45,938 nucleotides of DNA from Myxococcota bacterium. GTDB taxonomy: Bacteria; Myxococcota_A; Polyangia; Polyangiales; Houyiibacteriaceae. The stretch spans positions 1 through 45,938 of the forward strand of contig JANQQS010000223.1 of the NCBI GenBank assembly GCA_028284955.1. The letters run 5' to 3'. Both the position numbers and the translations under genes were made by a program. A model generated the notes under the pieces. It had not been told where the DNA came from and ran no database searches. It was given only the letters and a program-made list of their open reading frames with translations. Shown here in pieces: positions 1 through 45,938 of the stretch; within the stretch, counting starts at the first letter, position 1; every line of letters starts with the position of its first letter.

Positions 1-98
1 GCGCCCCGGCAGCGCAGGCCAGCCGACGTACGTCGGGTACTTCGGCTGGCCGAGCAGGGGAGGTAAGCCGCGATCAGGCCAAAAGGGCACTGCTCTAG
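1..98 (-). repeat. 98-bp repeat, left copy of window-spanning inverted pair
   Basis: Bases 1-98 are the exact reverse complement of 45829-45926 (base p pairs with 45927-p, compared base by base). Read on the minus strand it starts directly behind the TAG stop (99-101) of the SDR gene, just as the right copy starts at the TAG stop of the last lipoprotein gene. It contains a perfect 10-bp stem (GGCCAGCCGA with TCGGCTGGCC, 15-nt loop), and the loop overlaps a 12-bp palindrome CGACGTACGTCG. There is no T-run, so it is not a classical intrinsic terminator. It is either a dispersed gene-end repeat or an element at which the assembly broke. Confidence 0.9.
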
Positions 99-944
99 CT
101 AGCTCGCGAGCAGGCCGCCATCGACATTCAACACCGTCCCCGTAACCCACGGCGAATCGAGAAGAAATGTGATGGCGCTGGCCACGTCCTCCGCAGCCCC
201 CAAACGTCCGATGGGGTGCATGCTGCGCAGCGTCTCAAGCTGGTCGGAAATGCGCGCTTCGCGCTCGAGGCCCACCGGGGCAATTTCGCCCGGTTGAAGG
301 CGCGGTGTACGCACCATTTCGGTGTCGACTACGCCCGGGGCGACCGCGCTGACGCGGATTTGGTCCGCCGCAAGCTCGAGAGCAAAACTTCGCGTGATCG
401 AAATCAGCGCGGCCTTGGTCGCGGCGTAGACCGCCGTGCCGCGAGTTGGACGCAGGCCGAGCGTGCTGGCCACGTTGACGATCGCGCCACCAGTTCCCTG
501 CAGTCGCATGCAGTGCGCCGCAGCCTGAGACAGAATCAGCGGCGCCACAAAATTGATGGAAAACTGGTCGTCAACGCTGGCCTCGCTGATCGCGCCGACA
601 TCGGCATAGCGAACAACCCCCGCGCAGTTGACGAGGCCATCGATGCCGCCCATGGCGTCGCTGGCTTGCACCACGAGCTGCCCTCGCTGTGCGGCGTCGG
701 TGAGGTCGCCAACCACCACCGTCACCCGTGAAGGGTCAAGGTTGGCCAGGGCCACCAAGCTATCTTCATCTCGCCCCACCGCTACGACTTTGGCCGCAGA
801 GGACAGGAGCGATTCAACGACGGCGTGGCCAATGCCTCGGCTCGCACCGGTGACGAGCACGCGCCCTTGTGACACTTTTTTGGGGGGCGAAACTTTCTTG
901 GAGGACGACACGTTCTTGGGGGTCGATTTCTTTTCAGACGTCAT
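99..944 (-). CDS. Short-chain dehydrogenase/reductase (SDR, FabG-like)
   Basis: NAD(P)-dependent oxidoreductase of the classical SDR family, 281 aa, presumably cytosolic. The cofactor motif TGASRGIG lies near residue 33, the NCAG motif in the middle, the catalytic Ser in VNVAST and the Tyr/Lys pair in YAATK; the C-terminus (GTVLNVDGG) is typical of FabG-like enzymes. The first 26 or so residues are an extra Lys/Ser/Pro-rich tail (KKST, SSKK, PPKK) not found in the fold, probably disordered; no later start fits better. It lies 51 bp behind the dihydroneopterin aldolase-cupin gene on the same strand, so a pterin-reducing role (as for FolM) is possible, but the TGxxxRxG pattern is the ordinary SDR one and the substrate cannot be read from sequence. 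Confidence 0.85.
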   Translation of the reverse strand: MTSEKKSTPKNVSSSKKVSPPKKVSQGRVLVTGASRGIGHAVVESLLSSAAKVVAVGRDEDSLVALANLDPSRVTVVVGDLTDAAQRGQLVVQASDAMGGIDGLVNCAGVVRYADVGAISEASVDDQFSINFVAPLILSQAAAHCMRLQGTGGAIVNVASTLGLRPTRGTAVYAATKAALISITRSFALELAADQIRVSAVAPGVVDTEMVRTPRLQPGEIAPVGLEREARISDQLETLRSMHPIGRLGAAEDVASAITFLLDSPWVTGTVLNVDGGLLAS

Positions 945-995
945 CGGAGCCAGACGTCTACCACTATATCAGAAGCGCGGTCTCAATCGGAGGGC

Positions 996-1781
996 CTATG
1001 CGCCAACCACCGGTCCCCACGGCGGCTCGGGAGGAACATCGGCTGGCTCGCCGTCGGCAGGAATTTCATCGTGCGGCAAAAACCGGGGCGCATCCACGCA
1101 CAAAATGCTTTGAAAATGTTCGCTACGATTTTCGTAGCCGTGAGCCGCGCCGCGGGGCCAGCGGTGCACCGTCCCTGGCAACACGGGCTTTCCCTGGCAA
1201 AGCAGCCCTTCGGAAAGCACCATCTCCGATTCTTTCATCTCTTGGTGGCGATGCAGGGGAATGCTTCTGCCCGGCGCAATATTCAGCCGATAAATCCCCA
1301 CCCCACGCGTCTCGTGGATTACATCCACGCGCCCGAACGGCCGTTCTTCGACGGAGCAATCGGCCCACGATGCGTCGCGCGTGATGTCCAGCGACGGCGC
1401 GGCAAACCCGCGAAGCGCCCCCGGCTTCGTCAACGTAAGCCGAAGCTGGTCCACCTGGGCTCGCCGTTCGCCTGGGCCCGGAGGAGAAAGCAGGTATCGC
1501 GAGAGCGCATGCGCCGCCGTCTCGAGCAACCGAAAGCGGCACGAGCGCAGCAAGAACACGAGCTGCGCGGCGACCGAGGCATAGTTCACGGTTGAGGACA
1601 CGCGCTCGGATAGAGCCGCGGCCTCCGTATTCAGCCGCATTTCGAGATCGACCTGCAGCGGCTGCGAAGCATTGCGTTCATGCGGATAGACTCCGACCAC
1701 GCAATCGACCACCAGCCCAGCAATCCGAAGAGTGTCTAACGCCACGCGCCGTAGACTGAAGCCCTCCCTCCTGAAGTTCAA
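996..1781 (-). CDS. Dihydroneopterin aldolase-like domain fused to a cupin
   Basis: Two-domain protein of up to 261 aa. Residues 15-130 match dihydroneopterin aldolase (FolB), which cleaves 7,8-dihydroneopterin in folate synthesis. The family's catalytic residues are all present: Glu in VYPHER (35), Tyr in VNY (67), Glu in LLET (87) and Lys in LTKPG (119). Residues 150-235 form a small cupin with LHRHQE as metal-binding candidate. FolB proteins are usually about 120 aa and stand alone, so the fusion is unusual. The start is uncertain: the ATG at 1781 is the longest choice, and a GTG at 1745, behind AGGAGGGAGG, would remove a non-conserved leader. It is divergent from the aminotransferase gene and followed by the SDR gene. 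Confidence 0.75.
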   Translation of the reverse strand: MNFRREGFSLRRVALDTLRIAGLVVDCVVGVYPHERNASQPLQVDLEMRLNTEAAALSERVSSTVNYASVAAQLVFLLRSCRFRLLETAAHALSRYLLSPPGPGERRAQVDQLRLTLTKPGALRGFAAPSLDITRDASWADCSVEERPFGRVDVIHETRGVGIYRLNIAPGRSIPLHRHQEMKESEMVLSEGLLCQGKPVLPGTVHRWPRGAAHGYENRSEHFQSILCVDAPRFLPHDEIPADGEPADVPPEPPWGPVVGA

Positions 1782-1803
1782 GCCCTTGCCTGACGGATCG
1801 TTC

Positions 1804-1819
1804 TGCTATGGTGCCCGGG
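1804..1819 (+). promoter_or_regulatory. Candidate extended -10 promoter for the aminotransferase
   Basis: TGC TATGGT (1804-1812) is an extended -10 element with TTGCCT 15 bp upstream. A start about 7 nt downstream (about 1819) would leave almost no leader before the ATG at 1822. Sequence match only. Confidence 0.3.
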
Positions 1820-1821
1820 CC

Positions 1822-3096
1822 ATGGCTTCGAACGGCTCATCCCCTGAACTTGACGCTTCGCTCTCGATGTTTCGCAGCGTACCGCGCACCGGCGTGATCT
1901 ACGTCAGCGTGGAAGCGCAGAAACGCGGTTTTCGGTTCGACGCGGAAGGCTGGTGCAATCTCGGACAAGGCCAGCCGGAAACAGGCTCGCTCCCTGGAGC
2001 TCCTCCGCGCGTGGAGAGCATTCCCGTGCACCACCACGACCTCGACTACGCCCCCGTTCCCGGCATCGGCGAACTTCGTGAGGCCGTGGCCGGGCTCTAC
2101 AATCGCCTGTTTCGGCGCGGCATGCCGTCGCAATACAGCGCCGACAACGTTGCGATTTGCGGCGGCGGGCGGGTCGCCATCATGCGCGCCTGCGCGAGCA
2201 TCGGGCCCGTCCACCTCGGCCATTTCTTGCCCGACTACACCGCGTACGAAGAGTTGCTCGACGTCTTTCGGCGCTTTTTGCCGATTCCCATTCTGCTCGA
2301 CCCGAACGAGGGCTACACCTTCTCCACCGAAGCGCTGCGGCGAGAAATTCTTGGCCGCGGCCTCGGCGCGATTCTGATGAGCAACGCCTGCAACCCAACC
2401 GGCAAACTCATTCACGGCGACCAGCTTGCCGCCTGGGTCGGCACTGCACGGAGCCTCGGCTGCGCGCTTCTGCTCGACGAGTTTTACTCGCACTACGTGT
2501 GGACCGGCGGTGAGCCCATCGTCAGCGCGGCACGCTACGTCGAAGATGTCGATCGCGATCCAGTGGTGATCTTTGACGGTCTCACGAAAAACTGGCGCTA
2601 CCCCGGCTTTCGCACGTCATGGATTGTCGGGCCGAAGAAGGTCATCGCCGCGGCATCGAGCGCAGGGTCGTTTCTGGATGGCGGAGGATGCGCCCCTGTT
2701 CAACGCGCCACCATCGACCTCGTGGGCGAATCACCCACGCTCGCCGAAACCAACGCCATTCACAACGTCTTTCAGCGCAAACGAGACAAGCTGGTGGGCG
2801 GCCTTCGCGCCTTGGGCGTGCGCTTTGATGTCGAACCCGAAGGCACGTTCTACGCCTGGGGCGACCTTTCCGAGCTCCCACCCTCGCTGCGCGACAGCGA
2901 CGCATTCTTCAAAGCCGCGCTCGAACGCAAAGTGATATGCGTGCCCGGCCATTTTTTCGACATCAACCCCGGCAACCGCCGGACTGGGCGCCCTTCTCGG
3001 TTCCGGAACCACGTGCGCTTCTCCTTCGGGCCACCCGAAGCGGTGCTCGACGAAGCGCTCGAGCGCCTTGGCGACCTCGTCCGCGACTCAAGCTAG
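1822..3096 (+). CDS. PLP-dependent class I/II aminotransferase
   Basis: Fold-type I PLP enzyme of 424 aa, presumably an amino-acid transaminase in the cytosol. Visible landmarks, counted from ATG 1822, are ACNPTGK with Asn191, DEFY with Asp219/Tyr222 and the Schiff-base Lys256 in LTKNWRYPGFR, followed by the usual WIVGP segment. The reading frame runs further upstream to 1732, but the extra 30 residues overlap the divergent gene and look non-coding, so ATG 1822 is preferred. It ends 15 bp before the LysR gene on the same strand, suggesting joint transcription. The substrate is not evident; the family includes aspartate, aromatic and alanine-type enzymes. Confidence 0.85.
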   Translation: MASNGSSPELDASLSMFRSVPRTGVIYVSVEAQKRGFRFDAEGWCNLGQGQPETGSLPGAPPRVESIPVHHHDLDYAPVPGIGELREAVAGLYNRLFRRGMPSQYSADNVAICGGGRVAIMRACASIGPVHLGHFLPDYTAYEELLDVFRRFLPIPILLDPNEGYTFSTEALRREILGRGLGAILMSNACNPTGKLIHGDQLAAWVGTARSLGCALLLDEFYSHYVWTGGEPIVSAARYVEDVDRDPVVIFDGLTKNWRYPGFRTSWIVGPKKVIAAASSAGSFLDGGGCAPVQRATIDLVGESPTLAETNAIHNVFQRKRDKLVGGLRALGVRFDVEPEGTFYAWGDLSELPPSLRDSDAFFKAALERKVICVPGHFFDINPGNRRTGRPSRFRNHVRFSFGPPEAVLDEALERLGDLVRDSS

Positions 3097-3111
3097 CGGA
3101 GTAAGCGGGCT

Positions 3112-4053
3112 ATGCAGATCGATTTTGATCTTCTTCGTAGTTTCGTCGAAGTTGCCCGCGCGACGAGTTTTTCGGCCGCCGCACGACGACGCGGGGTTAC
3201 CCAGCCCGCCATCAGTCAACAGATGAAAACGCTCGAAGGGCATTTGGGCGTGCCGCTTTTCGAAAAAGTGGGCCGATACTCGCGACTCAACGAAGCAGGC
3301 AAGCGCCTCTTCGCGCGCATCGCGGACGACTTCTCACACATCGAGGATTCGCTCGAAGATTTTCGCGACCGACCCGCGCGGGTTCGCGGGCAGGTGCGCA
3401 TTGGCACCCCTGGACCGTTTCCCAAGCGATGGCTCCGGCCGCGCCTTCCGCAGCTGATCGAACGCTATCCCGAGCTCGATCTCGAACTCGTCTCCGGGCT
3501 ATCCAAAGACGTTGAAAAGCTCCTCGTACTGGGCAAGATCGAGCTTTCATTCTACTTCGGTTTTCGAACGTCGGCGCAGATCGAGAGCGTGCCCATCGCC
3601 GAAGAAGAAATCGTCGCCGTAGCGTCACCAGAATATCTGCGGCGAAAAGGTGAGCCGCGGTCGATCCAAGATCTCAAAGAGAACCATGTCTTCATCGTCA
3701 ACCGCGAGTGGGTCTTCCGGCCGTGGTGGAAAGAAGTATTCGGCTCGCTCAAAACCGCACCCTCGCGCGTCCGATGCACAGTGATCGATATGGAAGAAAT
3801 GCTCTACTTTGCCCGGCAATCCGCTGGCATCACCGTGCTCCCGACCTACTTCGTCGGCTCCCATATCCAATCCGGCGAGCTCAAGCCGCTTCCCCTGCAG
3901 CGCATCTCCAAAAAGCTCCGCCCCTCCTACCGAAAACCGATCTTCCTCGCCTGGCGAAAAGCCACCTCCCGCTCGGCCAACGTCCGCGCGGTACGCGACG
4001 CGCTACTCGACACCGTTGACCAAGCATCGCTCACCTATTCACGTCGCTTATAG
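3112..4053 (+). CDS. LysR-family transcriptional regulator
   Basis: A 313-aa LysR-type regulator. The winged helix-turn-helix spans residues 5-65 (DLLRSFVEVARATSFSAAA, then TQPAISQQ), joined by a linker helix to a periplasmic-binding-protein-like effector domain (about 90-300). It starts 15 bp after the aminotransferase stop, so it may control that gene or the divergent pterin/SDR pair; LysR proteins usually act on a neighbouring divergent promoter, but here the regulator sits downstream in the same direction. The ligand is unknown. Confidence 0.88.
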   Translation: MQIDFDLLRSFVEVARATSFSAAARRRGVTQPAISQQMKTLEGHLGVPLFEKVGRYSRLNEAGKRLFARIADDFSHIEDSLEDFRDRPARVRGQVRIGTPGPFPKRWLRPRLPQLIERYPELDLELVSGLSKDVEKLLVLGKIELSFYFGFRTSAQIESVPIAEEEIVAVASPEYLRRKGEPRSIQDLKENHVFIVNREWVFRPWWKEVFGSLKTAPSRVRCTVIDMEEMLYFARQSAGITVLPTYFVGSHIQSGELKPLPLQRISKKLRPSYRKPIFLAWRKATSRSANVRAVRDALLDTVDQASLTYSRRL

Positions 4054-4113
4054 GTGCGCCAAACGCTTCTTCATTCGACGGAACCGCGCTCGATAGTCAG
4101 CTTAGCGCGCACC

Positions 4114-4138
4114 GCCTGAAGGCCTCCGCCCTTTAGGC
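4114..4138 (+). terminator. Possible hairpin behind the LysR gene
   Basis: GCCTGAAGG and CCTTTAGGC form a 9-bp stem (one G-U pair in RNA) around a 7-nt loop, between the LysR stop and the next gene. No T-run follows, so intrinsic termination is uncertain. Confidence 0.35.
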
Positions 4139-4165
4139 CGACGGTTCATCGAACGAAGGAGCAGT

Positions 4166-4939
4166 ATGATGGTCAACGAATACACACCGCACTTGGGTGC
4201 GCCCGCGCGCCGCTCGGAGCGACGAACCTGGACACCGAACCAGGCGATTCAGGCTTGCTCTGATGCTTCGACCACAAAACGATGGGCGTCGATCGCGGTG
4301 TGTCTCGCGCTAGCCGTTTCCTCGCTATCGGGATGCGCTGCTCGTTCCGATCAGATCGAATCGAATACCGAAAAAGCGCTCACTGAAACGCTTGGTGGCG
4401 TCAGCATAGGCGCACTCATTGGCCTCGGGCTGGCCATCCGCGCGGTGGCTTGGATCTCCACACCCGAGGGATATCGGCTCTCTGCAAAGGTAGGCAACAG
4501 CTTCTGGCGAAGTGTCGTCGGCACGGCAAACTGGGCGCTCGACCTGTTGCCTGGTTTTGACGATCCCGACGATGCACTTGGGGCGCTCAACACCGATTCG
4601 ACTCAATCCAAAAACGCCGCAACCGGTTTGGCAACGAGTGTCGCACTGGCGGCGATTCAAGAAGCATTGCCACCGGACCACCCTACTTCCGTTTTTGCAA
4701 AGTTGGCCGAAAAAAGCAAGAGTCAAGAGGGTTGCAAAAAGCCGGACGGCACTCCTCATAGCCATGGCGAAACGTGTACCGAAGAGGGGCTGAAATGCGG
4801 CGTTTATGCCGCGCAGGGCGACAACACGATCTTCGTCGAACAGAAAGACGGCCCGCCCAAAAAACTATACTACGTCACGCACTACGCCCTCGAATGCACT
4901 TGCGTAAACGGAGCATGGCAAGAATGCGTCGACCTGTGA
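4166..4939 (+). CDS. Putative lipoprotein of unknown function, possibly interrupted by TGA
   Basis: 257 aa, not recognised. The start ATG at 4166 has a good ribosome-binding site (AAGGAG, 4 nt spacing). A long, partly basic leader of about 42 residues precedes a hydrophobic stretch (SIAVCLALAVSSLSGC), whose LSGC fits a lipobox, so the mature protein would be an outer-layer lipoprotein with Cys near residue 57. The middle has a second hydrophobic, Gly-rich segment (GGVSIGALIGLGLAIRAVAW). The C-terminal third is Cys-rich (GCKK, ETCTE, KCG, LECTCVN, QECVDL), suggesting disulphides. The frame stops at TGA 4937-4939 but carries on sensibly for 64 more codons (see next entry). Confidence 0.65.
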   Translation: MMVNEYTPHLGAPARRSERRTWTPNQAIQACSDASTTKRWASIAVCLALAVSSLSGCAARSDQIESNTEKALTETLGGVSIGALIGLGLAIRAVAWISTPEGYRLSAKVGNSFWRSVVGTANWALDLLPGFDDPDDALGALNTDSTQSKNAATGLATSVALAAIQEALPPDHPTSVFAKLAEKSKSQEGCKKPDGTPHSHGETCTEEGLKCGVYAAQGDNTIFVEQKDGPPKKLYYVTHYALECTCVNGAWQECVDL

Positions 4940-5134
4940 GGCGCGTCGGCCAAATGCTTCGCCGAGGCGCCGGCGTTTCCATCCACGACTCCGAACCCAA
5001 AAGGAGCTCCCAACCAGTCCGATTCGTGCACCAACGAAGACAAATACTTGATCACCTACGCCAAACGCGACGGGCTCATGGGGAAACGGACGGTATGCGA
5101 AACCAGACGCTGGAGCTTGAAAGAAGGGATCTAG
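4940..5134 (+). other. In-frame, coding-like continuation of the preceding gene after TGA
   Basis: Directly after the TGA at 4937-4939 the same frame stays open for 64 codons up to TAG 5132-5134. The conceptual peptide begins GASAKCFAEAPAFPS and ends KRTVCETRRWSLKEGI. It continues the Cys-rich composition of the preceding domain (three more Cys), and most third positions are G or C as in neighbouring genes. No start codon with a ribosome-binding site introduces it. The plain reading is a nonsense mutation or base-call error that cut the gene short; programmed readthrough is possible but unsupported. Confidence 0.5.
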
Positions 5135-5754
5135 CGAACGTCGAAACAGCGAACGTCGAAACAGCGAACGTCGAAACGGAGCGTAATAGGTCAACGCACC
5201 TGAGTCGCGCGGCTCTTGTCGCAGCCTTTTGTACCACTGCCTGCGCAAGCCAGGTCGACGTCTCGCGGACAAACGATGTTGAAAAAGGCCTCGCGCCCGA
5301 CAATGTCGCAGTCCTTCGGTATGACCGAGGCCCGTTCAAAGATCACGAGTTCGCGCTGAGCTTCGAGCACTGCGGAAACCCAGCTGCGGCGAGCCTCAGT
5401 ATTCGTGGGCCTAGCCTTCAGGGAAGCGACATCAAAGCCCGCCACATCGACATCGGAGTAGGCCACGTGGTCACGCGCCGTCGCTTTTATTTTGGTTTGA
5501 GCGAAGCTCAGCAAATCATTCTAAGCTCGCTTCCAGGCTACCAAGCTCCGCCAGCAGGACCACCGTTCAGCCTGCTGCCGCGCCAAGTCATCCAATGGAA
5601 CCTCGTCGTAGTTTGGGACCCTCCTGGTTCCGAGCATCCAGACGAAGAGCAGGCAAGCGCATATGTTCAGGCGCACGTACCGTACACGTGGTCTCAGAAG
5701 CTTCTGGGACCGTCCATTCCATACGAAATCGAGCTTTGCTTGCTGACCGAATGA
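5095..5754 (+). CDS. Putative exported protein of unknown function
   Basis: 219 aa from ATG 5095, not recognised. The N-terminus is odd: about 13 residues, then ANVET three times (encoded by a 15-bp tandem repeat), then a short hydrophobic stretch LSRAALVAAFCTTACAS resembling a lipoprotein signal, though TTAC is a poor lipobox. A CTG at 5200, directly before that stretch, would give a far more normal signal peptide, so the true start is open. The remainder is a globular beta-rich sequence (ALSFEHCGN, LVVVWDPPGSE, PYEIELCLL). The first 40 nt overlap the continuation of the preceding frame. It converges on the GAPDH-like gene, leaving only 28 bp between them. Confidence 0.5.
   Translation: MRNQTLELERRDLANVETANVETANVETERNRSTHLSRAALVAAFCTTACASQVDVSRTNDVEKGLAPDNVAVLRYDRGPFKDHEFALSFEHCGNPAAASLSIRGPSLQGSDIKARHIDIGVGHVVTRRRFYFGLSEAQQIILSSLPGYQAPPAGPPFSLLPRQVIQWNLVVVWDPPGSEHPDEEQASAYVQAHVPYTWSQKLLGPSIPYEIELCLLTE
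5133..5177 (+). repeat. 15-bp tandem repeat, three identical units
   Basis: AGCGAACGTCGAAAC is repeated exactly three times (5133-5147, 5148-5162, 5163-5177). In the frame of the 5095 gene it encodes ANVET three times. The array begins inside the TAG that closes the continuation of the previous gene. Confidence 0.95.
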
Positions 5755-5782
5755 CGCAAGAAGGAGGTGTTCCTAGCAGAGG

Positions 5783-6787
5783 CTAACAACGATGGAGAAC
5801 AAGCTTCCGTCGCATCTCCCGAAGGACATCCTGCGCCCGGGTCGACTGAGTGCAATAGAGGAACGCTGCGAGGGTGGTGAGCAGGGTGTTGCCTTCTTGG
5901 GGCACGAAGGCCCATCCGATGATCTGTGTGTCGCGGACGACAAGGTTGTTGTCGACGACGATCGCGTGGGCATAAAGCCGCCCTGCTTCTCCGTGCCGTC
6001 GGCCAAACTCGAATACGCGGTTTGAATCGAATCGATGGGTGGTGGCGAGCCAAGGGTCGAGTTCAAAGCGTGGCTCGAGGGGGGCGCGGCCGTGAATCGA
6101 AAAGCGCACCGCGTGAAGCAGCTGGCTCGGGGTGGTGATGTCTGAACTGGTGAGCTCGGGGCTGGCGCCGACGCTGGCGAACACTCTTTGTGCCAAAATT
6201 GAGTGATTTGTGCCAAAATTACGGCTCCTGTGTCGCGCAACTACGTTGGCGCCGACCAATCGCTCGGATGAGCCGATGTCTTCGGAACGACGCACAAATA
6301 CGAAATCGGCGTGTTCAAGTGTCTCTAGCGTTGTTCCGCATGCAGCTCGGAGAAGGCTCACCGCGGCGTGGGTATTGCATGACGCCACATGCACTAGACA
6401 CGGCTCGTCAGAAGTCGACCGAACGACTCCATCGTTGGTGCCCGCCACCATGGGCACGCCAAAGCCTTCTTCGCTTCCTTGCGCGCACACGCCACGCAGG
6501 TGACCGCGCGCCTGGTATTCGCTCTTGTCGCGCAGCGGCGCGCCTTCTTTTCGACAATCGAACACGTAGTCGCTCGCGTCTACCGCGCGCCATCGCTCCG
6601 CAGCACTGGACGCGCGGACGACCTCGGCGCCGAGCTCTTCTAGCTGGCGAAGCTCGACTTCGAAAAATGGCTGGGGATCGTTTTTGACCACCGATACCAC
6701 GTCGATTCCCAAACGCGCTCGATGGCGAAGCAAGAGCTGGGCAAGCGTCGTTCCGATATTGCCCGCGCCGATGACGACCACGTTCAT
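5783..6787 (-). CDS. Archaeal-type (type II) glyceraldehyde-3-phosphate dehydrogenase homologue
   Basis: 334 aa with an N-terminal Rossmann fold (VVVIGAGNIGTTLAQ) and the hallmark SCNT at 136-139, whose Cys137 corresponds to the catalytic Cys of archaeal type II GAPDH. A following VRRSEDIG segment (from 165) matches the conserved VRR region of that family. Bacterial glycolytic GAPDH (GapA) uses a different motif (SCTTN) and is not this protein. Its start overlaps the stop of the phosphoglycosyl transferase gene by 4 bp (ATGA), so translation is probably coupled. This suggests a dehydrogenase acting on a sugar-derived aldehyde or phosphate in a polysaccharide pathway rather than central glycolysis (inference). 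A short duplication (TTGTGCCAAAATT twice, 6187-6219) lies inside the gene. Confidence 0.6.
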   Translation of the reverse strand: MNVVVIGAGNIGTTLAQLLLRHRARLGIDVVSVVKNDPQPFFEVELRQLEELGAEVVRASSAAERWRAVDASDYVFDCRKEGAPLRDKSEYQARGHLRGVCAQGSEEGFGVPMVAGTNDGVVRSTSDEPCLVHVASCNTHAAVSLLRAACGTTLETLEHADFVFVRRSEDIGSSERLVGANVVARHRSRNFGTNHSILAQRVFASVGASPELTSSDITTPSQLLHAVRFSIHGRAPLEPRFELDPWLATTHRFDSNRVFEFGRRHGEAGRLYAHAIVVDNNLVVRDTQIIGWAFVPQEGNTLLTTLAAFLYCTQSTRAQDVLREMRRKLVLHRC

Positions 6788-7392
6788 AGAGCCTCAACGC
6801 GGTTCATGTGCCTCTTCCTCGATTTCGTTTGCGCGCGAAACCATGCTCGAGCGCGTTCTCTGCCGCTCACCATCGTTACTCCGCTTGCCGCAAGCCACAT
6901 CGCATCGTTCCGAATCACATCAATCCAAGCTCGCGAGGATGCCACGTACGTTCGATCGTAGAGCCACGTCACACGTCGATGACACCGGCCCCGCAGCCGC
7001 AGCTGGCCCGGCCCGGTAAGCCCCGGTCGCACCGACCAGCGCACATCAAACCGGGACGCGCCCCACCCCAATCGCTCCACATCGTTCTGAGTGAGCGGCC
7101 GCGGCCCCACCAAGCTCATATCGCCTTTGAGCACATTCCAAAGCTGAGGAAGCTCGTCGATCCCAAGTTCGCGCAACACCCGACCCACCTTGGTTACCTC
7201 GCCGCCTCGCATAGTGCGGAACTTCCGCAACCGAAACGGCATGCGCCCAATTCCAAGCCGCTCTTGAGAAAAAAACACCGGCCGCCCATCCAGAAGCCAA
7301 ATTGCCAGCGCGGCGCCACAAAGCGCGGGAGCGGTCACAAAGAACATCGCGCCGCTTCCTGATACATCGAACCAGCGTTTGGCGTCAGTCAC
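6784..7392 (-). CDS. Monotopic phosphoglycosyl transferase (bacterial sugar transferase)
   Basis: Small initiating sugar-phosphate transferase (202 aa), which moves a sugar phosphate from a nucleotide sugar to undecaprenyl phosphate at the cytoplasmic membrane. A single re-entrant hydrophobic segment (FFVTAPALCGAALAIWLL, 17-34) is followed by the basic RKFRTM motif, the catalytic Asp79-Glu80 in GIDELPQLWNVLKGDMS and VGPRPL. It matches the catalytic half of WcaJ/WbaP-type proteins without their extra N-terminal helices. The start is a GTG sharing GTGA with the yggS stop, and its own stop overlaps the next gene by 4 bp. No other polysaccharide genes are nearby. Confidence 0.85.
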   Translation of the reverse strand: MTDAKRWFDVSGSGAMFFVTAPALCGAALAIWLLDGRPVFFSQERLGIGRMPFRLRKFRTMRGGEVTKVGRVLRELGIDELPQLWNVLKGDMSLVGPRPLTQNDVERLGWGASRFDVRWSVRPGLTGPGQLRLRGRCHRRVTWLYDRTYVASSRAWIDVIRNDAMWLAASGVTMVSGRERARAWFRAQTKSRKRHMNRVEAL

Positions 7393-8087
7393 TGTCGTGA
7401 ACCAAAAATCGCCGTGCCAATCCGAACTGAAGTCGCCCCCTGTGCGATGGCTTGCTCGAAGTCGGACGACATGCCCATCGAAAGCTCGGGCAGTTCTAAG
7501 GCTTCGGCCAGGTGGCGAAGGCGCGCAAAAAATGGCGCTGCATCGATGCTGGCAGGGGGCACCAGCATGAGCCCTCGGAGATGTAGATTCGGCAGCGCGC
7601 GCGCCGCTTCGACTACTCGGGGCACATCTTCTTCGGCGCAGCCGGATTTTTGCTCCTCGCCGGCCAGATTGACCTGCACCAGCACGTCGACCTCGCGTTC
7701 TTCGGTGTGCGCGCGCCGCGATAGTGCTTCGGCCAAGCGAACCGAATCAAGCGAATCGAGGGTCGCGCCCGTGCGGAGAAGCGGGCCCACTTTGTTGCGC
7801 TGCAGGTGTCCGACAAAACGAAAACGCAGGGGTTCGCGGCCTCGCTGCATGAGGTCCTTGAGCAACTCGGCTTTTTCCACAAGCTCTTGAACGTAGTTTT
7901 CGCCAAATACCCGAACGCCTGCGTCGTATGCCTCGCGTATGGCGTCGACACCGTGGCGCTTCGATACCGCCACCAGTTCGACCTCTTCAGGGGCTCGACC
8001 TGAGCGCGCGCACGCCGCGTCGATGCGCGCGCGCACTGCCAACAATCGACGACGAACATCTGTCACGGGCCCAGGTTCTACGGCCAT
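7389..8087 (-). CDS. yggS: PLP homeostasis protein, YggS/PROSC family
   Basis: 232 aa from ATG 8087; a single-domain TIM-barrel protein that binds pyridoxal phosphate and keeps free PLP and amino-acid pools balanced, with no known catalytic turnover. Visible family motifs are LVAVSKRHG with the PLP Lys43, FGENYVQEL, FRFVGHLQRNK, LVQVNLAGEEQKSG, GLMLVPP and LSMGMSSDFEQAIAQGATSVRIGTAIFG. The frame is open another 66 codons upstream, but that stretch overlaps maf. The start overlaps the maf stop by 10 bp and the stop overlaps the next start, placing it in the middle of the operon. Confidence 0.93.
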   Translation of the reverse strand: MAVEPGPVTDVRRRLLAVRARIDAACARSGRAPEEVELVAVSKRHGVDAIREAYDAGVRVFGENYVQELVEKAELLKDLMQRGREPLRFRFVGHLQRNKVGPLLRTGATLDSLDSVRLAEALSRRAHTEEREVDVLVQVNLAGEEQKSGCAEEDVPRVVEAARALPNLHLRGLMLVPPASIDAAPFFARLRHLAEALELPELSMGMSSDFEQAIAQGATSVRIGTAIFGSRQ

Positions 8088-8692
8088 TCCGTAACCCCGC
8101 CATGCTCCACCAGCGCCAATAAAGTTTCCGCGAGGGGCAAGCCAACGACGTTGGTGTACGAACCATCCATCCGTGTCACCAATGCCGCGCCATGCCCCTG
8201 AACGGCATAGGCGCCTGCTTTGTCGTCTCCCTCCCCCGTGGCCGCGTAGCGACTTATTTCGGCGCTGCTGAGAGCACGAAACCATACCCGGGTGGTCACG
8301 GCGAGCTCCGTCAGAATCGCCCGTTCGCCACCACGCACGCGGCCCAGAGCAACCGCAGTGGTCACCTCGTGGCCACGTCCCGACAGCCGCTCCAGCATCT
8401 TCGTGGCGTGGTCTCGATCGCGAGGCTTTCCCAAAATGCGATCGTCGACAACCACGATGGTGTCTGCCGCAAGCACAAAAGGTTCGCCGTCTGCCGAGTC
8501 ACGAGCGAGCTCCATACCCCGAGACAGTTTGTCGCGGGCAACGCGCGTGACGTACCGGGGAGGCGATTCGCCATCCGCAATGTCTTCGTTGACATCGGTG
8601 ACCTTGATCGCAAAGGCAAGGCCGATTTGGGTCAGCAAGTCGCGACGCCGCGGAGATCCGGACGCGAGCACCAAAGAAACGGTTTGGCGCAT
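8078..8692 (-). CDS. maf: Maf-family nucleoside triphosphate pyrophosphatase
   Basis: 204 aa; Maf proteins hydrolyse non-canonical or canonical NTPs (often dTTP/UTP or modified nucleotides) to monophosphates and have been tied to control of septum formation. The N-terminal ASGSPRRRDLL motif, the AADTIVVVDDRILGKP segment and the late GDDKAGAYAVQGHGA segment are all present, so the enzyme looks intact at the usual length. It lies 5 bp after the MinD-J-HTH gene and overlaps yggS, a common partner. Confidence 0.93.
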   Translation of the reverse strand: MRQTVSLVLASGSPRRRDLLTQIGLAFAIKVTDVNEDIADGESPPRYVTRVARDKLSRGMELARDSADGEPFVLAADTIVVVDDRILGKPRDRDHATKMLERLSGRGHEVTTAVALGRVRGGERAILTELAVTTRVWFRALSSAEISRYAATGEGDDKAGAYAVQGHGAALVTRMDGSYTNVVGLPLAETLLALVEHGGVTEWP

Positions 8693-8697
8693 CGAGC

Positions 8698-10431
8698 CTA
8701 CCGACTTAGGGCGTCGCCGGAAGTTCGGCCGTCGAGATAGCGCTGGTATCGACGAACAAACGTGCGGCTGACTTGCTCGCTGTCGAGACGAAGATATTTG
8801 GCCATTTCGGTCACGAACCCCCGCACGTAGACGAGCGCGGGAAGAAGAGCAAACTCCTCGGCTTCGATGGCGCTCAAATACGAAGCTCCGATCTTAGTAT
8901 GCTGGCTTACTTCTTTGATGTGCACGCCCTGAGATTCGCGCACTGCGGCAAGCAAGCGGCCGGTAAACTCGGTATCCGGCGTGATCACAGGCGCCGGCTG
9001 CGGGGGTTCGGAAAGCTCGTGTTCGGTGTCTTTGTCGCGCTCAACCTCCGGCTCGTTGGGAAATACCGATAACTCGTAGGGCCTTCGGCGCTCCGGATCG
9101 AGCAACACATCGTAGGCTTCGTCGAGCAAGTTGCGAAGCGCTTCAAGCCCGCGCTGGTCGAACAACCCGTACCGGCACAACGAATCCGGCGCGTAGATTT
9201 CCTTGCACCGCTTGTAGGCGCGCCGAACCTCTTCGTCGGTAGCTCCGCGACTCACTTCCAATAGGTCGTGGTAGCTGTCTACGGGGACGATACGCGTGTC
9301 GACGCGTGATTTGCCGGCATCGATGGCGAGCAGCCGGCGGGCGATCTTCTCGATACTCTTGCTCGCCTTGGTGCCCGGGCTCTCCACGAGAAGCGGGCGG
9401 TGCGCGCGGACGCACGTCCACACCGTATCGTCGTAGTCGATGTAGCCAAGGTACTCGAGCCCCAATCCGAAACGGCGACGCATCGCGCTGCGCATTCGAT
9501 CGCCGAGCTCGAGGTCAGCCCGAAGTCGGGTCTGGTTGAGAACCATGCGAAACTTGAAGTCGCGCATGATTCTCTGCGCGGGGACCAACACCGGGTTGTC
9601 CTTCTGATCGAGCTCGCGCGCCAAATCGAGAGGCGGAAGGGGCGGCTGGCCAGGCTTTTGCGCTGGTAACGGCGGCAGCTCGCCGAGCTCGGCCACTTCG
9701 CGGTCGAGCATGCGTCGAAACGTCGAACGCACGAAGCGGTAGGTGTTTTCGATAGCGGTGGGTTCAGGCAGCGAGACGAACAACGAAAGATCGGCATCGA
9801 TCCAGAAATCGATCAACTCCTCGCGGCTCCCCGATCCGAGGTCCACCACGACGTAGTCCACGTCGGCGCCATCCCATTGCTCGGATGATCTCAGTTCCGC
9901 TGCGCGGATGGCACCCGGCTCGATTCGAACAAGCTTGAGACCAGGAATGGGCGTGTCCAGCGCGGGCGCGAGTTCGCCCGCTGAGCGCGGTGGCGACGAA
10001 CGTGAACGCTCTGCGTCCGTTTCGGTTGATCCGTCTGCTGGGGACGGCCCGAACAAGTCGCTTGTGTCAATATCGATGGTCGGCGGAGGCTCGTGACGCC
10101 CGCCAAGCAATGGGACCGGGGGCGTGTACTCGCCTAGATGGCGCGAAGGCGACATGCCGAGAAACGTGTGCACGTTTGCGCCATGAGGGTCGGCATCGAC
10201 CATCACAACTTTCCGGCCGATGGTCGCCAAATAAATGCCGAGGTTCGCGGTAAGCAGAGATTTCCCGACCCCGCCCTTGGCCCCCGAAATCGCGACGATG
10301 CGGCGCGGCCGGCGGGAGATGCGCGCTGAGGCCGACGCCTCCGCTTCAGCGTCCTCTTCTTCAAACATGGGATCGCGGAACAACTCGAGGTCGCCCTGTG
10401 CGTCACCGCGATCGTGGTCGGCTTCGGCCAT
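8698..10431 (-). CDS. MinD/ParA-type ATPase fused to a J-like domain and a RodZ-type HTH
   Basis: 577 aa from ATG 10431 (the frame is open further up, but that part overlaps the HNH gene). Residues 42-375 form a SIMIBI ATPase with a deviant Walker A KGGVGKS (52-58), VDADPHGANVHTFLG and VVVDLGSGS; a Pro/Ser-rich insert lies around 100-165 and another Pro-rich stretch around 250-270. Residues 386-452 resemble a J domain (YHDLLEVSRGATDEEVRRAYKR, then LLDEAYDVLLDPERR), but the HPD that activates DnaK is replaced by APD. Residues 490-563 match the RodZ/HTH_25 helix-turn-helix (VRESQGVHIKEVSQHTKIG, YLSAIE, VYVRGFV). No transmembrane segment follows, unlike RodZ. It probably positions something in the cell or couples nucleotide state to DNA binding; the job is unknown. 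Confidence 0.8.
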   Translation of the reverse strand: MAEADHDRGDAQGDLELFRDPMFEEEDAEAEASASARISRRPRRIVAISGAKGGVGKSLLTANLGIYLATIGRKVVMVDADPHGANVHTFLGMSPSRHLGEYTPPVPLLGGRHEPPPTIDIDTSDLFGPSPADGSTETDAERSRSSPPRSAGELAPALDTPIPGLKLVRIEPGAIRAAELRSSEQWDGADVDYVVVDLGSGSREELIDFWIDADLSLFVSLPEPTAIENTYRFVRSTFRRMLDREVAELGELPPLPAQKPGQPPLPPLDLARELDQKDNPVLVPAQRIMRDFKFRMVLNQTRLRADLELGDRMRSAMRRRFGLGLEYLGYIDYDDTVWTCVRAHRPLLVESPGTKASKSIEKIARRLLAIDAGKSRVDTRIVPVDSYHDLLEVSRGATDEEVRRAYKRCKEIYAPDSLCRYGLFDQRGLEALRNLLDEAYDVLLDPERRRPYELSVFPNEPEVERDKDTEHELSEPPQPAPVITPDTEFTGRLLAAVRESQGVHIKEVSQHTKIGASYLSAIEAEEFALLPALVYVRGFVTEMAKYLRLDSEQVSRTFVRRYQRYLDGRTSGDALSR

Positions 10432-10472
10432 CCGGTCGATGTACCAGCGGCCCGCCGCCCCCGCAAACAGCG

Positions 10473-11063
10473 CTACTCGGCAGCGCCTGCCGCCGCGAGA
10501 AATGGCTCCCATTCGGCGATTTTCTGGTGGATGCTCGCGAGTTGAACCACAACGCTCCAGTTCGGCCGCCGCGGACGCTTGAGCAGCCGCATGCCACACT
10601 CCTCGGGAGTGCGCGCGCCCTTTTCGAGGTTGCAGCGGCGGCAACTCGCAACAAGGTTTTCCCAGGTCGATTCGCCACCTCGCGAGCGCGGTATCACATG
10701 GTCGAGATTGAGATCGCGAGGGTGGGGCTGACAGCCGCAATATTGGCAGGTGTAATCGTCGCGCAGCAGGATGTTGCGGCGGGACAACCGGAGCGGCGTG
10801 CGGGGTACGCGGTTGTATTCGCGAAGCAGAACAACTCGTGGAGTGCGAACTCCTCCGGACGTGGTGCCGACGAACGGTTCACCGTCGACCGGGCCGAGGG
10901 CGGCCCAACCGTCAAAGTCGTAGACTTCGTAGTCTGAATCGAGGGCGTGGGCTCGATCGACATAGAGCATGAGAAACGCATGCCGGACAGTCGTCACGCG
11001 CACGGGTTGATAATTTCGGTTGAGCACCAACACAGGCGCGATCAGTGGATCGTGTGCGCTCAT
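10473..11063 (-). CDS. HNH endonuclease family protein
   Basis: 196 aa, first gene of the minus-strand operon. After a beta-rich N-terminal half (VLVLNRNYQPV, PRVVLLREYNRVPR), the HNH nuclease core spans about 108-155: two zinc-binding pairs CQYCG and CRRCN flank LDHVIPRSRGG, with ENLV and NLEKG as usual. This subfamily of stand-alone HNH proteins is widespread and not part of a restriction system here; no methylase is near. Its biological substrate is not established. The MinD-J-HTH gene starts 41 bp downstream. Confidence 0.85.
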   Translation of the reverse strand: MSAHDPLIAPVLVLNRNYQPVRVTTVRHAFLMLYVDRAHALDSDYEVYDFDGWAALGPVDGEPFVGTTSGGVRTPRVVLLREYNRVPRTPLRLSRRNILLRDDYTCQYCGCQPHPRDLNLDHVIPRSRGGESTWENLVASCRRCNLEKGARTPEECGMRLLKRPRRPNWSVVVQLASIHQKIAEWEPFLAAAGAAE

Positions 11064-11121
11064 GCGATCCGTGCTCGCAAAAGCTCGCCCAACTCCTGAC
11101 TGGACTGTCGCACTGACTCAA

Positions 11122-11130
11122 AGCATAGCA
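11122..11130 (-). promoter_or_regulatory. Candidate extended -10 promoter upstream of the HNH operon
   Basis: On the minus strand TGC TATGCT reads as an extended -10 element, about 60 nt before the HNH start. No well-spaced -35 accompanies it; a TTGACT lies only 10 bp upstream. Weak support. Confidence 0.3.
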
Positions 11131-11238
11131 TCTTGCGAGTCAACTCAAAACCCCGCGGAAACGAGAGCCTAGGCGCGTTCTCAGGATGTGGAGAGCGGTT
11201 TTTACGCAACTCGAGGCCACTGCGGCCGATAGAAAGGC

Positions 11239-12927
11239 ATGGACTTCGATGTCGTCGTGTCGATGCGCGTTCGCGCACTGGTGGCTGTTTGTGTCAGCGT
11301 TGTTCACGCAGGTTGTTTGTCGGACGAGATCTCTGCGGCACCGATGGTCGACGCAGCCGTATCTTCCTCGAAACTCGAAGTGATCGATGTGCTCGTCCGC
11401 GACGATCGCGGCAGGCGCTATCCGCTCGACGAAGCGCCACGCCGGCCGATCCTCGAGCTCCAGATCGAGGGCGAGCTCCGCGGGGATCCCGAACCAGTCG
11501 TACTGCTCGAGGGAGCGCCCGACGACGCGCTCACGAAAGACTTGAGTCGTTCCGGGTTATCGATCAAACACATGATGCGAATGGTCGATTCCGATGTCGC
11601 ACGACATGCCGGACGCATCGAGCTACGCGCTCGTCGACCGCTACGGCCCGGTCATTTCTACAGCGTTGCCGTGGGCGCGTGGGCCGGCGACGGCGAATCG
11701 ACTCTCGCGGAGTCCACTATGGGCGAGCCGTTCGTGCGCATGATCACGATTCGCAAAACATACGGAGGTGCGGTGCCCGTCGATTCGTGGCCCGCCGACG
11801 GTGCTTCGGGGGTGCCCACGACGCTCGCTCTCGCCGCCGTTCACTTCGACGACGAGGTTCGGGAGTATGAACGTGGGGTAACGCTTGAGAACGGCGCCGG
11901 CGAATCCGTCTCCTCGATGGTTCGCAAGGCATCATGCGAAACCATTGGTTGGAACGCCGAGGGATCAGGAGCCGTGTGCGTCGTACTTGAGCCGCAAGCG
12001 GTTCTGGCCCCCGACACCTTGTATCGAATTGTGGTCGATTCTTCGGTTGTGGATCGAGCCGGATCATCGGTCGGCCCATGGTCGTCTGAGTTTCGCACGA
12101 GCGCTTTCGCACACGACGCGGGAGTGGGCGCAGATGGCGGAGGTCTCGGCGCCAATCCATCAGCCATTCAGCTCATACGCGGCGATTGTTCGGTGGACGA
12201 AGAACCTATCGGTTTGGTCTGCGCGCTGATCGCCGATACGGCCATCGCGATTCGGACTCGAGCGGATCGACCCGTGCGCGCATTTCTTCGCGCTGCAGGT
12301 CAGACCATTCATCAGGTCGCCCCGCGAGGCGACCTTGACCTTACGCTATCTATGCTCGACCCCAACCAGCGCGTGGAAGCAGAGCTAGAGCTCATCGACC
12401 TGTCGGGTCAGCGCACTTCATTCCGCGAGACCATCACTACGCGACCCACCACCGCGTCCATCGCCATCACCGAAGTGCGCGCAGACCCTGCCGGACCGGA
12501 GCCTCAGCAAGAATATGTCGAGCTATTCAACTTCGGTCGGGAGGCGATCGACTTGCTCGGGTTTTCGCTATCCGATGATCCGGATCGCCCCGGCGACGAG
12601 ATCACGCAAAGCATTGTCATCCATGCGCAAAGCTATGCGCTGCTGGTTCCGGAACAATTCGACGACGCACATCCGCTCGACGTCCAAGTGCCTCCAGGGG
12701 TGACGTTGATACGAATTGACCGAACGCTGGGCTCGGGGGGTTTGTCGAACCGAGGTGAGCCCTTGTTTCTCCGCGATGCGGATGGACAGAGGATATCGAG
12801 CGTGCCCGCCATCGCCGCCCCGGGCTCAGGCGTCTGCCTCGTTCGCCTCAGCATGGACTTTCGATCGTCCGACGAAGCATCGTTCGGCCCCGATCCCGAC
12901 AGCTCCTGCACCCCAGGCAGGCGCTGA
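11239..12927 (+). CDS. Lipoprotein with Ig-like and lamin-tail domains
   Basis: 562 aa. The signal region MRVRALVAVCVSVVHAGC ends in a lipobox Cys (residue 26 counting from ATG 11239; ATG 11263 would give the neater 18-residue signal). The middle contains bacterial Ig-like folds of the SbsA/Big_5 type (VDSWPADGASGVPTTLALAAVHFDDEV, ending LAPDTLYRIVVDSSVVDRAG). From about 415, ASIAITEVRADPAGPEPQQEYVELFN marks a lamin-tail domain, found on many secreted bacterial proteins and nucleases. No catalytic domain is seen, so it is likely a surface adhesion or scaffold protein. The stop codon is followed at once by a structured repeat. Confidence 0.75.
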   Translation: MDFDVVVSMRVRALVAVCVSVVHAGCLSDEISAAPMVDAAVSSSKLEVIDVLVRDDRGRRYPLDEAPRRPILELQIEGELRGDPEPVVLLEGAPDDALTKDLSRSGLSIKHMMRMVDSDVARHAGRIELRARRPLRPGHFYSVAVGAWAGDGESTLAESTMGEPFVRMITIRKTYGGAVPVDSWPADGASGVPTTLALAAVHFDDEVREYERGVTLENGAGESVSSMVRKASCETIGWNAEGSGAVCVVLEPQAVLAPDTLYRIVVDSSVVDRAGSSVGPWSSEFRTSAFAHDAGVGADGGGLGANPSAIQLIRGDCSVDEEPIGLVCALIADTAIAIRTRADRPVRAFLRAAGQTIHQVAPRGDLDLTLSMLDPNQRVEAELELIDLSGQRTSFRETITTRPTTASIAITEVRADPAGPEPQQEYVELFNFGREAIDLLGFSLSDDPDRPGDEITQSIVIHAQSYALLVPEQFDDAHPLDVQVPPGVTLIRIDRTLGSGGLSNRGEPLFLRDADGQRISSVPAIAAPGSGVCLVRLSMDFRSSDEASFGPDPDSSCTPGRR

Positions 12928-12929
12928 GT

Positions 12930-13022
12930 TTCTGGAGGGGCTGGCCGCAGCCCCTCCCCCCACGGAATACGATTCCGCAGGGCCCCCCTCCCAACGCCGC
13001 TGCGCGCTGCGCGGGGGCCCCT
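12930..13022 (+). repeat. Triple-hairpin repeat, copy 1
   Basis: Begins with TTTCT two bases after the lipoprotein's TGA. Hairpin 1: GGAGGGGCT (12934-12942) pairs with AGCCCCTCC (12949-12957). Hairpin 2: CGGAAT/ATTCCG (12963-12968, 12972-12977) around loop ACG. Hairpin 3: GGGCCCCC (12980-12987) pairs with GGGGGCCC (13013-13020) and encloses CTCCCAAC. Copies 2 and 3, at 32 kb, have the same layout with different but still paired stems. Confidence 0.85.
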
Positions 13023-13117
13023 ACGCCCCCTTGCTCTCTGCGTGCACCGTTCGCGGTGAAATGCTTTTCTTCGTACTGACTGGTTTGCGTTGAGCGGGCC
13101 TGCGGTTAGATCCCTAC

Positions 13118-15328
13118 GTGGTGCGAACGGAGCAGCTCGAAGCAACGGTTGAGCACATCGTCTACCGTACCGAAGACGGTCGGTTCGCGGTGCTTCGTGC
13201 GACGCGAGCGCGTTCTCCGAAGGGAGAAACGATTACCGTGGTCGGAGATCTAGGAACCGTCGTAGTCGGCGAAACGCTTCGATTGGTGGGACGGTTCTCG
13301 GAGCACGCGCAGTTTGGCCGACAGTTTCGGGTTGAAACCTTTTCGCCGGTGATGCCTGACACGCCAGAGGGCATTCAACGCTATCTCGGATCTGGATTGG
13401 TCGAGGGCATAGGCCAAGCGATGGCCAAGCGCCTCGTGAAAAAGTTCGGCGCGCGCACGCTGAGCGTCATCACCCAAGAAAGCGAACGCCTGCGCGACGT
13501 GCCGGGAATCGGAAAAAAGAGGGCTTCCGCCATCACCGAGGCACTTCGAGCGCGCGCCGCGGAAGCCGAAACGATGTCGTTTCTGCACGGCCTGGGGTTG
13601 GGCCCGAGCGTTGCGCAGCGAATTCTCAAAAAATACAGCGACCAAACCGTGCACCAGATTCGTCACGACCCCTACCTGGTTGCCGAGGATGTTGCGGGGA
13701 TCGGTTTTCGTACGGCCGACCGAATCGCTTCCGCTTTGGATATCAAGAACGCAGATCCAAGACGCGTCGCCGGAGCAACGCTCCATTTGGTCGCCAAGGC
13801 GGTAGACGAAGGGCATACGTTCTCAACTGCGAGCGAACTCGAGCGCGGCGCGAAGCAGCTCGACGTACCCCCCGCCAGCGTGAACTCCTCGATAGCCCAG
13901 CTGGTTGCTCGAGGAACCCTCGTCGAAGACCGTGGCGCGATCTACCCGCCGCCTTTGTTCCGAGCCGAGCAAAACGTAGCCCGCAAGCTGCGTACGCTCG
14001 CGAGCAAAAACGCGATGCATCGAGCTGAGCCATCCTCCGACAACATCGCGCAACCCGCCGAGCCACAACTGAACTCCGAGCAGCAGCAGGCGGTCAAAGA
14101 TTCACTGCGACGACGCGCGCTGGTACTCACCGGAGGTCCGGGTACGGGAAAGACCACGACCGTGCGAACCATCGTGGCGGCTCAGAAGGCAGCTGGGCGG
14201 CGCGTACTGCTCTGTGCCCCTACCGGGCGGGCTGCGAAACGTTTGCAGGACGCCACCGGCCACCCCGCCTCTACGATTCACCGCGCACTCGAATGGAACC
14301 CGATGGCGCGAACGTTTCGCTACGACCAAACGACGCCGCTCGACGTCGAGTTCATTTTGGTCGACGAAGCATCCATGTTGGATATCCGTCTTGCCGAAAG
14401 CCTGCTCAGCGCCGTTGGACCAAGCGCTTCCCTGATGCTGGTGGGAGACGTCGACCAACTGCCTCCAGTAGGCCCCGGGCAAATGCTGCGCGATGTGATC
14501 GCGAGTGGAGCAGTGCCGGTGGTGCGGTTGCATCAGGTGTTTCGGCAGGCGCAGGAAAGCTCCATCGTGCGCGCGGCGCATTCCATTCTCCAGGGCGAGA
14601 TGCCTTCTGCGACGCCAGCTTCCTCTCGCACGGAACGCGGAGGCGATTTGTTTATCGTTCGCGCCTCGGAACCGAAGGACATCGAAATCAAGCTGGTACG
14701 ACTTCTTCAACGAATGCACGATTCCTATGGGCTTGATCCGATCCGGGATGTGCAAGTGCTGGCCCCGATGCGTCGTGGTGCAGCGGGCACGATTCACCTC
14801 AACCATGTGCTACAAGCCGCCCTCAACGCATCGACTGTCCACCAAGAGACCGCAACCCAGAACACGCCGATCGAAGGGTCAAGCTCGCGCGAAGGCAACC
14901 GTCTTCGGCCCGGTGACAAGGTGATGCAAATCCGCAATGACTACGACCGGGACGTCTACAACGGCGACCTCGGGGTGGTTCGGCGCGTAGAAGGAGGCAT
15001 CACCTACGTGATGATCGATGATCGGGAAGTTCAGTATCGGGAAGAACATCTCGATTCGTTGGTGCTCGCGTACGCGACGACGGTTCATAAGGTGCAAGGG
15101 TGCGAGTTTCCGGCGGTGGTGGTGGTGATGCACCGTTCCCATCACATACTGCTGTCCCGCGCCCTCCTCTACACTGCGGTCACCCGAGCCAAGCGATTGG
15201 TGGTGCTTCTCGGAGAGCCGCGGGCCATCGCGCGGGCGACACGAAATGCCTCGCTTCAAGCTACGAATTCTCGGCTCCGCGAACGCCTCACAGAACCGGC
15301 GGAAGATTCCCTGCGGCCGGGCACTTGA
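13118..15328 (+). CDS. recD2: RecD2-type SF1B DNA helicase
   Basis: 736 aa from a GTG start at 13118 (a second GTG follows immediately). RecD2 is a 5'-3' helicase found in bacteria with or without RecBC and linked to replication stress and repair. The N-terminal OB-like part (EATVEHIVYRTEDGRFAVLRA) is followed by tandem helix-hairpin-helix motifs (GIGQAMAKRLVKKFG, VPGIGKKRA, VAGIGFRTADRIA), Walker A GGPGTGKTT near 340, Walker B VDEASMLD near 414, GDVDQLPPVGPG and the C-terminal YATTVHKVQGCEF and LYTAVTRAKRLV motifs. All expected motifs are present and the length is typical. It stands alone between the lipoprotein and rplC. Confidence 0.93.
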   Translation: MVRTEQLEATVEHIVYRTEDGRFAVLRATRARSPKGETITVVGDLGTVVVGETLRLVGRFSEHAQFGRQFRVETFSPVMPDTPEGIQRYLGSGLVEGIGQAMAKRLVKKFGARTLSVITQESERLRDVPGIGKKRASAITEALRARAAEAETMSFLHGLGLGPSVAQRILKKYSDQTVHQIRHDPYLVAEDVAGIGFRTADRIASALDIKNADPRRVAGATLHLVAKAVDEGHTFSTASELERGAKQLDVPPASVNSSIAQLVARGTLVEDRGAIYPPPLFRAEQNVARKLRTLASKNAMHRAEPSSDNIAQPAEPQLNSEQQQAVKDSLRRRALVLTGGPGTGKTTTVRTIVAAQKAAGRRVLLCAPTGRAAKRLQDATGHPASTIHRALEWNPMARTFRYDQTTPLDVEFILVDEASMLDIRLAESLLSAVGPSASLMLVGDVDQLPPVGPGQMLRDVIASGAVPVVRLHQVFRQAQESSIVRAAHSILQGEMPSATPASSRTERGGDLFIVRASEPKDIEIKLVRLLQRMHDSYGLDPIRDVQVLAPMRRGAAGTIHLNHVLQAALNASTVHQETATQNTPIEGSSSREGNRLRPGDKVMQIRNDYDRDVYNGDLGVVRRVEGGITYVMIDDREVQYREEHLDSLVLAYATTVHKVQGCEFPAVVVVMHRSHHILLSRALLYTAVTRAKRLVVLLGEPRAIARATRNASLQATNSRLRERLTEPAEDSLRPGT

Positions 15329-15434
15329 CGCGCGCGGCCTGCCACGTCATCTTCGCGGCCTTTGTTCCGTCATTTCGGCATATCGTCATTCCGAGGCGGG
15401 GCCACAAGCATGACGACGCGCAGGGACGACCACG

Positions 15435-15456
15435 CGCGGACAATACGCGGACAATA
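15435..15456 (+). repeat. 11-bp tandem duplication before rplC
   Basis: CGCGGACAATA occurs twice head to tail directly upstream of the rplC ribosome-binding site. The remainder of the 139-bp recD2-rplC gap holds no ORF and no clear promoter. Confidence 0.85.
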
Positions 15457-15467
15457 GGAGCGCAGCC

Positions 15468-16133
15468 GTGAATACGAATTTGGGCCTCATCGGCAAAAAG
15501 CTTGGAAATACTCAGATTTTTACCGAAAACGGAGAAGTGTGTCGCGTCAGTGTGGTCCAAGCGGGGCCCTGCGTGGTGCTCGGAAAGCGAACTCCGGAAA
15601 CGCATGGCTACAGCGCGCTTCAGCTGGGGATGGGCGCCAAAAAAGAAAAGCACGTAAACCGCCCAGAAGCCGGGTTCTACAAAAAGCTCGAGCAGCCGGC
15701 GGCGACAATCGTCCGGGAGTTTCGTGTGCCTGCCGAAACACTAGCCAACTACGAGGTGGGTCAGACCATTTCGGCGGCGGACGTGTTCAAAGAAGGACAG
15801 TTCGTCGACGTGTCGGGCACGAGCAAGGGGCGAGGTTTCGCCGGCGTCATGAAGCGCCATAACTTCGCCGGCGCCGGATCGGTCGGGCACGGTACCCACG
15901 AATACAAGCGCCACGGCGGCTCGATCGGCCAAAATATGACGCCCGGCCGAACGTTCCGCGGGATGAAGATGGCGGGGCACTATGGCGCCAAGAAAATCAC
16001 GATGATGAACCTTCGGGTGGTTCGCGTGATCGCCGAAGACAACGTAATTCTGGTGAGCGGAAGCGTGCCAGGGGCTCGCGGCGGCTTCATCAGCCTGAGA
16101 AACGCGGCGAAGAAGCAGAACCGCGCCGCCTAA
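15468..16133 (+). CDS. rplC: 50S ribosomal protein L3
   Basis: 221 aa, GTG start at 15468 preceded by AGGAG. L3 binds 23S rRNA near its 3' end and starts large-subunit assembly. Typical features are the N-terminal LGLIGKKLGNTQIF, the central GTSKGRGFAGVMKRHNFAGAGSVGHGTHEYKR loop that reaches the peptidyl transferase centre, and GRTFRGMKMAGHYGAKK. Normally rplC lies between rpsJ and rplD in the S10 operon; here the neighbours are recD2 and rlmE, so the gene is displaced or is a second copy. It is probably cotranscribed with rlmE 23 bp downstream. Confidence 0.96.
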   Translation: MNTNLGLIGKKLGNTQIFTENGEVCRVSVVQAGPCVVLGKRTPETHGYSALQLGMGAKKEKHVNRPEAGFYKKLEQPAATIVREFRVPAETLANYEVGQTISAADVFKEGQFVDVSGTSKGRGFAGVMKRHNFAGAGSVGHGTHEYKRHGGSIGQNMTPGRTFRGMKMAGHYGAKKITMMNLRVVRVIAEDNVILVSGSVPGARGGFISLRNAAKKQNRAA

Positions 16134-16156
16134 CCCATCACACGAGCTACAAACAC

Positions 16157-16762
16157 ATGGGTCGATCCCGGCGCGACGATGCATATGGCCGGCGAGCAAA
16201 GCGCGAAGGCTTTGCGGCGCGCTCCGTGTACAAGCTCGAAGAAATCCATCGACGGACCCAAATTCTCAAGCGCGGGTCGCGGGTGCTCGACCTCGGCGCA
16301 AGCCCTGGATCGTGGAGTCAGTACGCCGCGGAACGGGTTGGCCCTAAGGGGTACGTGCTCGCCGTCGATCTAAAACCGCTCGAAGTGGCCCTGCCCGGGC
16401 ATGCCCATGCCCAAATCGGAGACGTCAACGCGCTGGATGCCGAGGCGCTCGGCGGCCCAGCCTCGTACGACATCGTGTTGAGCGACATGGCGCCGAACAC
16501 CAGCGGTCAACGGCATGCGGATCAATACCGAAGCTTCTCGCTATGGATGCGCGCACTCGAAGTCAGCGACGACATGCTCCGAGAAGGAGGAGACTTCGCG
16601 GGAAAAATTTTTCAGGGCCCTGAACTGGAACAAGCCCGCAAAGCCGCCACCGAACGCTTTCGCGAAGTTCGGCTGATTCGCCCCAAAGCCACCCGCCAAG
16701 AAAGCTACGAAGTCTTTCTGGTTGGACTGGGCCGGAAAAGCCGCGGCGCACACCAACGGTGA
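16157..16762 (+). CDS. rlmE: 23S rRNA (uridine-2'-O-)-methyltransferase RlmE/FtsJ
   Basis: 201 aa, class I SAM-dependent methyltransferase that methylates the 2'-OH of U2552 (E. coli numbering) in 23S rRNA. The SAM-binding motif VLDLGASPGSWSQYA is at 43-57, and the K-D-K-E tetrad is visible as Lys26, Asp110 (LSDMAP), Lys150 (GKIFQG) and Glu185 (SYEVF). It follows rplC closely; both concern the large ribosomal subunit. The stop at 16762 converges on the truncated toxin remnant. Confidence 0.94.
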   Translation: MGRSRRDDAYGRRAKREGFAARSVYKLEEIHRRTQILKRGSRVLDLGASPGSWSQYAAERVGPKGYVLAVDLKPLEVALPGHAHAQIGDVNALDAEALGGPASYDIVLSDMAPNTSGQRHADQYRSFSLWMRALEVSDDMLREGGDFAGKIFQGPELEQARKAATERFREVRLIRPKATRQESYEVFLVGLGRKSRGAHQR

Positions 16763-16796
16763 CCAAAGACCGACTCGGACGATCAAGAACGCCCCC

Positions 16797-16838
16797 CGCA
16801 ACGAGCGGACCGGTGTCAAGCAGTATCGTGCCCGTCAT
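16797..16838 (-). pseudogene. Remnant of a PIN-domain (VapC-type) toxin gene
   Basis: On the minus strand an ATG at 16838, overlapping the upstream antitoxin stop by ATGA, opens MTGTILLDTGPLVA, the typical first strand of PIN toxins with its first metal-binding Asp. After about 14 codons similarity ends and the frame runs into the rlmE antisense strand; none of the other PIN acidic residues can be found. The toxin has been deleted down to its first 40 or so bases. The assignment rests on a short motif plus the overlap architecture. Confidence 0.6.
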
Positions 16839-17053
16839 TCACCAAGCCCATCCAAATAGTCGGGATTGGTAGATGCATCACGCGGCCCGCCTCGGATGCA
16901 ACCGAAAAACTCGGGAGCCAGCTCGGCCAATGTGCGTCCATGCTGAGCTTGGGGGCTCGCCTCTTGAACAAACTTCAACGCACGACGCGCAGCCGGCAAC
17001 CGCTCCTCTGGCAGACGCGCGACTATTTCTTCAATTTCGGATCGGAGACCCAT
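16835..17053 (-). CDS. VapB-like antitoxin, apparently orphaned
   Basis: 72 aa, predicted mostly helical in its first half (RSEIEEIVARLPEERLPAARRALKFVQE), with a C-terminal half of the kind that occupies a toxin groove (LAELAPEFFGCIRGGPRDASTNPDYLDGLGE). It resembles small antitoxins paired with PIN toxins. The stop codon overlaps the ATG of the toxin remnant by 4 bp, the usual arrangement for such pairs. With no intact toxin beside it, it is a leftover, or it may still neutralise a related toxin elsewhere. The 96 bp up to ppk2 hold nothing recognisable. Confidence 0.6.
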   Translation of the reverse strand: MGLRSEIEEIVARLPEERLPAARRALKFVQEASPQAQHGRTLAELAPEFFGCIRGGPRDASTNPDYLDGLGE

Positions 17054-17149
17054 CGCATCATCATAGGACGGGACGCGAACACTGTCGATGCGTGATGAGA
17101 GTCAGAACGCAACCACGGCTTCGGGTTGGGCAGCATCGATCTCGAGACA

Positions 17150-18028
17150 TTAGCCTAAATCGCGAGCCGTATCTCGGATTCTTGCGAACGCATCGGGTAC
17201 GAATGTCTGGTCCTCTACCGGGGGGCGCACGTAGCCGCCTGGTGCCGTTTTTCGCGGGGGGAGCTCAATGGCTTTTGGTGCATGCCCGGCGTAGTCGAAC
17301 AGGCTCAGAAGGTGCGCAATGCAGTTGATTCGGGCGCGGTGCTTGTCGTCCGATTCGACGACGTACCACGGCGCTTGCTTGATATCGGTGTATTTGAACA
17401 TTTCGTCTTTCGCTCGCGAATACTCTTGCCAGCGATTTCGGGACTCGATGTCCATCGGAGATAGTTTCCAGCGTTTGGTCGGGTGGGTCGCCCGCGATTT
17501 GAGGCGGCGTTCCTGTTCCTCCGCGCTGACCGAGAACCAATACTTGACGAGCCGGATACCGGAGTGAATCAACATCCGTTCGAACTGCGGGCACGAGCGC
17601 ATAAACTCGCTCACTTGCTCGTCTGAGGCGAAGCCCATCACCCGCTCTACTCCGGCTCGATTGTACCAACTCCGATCGAAGAGAACGATCTCCCCGGCAG
17701 CGGGGAGGTGTTGGACGTAGCGTTGAAAATACCACTGGGTTTTTTCCCGATCCGTCGGAGTTCCCAGGGCGACCACTCGAACCACGCGAGGATTTAGAGG
17801 CTCTGTGATTCGTTTGATGGTGCCGCCTTTTCCGGCTGCGTCGCGACCTTCGAACAAGACAACGATCCGCTCTCCAGTTTCCTGCGCCCAAGACTGAAAC
17901 TTCGCGAGCTCCACCTGCAATTTCTTTAACGCTTTTTCGTAGGCTTTGGTCGATGTCTTCGTTCTTTGTTCGCTCTCTGGATTGACCCCCGATCCGTTTT
18001 TTCTTCCGCGTTCGGTGTGTCGAGTCAT
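17150..18028 (-). CDS. ppk2: Polyphosphate kinase 2 family protein
   Basis: 292 aa, one PPK2 domain. PPK2 enzymes transfer phosphate between polyphosphate and nucleotides, usually phosphorylating GDP or ADP at the expense of polyphosphate. The Walker A-like FEGRDAAGKGGTIKR is at 60-73, the Walker B-like LFDRSWYNRAGVERVMGF at 117-132 and the lid region with SPMD and YSRAKDEM follows. The about 25-residue Ser/Lys-rich N-terminus is not conserved. It is the last gene of the amidase-glnD-TPR operon, 20 bp behind the TPR lipoprotein gene. Confidence 0.92.
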   Translation of the reverse strand: MTRHTERGRKNGSGVNPESEQRTKTSTKAYEKALKKLQVELAKFQSWAQETGERIVVLFEGRDAAGKGGTIKRITEPLNPRVVRVVALGTPTDREKTQWYFQRYVQHLPAAGEIVLFDRSWYNRAGVERVMGFASDEQVSEFMRSCPQFERMLIHSGIRLVKYWFSVSAEEQERRLKSRATHPTKRWKLSPMDIESRNRWQEYSRAKDEMFKYTDIKQAPWYVVESDDKHRARINCIAHLLSLFDYAGHAPKAIELPPRKTAPGGYVRPPVEDQTFVPDAFARIRDTARDLG

Positions 18029-18048
18029 ATACGTTTCGTGGTTCTGAG

Positions 18049-19080
18049 CTATCGCTGCTGCGCTTTTTTGGCGGCTTGCATGTGTCGACGCGCTCGCGGC
18101 GCATGAGCCCCGCGAGGGTCGAGTGAAATTGAGCGTTTGAAATGCTTGATCGCGGTCTTGTATTCGCCGCGGGCGGCGAGCATGGTGCCGAGTAGGTAGT
18201 GTCCTGTGGCGTAGTTCGCGTCGAGTTGGATGGCTTCCTGGAGCGCAGACTCGGCACCTGGTCGGTCACCTGATGCGCGCAGCGCGAGGGCAAGTTCGGC
18301 GAGCAGAGCCGGGGTCGCCTCGTCGCGCGCGCGAATCGACATACGCAACGCTCTGGTTGCGCCTCTTGGATCTCCACAGGTACGCAACCCGGATCCAATA
18401 GCCTGGAGTAGCGCTGCATTTCCCTTTGCTTTGGGCAACGCTTGGCGGAGTTCGCTCGCCGCACGTTCGCGATCGCCGGTTCGGACCAGAAGCATTCCGA
18501 AGTTCACGCGAACCTCGGCATCTTGAGGATCCAGCCGCAGCGCGATTTCGTACGCCGGCTGCGCCTCGTCCATGCGCCCTTTGTCTTCGAGCGCCATGGC
18601 CCGGTTGAAGTGCGCTTCCGCCGATTCCGGGTTGAGCTCGGTCGCTTTGTGGAGCGCGTCGATCGCTTCGTCCAATCGATCTTGCGCCCTCAGCAGCCGG
18701 CCCAGGTTGTTCCAAGCCTCAGCAAATTCCGGGTCGATCGCCAGCGCCGCGCGATACGCACGCTCGGCTCGCGCGGTCTTTTCAAGAAGCTCGAATACGA
18801 TTCCCAGATCGAATTGAGCGCGTACATCTTGCGGGTTCTCCGCGATCGCTTGCTCAAAAAGCGATCGTGCTCCCTCGATTTCACCCGCCGCGAGCGCCCG
18901 CTCGCCGCGGGCTACGATTTCACTTGCCGGCGCCACCTCGCGCGTGGCCTCCGGCTCCGATGGCGCCGATTCCGATGGCGTTGGTTCGGATGGGTGCGTC
19001 GGGTGTGCCGGAGCAGGCTGCGACCCCGAACACCCTGCAGCGATGCACGCGAGCGCCACAAAAAAGGCACACCTCATCAC
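18049..19080 (-). CDS. TPR-repeat lipoprotein
   Basis: 343 aa. A short signal (MMRCAFFVALACIAAGC) ends in a lipobox Cys at 17, followed by a Pro/Ser/Glu linker (18-50) and then about eight tetratricopeptide repeats to the C-terminus (for example AQFDLGIVFELLEKTARAE and AWNNLGRLLRAQDRLDEAI). It is probably anchored in the outer membrane facing the periplasm as a protein-binding scaffold. It starts 5 bp after glnD. The amidase in the same operon suggests an envelope-assembly role, which is inference. Confidence 0.85.
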   Translation of the reverse strand: MMRCAFFVALACIAAGCSGSQPAPAHPTHPSEPTPSESAPSEPEATREVAPASEIVARGERALAAGEIEGARSLFEQAIAENPQDVRAQFDLGIVFELLEKTARAERAYRAALAIDPEFAEAWNNLGRLLRAQDRLDEAIDALHKATELNPESAEAHFNRAMALEDKGRMDEAQPAYEIALRLDPQDAEVRVNFGMLLVRTGDRERAASELRQALPKAKGNAALLQAIGSGLRTCGDPRGATRALRMSIRARDEATPALLAELALALRASGDRPGAESALQEAIQLDANYATGHYLLGTMLAARGEYKTAIKHFKRSISLDPRGAHAPRARRHMQAAKKAQQR

Positions 19081-19085
19081 GTCGT

Positions 19086-21902
19086 CTACGCTCCCGTAGT
19101 TTTTTGTTCTGATTGTTGATGAAAGCGGTCGACGCGTTCTCGAAGCTTGTCTTGCAACGCAAGCAATCGCTCAGGGTCGCGGAGCTTCCCTCCTTCGGCA
19201 TCTTGCACATAGAAAATGTCCACTACTTGGTCACCTTCGGTATTGAGCTTGGAGAGCGAAATCGAAAGGCCTTCAGAATACAGCGTATTCGCAATGGTGT
19301 GCAGGAGCCCCGCGCGGTCTTTGGTGTAGACGTCCACGATGGTGTGATCAGGAGACGCTTGATTGTCGACCACCACGCGGGTCACGACGTCCGGCCCTTT
19401 CCGAACCGCCCACGGCGGGGTGCTTGGTCGCCGGTCGAACATCGCCTCCGCAGTGATCGATCCGTCGCGCAGAGCATCCAGGTCGCGCTCGATTTGCTGC
19501 GCCAGCGAAACTTCGCCGTCTTCACTATCGAACACGCGCTGCTGTCCTCGCCGATCCGGCCATTCCACGAAAAACACATCGAACGCTTCATCGCATTCGC
19601 CGCGCGGTCGAGTATGAATCTCCGCGCTGCTGACTTCTAGGCCATGCCGATCGAGCACCACAGCGATTTCGGCGAGAAGTCCTGGACGGTCGTCGGTCAC
19701 CACGATGAGCTCCGCGAGACCGCCTGCCGCGCCTCGGGAAAGAATGACGCGTGTCCTCGCGTCATTCCGATCGCGAGCGATTCGAGCGTGACGACGAATT
19801 TCGTCCACCGGGTGAGCGAGCACGTATCGGTCTGGCATCTGCACCAGAAACGCTTCGAGCTCTTCTCTTCCGGCGTCGCCATTGAACCCAACGCGCACCG
19901 CATTACGAATGACATCGGTGCGCGGCAAGGCGTCAACCGCGGGTTGGTTTGCCTGGCGCGCCTCCTTGAGCGCAGCAACCAAGACGAAATAGAGATCCTC
20001 AAGCATGCGTGCTTTCCACGAAGTCATCGCGCGCGGGTTCGTGGTCGACAAAATCGCCACCGTGGCGAGATACAAGTCACGCAGCCGTTCAACCGTGCCG
20101 ACGCGGCGCGCGATTTCTGCGACCGTATCCGGGTCGCTCGTATCGCGCCGAGTAGCCCAATGATAGAGTTCGGACTGCCGTTCGATCAACCATGCCACAT
20201 GGTCGACGTCGAACTCCGACAGGCCAAGCCGACGAACAATATCTTTCGCCCGCCCCGCACCTTTTCGTTGGTAGTCTCGCCCATAAGGTTTGCCGAGCGC
20301 GTGCAATAGAATTGCCAAGGTGAGCGGAACCGGGCGCGGCGCCTCTGCGGCGAGCCGCGCCGCCAAGTAGAGACCTCGGCTCTGCTCGCCTCGGATCAGC
20401 CGATGAAGCTGATTGACGGCGGCGATCGAATGCACGTCAACCGTGTATACGTGGTACACGTCGTGGTGCACTCGACCGGTAAGCGGCTCAAACTCGGGTA
20501 TCATCGCGATGAGCAAGCCGACGTTGTGCAGCTCGCCAACCAGAGTCTCCCGGCGAATGGGGCTTGGAGCAACCGACGTAAGCAGCTGGATGAACAAATC
20601 TCGCGCTTCCGCGGATGCCTGCAGCGCGCTGCGAAAAGAAGGGTCTACCGCGATGCGCGCAATGGCGTCCCGAGCATAGGTGTAGGGGGGAAGGTTGTTC
20701 TTGATGACCTGCCGGTAGAGGCGAAACGCGAGCTCCGGTTCCGTTTTGAGCCGTTTGCTGTCTTCAAGCGTCATCTGGTCGCCAAAAATCATCGTGCCAT
20801 CCCCGAACGAATGGGTCGTCACACGCGGCCGCTGGTCCCGATGTTGCGTCCGCGCCAGCATTCTTTCTGCTGTCTGAGCGACAATGCGGGCGTGGCGATA
20901 GTACGATTGCATGAGCTGCTCGACCGCGAGGTCCAGACCGTCGACGAACCCCATCTGCGAGGCGATCTCTTCCTGGTCCGCGAAGGTCAATCGGTCGTGT
21001 TTTCTTCCCGCCCGGAGGTGCAGAAGATTGCGAACGCGCCACAGCATTTCTCGCGCTTCCTCGAGCTCGTTGACTTCGCGAGAGAGTAGCGCGCCAAATC
21101 GTACGTAGTCATGAACGTCACGCGCTCCCCAGCGAGCCCGGGCGGCCCACTCCGCAACGTCCATGTCGCGTAGACCGCCCCGCCCTAACTTCACCTCCGG
21201 CTCGAGGAGGTACAGCGAGCCGCCAAACCGCGAATGGCGCGCGTCCGTGTCGCGTTCGAGAGCGCCAATGAATTCATCGAGCGAGGGTCCAAACACATGC
21301 CTTCGCGCACGGTGAAATAGCTCGTCGCAGATCTCTCCGTCGCCTGCGACCCGCCGAAGGTCGATCAGCGTGGTCGCGGTGCGGATGTCGTTTCGCGAAA
21401 GCTCAATCGTTTCATCCACGCCGCGCACCACATGGCCAATCTCGACGCCCAGATCCCACAGCGGATAAAGCACCCCCTCCGCGAGGGAACGAACATGCGG
21501 GTTGTCTGGGTGGTCACACAAAAAGAGCACATCGACATCGCTATGCAGCCCCACGATGCCTCGCCCGTATCCACCCACCGCGACCAATGCGACCCGCCCC
21601 CGCGGCTCGTGCCCTCGCGCGCGCGATGCGGCGTCGGCTGCGCAATAGAGGGCGCCCAGCAATCCGTCGAGCACCCGCCCGTGCTGGCGCGCGATGGCCA
21701 CTCCCGAAGCACCGCCCGCAATCGATTCGCGGAGGCACGATCGATAGTTCGTGAGGTACCCATTGCAAGTGCCGCCAAGTTTGGGCGCAAGCTGGCTCAA
21801 GTCGAAGTGGGACTGAGTAATGGCCTCCCGCACGGAGTTGGCAGTATGCGCGTCCAGGGGTCGCGCGGCAAGGAGGGCTCCCCACGCCTCGCAGCAATTC
21901 AA
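19086..21902 (-). CDS. glnD: GlnD-like protein-PII uridylyltransferase with degenerate HD domain
   Basis: 938 aa from a TTG start sharing TTGA with the amidase stop. GlnD uridylylates PII when nitrogen is short and removes UMP when glutamine is high. The nucleotidyltransferase motif is intact (GGYGRG 110-115; Asp122 and Asp124 in HSDVDVLFL). The HD domain, needed for UMP removal, starts normally (HHDVYHVYTVDVHS, 479-492), but the usual HD pair reads HA (534-535, LLHALGK), GGDH reads GRDY (541-544) and the VEHH region reads IERQ, so metal ligands are missing. Two C-terminal ACT domains (LIVVTDDRPGLLAEIA and TKDRAGLLHTIANTL) remain as glutamine sensors. The protein likely keeps transferase but not removing activity. 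Confidence 0.9.
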   Translation of the reverse strand: MNCCEAWGALLAARPLDAHTANSVREAITQSHFDLSQLAPKLGGTCNGYLTNYRSCLRESIAGGASGVAIARQHGRVLDGLLGALYCAADAASRARGHEPRGRVALVAVGGYGRGIVGLHSDVDVLFLCDHPDNPHVRSLAEGVLYPLWDLGVEIGHVVRGVDETIELSRNDIRTATTLIDLRRVAGDGEICDELFHRARRHVFGPSLDEFIGALERDTDARHSRFGGSLYLLEPEVKLGRGGLRDMDVAEWAARARWGARDVHDYVRFGALLSREVNELEEAREMLWRVRNLLHLRAGRKHDRLTFADQEEIASQMGFVDGLDLAVEQLMQSYYRHARIVAQTAERMLARTQHRDQRPRVTTHSFGDGTMIFGDQMTLEDSKRLKTEPELAFRLYRQVIKNNLPPYTYARDAIARIAVDPSFRSALQASAEARDLFIQLLTSVAPSPIRRETLVGELHNVGLLIAMIPEFEPLTGRVHHDVYHVYTVDVHSIAAVNQLHRLIRGEQSRGLYLAARLAAEAPRPVPLTLAILLHALGKPYGRDYQRKGAGRAKDIVRRLGLSEFDVDHVAWLIERQSELYHWATRRDTSDPDTVAEIARRVGTVERLRDLYLATVAILSTTNPRAMTSWKARMLEDLYFVLVAALKEARQANQPAVDALPRTDVIRNAVRVGFNGDAGREELEAFLVQMPDRYVLAHPVDEIRRHARIARDRNDARTRVILSRGAAGGLAELIVVTDDRPGLLAEIAVVLDRHGLEVSSAEIHTRPRGECDEAFDVFFVEWPDRRGQQRVFDSEDGEVSLAQQIERDLDALRDGSITAEAMFDRRPSTPPWAVRKGPDVVTRVVVDNQASPDHTIVDVYTKDRAGLLHTIANTLYSEGLSISLSKLNTEGDQVVDIFYVQDAEGGKLRDPERLLALQDKLRERVDRFHQQSEQKTTGA

Positions 21903-23644
21903 GGTCGCGTGTAGTCCAACACACCATTCGCAATCCCGCGCGCCAATGCTTGTCGATAGGCAGTAGAGCGAAGCGCTTCGGCTTCTTTGGGATGCGTCAT
22001 GAACGATGCTTCGACGAGCACGGCGGGCATCGTGGCGCCAACCAGAACGTAGAACATCGCTTGCTTGACGCCGCGATCGGGAAGGTGCGGGAGGATGCGG
22101 CGTCCTGACTTGAGGACAGATCGGTGAATCGATGCCGCCAGTTTACGTGACGCGGTAATCTGCCCCTCTCGATGCAAATCGGCGAGAATTCGCTGCAATC
22201 CGCTCACCGTTCGGGTGCTTGTTCCGTTCTCACGTGCCACCAGACGCAGCGCTTGGCGGTCGTTGTTTCCGTCAAGATAGAATGTTGTCACCCCGCCGCG
22301 ACGCACTGGCTCAGGCACACCGTTCAGGTGAATCGAGACAAATACATCTGCCCCCGCAGAGTTCGCCATGAGCGCGCGCCGCTCCAAATCAACCATCACA
22401 TCCGACTGACGAGTGAGCAGAACCCGTGCGGTTGGGGCGCGCGCTTGCAGTTCTTGAGCAACGCGTCGCGATAGGTCCAATGCGAGTTCCGATTCTTTGA
22501 GCCCCGCGTATCGCGTTCCGAAATCATCACCACCGTGGCCCGGGTCGAGAACGATCACCGGTCCGCTCGCATCGCGCGCTCGGGGTGTGTCGCTCGAGAG
22601 CTGGGTATCGACGATCAACCGGAACGGATCGGGAAGGTGGAATATGCGATACTGCGCCTCCAACGGCAGCTCAAAGTGGATTTGACCTGCGCCCTGCCCA
22701 TCGGCAATCGTTACGAGCCGAAGCCCCCCCGTATCCACCACGTAGCGACGCTTGATGCCCGGCGACAGCGTGAGACCCGAAACTTCGAGCGGAACCCGGT
22801 AGGCGCGCCCGCCGCGCTCGAGCGGAAGTTTGCGGAACCTCGTCGGGCGATCAAACGACAAAATCGTGCGAACGCTTCGGCTGGATGTCCGATCCGCCCC
22901 GAACATTTGAACCCGATTCAGTTGGTGGGCACCGGAACGCCAGCCACCCTTCGAATCGGCAAACGAATCGCGAAACCCCGGTTCGAGCGCCAGGGCGCTG
23001 AGTCCTCGATCGAGACGACGCGCGCGAGCCAAGCACGCAGCGTGTGATTTCGCGTGAAACCGCTCCAGCGCGCCACGCGCCACGCGGCGCGCGCCTGACA
23101 AATCTTCGGCTTCGCGCGCAAGCAACTCCGCGAGCTCCACCGCCGCCTCGCACGCGCCCGGCGTGCTCGACACTCGGCTCGCCTGCTCGAGGAGCATCCG
23201 CGCCCGCTCAATGCCTGCCCCCGCGCTGTCACCACGCAGCCATTTGGCTTTCCACAACCGAGCTGCAGCTCTTCGCAGAGCAACCCCCTCGGGCTCGCGG
23301 ACGCTGTGTTGCGACGCGCGCTGCGACAGCTCGGCGGCGCGGCGTGCGATTTCCTCGGGAGCCAGGTTCGTCAGCTCGGCGCTCGAAATCATGTCGACCG
23401 TCGCTCCTCCCTTATCGGAGCGTTCACATGCACCCACGAAAAGCCCGCTTGCCATGCTGAGCAGCATCACAAGCGCGCGTGGGACGCGCCCCCAGCACGA
23501 GCGGGCGTTCGTGGTTGAATCGCGGTGGGTGGGATCGGCTGTGAGAGGCAACGCGCAACGCTCCCAGTTCTGCGAACGCACGGCTTTTCCGAATACATGG
23601 CTTTCTACGAATACGCCGCGACGAGATGATGGTGATAGCGTCAA
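21899..23644 (-). CDS. N-acetylmuramoyl-L-alanine amidase (Amidase_3), lipoprotein
   Basis: Up to 581 aa. Cuts the bond between N-acetylmuramic acid and the stem peptide, as AmiC does in daughter-cell separation. An Amidase_3 zinc domain occupies about 365-575: VIVLDPGHGGDDFG with the first His, a following Glu, VFVSIHLNG with the second His and VLVEASFMTHP with the catalytic Glu. Before it lies an AMIN-like beta domain (about 240-350) and an Ala/Arg-rich helical region. The segment LVMLLSMASGLFVGAC is a lipoprotein signal, so about 50 upstream residues of the longest frame are probably untranslated; the exact start is unclear. First gene of the operon with glnD, the TPR lipoprotein and ppk2. 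Confidence 0.85.
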   Translation of the reverse strand: MTLSPSSRRGVFVESHVFGKAVRSQNWERCALPLTADPTHRDSTTNARSCWGRVPRALVMLLSMASGLFVGACERSDKGGATVDMISSAELTNLAPEEIARRAAELSQRASQHSVREPEGVALRRAAARLWKAKWLRGDSAGAGIERARMLLEQASRVSSTPGACEAAVELAELLAREAEDLSGARRVARGALERFHAKSHAACLARARRLDRGLSALALEPGFRDSFADSKGGWRSGAHQLNRVQMFGADRTSSRSVRTILSFDRPTRFRKLPLERGGRAYRVPLEVSGLTLSPGIKRRYVVDTGGLRLVTIADGQGAGQIHFELPLEAQYRIFHLPDPFRLIVDTQLSSDTPRARDASGPVIVLDPGHGGDDFGTRYAGLKESELALDLSRRVAQELQARAPTARVLLTRQSDVMVDLERRALMANSAGADVFVSIHLNGVPEPVRRGGVTTFYLDGNNDRQALRLVARENGTSTRTVSGLQRILADLHREGQITASRKLAASIHRSVLKSGRRILPHLPDRGVKQAMFYVLVGATMPAVLVEASFMTHPKEAEALRSTAYRQALARGIANGVLDYTRP

Positions 23645-23707
23645 AGTTCGATTATGTCGTTATTTGTGCAGTCTTTCGTCGTGACGAACGAGCATTCGGT
23701 CGCTACC

Positions 23708-23736
23708 TTAAAGTCAAAGGTGTTCCGAATTACACT
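23708..23736 (+). promoter_or_regulatory. Candidate promoter of the PEGA protein gene
   Basis: TTAAAG (23708-23713) and TACACT (23731-23736) are spaced 17 bp. Transcription would start about 5 nt before the GTG at 23749, giving a nearly leaderless mRNA. Modest matches to consensus. Confidence 0.3.
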
Positions 23737-23748
23737 CAAACAAGCCGC

Positions 23749-24900
23749 GTGAACTCAGGTAGCCGAAGCAATAGCGAACGATCGTCCGGAGATGACACAG
23801 CCTGGAGCGACGGGCGAATCTCCACGGTAGAAGCAGACCGGCTCGCCGATCGCATTCGTCCCTCCTGGGAGTCGGTTCCCCCTCCTCCCGCATCGCCGAC
23901 CGAGCCCGGCAATGGGACCTCTACCACGCCAACCGGATCTGTCTCCCCCGCAGCCTCGACAAACTCAGCACCACCGCCCGCCTCGGCCGCAGTCGGTTCT
24001 GGTTCTGTGGCGAGCCCAGCGTCTGCGGCGAGCTCAAGTTCAATACCCCCTATGGGGGGGGCTTGGCCGTCAGGTCCTTCGCCTTCCGTTGGCCCCTCAG
24101 CGCCCTTGCCATCCGTTATCGTCGAACAGGAGGAGCTCGTCCCGGATGACGACCTGGAGCGCGCATTACGGCGCTCGCGTTCGCGAAAGGCCCTCGTCGC
24201 GGCCGCGCTTGCAATCGGAGCAACCACCGGAGTCGCCGCGTTGTGGCTTCGTCCATCCCCTGACGCCATCGCGGCAAGCGACGCGACGAGCCTCGACGAT
24301 TCGAACCGTGCCGCCTCCATTCCCTCTGCGCCGTCGAACACAGCGCCATCGAACACAGCGCCGTCGAACAAGGGGGCAGATGAGGCTCCTGCTGCAGGAG
24401 AGCCATCTCACGACCCGCGAACAGGCTCAGCAAACGCGCAACACCCGAAAACCGCTGCACGAACCGCCAGTCCCGCTCAATCCAGAACCGCCTCGTCTGG
24501 AACCGCGCAGAAACAACAAAGCAAAACGCCGAACGGACCGTCAAGCGCGCCCACGCTGCGACCCACCGTCCGCGTTCAGCTTCAAACCGCCCCCGCCTCG
24601 GCGCGGCTTTCGATCGACGGCAACTTCGTGTCCAACCCATTTGATGTGCGCATTCACCCAGACGGCCGACGACATCGCGTAGAAGCGCGCGCAAACGGAT
24701 TCGAAACGCGCGCCGTAGTGATGGAGTTTGACCACGACGTGTCGGAGACATTGGAGCTCTCTCCAAAAGAGCGAAAGAAAAAAGTCCGCCGACGCGCGAA
24801 GCGGAAGCGACCCCGATCGGTACGAAGCAGAACGGCAAGAACGCGATCGACGAAAACTCGGTCGCGCGGAGCAGGGTTCACCACCGACAACCCGTACTGA
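23749..24900 (+). CDS. Single-pass membrane protein with PEGA domain
   Basis: 383 aa from GTG 23749 (the frame is open from 23626, but the extra 41 residues look non-coding). An Asp/Ser/Pro-rich cytoplasmic part of about 140 residues is followed by one membrane helix (ALVAAALAIGATTGVAALWL), a Ser/Ala/Pro/Thr-rich linker containing APSNT repeats, and a C-terminal PEGA domain (VRVQLQTAPASARLSIDGNFV to SETLELSP). The end is strongly basic (KKKVRRRAKRKRPRSVRSR). PEGA domains are beta-sandwiches common on surface or periplasmic proteins of Myxococcota. The topology resembles the membrane-anchor part of signalling proteins, but no kinase domain is present. Divergent from the amidase operon. Confidence 0.7.
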   Translation: MNSGSRSNSERSSGDDTAWSDGRISTVEADRLADRIRPSWESVPPPPASPTEPGNGTSTTPTGSVSPAASTNSAPPPASAAVGSGSVASPASAASSSSIPPMGGAWPSGPSPSVGPSAPLPSVIVEQEELVPDDDLERALRRSRSRKALVAAALAIGATTGVAALWLRPSPDAIAASDATSLDDSNRAASIPSAPSNTAPSNTAPSNKGADEAPAAGEPSHDPRTGSANAQHPKTAARTASPAQSRTASSGTAQKQQSKTPNGPSSAPTLRPTVRVQLQTAPASARLSIDGNFVSNPFDVRIHPDGRRHRVEARANGFETRAVVMEFDHDVSETLELSPKERKKKVRRRAKRKRPRSVRSRTARTRSTKTRSRGAGFTTDNPY

Positions 24901-24984
24901 CGGAACCGTGTCGCCCTCTCGCATCGACCACAGGAACATCGGGTAAACAAATATCCGGCAGCAGAGCCGTGAGGCGGCACGCTT

Positions 24985-25000
24985 GGGGACATATGTCCCC
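24985..25000. repeat. Perfect 16-bp palindrome GGGGACATATGTCCCC
   Basis: Self-complementary over all 16 bases, in the 281-bp gap between the PEGA protein gene and the next lipoprotein gene. It could be an operator, part of a terminator or a REP-type repeat. The rest of this gap shows no ORF or clear promoter. Confidence 0.8.
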
Positions 25001-25181
25001 TTCCCGCACAGACGTTTCCGGCGATCGTCAGAGCGCTCGATACTGAGGCTCAATTTCAGCCAATAAAAACAACAGGTTGGCGCGCGCGCGAAAGCGCTCA
25101 GATGGTGCGATTTTTGCTTTCCTTGTTTGAGTGCAGACGAATTGCCCGATTTTGGGGGCTGGAGGGGTCAGACCGACCACA

Positions 25182-26087
25182 ATGAATCGCGCTTCGTTAC
25201 AGAACCGAAGATTTGCGCTTCCCGGCTTCGCCGTACGCTGGGCGGCACGGGTTTGGGCGGCTCGGGTTTGGGCGACCGTGTGCGTGGCCATCGCGGCCGG
25301 GGGATGCGCCGCGAACGCGGGAACTGGGGAGGACCAATTCGACAAAGCGGCAGCAAACGGTGTGGGCGCTAGTGCCTTGACGCGGTTTCGCCTCGCCCAT
25401 GTCGTCAACGCGCGGCCCTCGCTGCCTCCGGGAACCGCGTGGCAGATGATAGAGCCCGTGGGCGCACGCATGGTTTTGCGCAAGGGGGCGAGGATCGAGA
25501 AATTTTGCACCACCGTAGTCAACGCAGGGTCCACGCCGGTGGAAGAGCTGGCGATTCACGCCGGCTTGTATCGCTGGACAGGAAAAGATTGGTCCGACAT
25601 TAGTGGCGCCGAACGGGGCGGCATATCCTTTCGAAAAAGTAAGAAGGGCATTGGCTCCGCATCGGAGCTTCATTGCGAAACGCCGTTCGAGGTGCAGGTG
25701 TCGGGCGTATACCTCTTCGCCGTCATCAACCTCGTGACGCATTGGGCCATCGTCGAATCGCAATTCGAATGCGCCGGAGGTCCTTCTCAGTGCGAGCTGC
25801 CTTGCTCGAGCTCGAGCGAATGCGGCGATCCCGAGGCGACCTGCGGACGTGAGCCTGGGATCCAGACCATCGACACCTGCGGCTACCGCGGCAAGGGACC
25901 ACACTGGCCTGCCGGAACTTGGACCGAGGTCCTTTCTGATTCTGCTGCCCCCGACACCATCGGTGGCAATGGGGTCGGCACTAGTGGCAGCGTGGACGGA
26001 TGGGCGCGGGACCGGGACGACGACGGTGTAAGTGGCAGTACAGGCGCAAGTGGCAGTACAGGCGCAAGTGGAAGCATCGATTTATGA
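25182..26087 (+). CDS. Putative lipoprotein, Cys-rich, unknown function
   Basis: 301 aa from ATG 25182, not recognised. The signal region contains a duplicated AARVW unit and ends in VAIAAGGC, a lipobox. The mature part has a beta-rich domain (KFCTTVVNAGSTPVEELAIHAGLYRW, VYLFAVINLVTHWAIVESQFEC) and then a Cys-rich segment with eight Cys (from CAGGPSQCELPC to IDTCGY), likely disulphide-bonded as in small extracellular modules. The C-terminus is a Gly/Ser/Thr tail built from an 18-bp tandem repeat. The stop overlaps the start of the SLH lipoprotein by ATGA, so the two are coupled and may work together at the surface. Confidence 0.65.
   Translation: MNRASLQNRRFALPGFAVRWAARVWAARVWATVCVAIAAGGCAANAGTGEDQFDKAAANGVGASALTRFRLAHVVNARPSLPPGTAWQMIEPVGARMVLRKGARIEKFCTTVVNAGSTPVEELAIHAGLYRWTGKDWSDISGAERGGISFRKSKKGIGSASELHCETPFEVQVSGVYLFAVINLVTHWAIVESQFECAGGPSQCELPCSSSSECGDPEATCGREPGIQTIDTCGYRGKGPHWPAGTWTEVLSDSAAPDTIGGNGVGTSGSVDGWARDRDDDGVSGSTGASGSTGASGSIDL
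25242..25271 (+). repeat. 15-bp tandem repeat in signal-peptide coding region
   Basis: GCGGCACGGGTTTGG is followed by GCGGCTCGGGTTTGG (one difference), encoding AARVW twice in the signal region of the lipoprotein, lengthening the stretch before the lipobox. Confidence 0.9.
26031..26074 (+). repeat. 18-bp tandem repeat at the gene 3' end
   Basis: AGTGGCAGTACAGGCGCA occurs twice exactly (26031-26048, 26049-26066), followed by the start of a third unit, encoding SGSTGA units just before the stop codon. Confidence 0.95.
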
Positions 26088-27538
26088 GTCGCCAAACCAA
26101 AGTTACCTACTGCAGCATGTTGCTTGCCACGACGCTTTCCCTCGGGGGCTGCGGGGACGAGGGCAAGCAGAACAAAGACCCCGCCACCGGCGGCACCCAA
26201 AACAACGTGCCCACCGGCTTGGTGGTCCGACCGGGGGGAGGGAACCTAGCGCCAGGGGGCAATGTCCATTTGTCTGTAGACGCACAGTACGGAAATCGAG
26301 AAACCCGCGCGCTCTCTGCCACCCAAAACGTGACCTGGCGCAACCAAAGCGAACAGTTCGCCATGCTCACGTCGACGGGCAGCAGCGCCAAGCTGGAAGT
26401 CAAGCCCGATACCCCGATTGGCACCCAAATCACGGTCGCCGCGGCGGTCGCGACTCTCGGCTTCACCGGCAACGCGGTCTTCACCGTACAAGAGAGGCCG
26501 GTAACGCGCGCATTGGACTCGCTCGCTATCTCGCCAAGCACATTCAAACTCGGTGAACCGTGTGCACTTATCGCAACCGCGAACGAGCGCGCCAGCGATT
26601 CCGAGGACACGTTCCTGCGCACTGTGACCAGCGAAGCTTCATGGAAGAGTGAGAACCCAGAAATTCTCGCAATGGACGAAGCGTCTCCCGGCGCCTGCGA
26701 AGCGAAACAAGCGGGCTCGACCACCGTCACCGCGACGTATCGCGGAACCTCGGCGAAGCGCACCGTCACCATCACCGAGCCGACCCCAACCGCGCCACCG
26801 CCGCCGGCCCAGACCCCAGACCCGCCGCCACCTCCCTCAACTTCGAACGAGACTCCCTCATCGCCGGCCGACGATCCGCCACCCAAAAAATGTGAGTTCA
26901 AAGACCCGAACATCGCGATGCATTGGGCGCACCGGGAAATCTCTGGCCTGTGCGCCGCAAGCGTCATGTCCGGGTTCGACGACAACACGTTTCGCCCCGA
27001 CGAAGTTATGTCGCGTCGTCTTTTTGCGGTAGTTCTCGTGAGCGCGTTCGAACGGCGGCGCACGCCAGCCAAAGTCAGCGCGATCACCGCCACGGATGTT
27101 CCGCTCGACCATTGGACGACGCCCTACATCGCTCGAGCGCTCCAGCAAGGTTGGATGACCACGGTAACGAATACCAAAACGCAGACTATCGAGTTTTTCC
27201 CGGGCTCAGGCGTGACCGCCGAAGACGCAGTGCGAGCTATCGCCACCGCGGCGAACCCGCCTCCCGGTTCGATCGCAGATCTCGCGATGATATTCCCCGC
27301 AAACGCGCATAGGATCCCGCCTTCGCGAGCCCGGAACGTGGCGCGCCTGGCCGCCCTCGGCACATTCAAAAATTATTGGGCTCGAAGGTTCCCTCGATTG
27401 GACTGGCCGAATGGGAAACGCATTCCCGTGCACGCGTTTGATGTTCACAACGCAAGCGGGCTTACCCGGGCGGAAGTTGCGTCTTGGATCTACTACAGCT
27501 TGGTTGGGCTCGAAGCGCTGAAGGGCGCATCGCGCTAA
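26084..27538 (+). CDS. Lipoprotein with bacterial Ig-like (Big_2) and SLH domains
   Basis: 484 aa from ATG 26084 (ATGA overlap with the previous gene). The signal YCSMLLATTLSLGGC ends in a lipobox. Two Ig-like domains follow (about 40-130 and 135-235: for example LSVDAQYGNRETRALSATQNVTWR and STTVTATYRGTSAKRTVTI). A Pro/Thr-rich linker (240-275) leads to S-layer-homology-like repeats (FKDPNIAMHWAHREI, GFDDNTFRPDEVMSRRLFAVVL, then DVPLDHWTTPYIARALQQGW and TRAEVASWIYY). SLH domains bind cell-wall polymers in Gram-positives and some outer-membrane-tethering proteins in Gram-negatives, so an envelope-linking role is plausible. Confidence 0.75.
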   Translation: MSRQTKVTYCSMLLATTLSLGGCGDEGKQNKDPATGGTQNNVPTGLVVRPGGGNLAPGGNVHLSVDAQYGNRETRALSATQNVTWRNQSEQFAMLTSTGSSAKLEVKPDTPIGTQITVAAAVATLGFTGNAVFTVQERPVTRALDSLAISPSTFKLGEPCALIATANERASDSEDTFLRTVTSEASWKSENPEILAMDEASPGACEAKQAGSTTVTATYRGTSAKRTVTITEPTPTAPPPPAQTPDPPPPPSTSNETPSSPADDPPPKKCEFKDPNIAMHWAHREISGLCAASVMSGFDDNTFRPDEVMSRRLFAVVLVSAFERRRTPAKVSAITATDVPLDHWTTPYIARALQQGWMTTVTNTKTQTIEFFPGSGVTAEDAVRAIATAANPPPGSIADLAMIFPANAHRIPPSRARNVARLAALGTFKNYWARRFPRLDWPNGKRIPVHAFDVHNASGLTRAEVASWIYYSLVGLEALKGASR

Positions 27539-27604
27539 GGCGCGATTTCATCATGGCCATGGCTCTTTTTGACCACAGCGCGGCCTTGGCTTAGAACCGC
27601 CGCG

Positions 27605-28663
27605 ATGGGTGACCCAACGCTAACGTATCGAAGTTCGGGGGTGAATATTGATGCTGCGGACGAGCTGGTCGAGCGCATCAAGCCAATCGCGAGCAAAACG
27701 CATTCGCCCCAGGTCATTTCGGGGCTCGGAGGTTTCGCGGGGCTCTTCGCCATGGACCGGTCAATCGACGAACCGGTGCTCGTCTCAGGCACCGATGGCG
27801 TAGGAACCAAGCTTAAGCTTGCGTTCGAACTCGATCGGCATCATTCGATCGGTATCGATCTCGTGGCGATGTGCGTCAACGATGTGCTCACCGTGGGCGC
27901 CAAACCTCTATTCTTCTTGGACTACTTCGCCACCAGCCACCTCGATGTCGACCGAGCCGAGCAAGTCATTGCGGGCATCGCCGAAGGGTGTCAACAGGCA
28001 GGATGCGCCCTGCTGGGAGGAGAAACCGCGGAGCTTCCAGGTTTCTACGCCGCGAACGAATACGACCTCGCAGGATTCGCAGTCGGGGTGGTGAGCCGGA
28101 AACGAATGCTGTCGGCGAGCCAGGTACAGGAAGGCGACGTGGTTTTGGGCGTCGCCTCGAGTGGCCTGCACTCCAATGGGTTTTCTCTCGCCCGAAAAGC
28201 GCTCCTCGAAACACAGGGACTTTCGCTCCACGACACGCCAGTCGGACTTGAACAAACGCTCGGAGAATGTTTGCTCACGCCGACTCGAATCTACGCGCGG
28301 GCGGCCCAAGCGGCGCTCGTCGACGACAACGTTCATGCGTTTTGCCACATCACGGGCGGAGGCTTGACGGAAAACTTGCCGCGGGTGCTTCCCCGCGGCT
28401 TGGGAGTATCGCTTGACGCGCAGCGCTGGCCCATGCCGCCAGTGTTTTCGCTCTTGTCCGAATCAGGCGTTCCGCCCGATGAGATGCTTCGGACGTTCAA
28501 TCTAGGCATCGGCTTTATCGTCGTTTGTGCGCCAGACGCCGCGGATCGCATCGTCGCTTCGATCAACGAAACCGGCGAGCAAGCGTGGACCATCGGCCGC
28601 GTGCGCGAGGAACCTCAAGCATCTCCGTCGCAGCGCGTGCTTGTGCACGGCTTGCCGTGGTAG
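27605..28663 (+). CDS. purM: Phosphoribosylformylglycinamidine cyclo-ligase
   Basis: 352 aa from ATG 27605. PurM (AIR synthetase) closes the imidazole ring in purine synthesis, using ATP. Typical motifs are YRSSGVNIDAADELV, VLVSGTDGVGTKLKLAF, IGIDLVAMCVNDVLTVGAKPLFFLDY, CALLGGETAELPGFY, GVASSGLHSNGFSLARK and HITGGGLTENLPRVLP. The length is normal. The frame extends 12 codons upstream, but ATG 27605 begins the conserved part. purN follows after 10 bp, so both are cotranscribed and catalyse nearby steps of the same pathway. Confidence 0.96.
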   Translation: MGDPTLTYRSSGVNIDAADELVERIKPIASKTHSPQVISGLGGFAGLFAMDRSIDEPVLVSGTDGVGTKLKLAFELDRHHSIGIDLVAMCVNDVLTVGAKPLFFLDYFATSHLDVDRAEQVIAGIAEGCQQAGCALLGGETAELPGFYAANEYDLAGFAVGVVSRKRMLSASQVQEGDVVLGVASSGLHSNGFSLARKALLETQGLSLHDTPVGLEQTLGECLLTPTRIYARAAQAALVDDNVHAFCHITGGGLTENLPRVLPRGLGVSLDAQRWPMPPVFSLLSESGVPPDEMLRTFNLGIGFIVVCAPDAADRIVASINETGEQAWTIGRVREEPQASPSQRVLVHGLPW

Positions 28664-28673
28664 GCGGATTGCC

Positions 28674-29342
28674 ATGGTAGATATCGCCGTATTGGTCTCT
28701 GGAACGGGCACCAATCTCAAAAAAATCATCGAGCGAATCGATGCCGGCCAATGCGCGGCCCGCGTAGTGGGCGTCGTTTCCGACCGAAAAGCGGCTGCGC
28801 TCGACTTTGCGCAAGAGCGCTCCATTCCGACGGTCACCGTTCCGCTCACCAAACGCGATGACCGAACGCGCTGGAACGAGCAGCTCGCCACCGTGGTGGC
28901 GGAATATCGCCCCGAAGTGGTTGTCTTGGCAGGCTTCATGCGGGTTTTGGGCGTTCCCTTTCTCAACCGATTTCCTGGACGCGTCATCAATGTACACCCA
29001 TCGCTCTTGCCTGCGTTCCCGGGCAAAGACGCTCCCGCTCAGGCCATCGAAGCAGGCGTGCGCATCAGCGGCTGCACCGTGCACCAGGTCGATGAAGGAG
29101 TGGACACCGGCGCCATCCTCGCGCAAGCCGCGCTGAGCGTGCGCAAAGGGGAAACTTCCCTCGAGCTTCACGCGCGCATTCAGCAACTCGAGCACGACCT
29201 GCTCCCGCGGGTCATCGACTGGGTCGGAAGAAACGAACTCGACCTCGGCGACCCTCGTTCGGGGGGCTGGCACGAAACCGACCACGTGCTCAACTATCGC
29301 CCTAACTACCGCCTCAACCACCGTCTCAACCACCGCGGTTGA
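28674..29342 (+). CDS. purN: Phosphoribosylglycinamide formyltransferase
   Basis: 222 aa from ATG 28674. PurN transfers a formyl group from 10-formyl-THF to GAR. Motifs include VLVSGTGTNLKKII, VVVLAGFMRVL, INVHPSLLPAFPG with the catalytic Asn/His, GCTVHQVDEGVDTGAILAQ with the Asp, and the ELHARIQQLEHDLLP helix. The enzyme core would normally end soon after VIDWV; here an extra tail of about 30 residues ends in four units of (L/P)N(Y/H)R, encoded by a 12-bp tandem repeat. Confidence 0.94.
   Translation: MVDIAVLVSGTGTNLKKIIERIDAGQCAARVVGVVSDRKAAALDFAQERSIPTVTVPLTKRDDRTRWNEQLATVVAEYRPEVVVLAGFMRVLGVPFLNRFPGRVINVHPSLLPAFPGKDAPAQAIEAGVRISGCTVHQVDEGVDTGAILAQAALSVRKGETSLELHARIQQLEHDLLPRVIDWVGRNELDLGDPRSGGWHETDHVLNYRPNYRLNHRLNHRG
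29289..29336 (+). repeat. 12-bp tandem repeat, four units, at the purN 3' end
   Basis: Four imperfect copies of CTCAACCACCGC (variants CTCAACTATCGC, CCTAACTACCGC, CTCAACCACCGT) encode LNYR, PNYR, LNHR and LNHR immediately before the last codon and stop. Confidence 0.9.
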
Positions 29343-29370
29343 TGTTGCTCTTGCTGGTGTCGCGTAGAAG

Positions 29371-30909
29371 ATGACTCCCGGATCACCGCAGCGCTTTTAC
29401 GACGTCGTTCTTTTGGGCACCCAGCTCGGCGCCCTCCTCACGGGCGCTCTGCTCGCGAAACGCGGCTTTCGGGTTCTTCTCATCGGCCAAGACGATCTTC
29501 CGGCGACCTACGAGCTCGACGGAATGCAGCTGCCCCGCCAGCCCTTCACCTTCCTCGCCGAACACAGCCCGGTCACCACCAAGATCATGTCAGAACTCGC
29601 GCTTTATCAAACGGTGCGACGTCGCGCACAGATGAACGACCCGGCGCTGCAGGTCTCGCTCGCCAAACACCGATTCGAAGCGCCTCGAGATGAACAATAC
29701 TTCGACCGTGAGATCGCTCGGGAGTTTCCCGAAGTGAAGCGACCGGTCGAGGATTTCCACGAACATATTGGGCGAATTTCCAAAGACTTGGATCGTCTGG
29801 TCAAACGCGACCTCGTATGGCCCCCGGAAACATTTTTCGAGCGTCGAGAGTTTTCTCGCGGCGCGTCCGGCTTGCCCTTCGGACGAAACGGAAACGCCTT
29901 CGATCCTCTGAGCGAATTTCCCGAATCGCATGCCTTCCGAACTGCCGTCGACGCCCCCGTCCGCTTCGCGAGCGGCCTCGATCCCGATCAGCTTTCCAAA
30001 GTAGGCGCCGCGCGGCTCTACGCGGCGTGGCGCCGCAGTGCCTTTCATCTAGAAGGAGGCGAAGCGGAGCTCACCGACTTGGTGCTCGAGCGGCTGCGCA
30101 CATACAGCGGAGAGATTCAGCCGCGCACCCGCGCCGACCGTATCCTTACACGACACGGCACAGCGGTCGGTATTCGGCTCGCCGGCTCCGGAGAAACCAT
30201 CGGCTGCGCGTTTGTCATCGCCAACTGCACGGTGGCCAAGCTTCGCCGCTTGGTGCAGGACGCGGCGGGGTTCGGAGAGCTTTTTGAACGCTTTGGCGAA
30301 CCGCAAGCGCGGTGGTTTCGCTATACCCTCAACGCAGTGGTCGACGCCGAGGGCGTGCCCGAAGGCATGAAAAGCGATGTCTTCGTGGTGCACGAACAAC
30401 CCAGCGCGCAACGGATGACCCATGTACGTCTTTACCCCAAGGACTCCGCGGGTCGTCGCCTGCTTTGCGTCCAGGCGCTGCTCCCTCGCCGCGTCGTCGA
30501 AGATGTGAGCGGACAGCTGGCCACCGTGCGGCCTCGGCTGCTGGATTCGCTGCGCGAAGTCATCCCCTTTCTCGACCAGCACCTCCTCTGGGTCGATTCT
30601 CCGCACGACGGCAGAGACGCTGAACATGTCCCCAGCGGACAGCTCCATCCTCCCGCCGACCCCTTTTCCCGCGGGCCAACCACCATGCGCGCCATCTTCG
30701 GCTACCCCGTGCTCGGCCCCCTCGGGGTCACTGCGATGCCGATTCGCACACCGATTCGACGATTGCTCGTCTGCAACGACCAGGTCGTGCCCGGCCTCGG
30801 CATGGAAGGCACCTTTCTCGCCGCATGGTCCGCCGCGCGCATCGTCACGCGATCGGACCGGAGGAAAAAATGGATGCGGCGCGGTCTATGGACCAAGGTT
30901 GAGATCTAG
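29371..30909 (+). CDS. FAD-dependent oxidoreductase, phytoene-desaturase-like
   Basis: 512 aa. The N-terminal dinucleotide-binding fold reads DVVLLGTQLGALLTGALLAKRGFRVLLIGQD, where the usual GxGxxG is loosened to GTQLGA. A second family landmark near the C-terminus (LLVCNDQVVPGLGMEGTFLAAWSAARIV) is the FAD-contacting segment seen in CrtI/amine-oxidase-like flavoproteins. The middle is a large substrate domain without recognisable specificity. It starts 28 bp after purN and may be cotranscribed, though no functional link to purine synthesis is apparent. The substrate is unknown; carotenoid-type or other lipid substrates are possible for the family. Confidence 0.65.
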   Translation: MTPGSPQRFYDVVLLGTQLGALLTGALLAKRGFRVLLIGQDDLPATYELDGMQLPRQPFTFLAEHSPVTTKIMSELALYQTVRRRAQMNDPALQVSLAKHRFEAPRDEQYFDREIAREFPEVKRPVEDFHEHIGRISKDLDRLVKRDLVWPPETFFERREFSRGASGLPFGRNGNAFDPLSEFPESHAFRTAVDAPVRFASGLDPDQLSKVGAARLYAAWRRSAFHLEGGEAELTDLVLERLRTYSGEIQPRTRADRILTRHGTAVGIRLAGSGETIGCAFVIANCTVAKLRRLVQDAAGFGELFERFGEPQARWFRYTLNAVVDAEGVPEGMKSDVFVVHEQPSAQRMTHVRLYPKDSAGRRLLCVQALLPRRVVEDVSGQLATVRPRLLDSLREVIPFLDQHLLWVDSPHDGRDAEHVPSGQLHPPADPFSRGPTTMRAIFGYPVLGPLGVTAMPIRTPIRRLLVCNDQVVPGLGMEGTFLAAWSAARIVTRSDRRKKWMRRGLWTKVEI

Positions 30910-30914
30910 CGAAG

Positions 30915-32183
30915 TTACATCGCAATCGGAGGATCGGTTGGAATGCCGAGGACCTTGGCGCGCACTTCGCCGATGAAGTGAATCGAGCCCGCGACCACGA
31001 CGAGGCCGGAATCGCCCGCGAGGCTTTGCGCTTTGGCCAAGGCCTCTTCCGGATTCGGAACGACGTGTCCGGCGCGGATGCGACCGAGCTCGCTCGGTGA
31101 TACTGCGCGATGGGTGTTTGGCGCGGAATAGACTCGAGTGGATACCAGGCTGTCAAACGCAGCCAGCATCTCTTCATGCTGCTTGTCTGCGAGCGCTGCG
31201 AAGAGCAATATCGGAGCGCGAACATCGGCGGAGTAATGATCGCGAAGATGCGCAGCCAGCGCACGGCAGCCGTCCGCGTTGTGGGCCGCATCGAACAAAA
31301 AATTAGGCGTCCCAGGAACAAACTCGAGCCGCGCGGGCCAACGGGCATCCCGCAGCCCTTGACGAATCGCATCGTCTGAGATGTTGAACCCTTGGTCCGA
31401 AAGCACCATCGCGACGGACGCGGCAAGCGCTCCGTTTCGGCGCTGATGGGCGCCGGGCAGGCCCAGCGTGATGCCGTCGACGTTTCGGCCAGCCAACGTA
31501 ACCGACAAAACAGCAGAGCTCTCATCGAGATGAATATCTTCTCCCAGCACCCGCAGCGGCGCGCCCACCGATCGCGCACGAGCACGAATCCGCTCGAGCG
31601 GACCTGTTTGATTCACCCCTACCACGGCGGGGACACCCGGCTTGAGCACCCCCGCTTTCTCTCCCGCGATCTCTTCGAGCGAATCGCCGAGCACCCGTTG
31701 ATGGTCGAGCCCGATCTGCGTGATCACGCTCACTCTAGGCACGATCACGTTGGTCGCGTCCAGGCGCCCGCCGAGGCCCACCTCGATCACCGCCACATCA
31801 CACCGCTGCTCCCGGAACATTTCCCACGCCAGCAGCGTGGAGTGTTCAAAAAACGTTAGGGGCAACTCCTCAGCACGCAGCATCGAGAGCCACCGCGCGG
31901 CATCCTGCTCTGAGATGGGCGAGCCGTTGATGCGGACTCGTTCCACATAGCGATGAACATGAGGCGAGCTAAACAGGCCGGTTCGGCATCCCGCCGACCG
32001 CAATATGGCCTCGACCATCGCGCACACACTGCCCTTCCCGTTCGACCCGGCAACATGCACGCACGGAGTAGCCTCCTGCGGCGCGCCGCGAACCGCCAGC
32101 GCGCGACGCATGCGATCCGTCCCAAGACGTACCCCTCTCGACTCAAGACCGTAAAGCCACTCCAGCGCTGCTTTGTAGCGCAT
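30915..32183 (-). CDS. folC: Folylpolyglutamate synthase / dihydrofolate synthase
   Basis: 422 aa from ATG 32183 (the frame is open 15 codons further). FolC adds glutamates to folates, and in many bacteria also makes dihydrofolate from dihydropteroate. Mur-ligase-type motifs are clear: HVAGSNGKGSVCAMVEAIL (P-loop), GLFSSPHVHRYVERVRING, VIEVGLGGRLDATNV, ITQIGLDHQRVLGDSLEEIAGEKAGVLK and FLFDAAHNADGCRAL. It lies downstream of accD on the same strand, the classic accD-folC order, but separated by a 372-bp repeat-filled gap. It converges on the flavoprotein gene with 5 bp between stops. Confidence 0.93.
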   Translation of the reverse strand: MRYKAALEWLYGLESRGVRLGTDRMRRALAVRGAPQEATPCVHVAGSNGKGSVCAMVEAILRSAGCRTGLFSSPHVHRYVERVRINGSPISEQDAARWLSMLRAEELPLTFFEHSTLLAWEMFREQRCDVAVIEVGLGGRLDATNVIVPRVSVITQIGLDHQRVLGDSLEEIAGEKAGVLKPGVPAVVGVNQTGPLERIRARARSVGAPLRVLGEDIHLDESSAVLSVTLAGRNVDGITLGLPGAHQRRNGALAASVAMVLSDQGFNISDDAIRQGLRDARWPARLEFVPGTPNFLFDAAHNADGCRALAAHLRDHYSADVRAPILLFAALADKQHEEMLAAFDSLVSTRVYSAPNTHRAVSPSELGRIRAGHVVPNPEEALAKAQSLAGDSGLVVVAGSIHFIGEVRAKVLGIPTDPPIAM

Positions 32184-32555
32184 CGACCTTTCGCGTGAGC
32201 CGTGTGGAATCGTCACTTCATGAACCATCGCGCGTACAGTTTGGCAGACGCTCCGTGAACAACAGCCACACCTCGAAAAACAGACAGCACTTCGTCATCT
32301 CGAATCCAGATCGCGTGCATCCTGGCGGGGAACTGTGTTGTCTGGAGGGTTTGGTGCAAACCCTCCTCCACGCGGGTACGACCCGCGCGGGACCCCCTCC
32401 CAACTCCGGCCGCTCACGCGGCCGCCCCATCGCTGCGCGACGGGGCCCCGTCTCGTCGTGCTTCAACGTAACCAGGTCGCGTGTTTCCTGGCGGGGGAGT
32501 TTGGGTGAATCGTTCGGGATCGTATCCCGAACGAGAGGGTCTGGGTGCCAGACCC
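32184..32555. other. 372-bp intergenic region filled with inverted structured repeats
   Basis: No ORF is credible here. The half next to accD is occupied by two oppositely oriented copies of the hairpin repeat (entries at 32339 and 32484), with the palindrome GACGGGGCCCCGTC between them near 32440. The accD-folC cotranscription usual in other bacteria may be broken or attenuated by these structures. The half next to folC (32184-32338) shows nothing clear. Confidence 0.7.
32339..32453 (+). repeat. Triple-hairpin repeat, copy 2
   Basis: Same layout as copy 1. Hairpin 1: GGAGGGTTT (32344-32352) with AAACCCTCC (32358-32366). Hairpin 2: CGCGGGT/ACCCGCG (32371-32377, 32381-32387) around the same ACG loop. 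The CTCCCAAC box is conserved next, then GGCCGC/GCGGCC forms a small hairpin and GACGGGGCCCCGTC a palindrome. Stem bases differ from copy 1 on both sides so that pairing is kept. Confidence 0.85.
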
Positions 32556-32558
32556 TCA
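32484..32558 (-). repeat. Hairpin repeat, copy 3, opposite orientation, overlapping the accD stop
   Basis: Read on the minus strand it begins TTTCTTGAGGG, so the accD stop TGA (32556-32558) is its first hairpin's edge. Hairpin 1: GAGGGTCTGG/CCAGACCCTC (32535-32544, 32548-32557). Hairpin 2: an 11-bp perfect stem (32510-32520, 32524-32534) with loop ACG in minus-strand reading. Then TTCACCC and an ACTCCCCC box follow, comparable to the CTCCCAAC box of copies 1 and 2. Confidence 0.85.
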
Positions 32559-33398
32559 AGAAACAGAGGACTCTAGATGACCGAGCAGTCGGGCGATATT
32601 GGCGCGCATTTCACCTCGCTCCGAGATCATGTCGATCATGCCGTGCTTCAGCAGAAACTCGGAGCGCTGAAATCCCTCCGGAAGCTTCTGTCGGATCGTT
32701 TGTTCGATGACCCGGGGCCCGGCAAAACCAATGAGCGCGCCTGGTTCCGCGATGTTGATATCGCCGAGAAACGCAAAACTCGCGGCCACGCCCCCCGTGG
32801 TGGGGTTGAGCAACACGCTCACGAACGGCACCCGCGCGTCTCGCAGGCGGGTCAGCGCAGAGACGGTTTTTGCCATCTGCATAAGGGATAGCGCCCCCTC
32901 CTGCATGCGCGCTCCTCCCGAAGCGGAGAGCAAAATCACTGGCTGCCGATCCGCAGCCCCCCGCTCGAGCATGCGGGTGATCTTCTCGCCCACCACCGAG
33001 CCCATGGAGCCGCCCATGAACCGAAACATGAACACGCCGAACTGCACCGGCCGCCCAAGAATCGTGCCCGCGCCCGACATAAATGCGTCGTTCACTCCGG
33101 TCTTGCGCTGCGCGCTGTGCACGCGTTCCGTGTACGGCTTGGAATCATGAAACCCGAGCGGATCGGAGGCGCGAAGCTGCGTGTCAAGCTCGACCCATGA
33201 GCCCACATCGAGCAGCAGTTCGATCCAGGCCTCCCCGCTGAGGCGGTAGTGGTACCCGCACCGAGGGCAAACCTCGAGATTGCTGGTGAACTCCTCTGCA
33301 CGAAGGGTCGCCGCGCAGCCGTCGCACTTTCGGAAAATACCCCGCCCAAGGGTCTTCTTGCTGGAGCCGTCAGCCTTTGTTTTCGCGAACCAGGCCAT
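32556..33398 (-). CDS. accD: Acetyl-CoA carboxylase carboxyltransferase subunit beta
   Basis: 280 aa from ATG 33398 (the open frame reaches 33494 but overlaps pgeF further). AccD with AccA transfers the carboxyl group from biotin to acetyl-CoA, making malonyl-CoA. The N-terminal zinc ribbon has Cys25, Cys28, Cys44 and Cys47 (CDGC and CPRC). The crotonase-like core shows GVFMFRFMGGSMGSVVGEKI, SASGGARMQEGALSLMQMAK, NPTTGGVAASFAFLGD and IGFAGPRVIEQTIRQKLPEGFQ. It starts 28 bp inside the end of pgeF. accB and accC are at 36.5-38.4 kb of this window; accA is not here. Confidence 0.95.
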   Translation of the reverse strand: MAWFAKTKADGSSKKTLGRGIFRKCDGCAATLRAEEFTSNLEVCPRCGYHYRLSGEAWIELLLDVGSWVELDTQLRASDPLGFHDSKPYTERVHSAQRKTGVNDAFMSGAGTILGRPVQFGVFMFRFMGGSMGSVVGEKITRMLERGAADRQPVILLSASGGARMQEGALSLMQMAKTVSALTRLRDARVPFVSVLLNPTTGGVAASFAFLGDINIAEPGALIGFAGPRVIEQTIRQKLPEGFQRSEFLLKHGMIDMISERGEMRANIARLLGHLESSVS

Positions 33399-34170
33399 GC
33401 GGCGGGGGCTTAGCACGACATACGATCGCCGCCAGGTGTCGGCCGGTACATCCCCCATCTCGACGATAAGAAAAAAACCGTTCGGCGTCCTCAAACGTGT
33501 CGCCGCCGACGTCGTCGACGTGCTCGGAACGGATGCCTCGACCGAGCAGCTGGGCGCGCGCCACCGCAGCCAAGTCCGCGAATCGCGCGTCGCCTTTTTG
33601 GATGATCACGCGCGTTTGGGGCGCGGCGGCGGCAATTTGCGCCGCAACGTCTTCCCCCACTTCAAAATGATCGCATCGAATATGCGGGCCGATCGCCGTA
33701 AGAAGATCGTTTGCGCTCGCGCCCATGCGTTCCATCTCGTCCAGCGCCCGACCCACGATGCCCGCGACCGCACCGCGCCACCCCACGTGCACCGCCGCCA
33801 CCATTCCAGAACGCGGGTCAGCTATAAGCAATGGCAGACAATCGGCCACGCGCACGCCGACGGCAACTCCTCCCGCGCGGGTGGTGAGTGCGTCGGCCTC
33901 CTCCCCGCGAAGGTCTCCGGCCCGTTCTCGGTCGCGGTCGCAAATCTCTCGCACGGTCGCCGCGTGCACCTGGCTTACTTCGAAAAGCAAGCGGGGAGGC
34001 ACCCCCAGCGCCTCACAAAACCGCCGTCGATTCGTCGCCACCAAGTCTGGACGGTCGCCAACCGCTGCGCCCAGGTTCAGAGAATCGTACGGCGGTGGGC
34101 TGACCCCACCTCGTCGCGGCGAGAATCCATGTTCGAATCCATGTCGGCGCAATAGCGATGACCGCAGCAT
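33370..34170 (-). CDS. pgeF: Polyphenol oxidase / purine nucleoside phosphorylase family protein (PgeF/YfiH)
   Basis: 266 aa from ATG 34170 (an in-frame ATG at 34221 is also possible). The family includes E. coli PgeF (YfiH), which prevents misincorporation of wrong amino acids into peptidoglycan, and LACC1-type purine nucleoside phosphorylases. Conserved metal-site segments are present: SQVHAATV, GEEADALTT, VGVRVADCLPLLIAD, AAVHVGWRGAVAGI, LTAIGPHIRCDHFEVGEDV and YRRDGGCTGRHLAAI. The gene overlaps accD at its 3' end. Divergent from the SCP2 gene. Confidence 0.88.
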   Translation of the reverse strand: MLRSSLLRRHGFEHGFSPRRGGVSPPPYDSLNLGAAVGDRPDLVATNRRRFCEALGVPPRLLFEVSQVHAATVREICDRDRERAGDLRGEEADALTTRAGGVAVGVRVADCLPLLIADPRSGMVAAVHVGWRGAVAGIVGRALDEMERMGASANDLLTAIGPHIRCDHFEVGEDVAAQIAAAAPQTRVIIQKGDARFADLAAVARAQLLGRGIRSEHVDDVGGDTFEDAERFFSYRRDGGCTGRHLAAIVCRAKPPPHGLVRENKG

Positions 34171-34357
34171 GTCCATCCGCCGCATCCGTAGCACAGCCTG
34201 TTGCGTTCGCAGAACGCACACGCTACGACGCGTCGCCTGCCGGCATAGTTTTTCAGTCGTATGTGTTCACCCCCCTCTCGAGTCTCACCAGGAACGGTTT
34301 TGTGCAAAGTAGCGACAGCTCGATCCGCTTGAGCGAAGCGATTCTTACGGTAGGGGT

Positions 34358-34405
34358 GAAGATTGGTGGACGGAGTTCACCAATCGAGGGGGTCTCGGAA
34401 GACCC
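34358..34405 (-). repeat. Double hairpin, possible diverged copy 4 of the repeat family
   Basis: Read on the minus strand: GGGGGTCT pairs with AGACCCCC, then CTCG, then a second stem ATTGGTG/CACCAAT, then TTCACCC. The order hairpin-CTCG-hairpin-TTCACCC matches copy 3, but the loops differ (no ACG). It lies in the 280-bp gap between the divergent pgeF and SCP2 genes; the rest of that gap has only minor inverted repeats. Confidence 0.5.
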
Positions 34406-34450
34406 CCTGAACAGTTACGTTCAGTCGACCCGGCCAAGGAAGTGAATCCG

Positions 34451-34891
34451 ATGGGACATACATTCCCCTCCGCTGAGTGGACGACGGCGTTCCAAGACGC
34501 GATCAACGCGAACGATGCGTACCGAACCGCGGGCGCGGGATGGACGCAAGGCGCGGTCGCCCTGGCGGTGCATCCGGAGCCGGAACTCGGGCTTTCGAGC
34601 CAAGCGTGCATGATTCTCGACGTGCATAGCGGGACCTGCCGCAACGCGACGTTTCACGCGAGCGGAACCGACTTGAGCGACGTTCCGTTCGTCATCGTCG
34701 CGTCGTACCAGCGATGGAAAGAAGTCATCGACGGGTCGCTAGACCCCATCAAAGGGATGATGGAAGGCAAATTGAAGCTCACGCAGGGAAATCTGCCCGC
34801 GATCATTCGATTTGTAGAAGCATCTCGGGAACTCGTGCGCAGCGCGGCCAATGTGCCTACAGACTTTCTTGAGCCTAGGTTTCAGAGTTGA
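34451..34891 (+). CDS. SCP2 sterol-binding-like domain protein
   Basis: 146 aa from ATG 34451 (GTG 34442 is an alternative; AAGGA sits 10 nt before the ATG). The sequence fits a stand-alone SCP2-like lipid-binding fold: an N-terminal helix (EWTTAFQDAINANDAYRTAG), beta strands around GAVALAVHPEPELGL and ILDVHSGTC, then VPFVIVASYQRWKEVIDGSLDPIKGMMEGKLKLTQGNLPAIIRF, the typical segment that closes the hydrophobic cavity. It probably binds a lipid or other hydrophobic ligand in the cytosol. A 17-bp tandem array starts at its last codons and leads to a second, related-looking gene. Confidence 0.7.
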   Translation: MGHTFPSAEWTTAFQDAINANDAYRTAGAGWTQGAVALAVHPEPELGLSSQACMILDVHSGTCRNATFHASGTDLSDVPFVIVASYQRWKEVIDGSLDPIKGMMEGKLKLTQGNLPAIIRFVEASRELVRSAANVPTDFLEPRFQS

Positions 34892-34947
34892 TGAGGTTTC
34901 TCGGTTCATGAGGTTTCAGAGTTGATGAGGTTTCAGAGTTGATGAGG
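34880..34947 (+). repeat. 17-bp tandem repeat, four units, starting at a stop codon
   Basis: TTTCAGAGTTGATGAGG at 34880, 34914 and 34931 and the variant TTTCTCGGTTCATGAGG at 34897, followed by a decayed fifth unit. The first unit contains the TGA stop of the SCP2 gene (34889-34891); the array fills the space up to the next ATG. The unit length is not a multiple of three. Confidence 0.95.
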
Positions 34948-34958
34948 TTTCTGCATCA

Positions 34959-35432
34959 ATGAATGAATGCGTTCGGCTCGCGCCCGGCGCAGACGAAAAC
35001 GCGTTTGCGCAGCTCATGGCGCAGCTCGTCCGCGACAGCGTGAAGGAGCACGCAGATCGGCGCGCGCTCCTCGAGCGCATGTTCGGCCGGGTCGCGCTCA
35101 CCGTGAGCGACCTCAATGTGCGCGTAACGCTGGTCTTCGACGGTTCTACGCTTACGGTGCACGACGATCTGGCGGGCATCCCGGACGTCAGCATCATCGC
35201 GCCGAGCGAGTACATCACCAAGATGTCGCTCGTCGAACTCCGGCGACCGAAGGGAACGCTCCAGCGCTTCCCTCTGCTCCGGCGCGCGGTATTTCCAGAC
35301 CATCGGGGGACCATCGTGCAAGAAATCTGGCAAGCAACCCGCCGCGGCGACGTAGAAGTGGTTGGGCTGTGGACGAATCTGCCCTTACTCGGGCGCCTCG
35401 TCTGGCTGATCTCCGCGCTCGAACCGGCTTGA
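34959..35432 (+). CDS. Small SCP2-like protein, second of a pair
   Basis: 157 aa, less clearly assigned than its neighbour. The strand pattern VALTVSDLNVRVTLVFDGSTLTVHDDLAGIPDVSIIAPSEYITKM followed by a helix is compatible with an SCP2-like fold. The C-terminal third (GDVEVVGLWTNLPLLGRLVWLISAL) is hydrophobic at the end. It lies 67 bp behind the SCP2 gene on the same strand, so the two may form a lipid-handling pair. A perfect TTGACA overlaps its stop codon and probably serves the tRNA gene downstream. Confidence 0.55.
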   Translation: MNECVRLAPGADENAFAQLMAQLVRDSVKEHADRRALLERMFGRVALTVSDLNVRVTLVFDGSTLTVHDDLAGIPDVSIIAPSEYITKMSLVELRRPKGTLQRFPLLRRAVFPDHRGTIVQEIWQATRRGDVEVVGLWTNLPLLGRLVWLISALEPA

Positions 35433-35460
35433 CATCGAGGAGGCGGCGACTACCTATACC
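35429..35460 (+). promoter_or_regulatory. Likely sigma-70 promoter of tRNA-Leu
   Basis: A perfect -35 box TTGACA (35429-35434) overlaps the upstream gene's TGA. TATACC or the shifted CTATAC (35454-35460) would be the -10 at 19-20 bp spacing. Transcription would start near 35467, about 11 nt before the tRNA. Confidence 0.5.
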
Positions 35461-35477
35461 GCCGAACTCGCCGAAAC

Positions 35478-35561
35478 GCGGATGTGGCGGAATTGGCAGA
35501 CGCGCTGGACTAAGGATCCAGTGGGGTAAAACCCGTGGAGGTTCGACTCCTCTCGTCCGCA
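35478..35561 (+). tRNA. tRNA-Leu, anticodon AAG
   Basis: 84-nt class II tRNA. The acceptor stem pairs GCGGATG (35478-35484) with CGTCCGC (35554-35560), with one G-U; A73 follows and CCA is not encoded. D stem GCG/CGC, anticodon stem CTGGA/TCCAG with loop CTAAGGA, so the anticodon is AAG. A long variable arm (GGGTAAAACCC) is typical of leucine tRNAs, and the T arm reads GGAGG-TTCGACT-CCTCT. Bacteria normally read CUU/CUC with GAG; A34 is unusual and would need TadA-type deamination or unmodified decoding. Confidence 0.93.
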
Positions 35562-35660
35562 CTGTCGGGGGTTCTTGAGCTCTTTCGCGCATGTTCTTGA
35601 CGAGCAGCCCCAATGCATGCCCTGATCGTGGTGCATGCCCGACGGAAAGGGGAGGTTCGC

Positions 35661-36020
35661 ATGTTTAAGGAAGTGCTTCAGGAAGTCGTCGACGGAACGC
35701 AAGGGGGAGTGGCCGGCTTGCTGATGGGCTTCGACGGAATCGCGGTCGAGCAGTATTTGCGCGATGGGACCGAAAGCGACGTCGAATCGGTGGGGATCGA
35801 GTACGGCGCGATCCTCAAGGACATTCGGCGGGCCGCGGAGATGCTCCAAGTTGGCGAAACCCAAGAGGTCGCCGTCCGAGCCGAGCGTATGACAACGCTG
35901 ATTCGCCCGGTCAATGACCAATTTTTCGTCGCTATCACGTTAGCGCCGACGGGAAACTTGGGAAAAGCGCGGTTTCTGCTCCGGACCCGGGAAGCACAGT
36001 TCCGGTCGGGGCTCGAATAG
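35661..36020 (+). CDS. Roadblock/LC7 domain protein (MglB-like)
   Basis: 119 aa from ATG 35661 (GGAGG just upstream; the frame is open 16 codons further). A single Roadblock/LC7 domain with the sequence VDGTQGGVAGLLMGFDGIAVEQYLRDG, then a helix (GIEYGAILKDIRRAAEML) and LTLAPTGNLGKARFLLR. Roadblock proteins dimerise and act as GAPs or platforms for Ras-like GTPases; in Myxococcus MglB regulates the polarity GTPase MglA. No GTPase gene lies next to it here, so the partner is elsewhere or it has another role. aroQ follows after 15 bp. Confidence 0.8.
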   Translation: MFKEVLQEVVDGTQGGVAGLLMGFDGIAVEQYLRDGTESDVESVGIEYGAILKDIRRAAEMLQVGETQEVAVRAERMTTLIRPVNDQFFVAITLAPTGNLGKARFLLRTREAQFRSGLE

Positions 36021-36035
36021 CCGCCGGGCTTCACG

Positions 36036-36494
36036 GTGACCTCTCGTCCGCTCTCGGTGCTCGTGCTGCACGGACCCAATTTGAACTTGTTGGGCACCCG
36101 TGAGCCCGATGTGTACGGGTCAGAAACGCTGGCCCACATCAACGATGGACTCGTCGAACTCGGGCGCGAACTCGGCGCCTCCGTGAACACCGAACAATCG
36201 AATCACGAGGGGCAACTCATCGATTGGCTGCATGATACCGAAGAGACAGCGGACGGTATCGTCTTCAATCCCGGCGCGTACACGCATACTTCGATCGCGC
36301 TCCGAGATGCTCTGGCGGCCATCAGCGCCCCCTGCGTCGAGGTTCACCTCACTCAAATTCACGGTCGAGAGGGTTTTCGCCACCGCTCGATCACCGCTGA
36401 GTGCTGCATCGGCATGGTGAGTGGCTTTGGTTCGCGTAGCTATGCGCTTGGCTTGCGCGCGCTGATCGACTATCTCACTTCTCCGGCAGAGTAG
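36036..36494 (+). CDS. aroQ: Type II 3-dehydroquinate dehydratase
   Basis: 152 aa from a GTG start. Catalyses the third step of the shikimate pathway, 3-dehydroquinate to 3-dehydroshikimate. Motifs: VLHGPNLNLLGTREPDVYG with the active-site Arg and Tyr, QSNHEGQLIDWLH, FNPGAYTHTSIALRDAL, VEVHLTQIHGREGFRHRSI with the catalytic His. The usual dodecamer-forming size. It stands before accB, a common arrangement in bacteria. A 13-bp repeat begins over its stop codon. Confidence 0.95.
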   Translation: MTSRPLSVLVLHGPNLNLLGTREPDVYGSETLAHINDGLVELGRELGASVNTEQSNHEGQLIDWLHDTEETADGIVFNPGAYTHTSIALRDALAAISAPCVEVHLTQIHGREGFRHRSITAECCIGMVSGFGSRSYALGLRALIDYLTSPAE

Positions 36495-36523
36495 GCTGGC
36501 AGAGTAAGCTGGCGAAGTAAGCC
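36485..36523 (+). repeat. 13-bp imperfect tandem repeat, three units, over the aroQ stop
   Basis: GGCAGAGTAGGCT, GGCAGAGTAAGCT and GGCGAAGTAAGCC follow one another; the first unit contains the TAG stop of aroQ and the rest lies in the 49-bp gap before accB. Confidence 0.85.
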
Positions 36524-36543
36524 CGCGCAGCGAGGACTCGTAC

Positions 36544-37068
36544 ATGAAGCTCGAAGTCGACCAAATCAAAGAAATCATGCAGGCGATGCGCGAATTTGAG
36601 CTCGATGAGCTCGAAATCACGCGCGGCGACGACAAAATGAAACTCCGGCGCCATCAACCGCCGAGCCCTCCGCAAGTGGTGACAGCACCCATGGTGGCTC
36701 CGGCGATGCCGACCGCAGCTATGACCAGCGCGTTGCCGGCCGGGACCACGGTGCCGGCATCGGCGCCCGCGGCATCCGCTCCGCAGCCCGCCGGCGCCGA
36801 TGGTGCAACGGCCGAAGATGAACCCGGCACGACCTGGGTCACCTCCCCCTTCGTAGGCACGTTCTTCCGCTCGCCTTCGCCAGAGGCACCGCCGTTCGTG
36901 CGCATCGGCGACGACATCATCCAGGGCAAAACGCTGTGCATCGTGGAAGCGATGAAGCTGATGAACGAAATCGAAGCCGAAGTCGGCGGCGTCGTTGTCG
37001 AAATCGCGGTCGAGAACGGGAACACCGTCGAATACGGCGACCGCCTCTTCAAAATCAAAACCTCGTGA
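36544..37068 (+). CDS. accB: Biotin carboxyl carrier protein of acetyl-CoA carboxylase
   Basis: 174 aa. The N-terminal dimerisation region (VDQIKEIMQAMREFELDELEITRGDDKMKLRR) is followed by an Ala/Pro/Thr linker (about 40-95) and the biotinyl domain, with biotin carried by Lys in VEAMKLMNEIEAE. The GTFFRSPSPEAPPFV segment contains the protruding thumb loop typical of BCCP. It shuttles carboxylated biotin from AccC to AccA/AccD. accC follows after 24 bp. Confidence 0.95.
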   Translation: MKLEVDQIKEIMQAMREFELDELEITRGDDKMKLRRHQPPSPPQVVTAPMVAPAMPTAAMTSALPAGTTVPASAPAASAPQPAGADGATAEDEPGTTWVTSPFVGTFFRSPSPEAPPFVRIGDDIIQGKTLCIVEAMKLMNEIEAEVGGVVVEIAVENGNTVEYGDRLFKIKTS

Positions 37069-37092
37069 ACTTGAAAGCCAGGCCGAACCTCG

Positions 37093-38421
37093 ATGTTTAA
37101 AAAAGTACTGGTGGCGAATCGGGGCGAGATCGCGCTCCGTATTTTTCGAACGTGCCACGAAATGGGAATTAAGACCGTCGCGGTGCACAGCGACGTCGAC
37201 GCCGACGCGTTGCATACGCGCCTCGCTGACGAGGCGGTGTGCATCGGGCCCGGTCCCGCCCCAGAAAGCTACCTAAATGTGCCCGCCATCATCGCCGCCG
37301 CGGAAATTACGGGGGCAGACGCGGTGCACCCGGGCTACGGCTTTCTTTCCGAAAACGCTGAGTTCGCCGAAATCACGGCTGCCTGCGGCCTGACCTTCAT
37401 CGGCCCCACTCCGGAGAATATGGGCCAGTGGGGCGACAAGATCATGGCCCGCCAGCTCGCCAAGCGGCTCGGGTTGCCGCTGAACGAAGGCAGCGAAGTG
37501 TTGAATGACGCCGAACACGCGGCGTTTGAAGCGGATAAAATCGGATTCCCGGTCATGCTCAAGGCGTCGGCAGGAGGCGGCGGGCGCGGAATGAAAATCA
37601 TCCGCAACGCGGAGCAAATGAAAGACGCGTTCCCGCAAGCCCAACAAGAAGCGATCATCGGTTTCAAGAACGGCGACCTCTACTGCGAGCGCTACATCGA
37701 ACAACCTCGCCACATCGAGTTTCAGGTGCTGTGCGACGGCAAAGGTGGCGTCTGGGTGCTCGGCGAACGTGAATGTTCCATTCAGCGTCGACATCAGAAG
37801 CTTGTCGAAGAAGCGCCGAGCGTCGTGGTGTCAGATGAGCTGCGAGCGAAGATGGAAACCGTCATCGCATCCGCGATGCGCGAGAGCAGCTACGTATCCG
37901 CGGGCACGCTGGAGTTCTTGATGGACGAACGGGGCAACTTGTCGTTCATGGAGATGAACACGCGCATCCAAGTAGAGCACCCCGTCACCGAGCTGGTCGC
38001 CGGCATCGACCTGATCGCCGAACAAATCCGCATCGCTGCAGGAGAGCCAGTCACGCTTCCCAAAGAGCCGTTTAAGCCCAAGGGGTGGGCCATCGAATGC
38101 CGCGTCAACGCGGAGGACCCGGAAACGTTCGCGCCATGGCCCGGCTTGATTCAAGAATACCATCCCGCGGGAGGAACCGGGGTACGTGTAGACAGCGGGG
38201 TCTATGCAGGTTTTCGCGTCCCTCCTCACTACGACTCATTGCTCGCCAAGGTCATCGGGTACGGCCGAACACGCGCGGAAGCCGTAGGACGCATTCGGCG
38301 GGCCATCGACGAAACCATTTTGACGGGCATCCGCACCAATGTATCGCTCCATCAGCGCATCTTGGCGCACGAGGATTTCGCAAACGGCAACCTGTCCACG
38401 AGGTTCCTCGAAAACTTGTAA
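37093..38421 (+). CDS. accC: Biotin carboxylase
   Basis: 442 aa. ATP-dependent carboxylation of biotin on AccB. N-terminal KVLVANRGEIALRIFRTC, the ATP-grasp Gly-rich loop ASAGGGGRGMKII, ECSIQRRHQKLVEEAPS, MEMNTRIQVEHPVTE with active-site Glu/Asn/Arg, and the C-terminal YDSLLAKVIGYGRTRAEA are all present. Length is typical. Together with accB it supplies the carboxylase half of acetyl-CoA carboxylase; accD is in the same window. Confidence 0.97.
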   Translation: MFKKVLVANRGEIALRIFRTCHEMGIKTVAVHSDVDADALHTRLADEAVCIGPGPAPESYLNVPAIIAAAEITGADAVHPGYGFLSENAEFAEITAACGLTFIGPTPENMGQWGDKIMARQLAKRLGLPLNEGSEVLNDAEHAAFEADKIGFPVMLKASAGGGGRGMKIIRNAEQMKDAFPQAQQEAIIGFKNGDLYCERYIEQPRHIEFQVLCDGKGGVWVLGERECSIQRRHQKLVEEAPSVVVSDELRAKMETVIASAMRESSYVSAGTLEFLMDERGNLSFMEMNTRIQVEHPVTELVAGIDLIAEQIRIAAGEPVTLPKEPFKPKGWAIECRVNAEDPETFAPWPGLIQEYHPAGGTGVRVDSGVYAGFRVPPHYDSLLAKVIGYGRTRAEAVGRIRRAIDETILTGIRTNVSLHQRILAHEDFANGNLSTRFLENL

Positions 38422-38578
38422 ACAAGCTGTAATTGGGACCCGTAGTTGACCGCGCGACGGGTGGGCAGATACTATTCGAGGTCGGAGAATACGACCCGAT
38501 TTCGAGCAAATTGCGGCTACTTGGACCTCTCGGAATGCTTCTTATGACGCACGTGGTCGGGAGCCTCGACACGATCCG

Positions 38579-41359
38579 GTGAGAGTGGACCGCACGAAAG
38601 TCCTAGAAACGGCTCAGAAACACCTCGCGCGGTCAAACTATGACCGTGCGATCGCGGAGTATCGTAAGCTCGTGCAAGAAGATCCGCGCGATGTGCGGAC
38701 CTGGCTCAAAATCGGCGACATTTATACGCGCAAAGGCGAAACCGGGCCCGCCTGCGATACGTATCTGCGCGTCGCCGGGCACTACGCGGACCAGGGTTTC
38801 TTTCTCAAAGCCGTCGCCGTATACAAGCGCATTCTCCAGCTCGACCCAAGTCGACTGGAGGTCTCCATACGCCTCGCGGAAATGTACGAGCAGCTCCAGC
38901 TGTCGAGCGATGCGCTGGAAACGTATGAACAGGTCGCCGCCGCGCACGGCCGAAACGGAAACGTCGACGCCGCGCTCCAAGTGCTGGCGAAGATGGCTGA
39001 CCTGGACGAAGACAACATTCCGGTGCGCATCAAGTACGCCGAAGCGCTTTCAAAAGCGGGAAAGACCTCGGCCGCAGCAGATGAATTTGAGCGCGGAGCA
39101 AACTTGCTCCGCGAGCAGGGGCGAATCGACGACTACATGAAGGTCGCGGAGCGCCTGCTGTACCACCGCAGCGAGAACACCCCCCTCGCGCGTGAGCTGG
39201 CGAAACTCTATATCGAACGAAACGACCCCAAACGCGCGCTCAGCAAACTGCAGCTGTGCTTTAAGTCCAATCCGCGAGATGTAGACACCCTCGAACTCCT
39301 CGCCGAGGCGTTTCAGCTGCTTGGTCAGACCCCGAAGACAATTAGCGTGTATCGGGAGGTCGCGCGTATTCACGAAGAGGTCGCGCGCACAGAAGACCAA
39401 GTTCGAATCTACTCGAAGATTCTCGAGCTCGACCCGGCAGACAAAGAAGCGCTGGATTTTCTCCAGCGCCATGGGGCCGCCGCTCGATTGGAACAAGCTC
39501 CCGAACCGATCCACGAGGAATCCCAGGACCTTATCATCATCGACGCCGAACCCGGCGAGTTCGAAGACGTAGACGAAGAACCCCAGCTGGAAATCGTGGA
39601 GGACGACGACCTCGTCTTGCTCGACGAAGACGATTCGGAGGTTCATCCCTCCCCGGTCCGCGCCCCTGCCGAAGAAAGCCCCGGAGCCGACCGATTCGTG
39701 GCGCTCGGACGACAGTATGCGGACGATCACCGACCCATACCGCCGCAGCCTGTCGAAACCGAAGTGGCTCAATCCCCACCTCGACTGGCCCAGCCCCCAG
39801 CGGCCCAGCCTTCGGCAGCTCAACCTTCGGCGGCTCAGCCTCCAGTGCCCGAGCCTGACGTACCTTCGGCAGAACAGTCCGACAACCGGCGACCGAGCGC
39901 GCGACCCAGTGAGCCGCCCAAGGAGGCTCAGATCGCGCGGCTGCTCAACGAATGCGACGTGTTCAAGCGCTACGGGCTCATGAACAAAGTCGTCGACCAT
40001 CTGGAACGCATTCTCGAGCTCGATCCTGACCATATTCCAGCACGCGAACGGCTTAAAGACGCGTACATCGAACTTGGCCAGCCGGAGGACGCGGTTCGAC
40101 AGCTCCGCGCGCTTGCCGAACTTTTTCGGGCATCTCGCCCTACCCTCTTCGATCTCTACGTCCGGCAAGCGCACGAACTCGAATCGGACGAGATCGAATC
40201 GGGCGAGTTCGAGTCGGACGAATTGGGGCCTGACGAGATCGAATTGACCGCGCGAGAGGCGGTGAGCGAATCCGCCATTCCTTCTCTTCATCCTCTAGAC
40301 GACGAAGACGAGGTGATGTTCGTCGATGGCGACGAAGATACGGAGGGCGACGAGGACATTCTGTTTATCGCTTCCGAACCTCCAGAAGAAACGTCGGCAA
40401 CGGAAGAACAAATCGCCTCTACCGACGAGCTGCAGTTCGCTGGCGAGCCGGAAGTCGAAATCGAAACGGAAGCACTCGATGCCTCAGACGATGGTCTCGC
40501 TCCGTTCAGCCCGGAAGAGTTCGACGCTGCGCCTCTGTCCGGCATGCCAGCCGAAGATGAGGCACAGGAACGCGTCGCCGCGCCGGCCGGAGATGTCGAG
40601 GAGTCGCTTGAGGAGGCTGAGTTTTTTATTGCGCAAGGCTTGTGGGAAGCCGCGCGCTCGACTCTCGAAGATGCACTCGAAGCACACCCGGGGCACCCAT
40701 TGCTGACCGAGCAGCTCGAAGAAGTACACGCCGCGAGCCAAGAGTCCACCGAGACGAGCCCAGCGGAAGAAGAAGACGAAAGCTTCGCGCTTGCGGAAAA
40801 GCTCGCCGAGGCCCTCGGGCCCGAGACTCTGGACGACACCGCAAGCGACATGCTGGACGTGGAAAGCGTCTTCGCGCAGTTCAAGAAGGGAATCGAAGAG
40901 CAGATCGACGCGGGAGACAGCGACACGCATTTCGACCTGGGAATCGCCTACAAGGAAATGGGCTTGATCGACGACGCGGTCCGTGAATTCGAGCTATCTA
41001 TGTCGCGCGCGGATCGCGAGTGCATGGCGCATACCATGATCGGCATGTGTTATATCGAGCAAAACAAAGTCCCGGAAGGCATCAGTCATTTCAAGAAAGG
41101 GCTTTACGCGGAATCAAAAACCGACCGCGAAGAGCTCGGCCTCTATTTCGAGCTCGGCCAAGCCTACGAAATGCTCCGAGATCCCGAAGAAGCGCTCTAC
41201 TATTACCAAAAGGTGCAAAAAAGAGACGCGAACTTCCGCAACATTCAACACAAGTTGCAATCGTTGATGGAAGCCGGCGGAAGCTTAGGGCGAGCCGGGA
41301 ATCCGGAAATCAAAGACGTCGACCAAGCGTTCGACGATCTCTTCCGCGACGACGGCTAG
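38579..41359 (+). CDS. Long TPR protein with acidic central linkers, SgmX-like
   Basis: 926 aa, GTG start (a second GTG two codons on). An N-terminal block of TPR-like helical repeats (1-305) is followed by a strongly acidic, Pro/Gln-rich linker (310-445, with AQPSA repeats), a short TPR block (about 447-520), a second very acidic stretch (530-680) and a C-terminal TPR block (from about 675; FDLGIAYKEMGLIDDAVREFE, GLYFELGQAYEMLRDPEEALYYYQKV), ending in an acidic tail. No signal peptide, so cytoplasmic. The layout and position behind accBC recall SgmX of Myxococcus xanthus, a TPR protein that links MglA to type IV pili at the pole; orthology is an inference to be tested. Confidence 0.7.
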   Translation: MRVDRTKVLETAQKHLARSNYDRAIAEYRKLVQEDPRDVRTWLKIGDIYTRKGETGPACDTYLRVAGHYADQGFFLKAVAVYKRILQLDPSRLEVSIRLAEMYEQLQLSSDALETYEQVAAAHGRNGNVDAALQVLAKMADLDEDNIPVRIKYAEALSKAGKTSAAADEFERGANLLREQGRIDDYMKVAERLLYHRSENTPLARELAKLYIERNDPKRALSKLQLCFKSNPRDVDTLELLAEAFQLLGQTPKTISVYREVARIHEEVARTEDQVRIYSKILELDPADKEALDFLQRHGAAARLEQAPEPIHEESQDLIIIDAEPGEFEDVDEEPQLEIVEDDDLVLLDEDDSEVHPSPVRAPAEESPGADRFVALGRQYADDHRPIPPQPVETEVAQSPPRLAQPPAAQPSAAQPSAAQPPVPEPDVPSAEQSDNRRPSARPSEPPKEAQIARLLNECDVFKRYGLMNKVVDHLERILELDPDHIPARERLKDAYIELGQPEDAVRQLRALAELFRASRPTLFDLYVRQAHELESDEIESGEFESDELGPDEIELTAREAVSESAIPSLHPLDDEDEVMFVDGDEDTEGDEDILFIASEPPEETSATEEQIASTDELQFAGEPEVEIETEALDASDDGLAPFSPEEFDAAPLSGMPAEDEAQERVAAPAGDVEESLEEAEFFIAQGLWEAARSTLEDALEAHPGHPLLTEQLEEVHAASQESTETSPAEEEDESFALAEKLAEALGPETLDDTASDMLDVESVFAQFKKGIEEQIDAGDSDTHFDLGIAYKEMGLIDDAVREFELSMSRADRECMAHTMIGMCYIEQNKVPEGISHFKKGLYAESKTDREELGLYFELGQAYEMLRDPEEALYYYQKVQKRDANFRNIQHKLQSLMEAGGSLGRAGNPEIKDVDQAFDDLFRDDG

Positions 41360-41443
41360 CGACCAACAGCTCTAAAAGCTTCGCCCATATTGCAACCCGT
41401 GATAGCGTCTTGCAGCTGCATATTTGCGTCAGGCGGGGGGGCT

Positions 41444-43561
41444 ATGCTGCGGTTCGGTCGATTTCGTGAAGGGCGCGTGGCGACAGCCGCGTTGGGCATC
41501 GCTGCGTCGGGTATCGTCGCGTCGGGCTCCATTGGGTGCGGGGATGACGATGCCTCGGGATCTCGCGACGGCGGCGTTGACGGCGGCGCTGTAGCGGATG
41601 CAGGGGATATCCGAGATGCTTCGACCGACGCCGGGTCACCGGTTGACCTAAACGTCGCGCTGCAGACGAACGGGCTGGTATTCCGAACGCTTTTTTCGGT
41701 GACGGGTTCGGCGGATGGGCTTGACGGATCGGGGGTGGCGAGCACAGAGCCGCCCCAAAGCGCAATCTACACCTCACCAAATCGCGGCCCTGCGGAAGTG
41801 CCGGGAGGAAACGAAGTCGTCGCGCGCGCCGACGATCTCGGCCTCGCGTCGACAGACGATTTGGATGCGCTGTCCACGCTTCACCAACCGAACAGCTTTT
41901 CGCCCTACTACTTTTCGGTGTTGGATGTCCCAGCCCAAGACGAAGGGTTGCCAGGAACCGGTGTCCGCGAGGAATCTGACGAAGGCGAAGACCCCGGAGA
42001 CATCTTTCAATCGGCCGGTTTCGGCGTCAAGAGCGCTCCCGGACGAAATCATGTCTACACCGACGAAGTTCGCATCGGCCTTCAGCCCGCGACCACTGGA
42101 GGCACGCCTCTCGACAATCTCAACGCGCTCGATTTCGCGGGTGATGTATCGGTTGCCCGGGTGTTCTTCTCCGTTGCGCGAGGGGCGCAGGGTGCGCCCG
42201 GCAGCGCAGTGGCCGGCGTCGACGAGGATCAACGGCCGTGCACGCTATTTGAATCCATGCTCGATGGAAGCAATCGCGTGGTGTTCACGTGCGACGAGCT
42301 GGGCCTCGTGCCCGGTGACGATATCGACGGCGTAGTCGTCCGGGGGCAAACGGAAGCGGGCGTGGTGCTGTTTAGCGTGGATGACTCGTCGAGCGGCAAA
42401 GTTGGTTCCGCGGTACTCGGAGAACAAAGCGGAGAGGCGCATGAAGCGGACGTGTTCCGCTCCATCGGGGACGGGACCAACACCCTGCAGCTCGAGGAAG
42501 TCGCCCTGGGGCTCCAGGATCAAACCGTTCAAGACGAAGTCGATGCGCTCGCGATCTTGGATCTAACGCCGCTCGGCTACTTCACGATTTTGCCGCCGCC
42601 GCGAAGGGAACCGCCACCCTATGGCGACCCTCCGCCAGGCTCCGACCCGGGGGATCGCGAGTCACTCCTGCCGCTTTGGAAAGCGGCGCTGCTTACGACC
42701 CGACCGGAGGTCATCAGCTATTCACCCACCGAAACGGTGACCCATCCGTGCGGGCACACCGACTCACCATGCCCAAACTTCAGCGTCGACACCGCAACCG
42801 TTCCGTCAGCGCCGCTCCGGCCCACCGGAACCATCGGCCTCGTCACCCCCATCGGCTGTGAAACACTCTTGGGCCTCTGCGGACCAAACGGTGTGCTTTC
42901 AAACCCTCACGCGGAGCAGATCGACGGCGTGCAAGTTTCAGAATATGCGCACTACCAGGTCGATTACTGCGAGGCTGGCGGAGAGCCGCAAGTCTTTGTC
43001 ACGGTCAATATCACCGAGGCCCCGCGAACCGCTCAGCCCACCACCAAATTCGAAACGACAACCTGTTTACGCGCGCGAAGCGGCTTCTACAATGCAGCGG
43101 CCTCCGGATTTGCCTTCGATCTCGCGAATGGCTGTTCGACGCTGGTCAACACCATCCAACCCAACACCGACGACGACGATGATTTCTACGGCGTCGAAAT
43201 CACCAGCGGCGGGGGCGGAGGAAACCCAACCAGCTTCAATCGCATTCAGGCTCCCGCATGCAGCGTGAGCGCGGGCAACTACCTGATCAGCATCGTCGGC
43301 GCTCGCGGATTGCGGGATCAATCACCTGCCGAGCGGATCGATCCCGTCGACCTCGATCAGGCAGTCGAATACACGATCACCTCGTTTGTCGCCCCCGTTT
43401 CCGACCCCTTCGGCGTCGACACCGGCGTCTACGAGCTCGCGTCGGCGCCCAAAATCGACGGCGCCGAGCGGCGATTCTACCAAACTACGCTGGCGTGCGA
43501 CGCGCCGAACTACGCATGCGACGATATTCCCGATACGCTCCTCGACGATGACGACTTTTGA
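41444..43561 (+). CDS. Large acidic lipoprotein of unknown function
   Basis: 705 aa from ATG 41444. Signal region with basic start (MLRFGRFREGR), hydrophobic part and lipobox SIGC, followed by an Asp/Ser/Gly linker (CGDDDASGSRDGGVDGG). The rest is beta-rich with internal similarity: segments ending in LGL and VDAL recur (ADDLGLASTDDLDALS, EVRIGLQPATTGGTPLDNLNALD, DELGLVPGDDIDGVV, EVALGLQDQTVQDEVDALAIL), suggesting four repeated modules of about 90-110 residues, followed by a Pro-rich linker and a Cys-containing C-terminal domain. The last residues are acidic (DIPDTLLDDDDF). The stop shares TTGA with the proposed start of the carboxylase-like gene. Confidence 0.7.
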   Translation: MLRFGRFREGRVATAALGIAASGIVASGSIGCGDDDASGSRDGGVDGGAVADAGDIRDASTDAGSPVDLNVALQTNGLVFRTLFSVTGSADGLDGSGVASTEPPQSAIYTSPNRGPAEVPGGNEVVARADDLGLASTDDLDALSTLHQPNSFSPYYFSVLDVPAQDEGLPGTGVREESDEGEDPGDIFQSAGFGVKSAPGRNHVYTDEVRIGLQPATTGGTPLDNLNALDFAGDVSVARVFFSVARGAQGAPGSAVAGVDEDQRPCTLFESMLDGSNRVVFTCDELGLVPGDDIDGVVVRGQTEAGVVLFSVDDSSSGKVGSAVLGEQSGEAHEADVFRSIGDGTNTLQLEEVALGLQDQTVQDEVDALAILDLTPLGYFTILPPPRREPPPYGDPPPGSDPGDRESLLPLWKAALLTTRPEVISYSPTETVTHPCGHTDSPCPNFSVDTATVPSAPLRPTGTIGLVTPIGCETLLGLCGPNGVLSNPHAEQIDGVQVSEYAHYQVDYCEAGGEPQVFVTVNITEAPRTAQPTTKFETTTCLRARSGFYNAAASGFAFDLANGCSTLVNTIQPNTDDDDDFYGVEITSGGGGGNPTSFNRIQAPACSVSAGNYLISIVGARGLRDQSPAERIDPVDLDQAVEYTITSFVAPVSDPFGVDTGVYELASAPKIDGAERRFYQTTLACDAPNYACDDIPDTLLDDDDF

Positions 43562-44952
43562 GGACAAGAACGACTGAGAACCAATCCGCCTCGAGCGACC
43601 AGCGAATCGAAACCGCACTCTTCGCTCCGGTCGACATCGCTTCACTGGTCGTTTTTCGCGTCTCGTTCGGCTTCCTTCTCGCTCAGAGCGCGTGGACACA
43701 TCTGAAAGACGGTCGAGTTTATACACTGTTCGTCGAGCCCACCGTTCACTTTCACTACTTCGGTTTCAGCTGGATCAAGCCGCTCTCGCACGCCGGAATG
43801 AGCTTGCTCTTCGCTGCAATCGTTGCGCTCGGCATCGCTGTGGCAGTGGGCGCATTCTATCGATGCAGTGCCGCACTGCTGTGCCTCGCTCACGTGTACG
43901 TCTTTCTTCTCGACCAAGCCCGTTACCTGAACCACGAGTATCTGATTTGTTTGCTTGCGTTTCTTATGACGTTCATTCCCGCCCACCGCGCGATGTCGCT
44001 CGACGCTCGCTGGCGACCGAAGTTGCAGCGCGACGATATTCCTCAATGGGCGCTCGGACTCCTCCGTACGCAAATCGGGTTGGTTTATTTCTTTGCTGGC
44101 GTCGCGAAGATCAATCCCGACTGGCTGAGCGGACAACCGCTGACGATGTGGCTACAAAGCCGATCCGGAGTTCCCGTGGTGGGGCCATGGCTCGCGATGC
44201 CTTCGGCCGGGCTCGCGTTCAGCTACGCGGGGCTTGTCCTCGACCTGTTCGCAGTGCCGCTGCTCATGATGGGTCGCACGCGCGCGTGGATATTCGCCAC
44301 GCTGGTGCTGTTTCACGGCATCAACGCCGCGCTCTTTCGCATTGGCGTGTTTCCTTGGCTCATGATCGCAGCAACGACGCTCTTTCTCCCGCCCGGATGG
44401 CCGCGTCGCGTGCGTTTGTTCTTTTGCGCTCATACAACGCCGCACGCGGCTAACAACCCCAGCGTCATCGCCCCGCAAACGACGCGGCGCCAGCGGCTAT
44501 GGATGCTCGCCATCAGTGCGTATGTGACCCTTCAAATCGCGTTGCCGCTTCGTCATTTCTTCTATCCTGGCCCTGTCCACTGGACCGAAGAAGGCCACAA
44601 ATACGCGTGGCACATGAAACTCAGGCGAAAACGAGGTCGTATCCATTACCGAGTACGCGATCCAGGCTCCGAACGACAGTGGATCGTCAATCCCGGCGCC
44701 GAGCTCCATGACTGGCAATTGAGAAAACTCGCGACGCGCCCTGAACTCATTCTGCAACACGCCCATCGCATCGCGAGGCGCTTTTCGGCTCGCGGCGTGG
44801 AGGACGTGGAAGTCTACGCCGAAAGCCACGCTTCGCTCAACGGACGACGTCCGCAGCGATTGGTGGCATCAGACGTCGATCTCGCAAAGACTAAGGATTC
44901 ATTCTCCCCGGCCCCCTGGATCGTCCCCTTCAAACCGGCGCCGCTGCCCTAG
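43558..44952 (+). CDS. Vitamin K-dependent gamma-carboxylase homologue (HTTM domain)
   Basis: 464 aa. An N-terminal horizontally-transferred-transmembrane (HTTM) domain with several membrane helices (30-285) and a C-terminal globular part. It follows the animal gamma-glutamyl carboxylase closely at key places: YFFAGVAKINPDW (178-189) aligns with human AGVKKLDADW, keeping the catalytic Lys218 equivalent as Lys184; LNHEYLICLLAFL; WTEEGHKYAWHMKLRRKRG (342-360) matches the human WTEEGHRFSW segment; and the C-terminal VYAESHASLNGRRPQRL resembles the human counterpart. The proposed start is TTG overlapping the upstream stop. Human GGCX is longer (758 aa). The substrate in bacteria is unknown; flanking acidic lipoproteins are candidates (inference). 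Confidence 0.8.
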   Translation: MRTRTTENQSASSDQRIETALFAPVDIASLVVFRVSFGFLLAQSAWTHLKDGRVYTLFVEPTVHFHYFGFSWIKPLSHAGMSLLFAAIVALGIAVAVGAFYRCSAALLCLAHVYVFLLDQARYLNHEYLICLLAFLMTFIPAHRAMSLDARWRPKLQRDDIPQWALGLLRTQIGLVYFFAGVAKINPDWLSGQPLTMWLQSRSGVPVVGPWLAMPSAGLAFSYAGLVLDLFAVPLLMMGRTRAWIFATLVLFHGINAALFRIGVFPWLMIAATTLFLPPGWPRRVRLFFCAHTTPHAANNPSVIAPQTTRRQRLWMLAISAYVTLQIALPLRHFFYPGPVHWTEEGHKYAWHMKLRRKRGRIHYRVRDPGSERQWIVNPGAELHDWQLRKLATRPELILQHAHRIARRFSARGVEDVEVYAESHASLNGRRPQRLVASDVDLAKTKDSFSPAPWIVPFKPAPLP

Positions 44953-45116
44953 GAGGCTGGTGTCAAACGCGGACCGAGGGTCGCGCAGCGCCGGCAGGCC
45001 AGTCGTCGCATCCGCGAACCGAGGAAATGCCGAAGCATTTTCGAGCGTGAGGGGATGGCGGCGAATGGCCTTGCCGCGGCACGCAAGCCGACGGGAGCGT
45101 TTGACACCAGCCTCCT
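44951..45116 (+). repeat. 166-nt imperfect giant hairpin with perfect 20-bp ends
   Basis: 44951-44970 and 45097-45116 are exact reverse complements. Between them the arms continue to pair imperfectly (GCAGGCCAG... opposite a similar GCAAGGCCA...). At the exact centre AAATGC-CGAA-GCATTT (45025-45040) forms the closing stem and tetraloop. The element starts over the TAG stop (44950-44952) of the carboxylase gene. No flanking target-site duplication is visible. Could be a MITE-like element or a structured RNA or terminator. The remaining 89 bp before the next gene hold only its ribosome-binding site. Confidence 0.9.
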
Positions 45117-45205
45117 GGTGCTCAGCCCCATGTGCGTCAACCGACCGCGAGATATTTGCTGCATCGCGCAGTTTGACGGTACACGACACGCGAGGAGGGA
45201 ACGAC

Positions 45206-45832
45206 ATGACACATCGACGAATCGCGACCCTGGGGGCACTGGCCGCTGCACTGGTCTTTGGAATGGGTTGCGGCGACGACGACTCATCCAGCAGCGACGC
45301 CGGCACTGGCCCGTCCGATTCCGGAACCACCACCATCGATTCCAGTACAACGACCAACGACTCCGGAACCACCACCAGCGACGCAGGAAGCGGCAGCGAC
45401 TTCACGGTCCCATCAACCGTTCAAATGGCGATGAGCATCGGAGCACCCAGCCGGAGCGCGGCGCTCTGCCAAAACTTTGTCTTCGGCGGTACGATTGGCT
45501 TCTCCCTCCAGCAAAGCGGATTCAGCAGCTGCCCAGGCGGCGCCGCGTACGTTAGCTTCGTACAGCGCACGGATCTGGACACCAACCCCTACCAGGTATT
45601 CGCCGGCGAATTTATTCCGAGCGTCGATTCCGCCAGCGACGACTACACCGCTGTCGACATCATGAGCACGACCACTGGCACCCTCACTCAGGGAACCGGA
45701 GAAACCGCCGACCAAATCACCGAAATCCCGCCTGCCACCGACGTCACCATCACCACCGGCGAGTTTTCAAACCTCACCTTCCGCTTTCAAGACGACGAAG
45801 TCACAGTGACCGCGTTCGAACGCTCAAACTAG
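45206..45832 (+). CDS. Small lipoprotein with Asp/Ser/Thr-rich linker
   Basis: 208 aa from ATG 45206 with a strong ribosome-binding site (AGGAGGG). Signal MTHRRIATLGALAAALVFGMGC ends in a lipobox Cys at 22. A long Asp/Ser/Thr/Gly linker (23-65) with repeated DSGTTT-like units precedes a beta-rich domain of about 135 residues (STVQMAMSIGAPSRSAALCQNF to FRFQDDEVTVTAFERSN). Not recognised. It lies downstream of the carboxylase-like gene and is acidic, like the lipoprotein upstream of it. The stop codon overlaps the 98-bp terminal repeat by three bases. Confidence 0.75.
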   Translation: MTHRRIATLGALAAALVFGMGCGDDDSSSSDAGTGPSDSGTTTIDSSTTTNDSGTTTSDAGSGSDFTVPSTVQMAMSIGAPSRSAALCQNFVFGGTIGFSLQQSGFSSCPGGAAYVSFVQRTDLDTNPYQVFAGEFIPSVDSASDDYTAVDIMSTTTGTLTQGTGETADQITEIPPATDVTITTGEFSNLTFRFQDDEVTVTAFERSN

Positions 45833-45926
45833 AGCAGTGCCCTTTTGGCCTGATCGCGGCTTACCTCCCCTGCTCGGCCAGCCGAAGTACCCGACGTACG
45901 TCGGCTGGCCTGCGCTGCCGGGGCGC
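45829..45926 (+). repeat. 98-bp repeat, right copy of window-spanning inverted pair
   Basis: Exact reverse complement of bases 1-98. It begins one base before the TAG stop (45830-45832) of the last lipoprotein gene. The 10-bp stem is at 45876-45885 and 45901-45910. Twelve further bases (45927-45938) belong to this side only. Part of it (CTGGCCTGC and the GC-rich stretch after it) faintly resembles an arm of the 166-nt hairpin at 44951, so the copy may itself be half of a larger palindrome cut by the window end. Confidence 0.9.
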
Positions 45927-45938
45927 TCGCGCTCAGAC

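Follow-up and report, generated by a model that had tools for sequence, protein, structure and literature searches.

What might a cell do with a protein that joins an ATPase of the MinD/FlhG type to a J-like domain and a RodZ-type helix-turn-helix (HTH) domain? A gene for such a protein lies in the window analyzed here, a 45,938-nucleotide stretch (positions 1 to 45,938 of contig JANQQS010000223.1) from the Myxococcota assembly GCA_028284955.1, which is assigned to the family Houyiibacteriaceae of the order Polyangiales. A first-pass annotation, made from the DNA sequence, had read a MinD/ParA ATPase, a J-like domain, and a RodZ-type HTH in this one polypeptide, and both the Pfam matches and the structural models agree with it (Table 1). 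The open reading frame (ORF) starts with an ATG at position 10431 and ends at 8698 on the minus strand; it has no internal stops, and its GC content at codon positions 1, 2, and 3 is 0.678, 0.457, and 0.725, respectively.

Table 1. Features of the three-domain gene and its immediate neighbors (positions are those of the window; residues are those of the encoded protein)
Feature	Position	Strand	Basis
Whole gene, 577 aa: FlhG/MinD-type ATPase, J-like domain, and RodZ-type HTH	8698..10431	-	ORF, Pfam, AlphaFold models
FlhG/FleN/MinD-type ATPase domain, residues about 41-375; deviant Walker A KGGVGKS at 52-58; low-confidence insert at about 97-144	9307..10311	-	Pfam ParA/CbiA, VIA-align
Terminal helix of the ATPase domain, basic and amphipathic, residues about 355-374 (core SIEKIARRLLA), which may target the membrane	9310..9369	-	Model helix 355-374
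J-like domain, residues 387-453, APD at the HPD position	9073..9273	-	Pfam DnaJ, E 1.2e-8
RodZ-type HTH (HTH_25), residues 493-554; its long C-terminal helix extends to residue 576 or so	8770..8955	-	Pfam, E 3.2e-19
HNH_5 endonuclease-family gene, directly upstream (41-nt gap)	10473..11063	-	Pfam
maf gene, directly downstream (5-nt gap)	8078..8692	-	Pfam Maf, E 1.3e-56

In addition to DnaJ and HTH_25, the protein matches the Pfam families ParA (residues 43 to 96, E 9e-14) and CbiA (residues 46 to 344, E 3.3e-13), all of them above the gathering scores. It has no membrane helix (the best 19-residue Kyte-Doolittle mean is 1.22), in line with the earlier description of its HTH as RodZ-class yet free of a membrane segment. 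The predicted folds of all three domains are backed by AlphaFold models. The model of the whole protein is only fair (mean pLDDT 76.8, pTM 0.58), so it does not give the mutual packing of the domains; that of the J-HTH part is confident, with a mean pLDDT of 89.9.

The fusion itself had been flagged as an unusual single-protein combination. It is real, but it turns out to be one form only, as other classes and phyla have two adjacent genes instead. Among 37 genomes (the window's own and those of its relatives), all had some match; it was strong (E 1.7e-40 or better) in 35, the exceptions being G002 and G008. The phylum was sampled through 282 genomes out of a larger set, and 116 of these matched at E 1e-20: 41 of the 42 from the order (own family included), 7 of the 16 from the rest of the class, and 68 from elsewhere in the phylum. 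The idea of a one-off fusion without relatives, which the first-pass annotation had held open, can be rejected, since the gene and its architecture are present in those 41 of 42 sampled genomes of the order. A profile of the J-HTH part detected the two-domain module in 114 of the 282 genomes (E 1e-38 or better); the majority (168) lack it.

All parts are found in a single ORF in 46 of 46 loci of the relatives and in all 10 additional loci taken from the order and class. All 10 loci from other classes are split, with an ATPase ORF followed by a separate J-HTH ORF. A scan with the ATPase profile across phyla yielded at least 385 confirmed relatives; in the best 80 named loci, a J-HTH-like ORF adjoins the ATPase or, in one case (L136), is fused to it in 36. 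The titles of these 36 records name Myxococcota or Deltaproteobacteria, Bacteriovoracaceae, Bdellovibrio, Desulfurivibrio, Desulfobacteraceae, Nitrospiria, Thermoanaerobaculales, Holophagaceae, and others; the split pair also occurs in records of Bdellovibrionota, Desulfobacterota, Nitrospirota, and Acidobacteriota. In all 85 cases with a separate partner ORF, both ORFs share one strand. The pairing of the ATPase with J-HTH is older than the phylum Myxococcota.

The fused proteins fall in one clade of 59 rows (52 fused, 6 split, and 1 other; support 99, in quick trees with SH-aLRT support only), which fits a single fusion event; the split rows within it may be later fissions. At two loci (L057:9250-10983 and L058:8657-10426), the ATPase and J-HTH ORFs are in the same frame with one stop codon between them (TAG and TGA, respectively), an arrangement intermediate between the fused and split forms. 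Spirochaetes (L124, L096, L101, and other Treponema, Borrelia, and spirochaete records) have a branch of the same ATPase family, and no J-HTH neighbor was found in the flanking DNA examined at these loci.

The gene neighborhood is a housekeeping setting that tells little of the mechanism. The earlier claim of a housekeeping-like operon with maf and an HNH gene holds insofar as the HNH_5 and Maf neighbors are confirmed and the housekeeping-like character of the locus is conserved; beyond maf, on its downstream side, lies a YggS/alanine-racemase-N-type gene. The maf setting, however, is that of the window's own group, and many split pairs precede an rluD-type gene. In split loci of the phylum, a frequent order is HNH, ATPase, J-HTH, rluD-type pseudouridine synthase, and yfiH-type gene. 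The HNH cluster was seen in 11 of 21 loci, and many of the phylum's split pairs likewise have an HNH gene on their upstream side; among the loci listed, the rluD-type cluster is found in 25 and the yfiH-type cluster in 17, compared with 46 for the system's own cluster. Typing of neighbors by Pfam covered 10 proteins, 3 of which had no match. A search of the open-licence literature returned no paper describing this architecture, which, given that scope, is weak evidence of absence; the passages searched in a survey of one bacterium's ParA/MinD ATPases (PMC10241942) contain no mention of DnaJ, helix-turn-helix, or MreB.

Among solved structures, FleN/FlhG are the closest to the ATPase domain by profile (E 1.2e-34), Foldseek, and VIA-align, the last of which matches model residues 41 to 372 to FleN (5j1j_B) with Z 24.4 over 233 aligned residues (rmsd 2.9). 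This agrees with the FlhG-type ATPase proposed at the outset. MinD, ParA/Soj, and the nitrogenase iron protein share the predicted fold at Z 20 to 22. NCBIfam models gave only partial matches far under their cut-offs (49 bits versus 212.9 for TIGR01968 and 51.3 versus 201.75 for TIGR01969). The domain resembles MinD/ParA in its deviant Walker A, which fits KGGxGKS/T, and in its fold; unlike them, it stays well under the NCBIfam MinD cut-offs (51 versus 202 bits), and no MinC, MinE, or ParB partner was seen.

The nearness to FlhG/FleN (4rz2, 5j1j), like the three flagellin matches in the window's own genome, speaks for an FlhG-type regulator of flagellar number or placement, with the HTH as its output to flagellar genes or machinery. 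Flagellin is found in 55 of the 114 system-positive genomes and in 61 of the 168 without the system, a weak positive association (Fisher p 0.049, kinship uncorrected). A purely flagellar role is at odds with the other 59 of the 114 positive genomes, which have no flagellin match and include G001, G011, G017, and G018, all listed as 100% complete. The system also differs from FlhG/FleN in that the ATPase is partnered by J-HTH, not by FlhF or FleQ, in that the P-loop lysine is gone in some lineages, and in the lack of an N-terminal DQAxxLR, the FlhG motif that activates FlhF. A loose regular expression applied to the 60 residues before the domain found this motif in none of 137 system ATPases, but also in none of 44 relatives without J-HTH. 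No flagellar family was present among the 10 Pfam-typed neighbor proteins. A flagellum-only role is disfavored, and we consider a flagellar regulator of this kind an unlikely answer.

The lysine losses bear on another alternative, in which the ATPase fold would be kept as a dimer or docking platform, a structural scaffold for which nucleotide turnover is irrelevant. Of 181 ATPases, 26 have another residue in place of the P-loop lysine, and 25 of these belong to the 59-row clade. The 26 comprise 18 of the 52 fused, 7 of the 77 split, and 1 of the 6 J-only rows. On the tree, the lysine changed about 8 times, and well-supported branches require at least 4 of these events; the signature lysine has changed to arginine in 17 of 181 rows. 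These losses argue for the scaffold and imply that ATP switching cannot be general, and ATP turnover may be dispensable in the lineages lacking the P-loop lysine. On the other hand, the window's protein and most members retain both lysines. In addition, the named loci came through a Walker A pattern permitting only K or T at this position, which biases the proportion of lysine loss in them and not in the loci of the G genomes, which were chosen otherwise. We regard a pure scaffold as a rather improbable reading.

The helix that ends the ATPase domain has a mean hydrophobic moment of 0.80 across 182 family members, compared with a background of 0.43, and a net charge of +1.8; the moment exceeds the 90th percentile of the background at 77% of sites. 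In 59 of 85 split ATPases, the helix lies no more than 15 residues from the stop. MinD carries an amphipathic basic membrane-targeting helix at the same end of its ATPase, and by this likeness the ATPase is probably membrane-associated via its end helix.

The ATPase is also found with other tails. One relative in the window's own genome (L191:570-2549, G000:C121) ends in a PilZ domain (E 2.1e-11), as does that of L146, a Sandaracinaceae record; the PilZ-tailed relative is possibly a c-di-GMP-coupled version. With such tails in its relatives, the ATPase resembles a core whose outputs can be exchanged. Two very long ORFs, L118:4854-7847 (998 aa) and L122:5872-10389 (1,506 aa), start with this ATPase and have no Pfam match in the remainder.

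The J-like domain had been described as a degenerate J domain with APD in place of HPD. The same residues were found here, and the model has a J fold, as seen in its VIA-align match to the J domain 2och (Z 10.2, 66 aligned residues, rmsd 1.8), so the earlier concern that the region might be no J domain in structure prediction can be set aside; with Foldseek alone, the best J match reached only E 0.0086. What does not hold is degeneration as mere decay. HPD is found in none of the 135 loci with a readable triplet (2 of the 137 gave none), and no triplet has H in the first position; the second residue is P in 42 and the third is D in 49. A decay of HPD confined to this lineage is rejected by the same count. 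The loop that follows is conserved: of about 135 rows, S is found in 89, L in 89, A in 90, Y in 94, S in 76 or G in 47, L in 89, and F in 74 along the loop. By these counts, this is a J-like subfamily with a loop motif of its own.

An ordinary co-chaperone, bringing DnaK to the ATPase or to an MreB complex in the manner of other J proteins, would account for the J fold (Z about 8 to 10), for a Pfam DnaJ score above the cut-off, and for the basic helix II retained in the fused group (RRAYKR). In contrast to DnaJ and other J-domain proteins, the system lacks HPD, its first-position histidine included, in all 135 readable cases and has a distinct conserved loop there, which makes canonical stimulation of DnaK unlikely; the co-chaperone reading appears very improbable to us.

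The ATPase and the J-like domain mostly occur together, which suggests that the J-like domain makes the connection to the ATPase, with the HTH as output. An HTH is not always required, as the partner keeps J without HTH in 4 loci (L090, L098, L120, and L125); it keeps HTH with J not scored in 2 (L088 and L089), and two further cases (L177 and L182) stop at contig ends. The gene after the ATPase in L125 (L125:6792-7871) encodes a J-like domain (DnaJ, E 1.7e-10) and a second ATPase (AAA_31), tyrosine kinase-like by eye, with no HTH.

For the HTH, the best VIA-align match is RodZ from its co-crystal with MreB (2wus_R; Z 11.7, 83 of 87 residues aligned, rmsd 2.3), followed by YmfM/RodZ (3fym; Z 10.4, 82 aligned, rmsd 4.2), and the first HigA row comes at Z 7.9. 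In one study, F60 and Y64 of Escherichia coli RodZ are reported as critical for MreB binding, and for the Y66A and F70A variants of the chlamydial Ct009 no interaction with MreB was detected (PMC4047632). An aromatic residue occupies the F60-equivalent position in 130 of 131 proteins and the Y64-equivalent position in 130 of 131. The two positions were mapped partly on the E. coli sequence. YxRGF is also part of the HTH_25 make-up, so the conservation of these aromatics is not independent evidence for MreB binding. Nor is co-occurrence informative, since MreB is nearly universal in the sample (MreB-family matches in 281 of 282 genomes).

Could the HTH bind DNA instead, as the first-pass annotation had allowed? 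The protein would then be a transcription regulator gated by the ATPase as FleN gates FleQ, a known pair of an ATPase and a transcription factor (8p53, 7ejw), and both the HTH fold and the match to DNA-bound HigA structures, at the lower Z of 7.9, could be read in this way. RodZ ranks above HigA as a structural match (11.7 versus 7.9), and the recognition helix is acidic, with a mean net charge of -2.0 and a value of -1 or lower in 125 of 131 proteins, which argues against DNA binding. That part of the annotation therefore looks unlikely, and transcription regulation strikes us as quite improbable.

The system shares with RodZ (2wus chain R, 3fym, 4gqm) the HTH_25 domain, the aromatic pair at the reported MreB-contact positions, and the best structural match. 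It differs from RodZ in that the protein has neither a membrane helix nor, among its Pfam matches, RodZ_C, in that it is joined to or paired with an ATPase through a J-like domain, and in that a membrane RodZ-like protein is encoded separately in the window's own genome. No membrane segment (19-mer mean of at least 1.6) was found in the J-HTH match plus 30 residues in any of 137 loci; L086 has a hydrophobic tail beyond the J-HTH region. The separate protein (L147:1213-1722, G000:C1) is short and contains HTH_25 and one membrane helix but no RodZ_C; it is encoded beside a recO-like gene, named by eye from its translation. Canonical RodZ_C is found in 0 of 114 system-positive and 36 of 168 system-negative genomes (p 1.6e-9), or in 1 of 120 versus 35 of 162 when six more genomes, with J and HTH matched apart or at contig ends, are counted. 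We considered the system as a replacement for RodZ and rejected this, because RodZ_C is limited to a few families (f30, f32, f35, f38, f52, and f53) and the window's own genome has a membrane HTH_25 protein.

The reading we prefer, held tentatively and at somewhat less than an even chance, is that of a soluble adaptor that docks on MreB and works with an FlhG-like, possibly membrane-seated ATPase to which it is coupled; it is in keeping with the adaptor that the first-pass annotation had envisaged. This would be a two-part system, here fused in a single polypeptide. The first part, the FlhG/MinD-type ATPase, would dimerize with ATP and be seated on the membrane, and the second, soluble part would combine the HPD-less J-fold domain with a RodZ-type HTH, whose docking partner is probably MreB. 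The J-like domain would link the ATPase to the HTH; through the HTH, the switch would govern MreB or a complex bound to MreB, so that wall growth or a polar structure could be placed or paced. What the analysis observed are the domain folds (as predictions), the old pairing of the parts, the J-loop motif, the aromatic pair, and a window protein free of membrane helices; attachment to the membrane, contact of J with the ATPase, ATP switching, MreB binding, and the biological output are inferences. A precedent for a contact between RodZ and Min proteins comes from Bacillus subtilis, where RodZ is reported to bind the Min protein MinJ (PMC5778138). A bolder and, in our judgment, doubtful version is an ancient positioning system in which a membrane-cycling MinD/FlhG-type ATPase directly patterns MreB via a cytosolic J-RodZ adaptor, with the HPD-less J subfamily as the coupling. 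Such a positioning system, if true, would be undescribed.

ParA/MinD ATPases and the MreB cytoskeleton are two main bacterial ways of organizing space. Direct links between them are known in few cases. If the RodZ-type domain binds MreB, this gene pair would be a testable link between ParA/MinD and MreB in predatory bacteria, myxobacteria, and several other phyla. The conserved HPD-less J-like subfamily offers a clean case for roles of J domains apart from DnaK, and the system may join two cell-organizing systems that are usually studied separately.

What the first reader, a model, noticed from the sequence alone, without database searches (positions are those of the whole stretch)
41444..45832. 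Vitamin-K-carboxylase homologue between two acidic lipoproteins
The protein keeps the catalytic Lys equivalent and the WTEEG and C-terminal segments of animal GGCX, which is more than most HTTM proteins retain. It is coupled to an upstream 705-aa lipoprotein and followed by a small lipoprotein. A bacterial system in which a quinone-driven membrane enzyme modifies cell-surface lipoproteins would be new; animal enzymes turn Glu into gamma-carboxy-Glu for calcium binding.
Basis: partly seen in the sequence, partly recalled or inferred. Interest (0 to 1): 0.8.

Follow-up and report, generated by a model that had tools for sequence, protein, structure and literature searches.

The report
Vitamin-K-carboxylase-like enzyme in a myxobacterium relative
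The bacterium carries a genuine, apparently intact relative of the animal enzyme that uses vitamin K to carboxylate clotting proteins, but such enzymes turn out to be common in bacteria, and the two lipoproteins beside this copy are a separate conserved pair with no sign of being its targets.

Summary
The enzyme is real. Window 43558-44952 encodes a 464-aa protein with HTTM and VKGC-lumenal domains; its model (pLDDT 94.5) matches only GGCX in the PDB (Z 35.4, 445 residues), ending at human residue ~514. N125, H126, K184, W189, F252, F260, F265, W342 and W351 are kept; the Glu-site segment differs (L394 to G, Y395 to H, M402 to K, K217 to A), and the second propeptide lobe and arch are absent.

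The upstream lipoprotein has one homologue in 379 phylum genomes, 14 bp from a homologue of the downstream lipoprotein, with no carboxylase nearby: the lipoproteins are a pair of their own. Both are Asp-rich, not Glu-rich. A ~168-bp repeat (about 40 copies) separates enzyme and small lipoprotein.

Bacterial VKGCs are common (49 of 116 relatives) and split in two. One class lies directly downstream of an imelysin lipoprotein, usually before a TonB receptor (89 of 129 VKGCs). The window enzyme belongs to the other (motif WTEEGHxFxWHMKLRxK; 0 of 24 with imelysin). MenD and a VKOR-DsbA fusion exist in the genome.

Best reading: a menaquinol/O2-driven strong-base enzyme at the periplasmic face, substrate unknown.

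The parts
41444..43561 (+). LP1, 705-aa Asp-rich lipoprotein with weak ~75-aa internal repeats (FSV...G..G...DIF.S...LGL..DDLDAL)
   Evidence: ORF; no Pfam/NCBIfam match; internal repeats; one homologue in the phylum, G150:C29, 48%; single-sequence fold uninformative, pLDDT 31
43558..44952 (+). VKGC/GGCX-fold membrane enzyme, 464 aa, TTG start overlapping LP1 stop by 4 bp
43621..44400 (+). HTTM domain (transmembrane core)
   Evidence: PF05090, E 4.8e-85
43930..43935 (+). N125-H126, equivalents of human N159-H160 (Glu coordination / H160)
   Evidence: alignment, invariant in 129 bacterial VKGCs; human roles PMC12589487
44107..44109 (+). K184, equivalent of catalytic base K218 of human GGCX
   Evidence: invariant in 129 bacterial VKGCs
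44491..44934 (+). VKGC lumenal domain (expected in the periplasm)
   Evidence: PF22777, E 7.8e-45
44581..44631 (+). W342-K358, WTEEGHKYAWHMKLRRK, the segment that aligns with the human Glu-binding segment 390-406; marks the partner-less class
   Evidence: human 393-404 as glutamate site PMC5343777
44951..45117 (.). ~168-bp dispersed element with terminal inverted repeats (about 40 copies in the genome), between VKGC and LP2
45206..45832 (+). LP2, 208-aa small Thr/Ser/Asp-rich lipoprotein
   Evidence: homologues next to the LP1 homologue in G150

Best explanation
The gene encodes a bacterial member of the VKGC (GGCX-fold) family belonging to a partner-less class found in Myxococcota, Planctomycetota, Verrucomicrobiota, Nitrospinota, Chloroflexota and Acidobacteriota. 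Shown: full fold, quinone pocket and catalytic base conserved; MenD present; an altered Glu-site segment and no human-type second propeptide lobe. Inferred: K184 deprotonates menaquinol bound in the membrane, the quinol reacts with O2 to form a strong base (ending as menaquinone epoxide), and that base deprotonates a carboxylate-bearing substrate at the periplasmic face, probably followed by CO2 addition. The substrate is unknown; LP1 is co-transcribed with the gene but belongs to a lipoprotein pair (LP1-LP2) that exists elsewhere without it.
For: Fold: only GGCX chains are significant (16 of 16 with E<=0.001; TM 0.69-0.85; VIA Z 23-35, up to 449 residues). Residues: N159, H160, K218, W223, G259, F286, F299 and W399 identical in all 129 bacterial VKGCs aligned, F294 in 128, including the window; roles from the human structures (PMC12589487). 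Class: 24 of 24 HMKLR-motif members, spread over several phyla, have no imelysin beside them, while 86 of 96 RVM-EK-motif members have one directly upstream. Quinone supply: MenD 355 bits, over cut-off. Lipoprotein pair without VKGC: L293.
Against: No activity is shown for any bacterial member here. Y395 (Glu coordination) is H347, L394 is G346 and K217 is A183, so Glu carboxylation may be lost, as I recall was reported for the Leptospira homologue. The 4-bp overlap with LP1 could mean a functional tie. Aerobic habit, CO2 use and quinone type were not tested beyond MenD.
Confidence: 0.5

Rival explanations
1. Epoxidase or oxygenase without carboxylation: the enzyme uses menaquinol and O2 to make epoxide or a base for another purpose (quinone turnover, O2 removal, hydroxylation or deprotonation of a small molecule).
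For: Quinone-side residues are invariant whereas the Glu-site segment and second propeptide lobe are altered or absent. In four related genomes without VKGC the same slot after imelysin holds a fatty-acid-hydroxylase-family gene, another O2-using membrane enzyme family. The Leptospira homologue was, from memory (Rishavy 2005), an epoxidase without detectable carboxylase.
Against: N159 and H160, which hold the Glu side chain and serve carboxylation in human GGCX, are invariant in all 129; the altered segment is itself strongly conserved within the class, which suggests a bound substrate.
Confidence: 0.3
2. One reading: the enzyme carboxylates Glu residues of LP1 and LP2 at the cell surface.
For: LP1 and the enzyme overlap by 4 bp, so they are very likely co-translated; LP1 and LP2 are a real pair; G150, which has the LP1-LP2 pair, also encodes a VKGC of the same motif class elsewhere in its genome.
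Against: LP1 has one homologue in 379 phylum genomes, there with no VKGC within the 16-kb stretch. Glu is 5.1% in LP1 and 2.9% in LP2 against 6.2% in window proteins; in the conserved part of LP1 only 9 of 23 Glu are kept against 51% identity overall. A dispersed repeat lies between enzyme and LP2. The motif class has no constant neighbour.
Confidence: 0.12
3. The enzyme has no catalytic role now: a decaying or repurposed HTTM protein.
For: It is divergent (best relatives about 45-46%) and differs from family consensus at several positions.
Against: All core residues kept, intact 464-aa frame, high-confidence fold, and its odd motif is shared by distant bacteria.
Confidence: 0.05

Closest known systems
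Animal gamma-glutamyl carboxylase GGCX (e.g. PDB 9wfc, 9bux, 9l6q)
   Same: Fold over human residues 42-514, catalytic Lys, N159/H160, quinone-pocket aromatics, W390 and W399.
   Different: 28-29% identity; lacks everything after ~514 (second propeptide-binding lobe, arch); L394 to G, Y395 to H, M402 to K, K217 to A, R406 to K; no C99-C450 disulfide; no known Gla substrate.
Bacterial VKGC of imelysin operons (e.g. Riemerella RAYM_09784, Fur-regulated with TonB receptor and imelysin; PMC5609570)
   Same: Same two domains and invariant residues; 34-46% identity among those sampled; the window's own genome has two of this class (C35, C170).
   Different: Different class motif (RVM-type with EK against HMKLRxK); the window gene has no imelysin, di-haem peroxidase or TonB receptor beside it.
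Leptospira VKGC homologue (noted in PMC4555120; biochemistry from memory)
   Same: A bacterial VKGC with a diverged Glu-binding region (from memory).
HTTM-only membrane proteins
   Same: Transmembrane core and the Lys.
   Different: No lumenal domain and no NH pair.

Membership tests
VKGC family (HTTM + VKGC lumenal domain) | Both Pfam domains over cut-off in one protein | tested here: met
   284.6 and 151.2 bits against 27.7
VKGC family (HTTM + VKGC lumenal domain) | Catalytic Lys, NH pair and quinone-pocket aromatics | tested here: met
   K184, N125, H126, W189, F252, F260, F265
VKGC family (HTTM + VKGC lumenal domain) | GGCX fold | tested here: met
   Foldseek TM up to 0.85, VIA Z 35.4 over 445 residues
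Animal-type GGCX | Glu-binding segment 393-404 with Y395 and L394 | tested here: not met
   H347 and G346; W399 kept as W351
Animal-type GGCX | Second propeptide-binding lobe and arch (after human residue ~514) | tested here: not met
   Protein ends at the equivalent of ~514
Animal-type GGCX | Gla formation on a secreted protein | not testable with these tools
   needs mass spectrometry
Imelysin-VKGC-TonB operon | Imelysin lipoprotein directly upstream | tested here: not met
   Upstream gene LP1 has no PF09375 match; 0 of 24 in its motif class
LP1-VKGC-LP2 trio as a conserved system | Trio kept together in other genomes | tested here: not met
   One LP1 homologue in 379 genomes, without VKGC beside it
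Vitamin K cycle | Reduced menaquinone supply and a VKOR homologue in the genome | tested here: met
   MenD over cut-off; VKOR-DsbA-like fusion over cut-off, unlinked; epoxide reduction by it not tested

The most novel reading that the evidence does not exclude
Bacterial VKGCs are working menaquinol-driven carboxylases of envelope proteins: one class modifies metal-handling imelysin lipoproteins in Fur-type iron-uptake operons, and the class of the window enzyme modifies other periplasmic or surface proteins, which could include LP1/LP2. This would be a vitamin-K-dependent protein modification native to bacteria and possibly older than the animal one.
Probability: 0.2. Interest if true: 0.85.

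Novelty: new member of a known kind. Interest (0 to 1): 0.45.

Why it matters
Vitamin-K carboxylation is usually told as an animal invention with a rare transfer to Leptospira. The sample here shows the enzyme family widely in bacteria, in two classes, the larger one tied to imelysin lipoproteins and TonB receptors. That gives a defined, testable substrate candidate for the larger class, and it suggests (on a long branch) that the animal enzyme sits outside it, on the side of the partner-less class to which the window enzyme belongs.

Tried and rejected
1) LP1 as a conserved partner: searched 116 relatives and 379 phylum genomes, plus plasmids; one homologue, not beside VKGC. 2) Glu-rich substrate regions in LP1/LP2: no enrichment. 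3) VKGC-specific conserved Glu in linked imelysins: the only well-conserved Glu is equally conserved in imelysins of genomes without VKGC. 4) A constant neighbour for the HMKLR class: none found (TamB, DsbD-type protein, PLP decarboxylase, molybdopterin oxidoreductase and others). 5) Folding LP1 from one sequence: uninformative. 6) Futalosine menaquinone pathway: not found; MenD was. 7) Rishavy 2005 and other Leptospira VKGC biochemistry: not held; quoted from memory only.

Full report
What is there. The window is contig C89 of a 6.07-Mb draft genome whose relatives are Myxococcota (named close kin of the protein include Nannocystis, Sandaracinaceae and Corallococcus). At 43558-44952 lies a 464-aa ORF with HTTM (PF05090, 284.6 bits) and VKGC_lumenal_dom (PF22777, 151.2 bits). 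phmmer aligns residues 11-458 with human GGCX at E 4e-45. The start is a TTG that overlaps the stop codon of the upstream 705-aa lipoprotein ORF (LP1, 41444-43561) as TTGA, so the two are almost certainly one transcript and probably translationally coupled. A second lipoprotein (LP2) begins at ATG 45206, 253 bp after the enzyme; the gap holds a ~168-bp element with terminal inverted repeats of which about 40 copies, mostly at 89-97% identity, occur in the draft genome, many at contig ends.

Is it a true VKGC? Yes by fold and by residues. An AlphaFold2 model from the window protein and 63 fetched relatives has mean pLDDT 94.5. All 16 significant PDB matches are GGCX; the structural alignment with 9wfc covers 445 residues at Z 35.4 and ends at human residue 514. 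Against human GGCX and 129 bacterial VKGCs, the residues that the human structures assign to the base and the quinone pocket (K218, H160, W223, G259, F286, F294, F299; PMC12589487) are identical in all bacteria (F294 in 128), including the window: K184, H126, W189, G225, F252, F260, F265. N159 (N125) and W399 (W351) are also invariant. K217, which couples the membrane and propeptide-binding parts in the human enzyme, is Ala. In the segment reported to bind Glu (human 393-404, PMC5343777) the window differs: L394 is G346, Y395 is H347, M402 is K354. Everything after human ~514, including the second propeptide-binding lobe and the arch, is missing. So the epoxidation half looks intact and the animal-style substrate-recognition half does not. 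The Lys alone is not diagnostic: three HTTM-only proteins of the same genome also have it.

Two classes of bacterial VKGC. PF22777 occurs in 49 of 116 related genomes, and with the window protein as query 95 of 379 phylum genomes match; the genome scan gave relatives in Planctomycetota, Bacteroidota, Nitrospinota, Chloroflexota, Verrucomicrobiota and Acidobacteriota. Of 84 genes immediately upstream that were scanned, 73 were imelysin (PF09375); the gene before that was mostly a di-haem peroxidase (DHOR) or DUF4856 protein, and a TonB-dependent-receptor-sized gene usually follows. One published Fur study lists the same TonB receptor-VKGC-imelysin genes as co-regulated in Riemerella (PMC5609570); the imelysin structure paper describes the imelysin-peroxidase operons without mentioning a carboxylase (PMC3143127). 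Sorting 129 VKGCs by the segment equivalent to human 390-406 gave 24 with the HMKLR-type motif, none with an imelysin beside it, and 89 others with imelysin directly upstream, 86 of these among 96 RVM-EK-type members. The window enzyme is in the first class. In trees, the imelysin class is set apart with 95-96% SH-aLRT; the window enzyme and human GGCX both fall outside it, but the human branch is very long and the order inside the other group is unresolved. The window's genome has two further VKGCs (C35, C170) that fall in the imelysin class, and imelysin genes on other contigs.

Are LP1 and LP2 its substrates? The evidence leans against it. LP1 has no Pfam or NCBIfam match and no homologue in 116 relatives. 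In 379 phylum genomes there is one, G150:C29, 48% identical over residues 30-435. There it lies 14 bp from a homologue of LP2 (34% over 148 aa, E 3e-20), with a second LP2 homologue (37%) nearby, and no VKGC within the 16-kb stretch. So LP1 and LP2 are a genuine pair with each other, not with the enzyme. G150 does encode a VKGC of the HMKLR class on another contig, so action at a distance is not excluded. Glu makes up 5.1% of LP1 and 2.9% of LP2 against 6.2% in other window proteins; the acidity is Asp. In the alignable part of LP1 and its homologue, 9 of 23 Glu are kept (39%) against 51% identity overall and 61% for Asp. The partners of other HMKLR-class enzymes differ from genome to genome.

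Cofactors. MenD is present over its cut-off, so menaquinone, a vitamin K, is probably made; the futalosine route was not found. One VKOR homologue is present as a fusion with a DsbA-like part, unlinked to the VKGC genes. Whether it reduces an epoxide is unknown; a review holds that tested bacterial VKORs reduce vitamin K but not its epoxide (PMC6116193).

Mechanism. Shown: fold, residues, gene order, presence of MenD. Inferred: menaquinol is deprotonated by K184, reacts with O2, and the resulting strong base acts on a carboxylate substrate held near N125/H126 at the periplasmic face. Which substrate, and whether CO2 is added, is open; the class-specific but well-conserved motif argues for a real substrate that is not the animal kind. 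From memory, the Leptospira homologue showed epoxidase but no carboxylase activity, which keeps the epoxidase-only rival strong.

Caveats. The genome is a draft, and the comparison set was found by peptide patterns and by phylum, so the counts describe the sample. Gene calls in the neighbourhoods came from a simple script; misplaced starts and a few missed or merged genes occur. The two-class split rests on one segment plus neighbourhoods plus a quick tree. No activity of any kind is shown.

Noticed in passing
L123-L162, L043-L122, L224-L243: Bacterial VKGCs of the larger class sit directly downstream of an imelysin lipoprotein (73 of 84 upstream genes scanned; 89 of 129 VKGCs in the wider set), with a di-haem peroxidase or DUF4856 gene before it and a TonB receptor after it.
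   Followed up: yes
L252:7127-8095, L254:3635-4684, L256:7118-8200, L258:4379-5380: In four related genomes without VKGC, the slot after imelysin holds a fatty-acid-hydroxylase-family (PF04116) gene, another O2-using membrane enzyme family.
   Followed up: partly
C-termini of imelysins upstream of VKGC (e.g. L139:5799-6989): VKGC-linked imelysins end exactly with ...DNDGD or ...GDND (two Asp 98-99% conserved); most imelysins of genomes without VKGC share it, while first-of-tandem imelysins do not. Meaning unknown.
   Followed up: partly
window 44951-45117; also C35:24475-24649 and C170:6799-6899 (L008): ~168-bp dispersed inverted-repeat (MITE-like) element, about 40 copies, often at contig ends; copies lie close to all three VKGC loci of this genome, directly upstream of the C35 one.
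   Followed up: partly
L293:5970-12129: LP1 homologue with two LP2 homologues in a genome outside the window's class: an unnamed conserved lipoprotein pair.
   Followed up: partly
L007:10168-10923: A fibro-slime/PA14-domain lipoprotein follows the C35 VKGC.
   Followed up: no
L008:2857-5556: The TonB receptor after the C170 VKGC has a long DADADA... stretch near its N-terminus.
   Followed up: no
L086:7947-11071: Two VKGC genes in tandem in a Planctomycetaceae MAG.
   Followed up: no
L226, L228: Two of the best relatives of the window enzyme lie directly downstream of TamB genes.
   Followed up: no
tree: Human GGCX falls with the partner-less class (near Nitrospina and uncultured Deltaproteobacteria), not with the imelysin class; long branch, so unsure.
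   Followed up: partly
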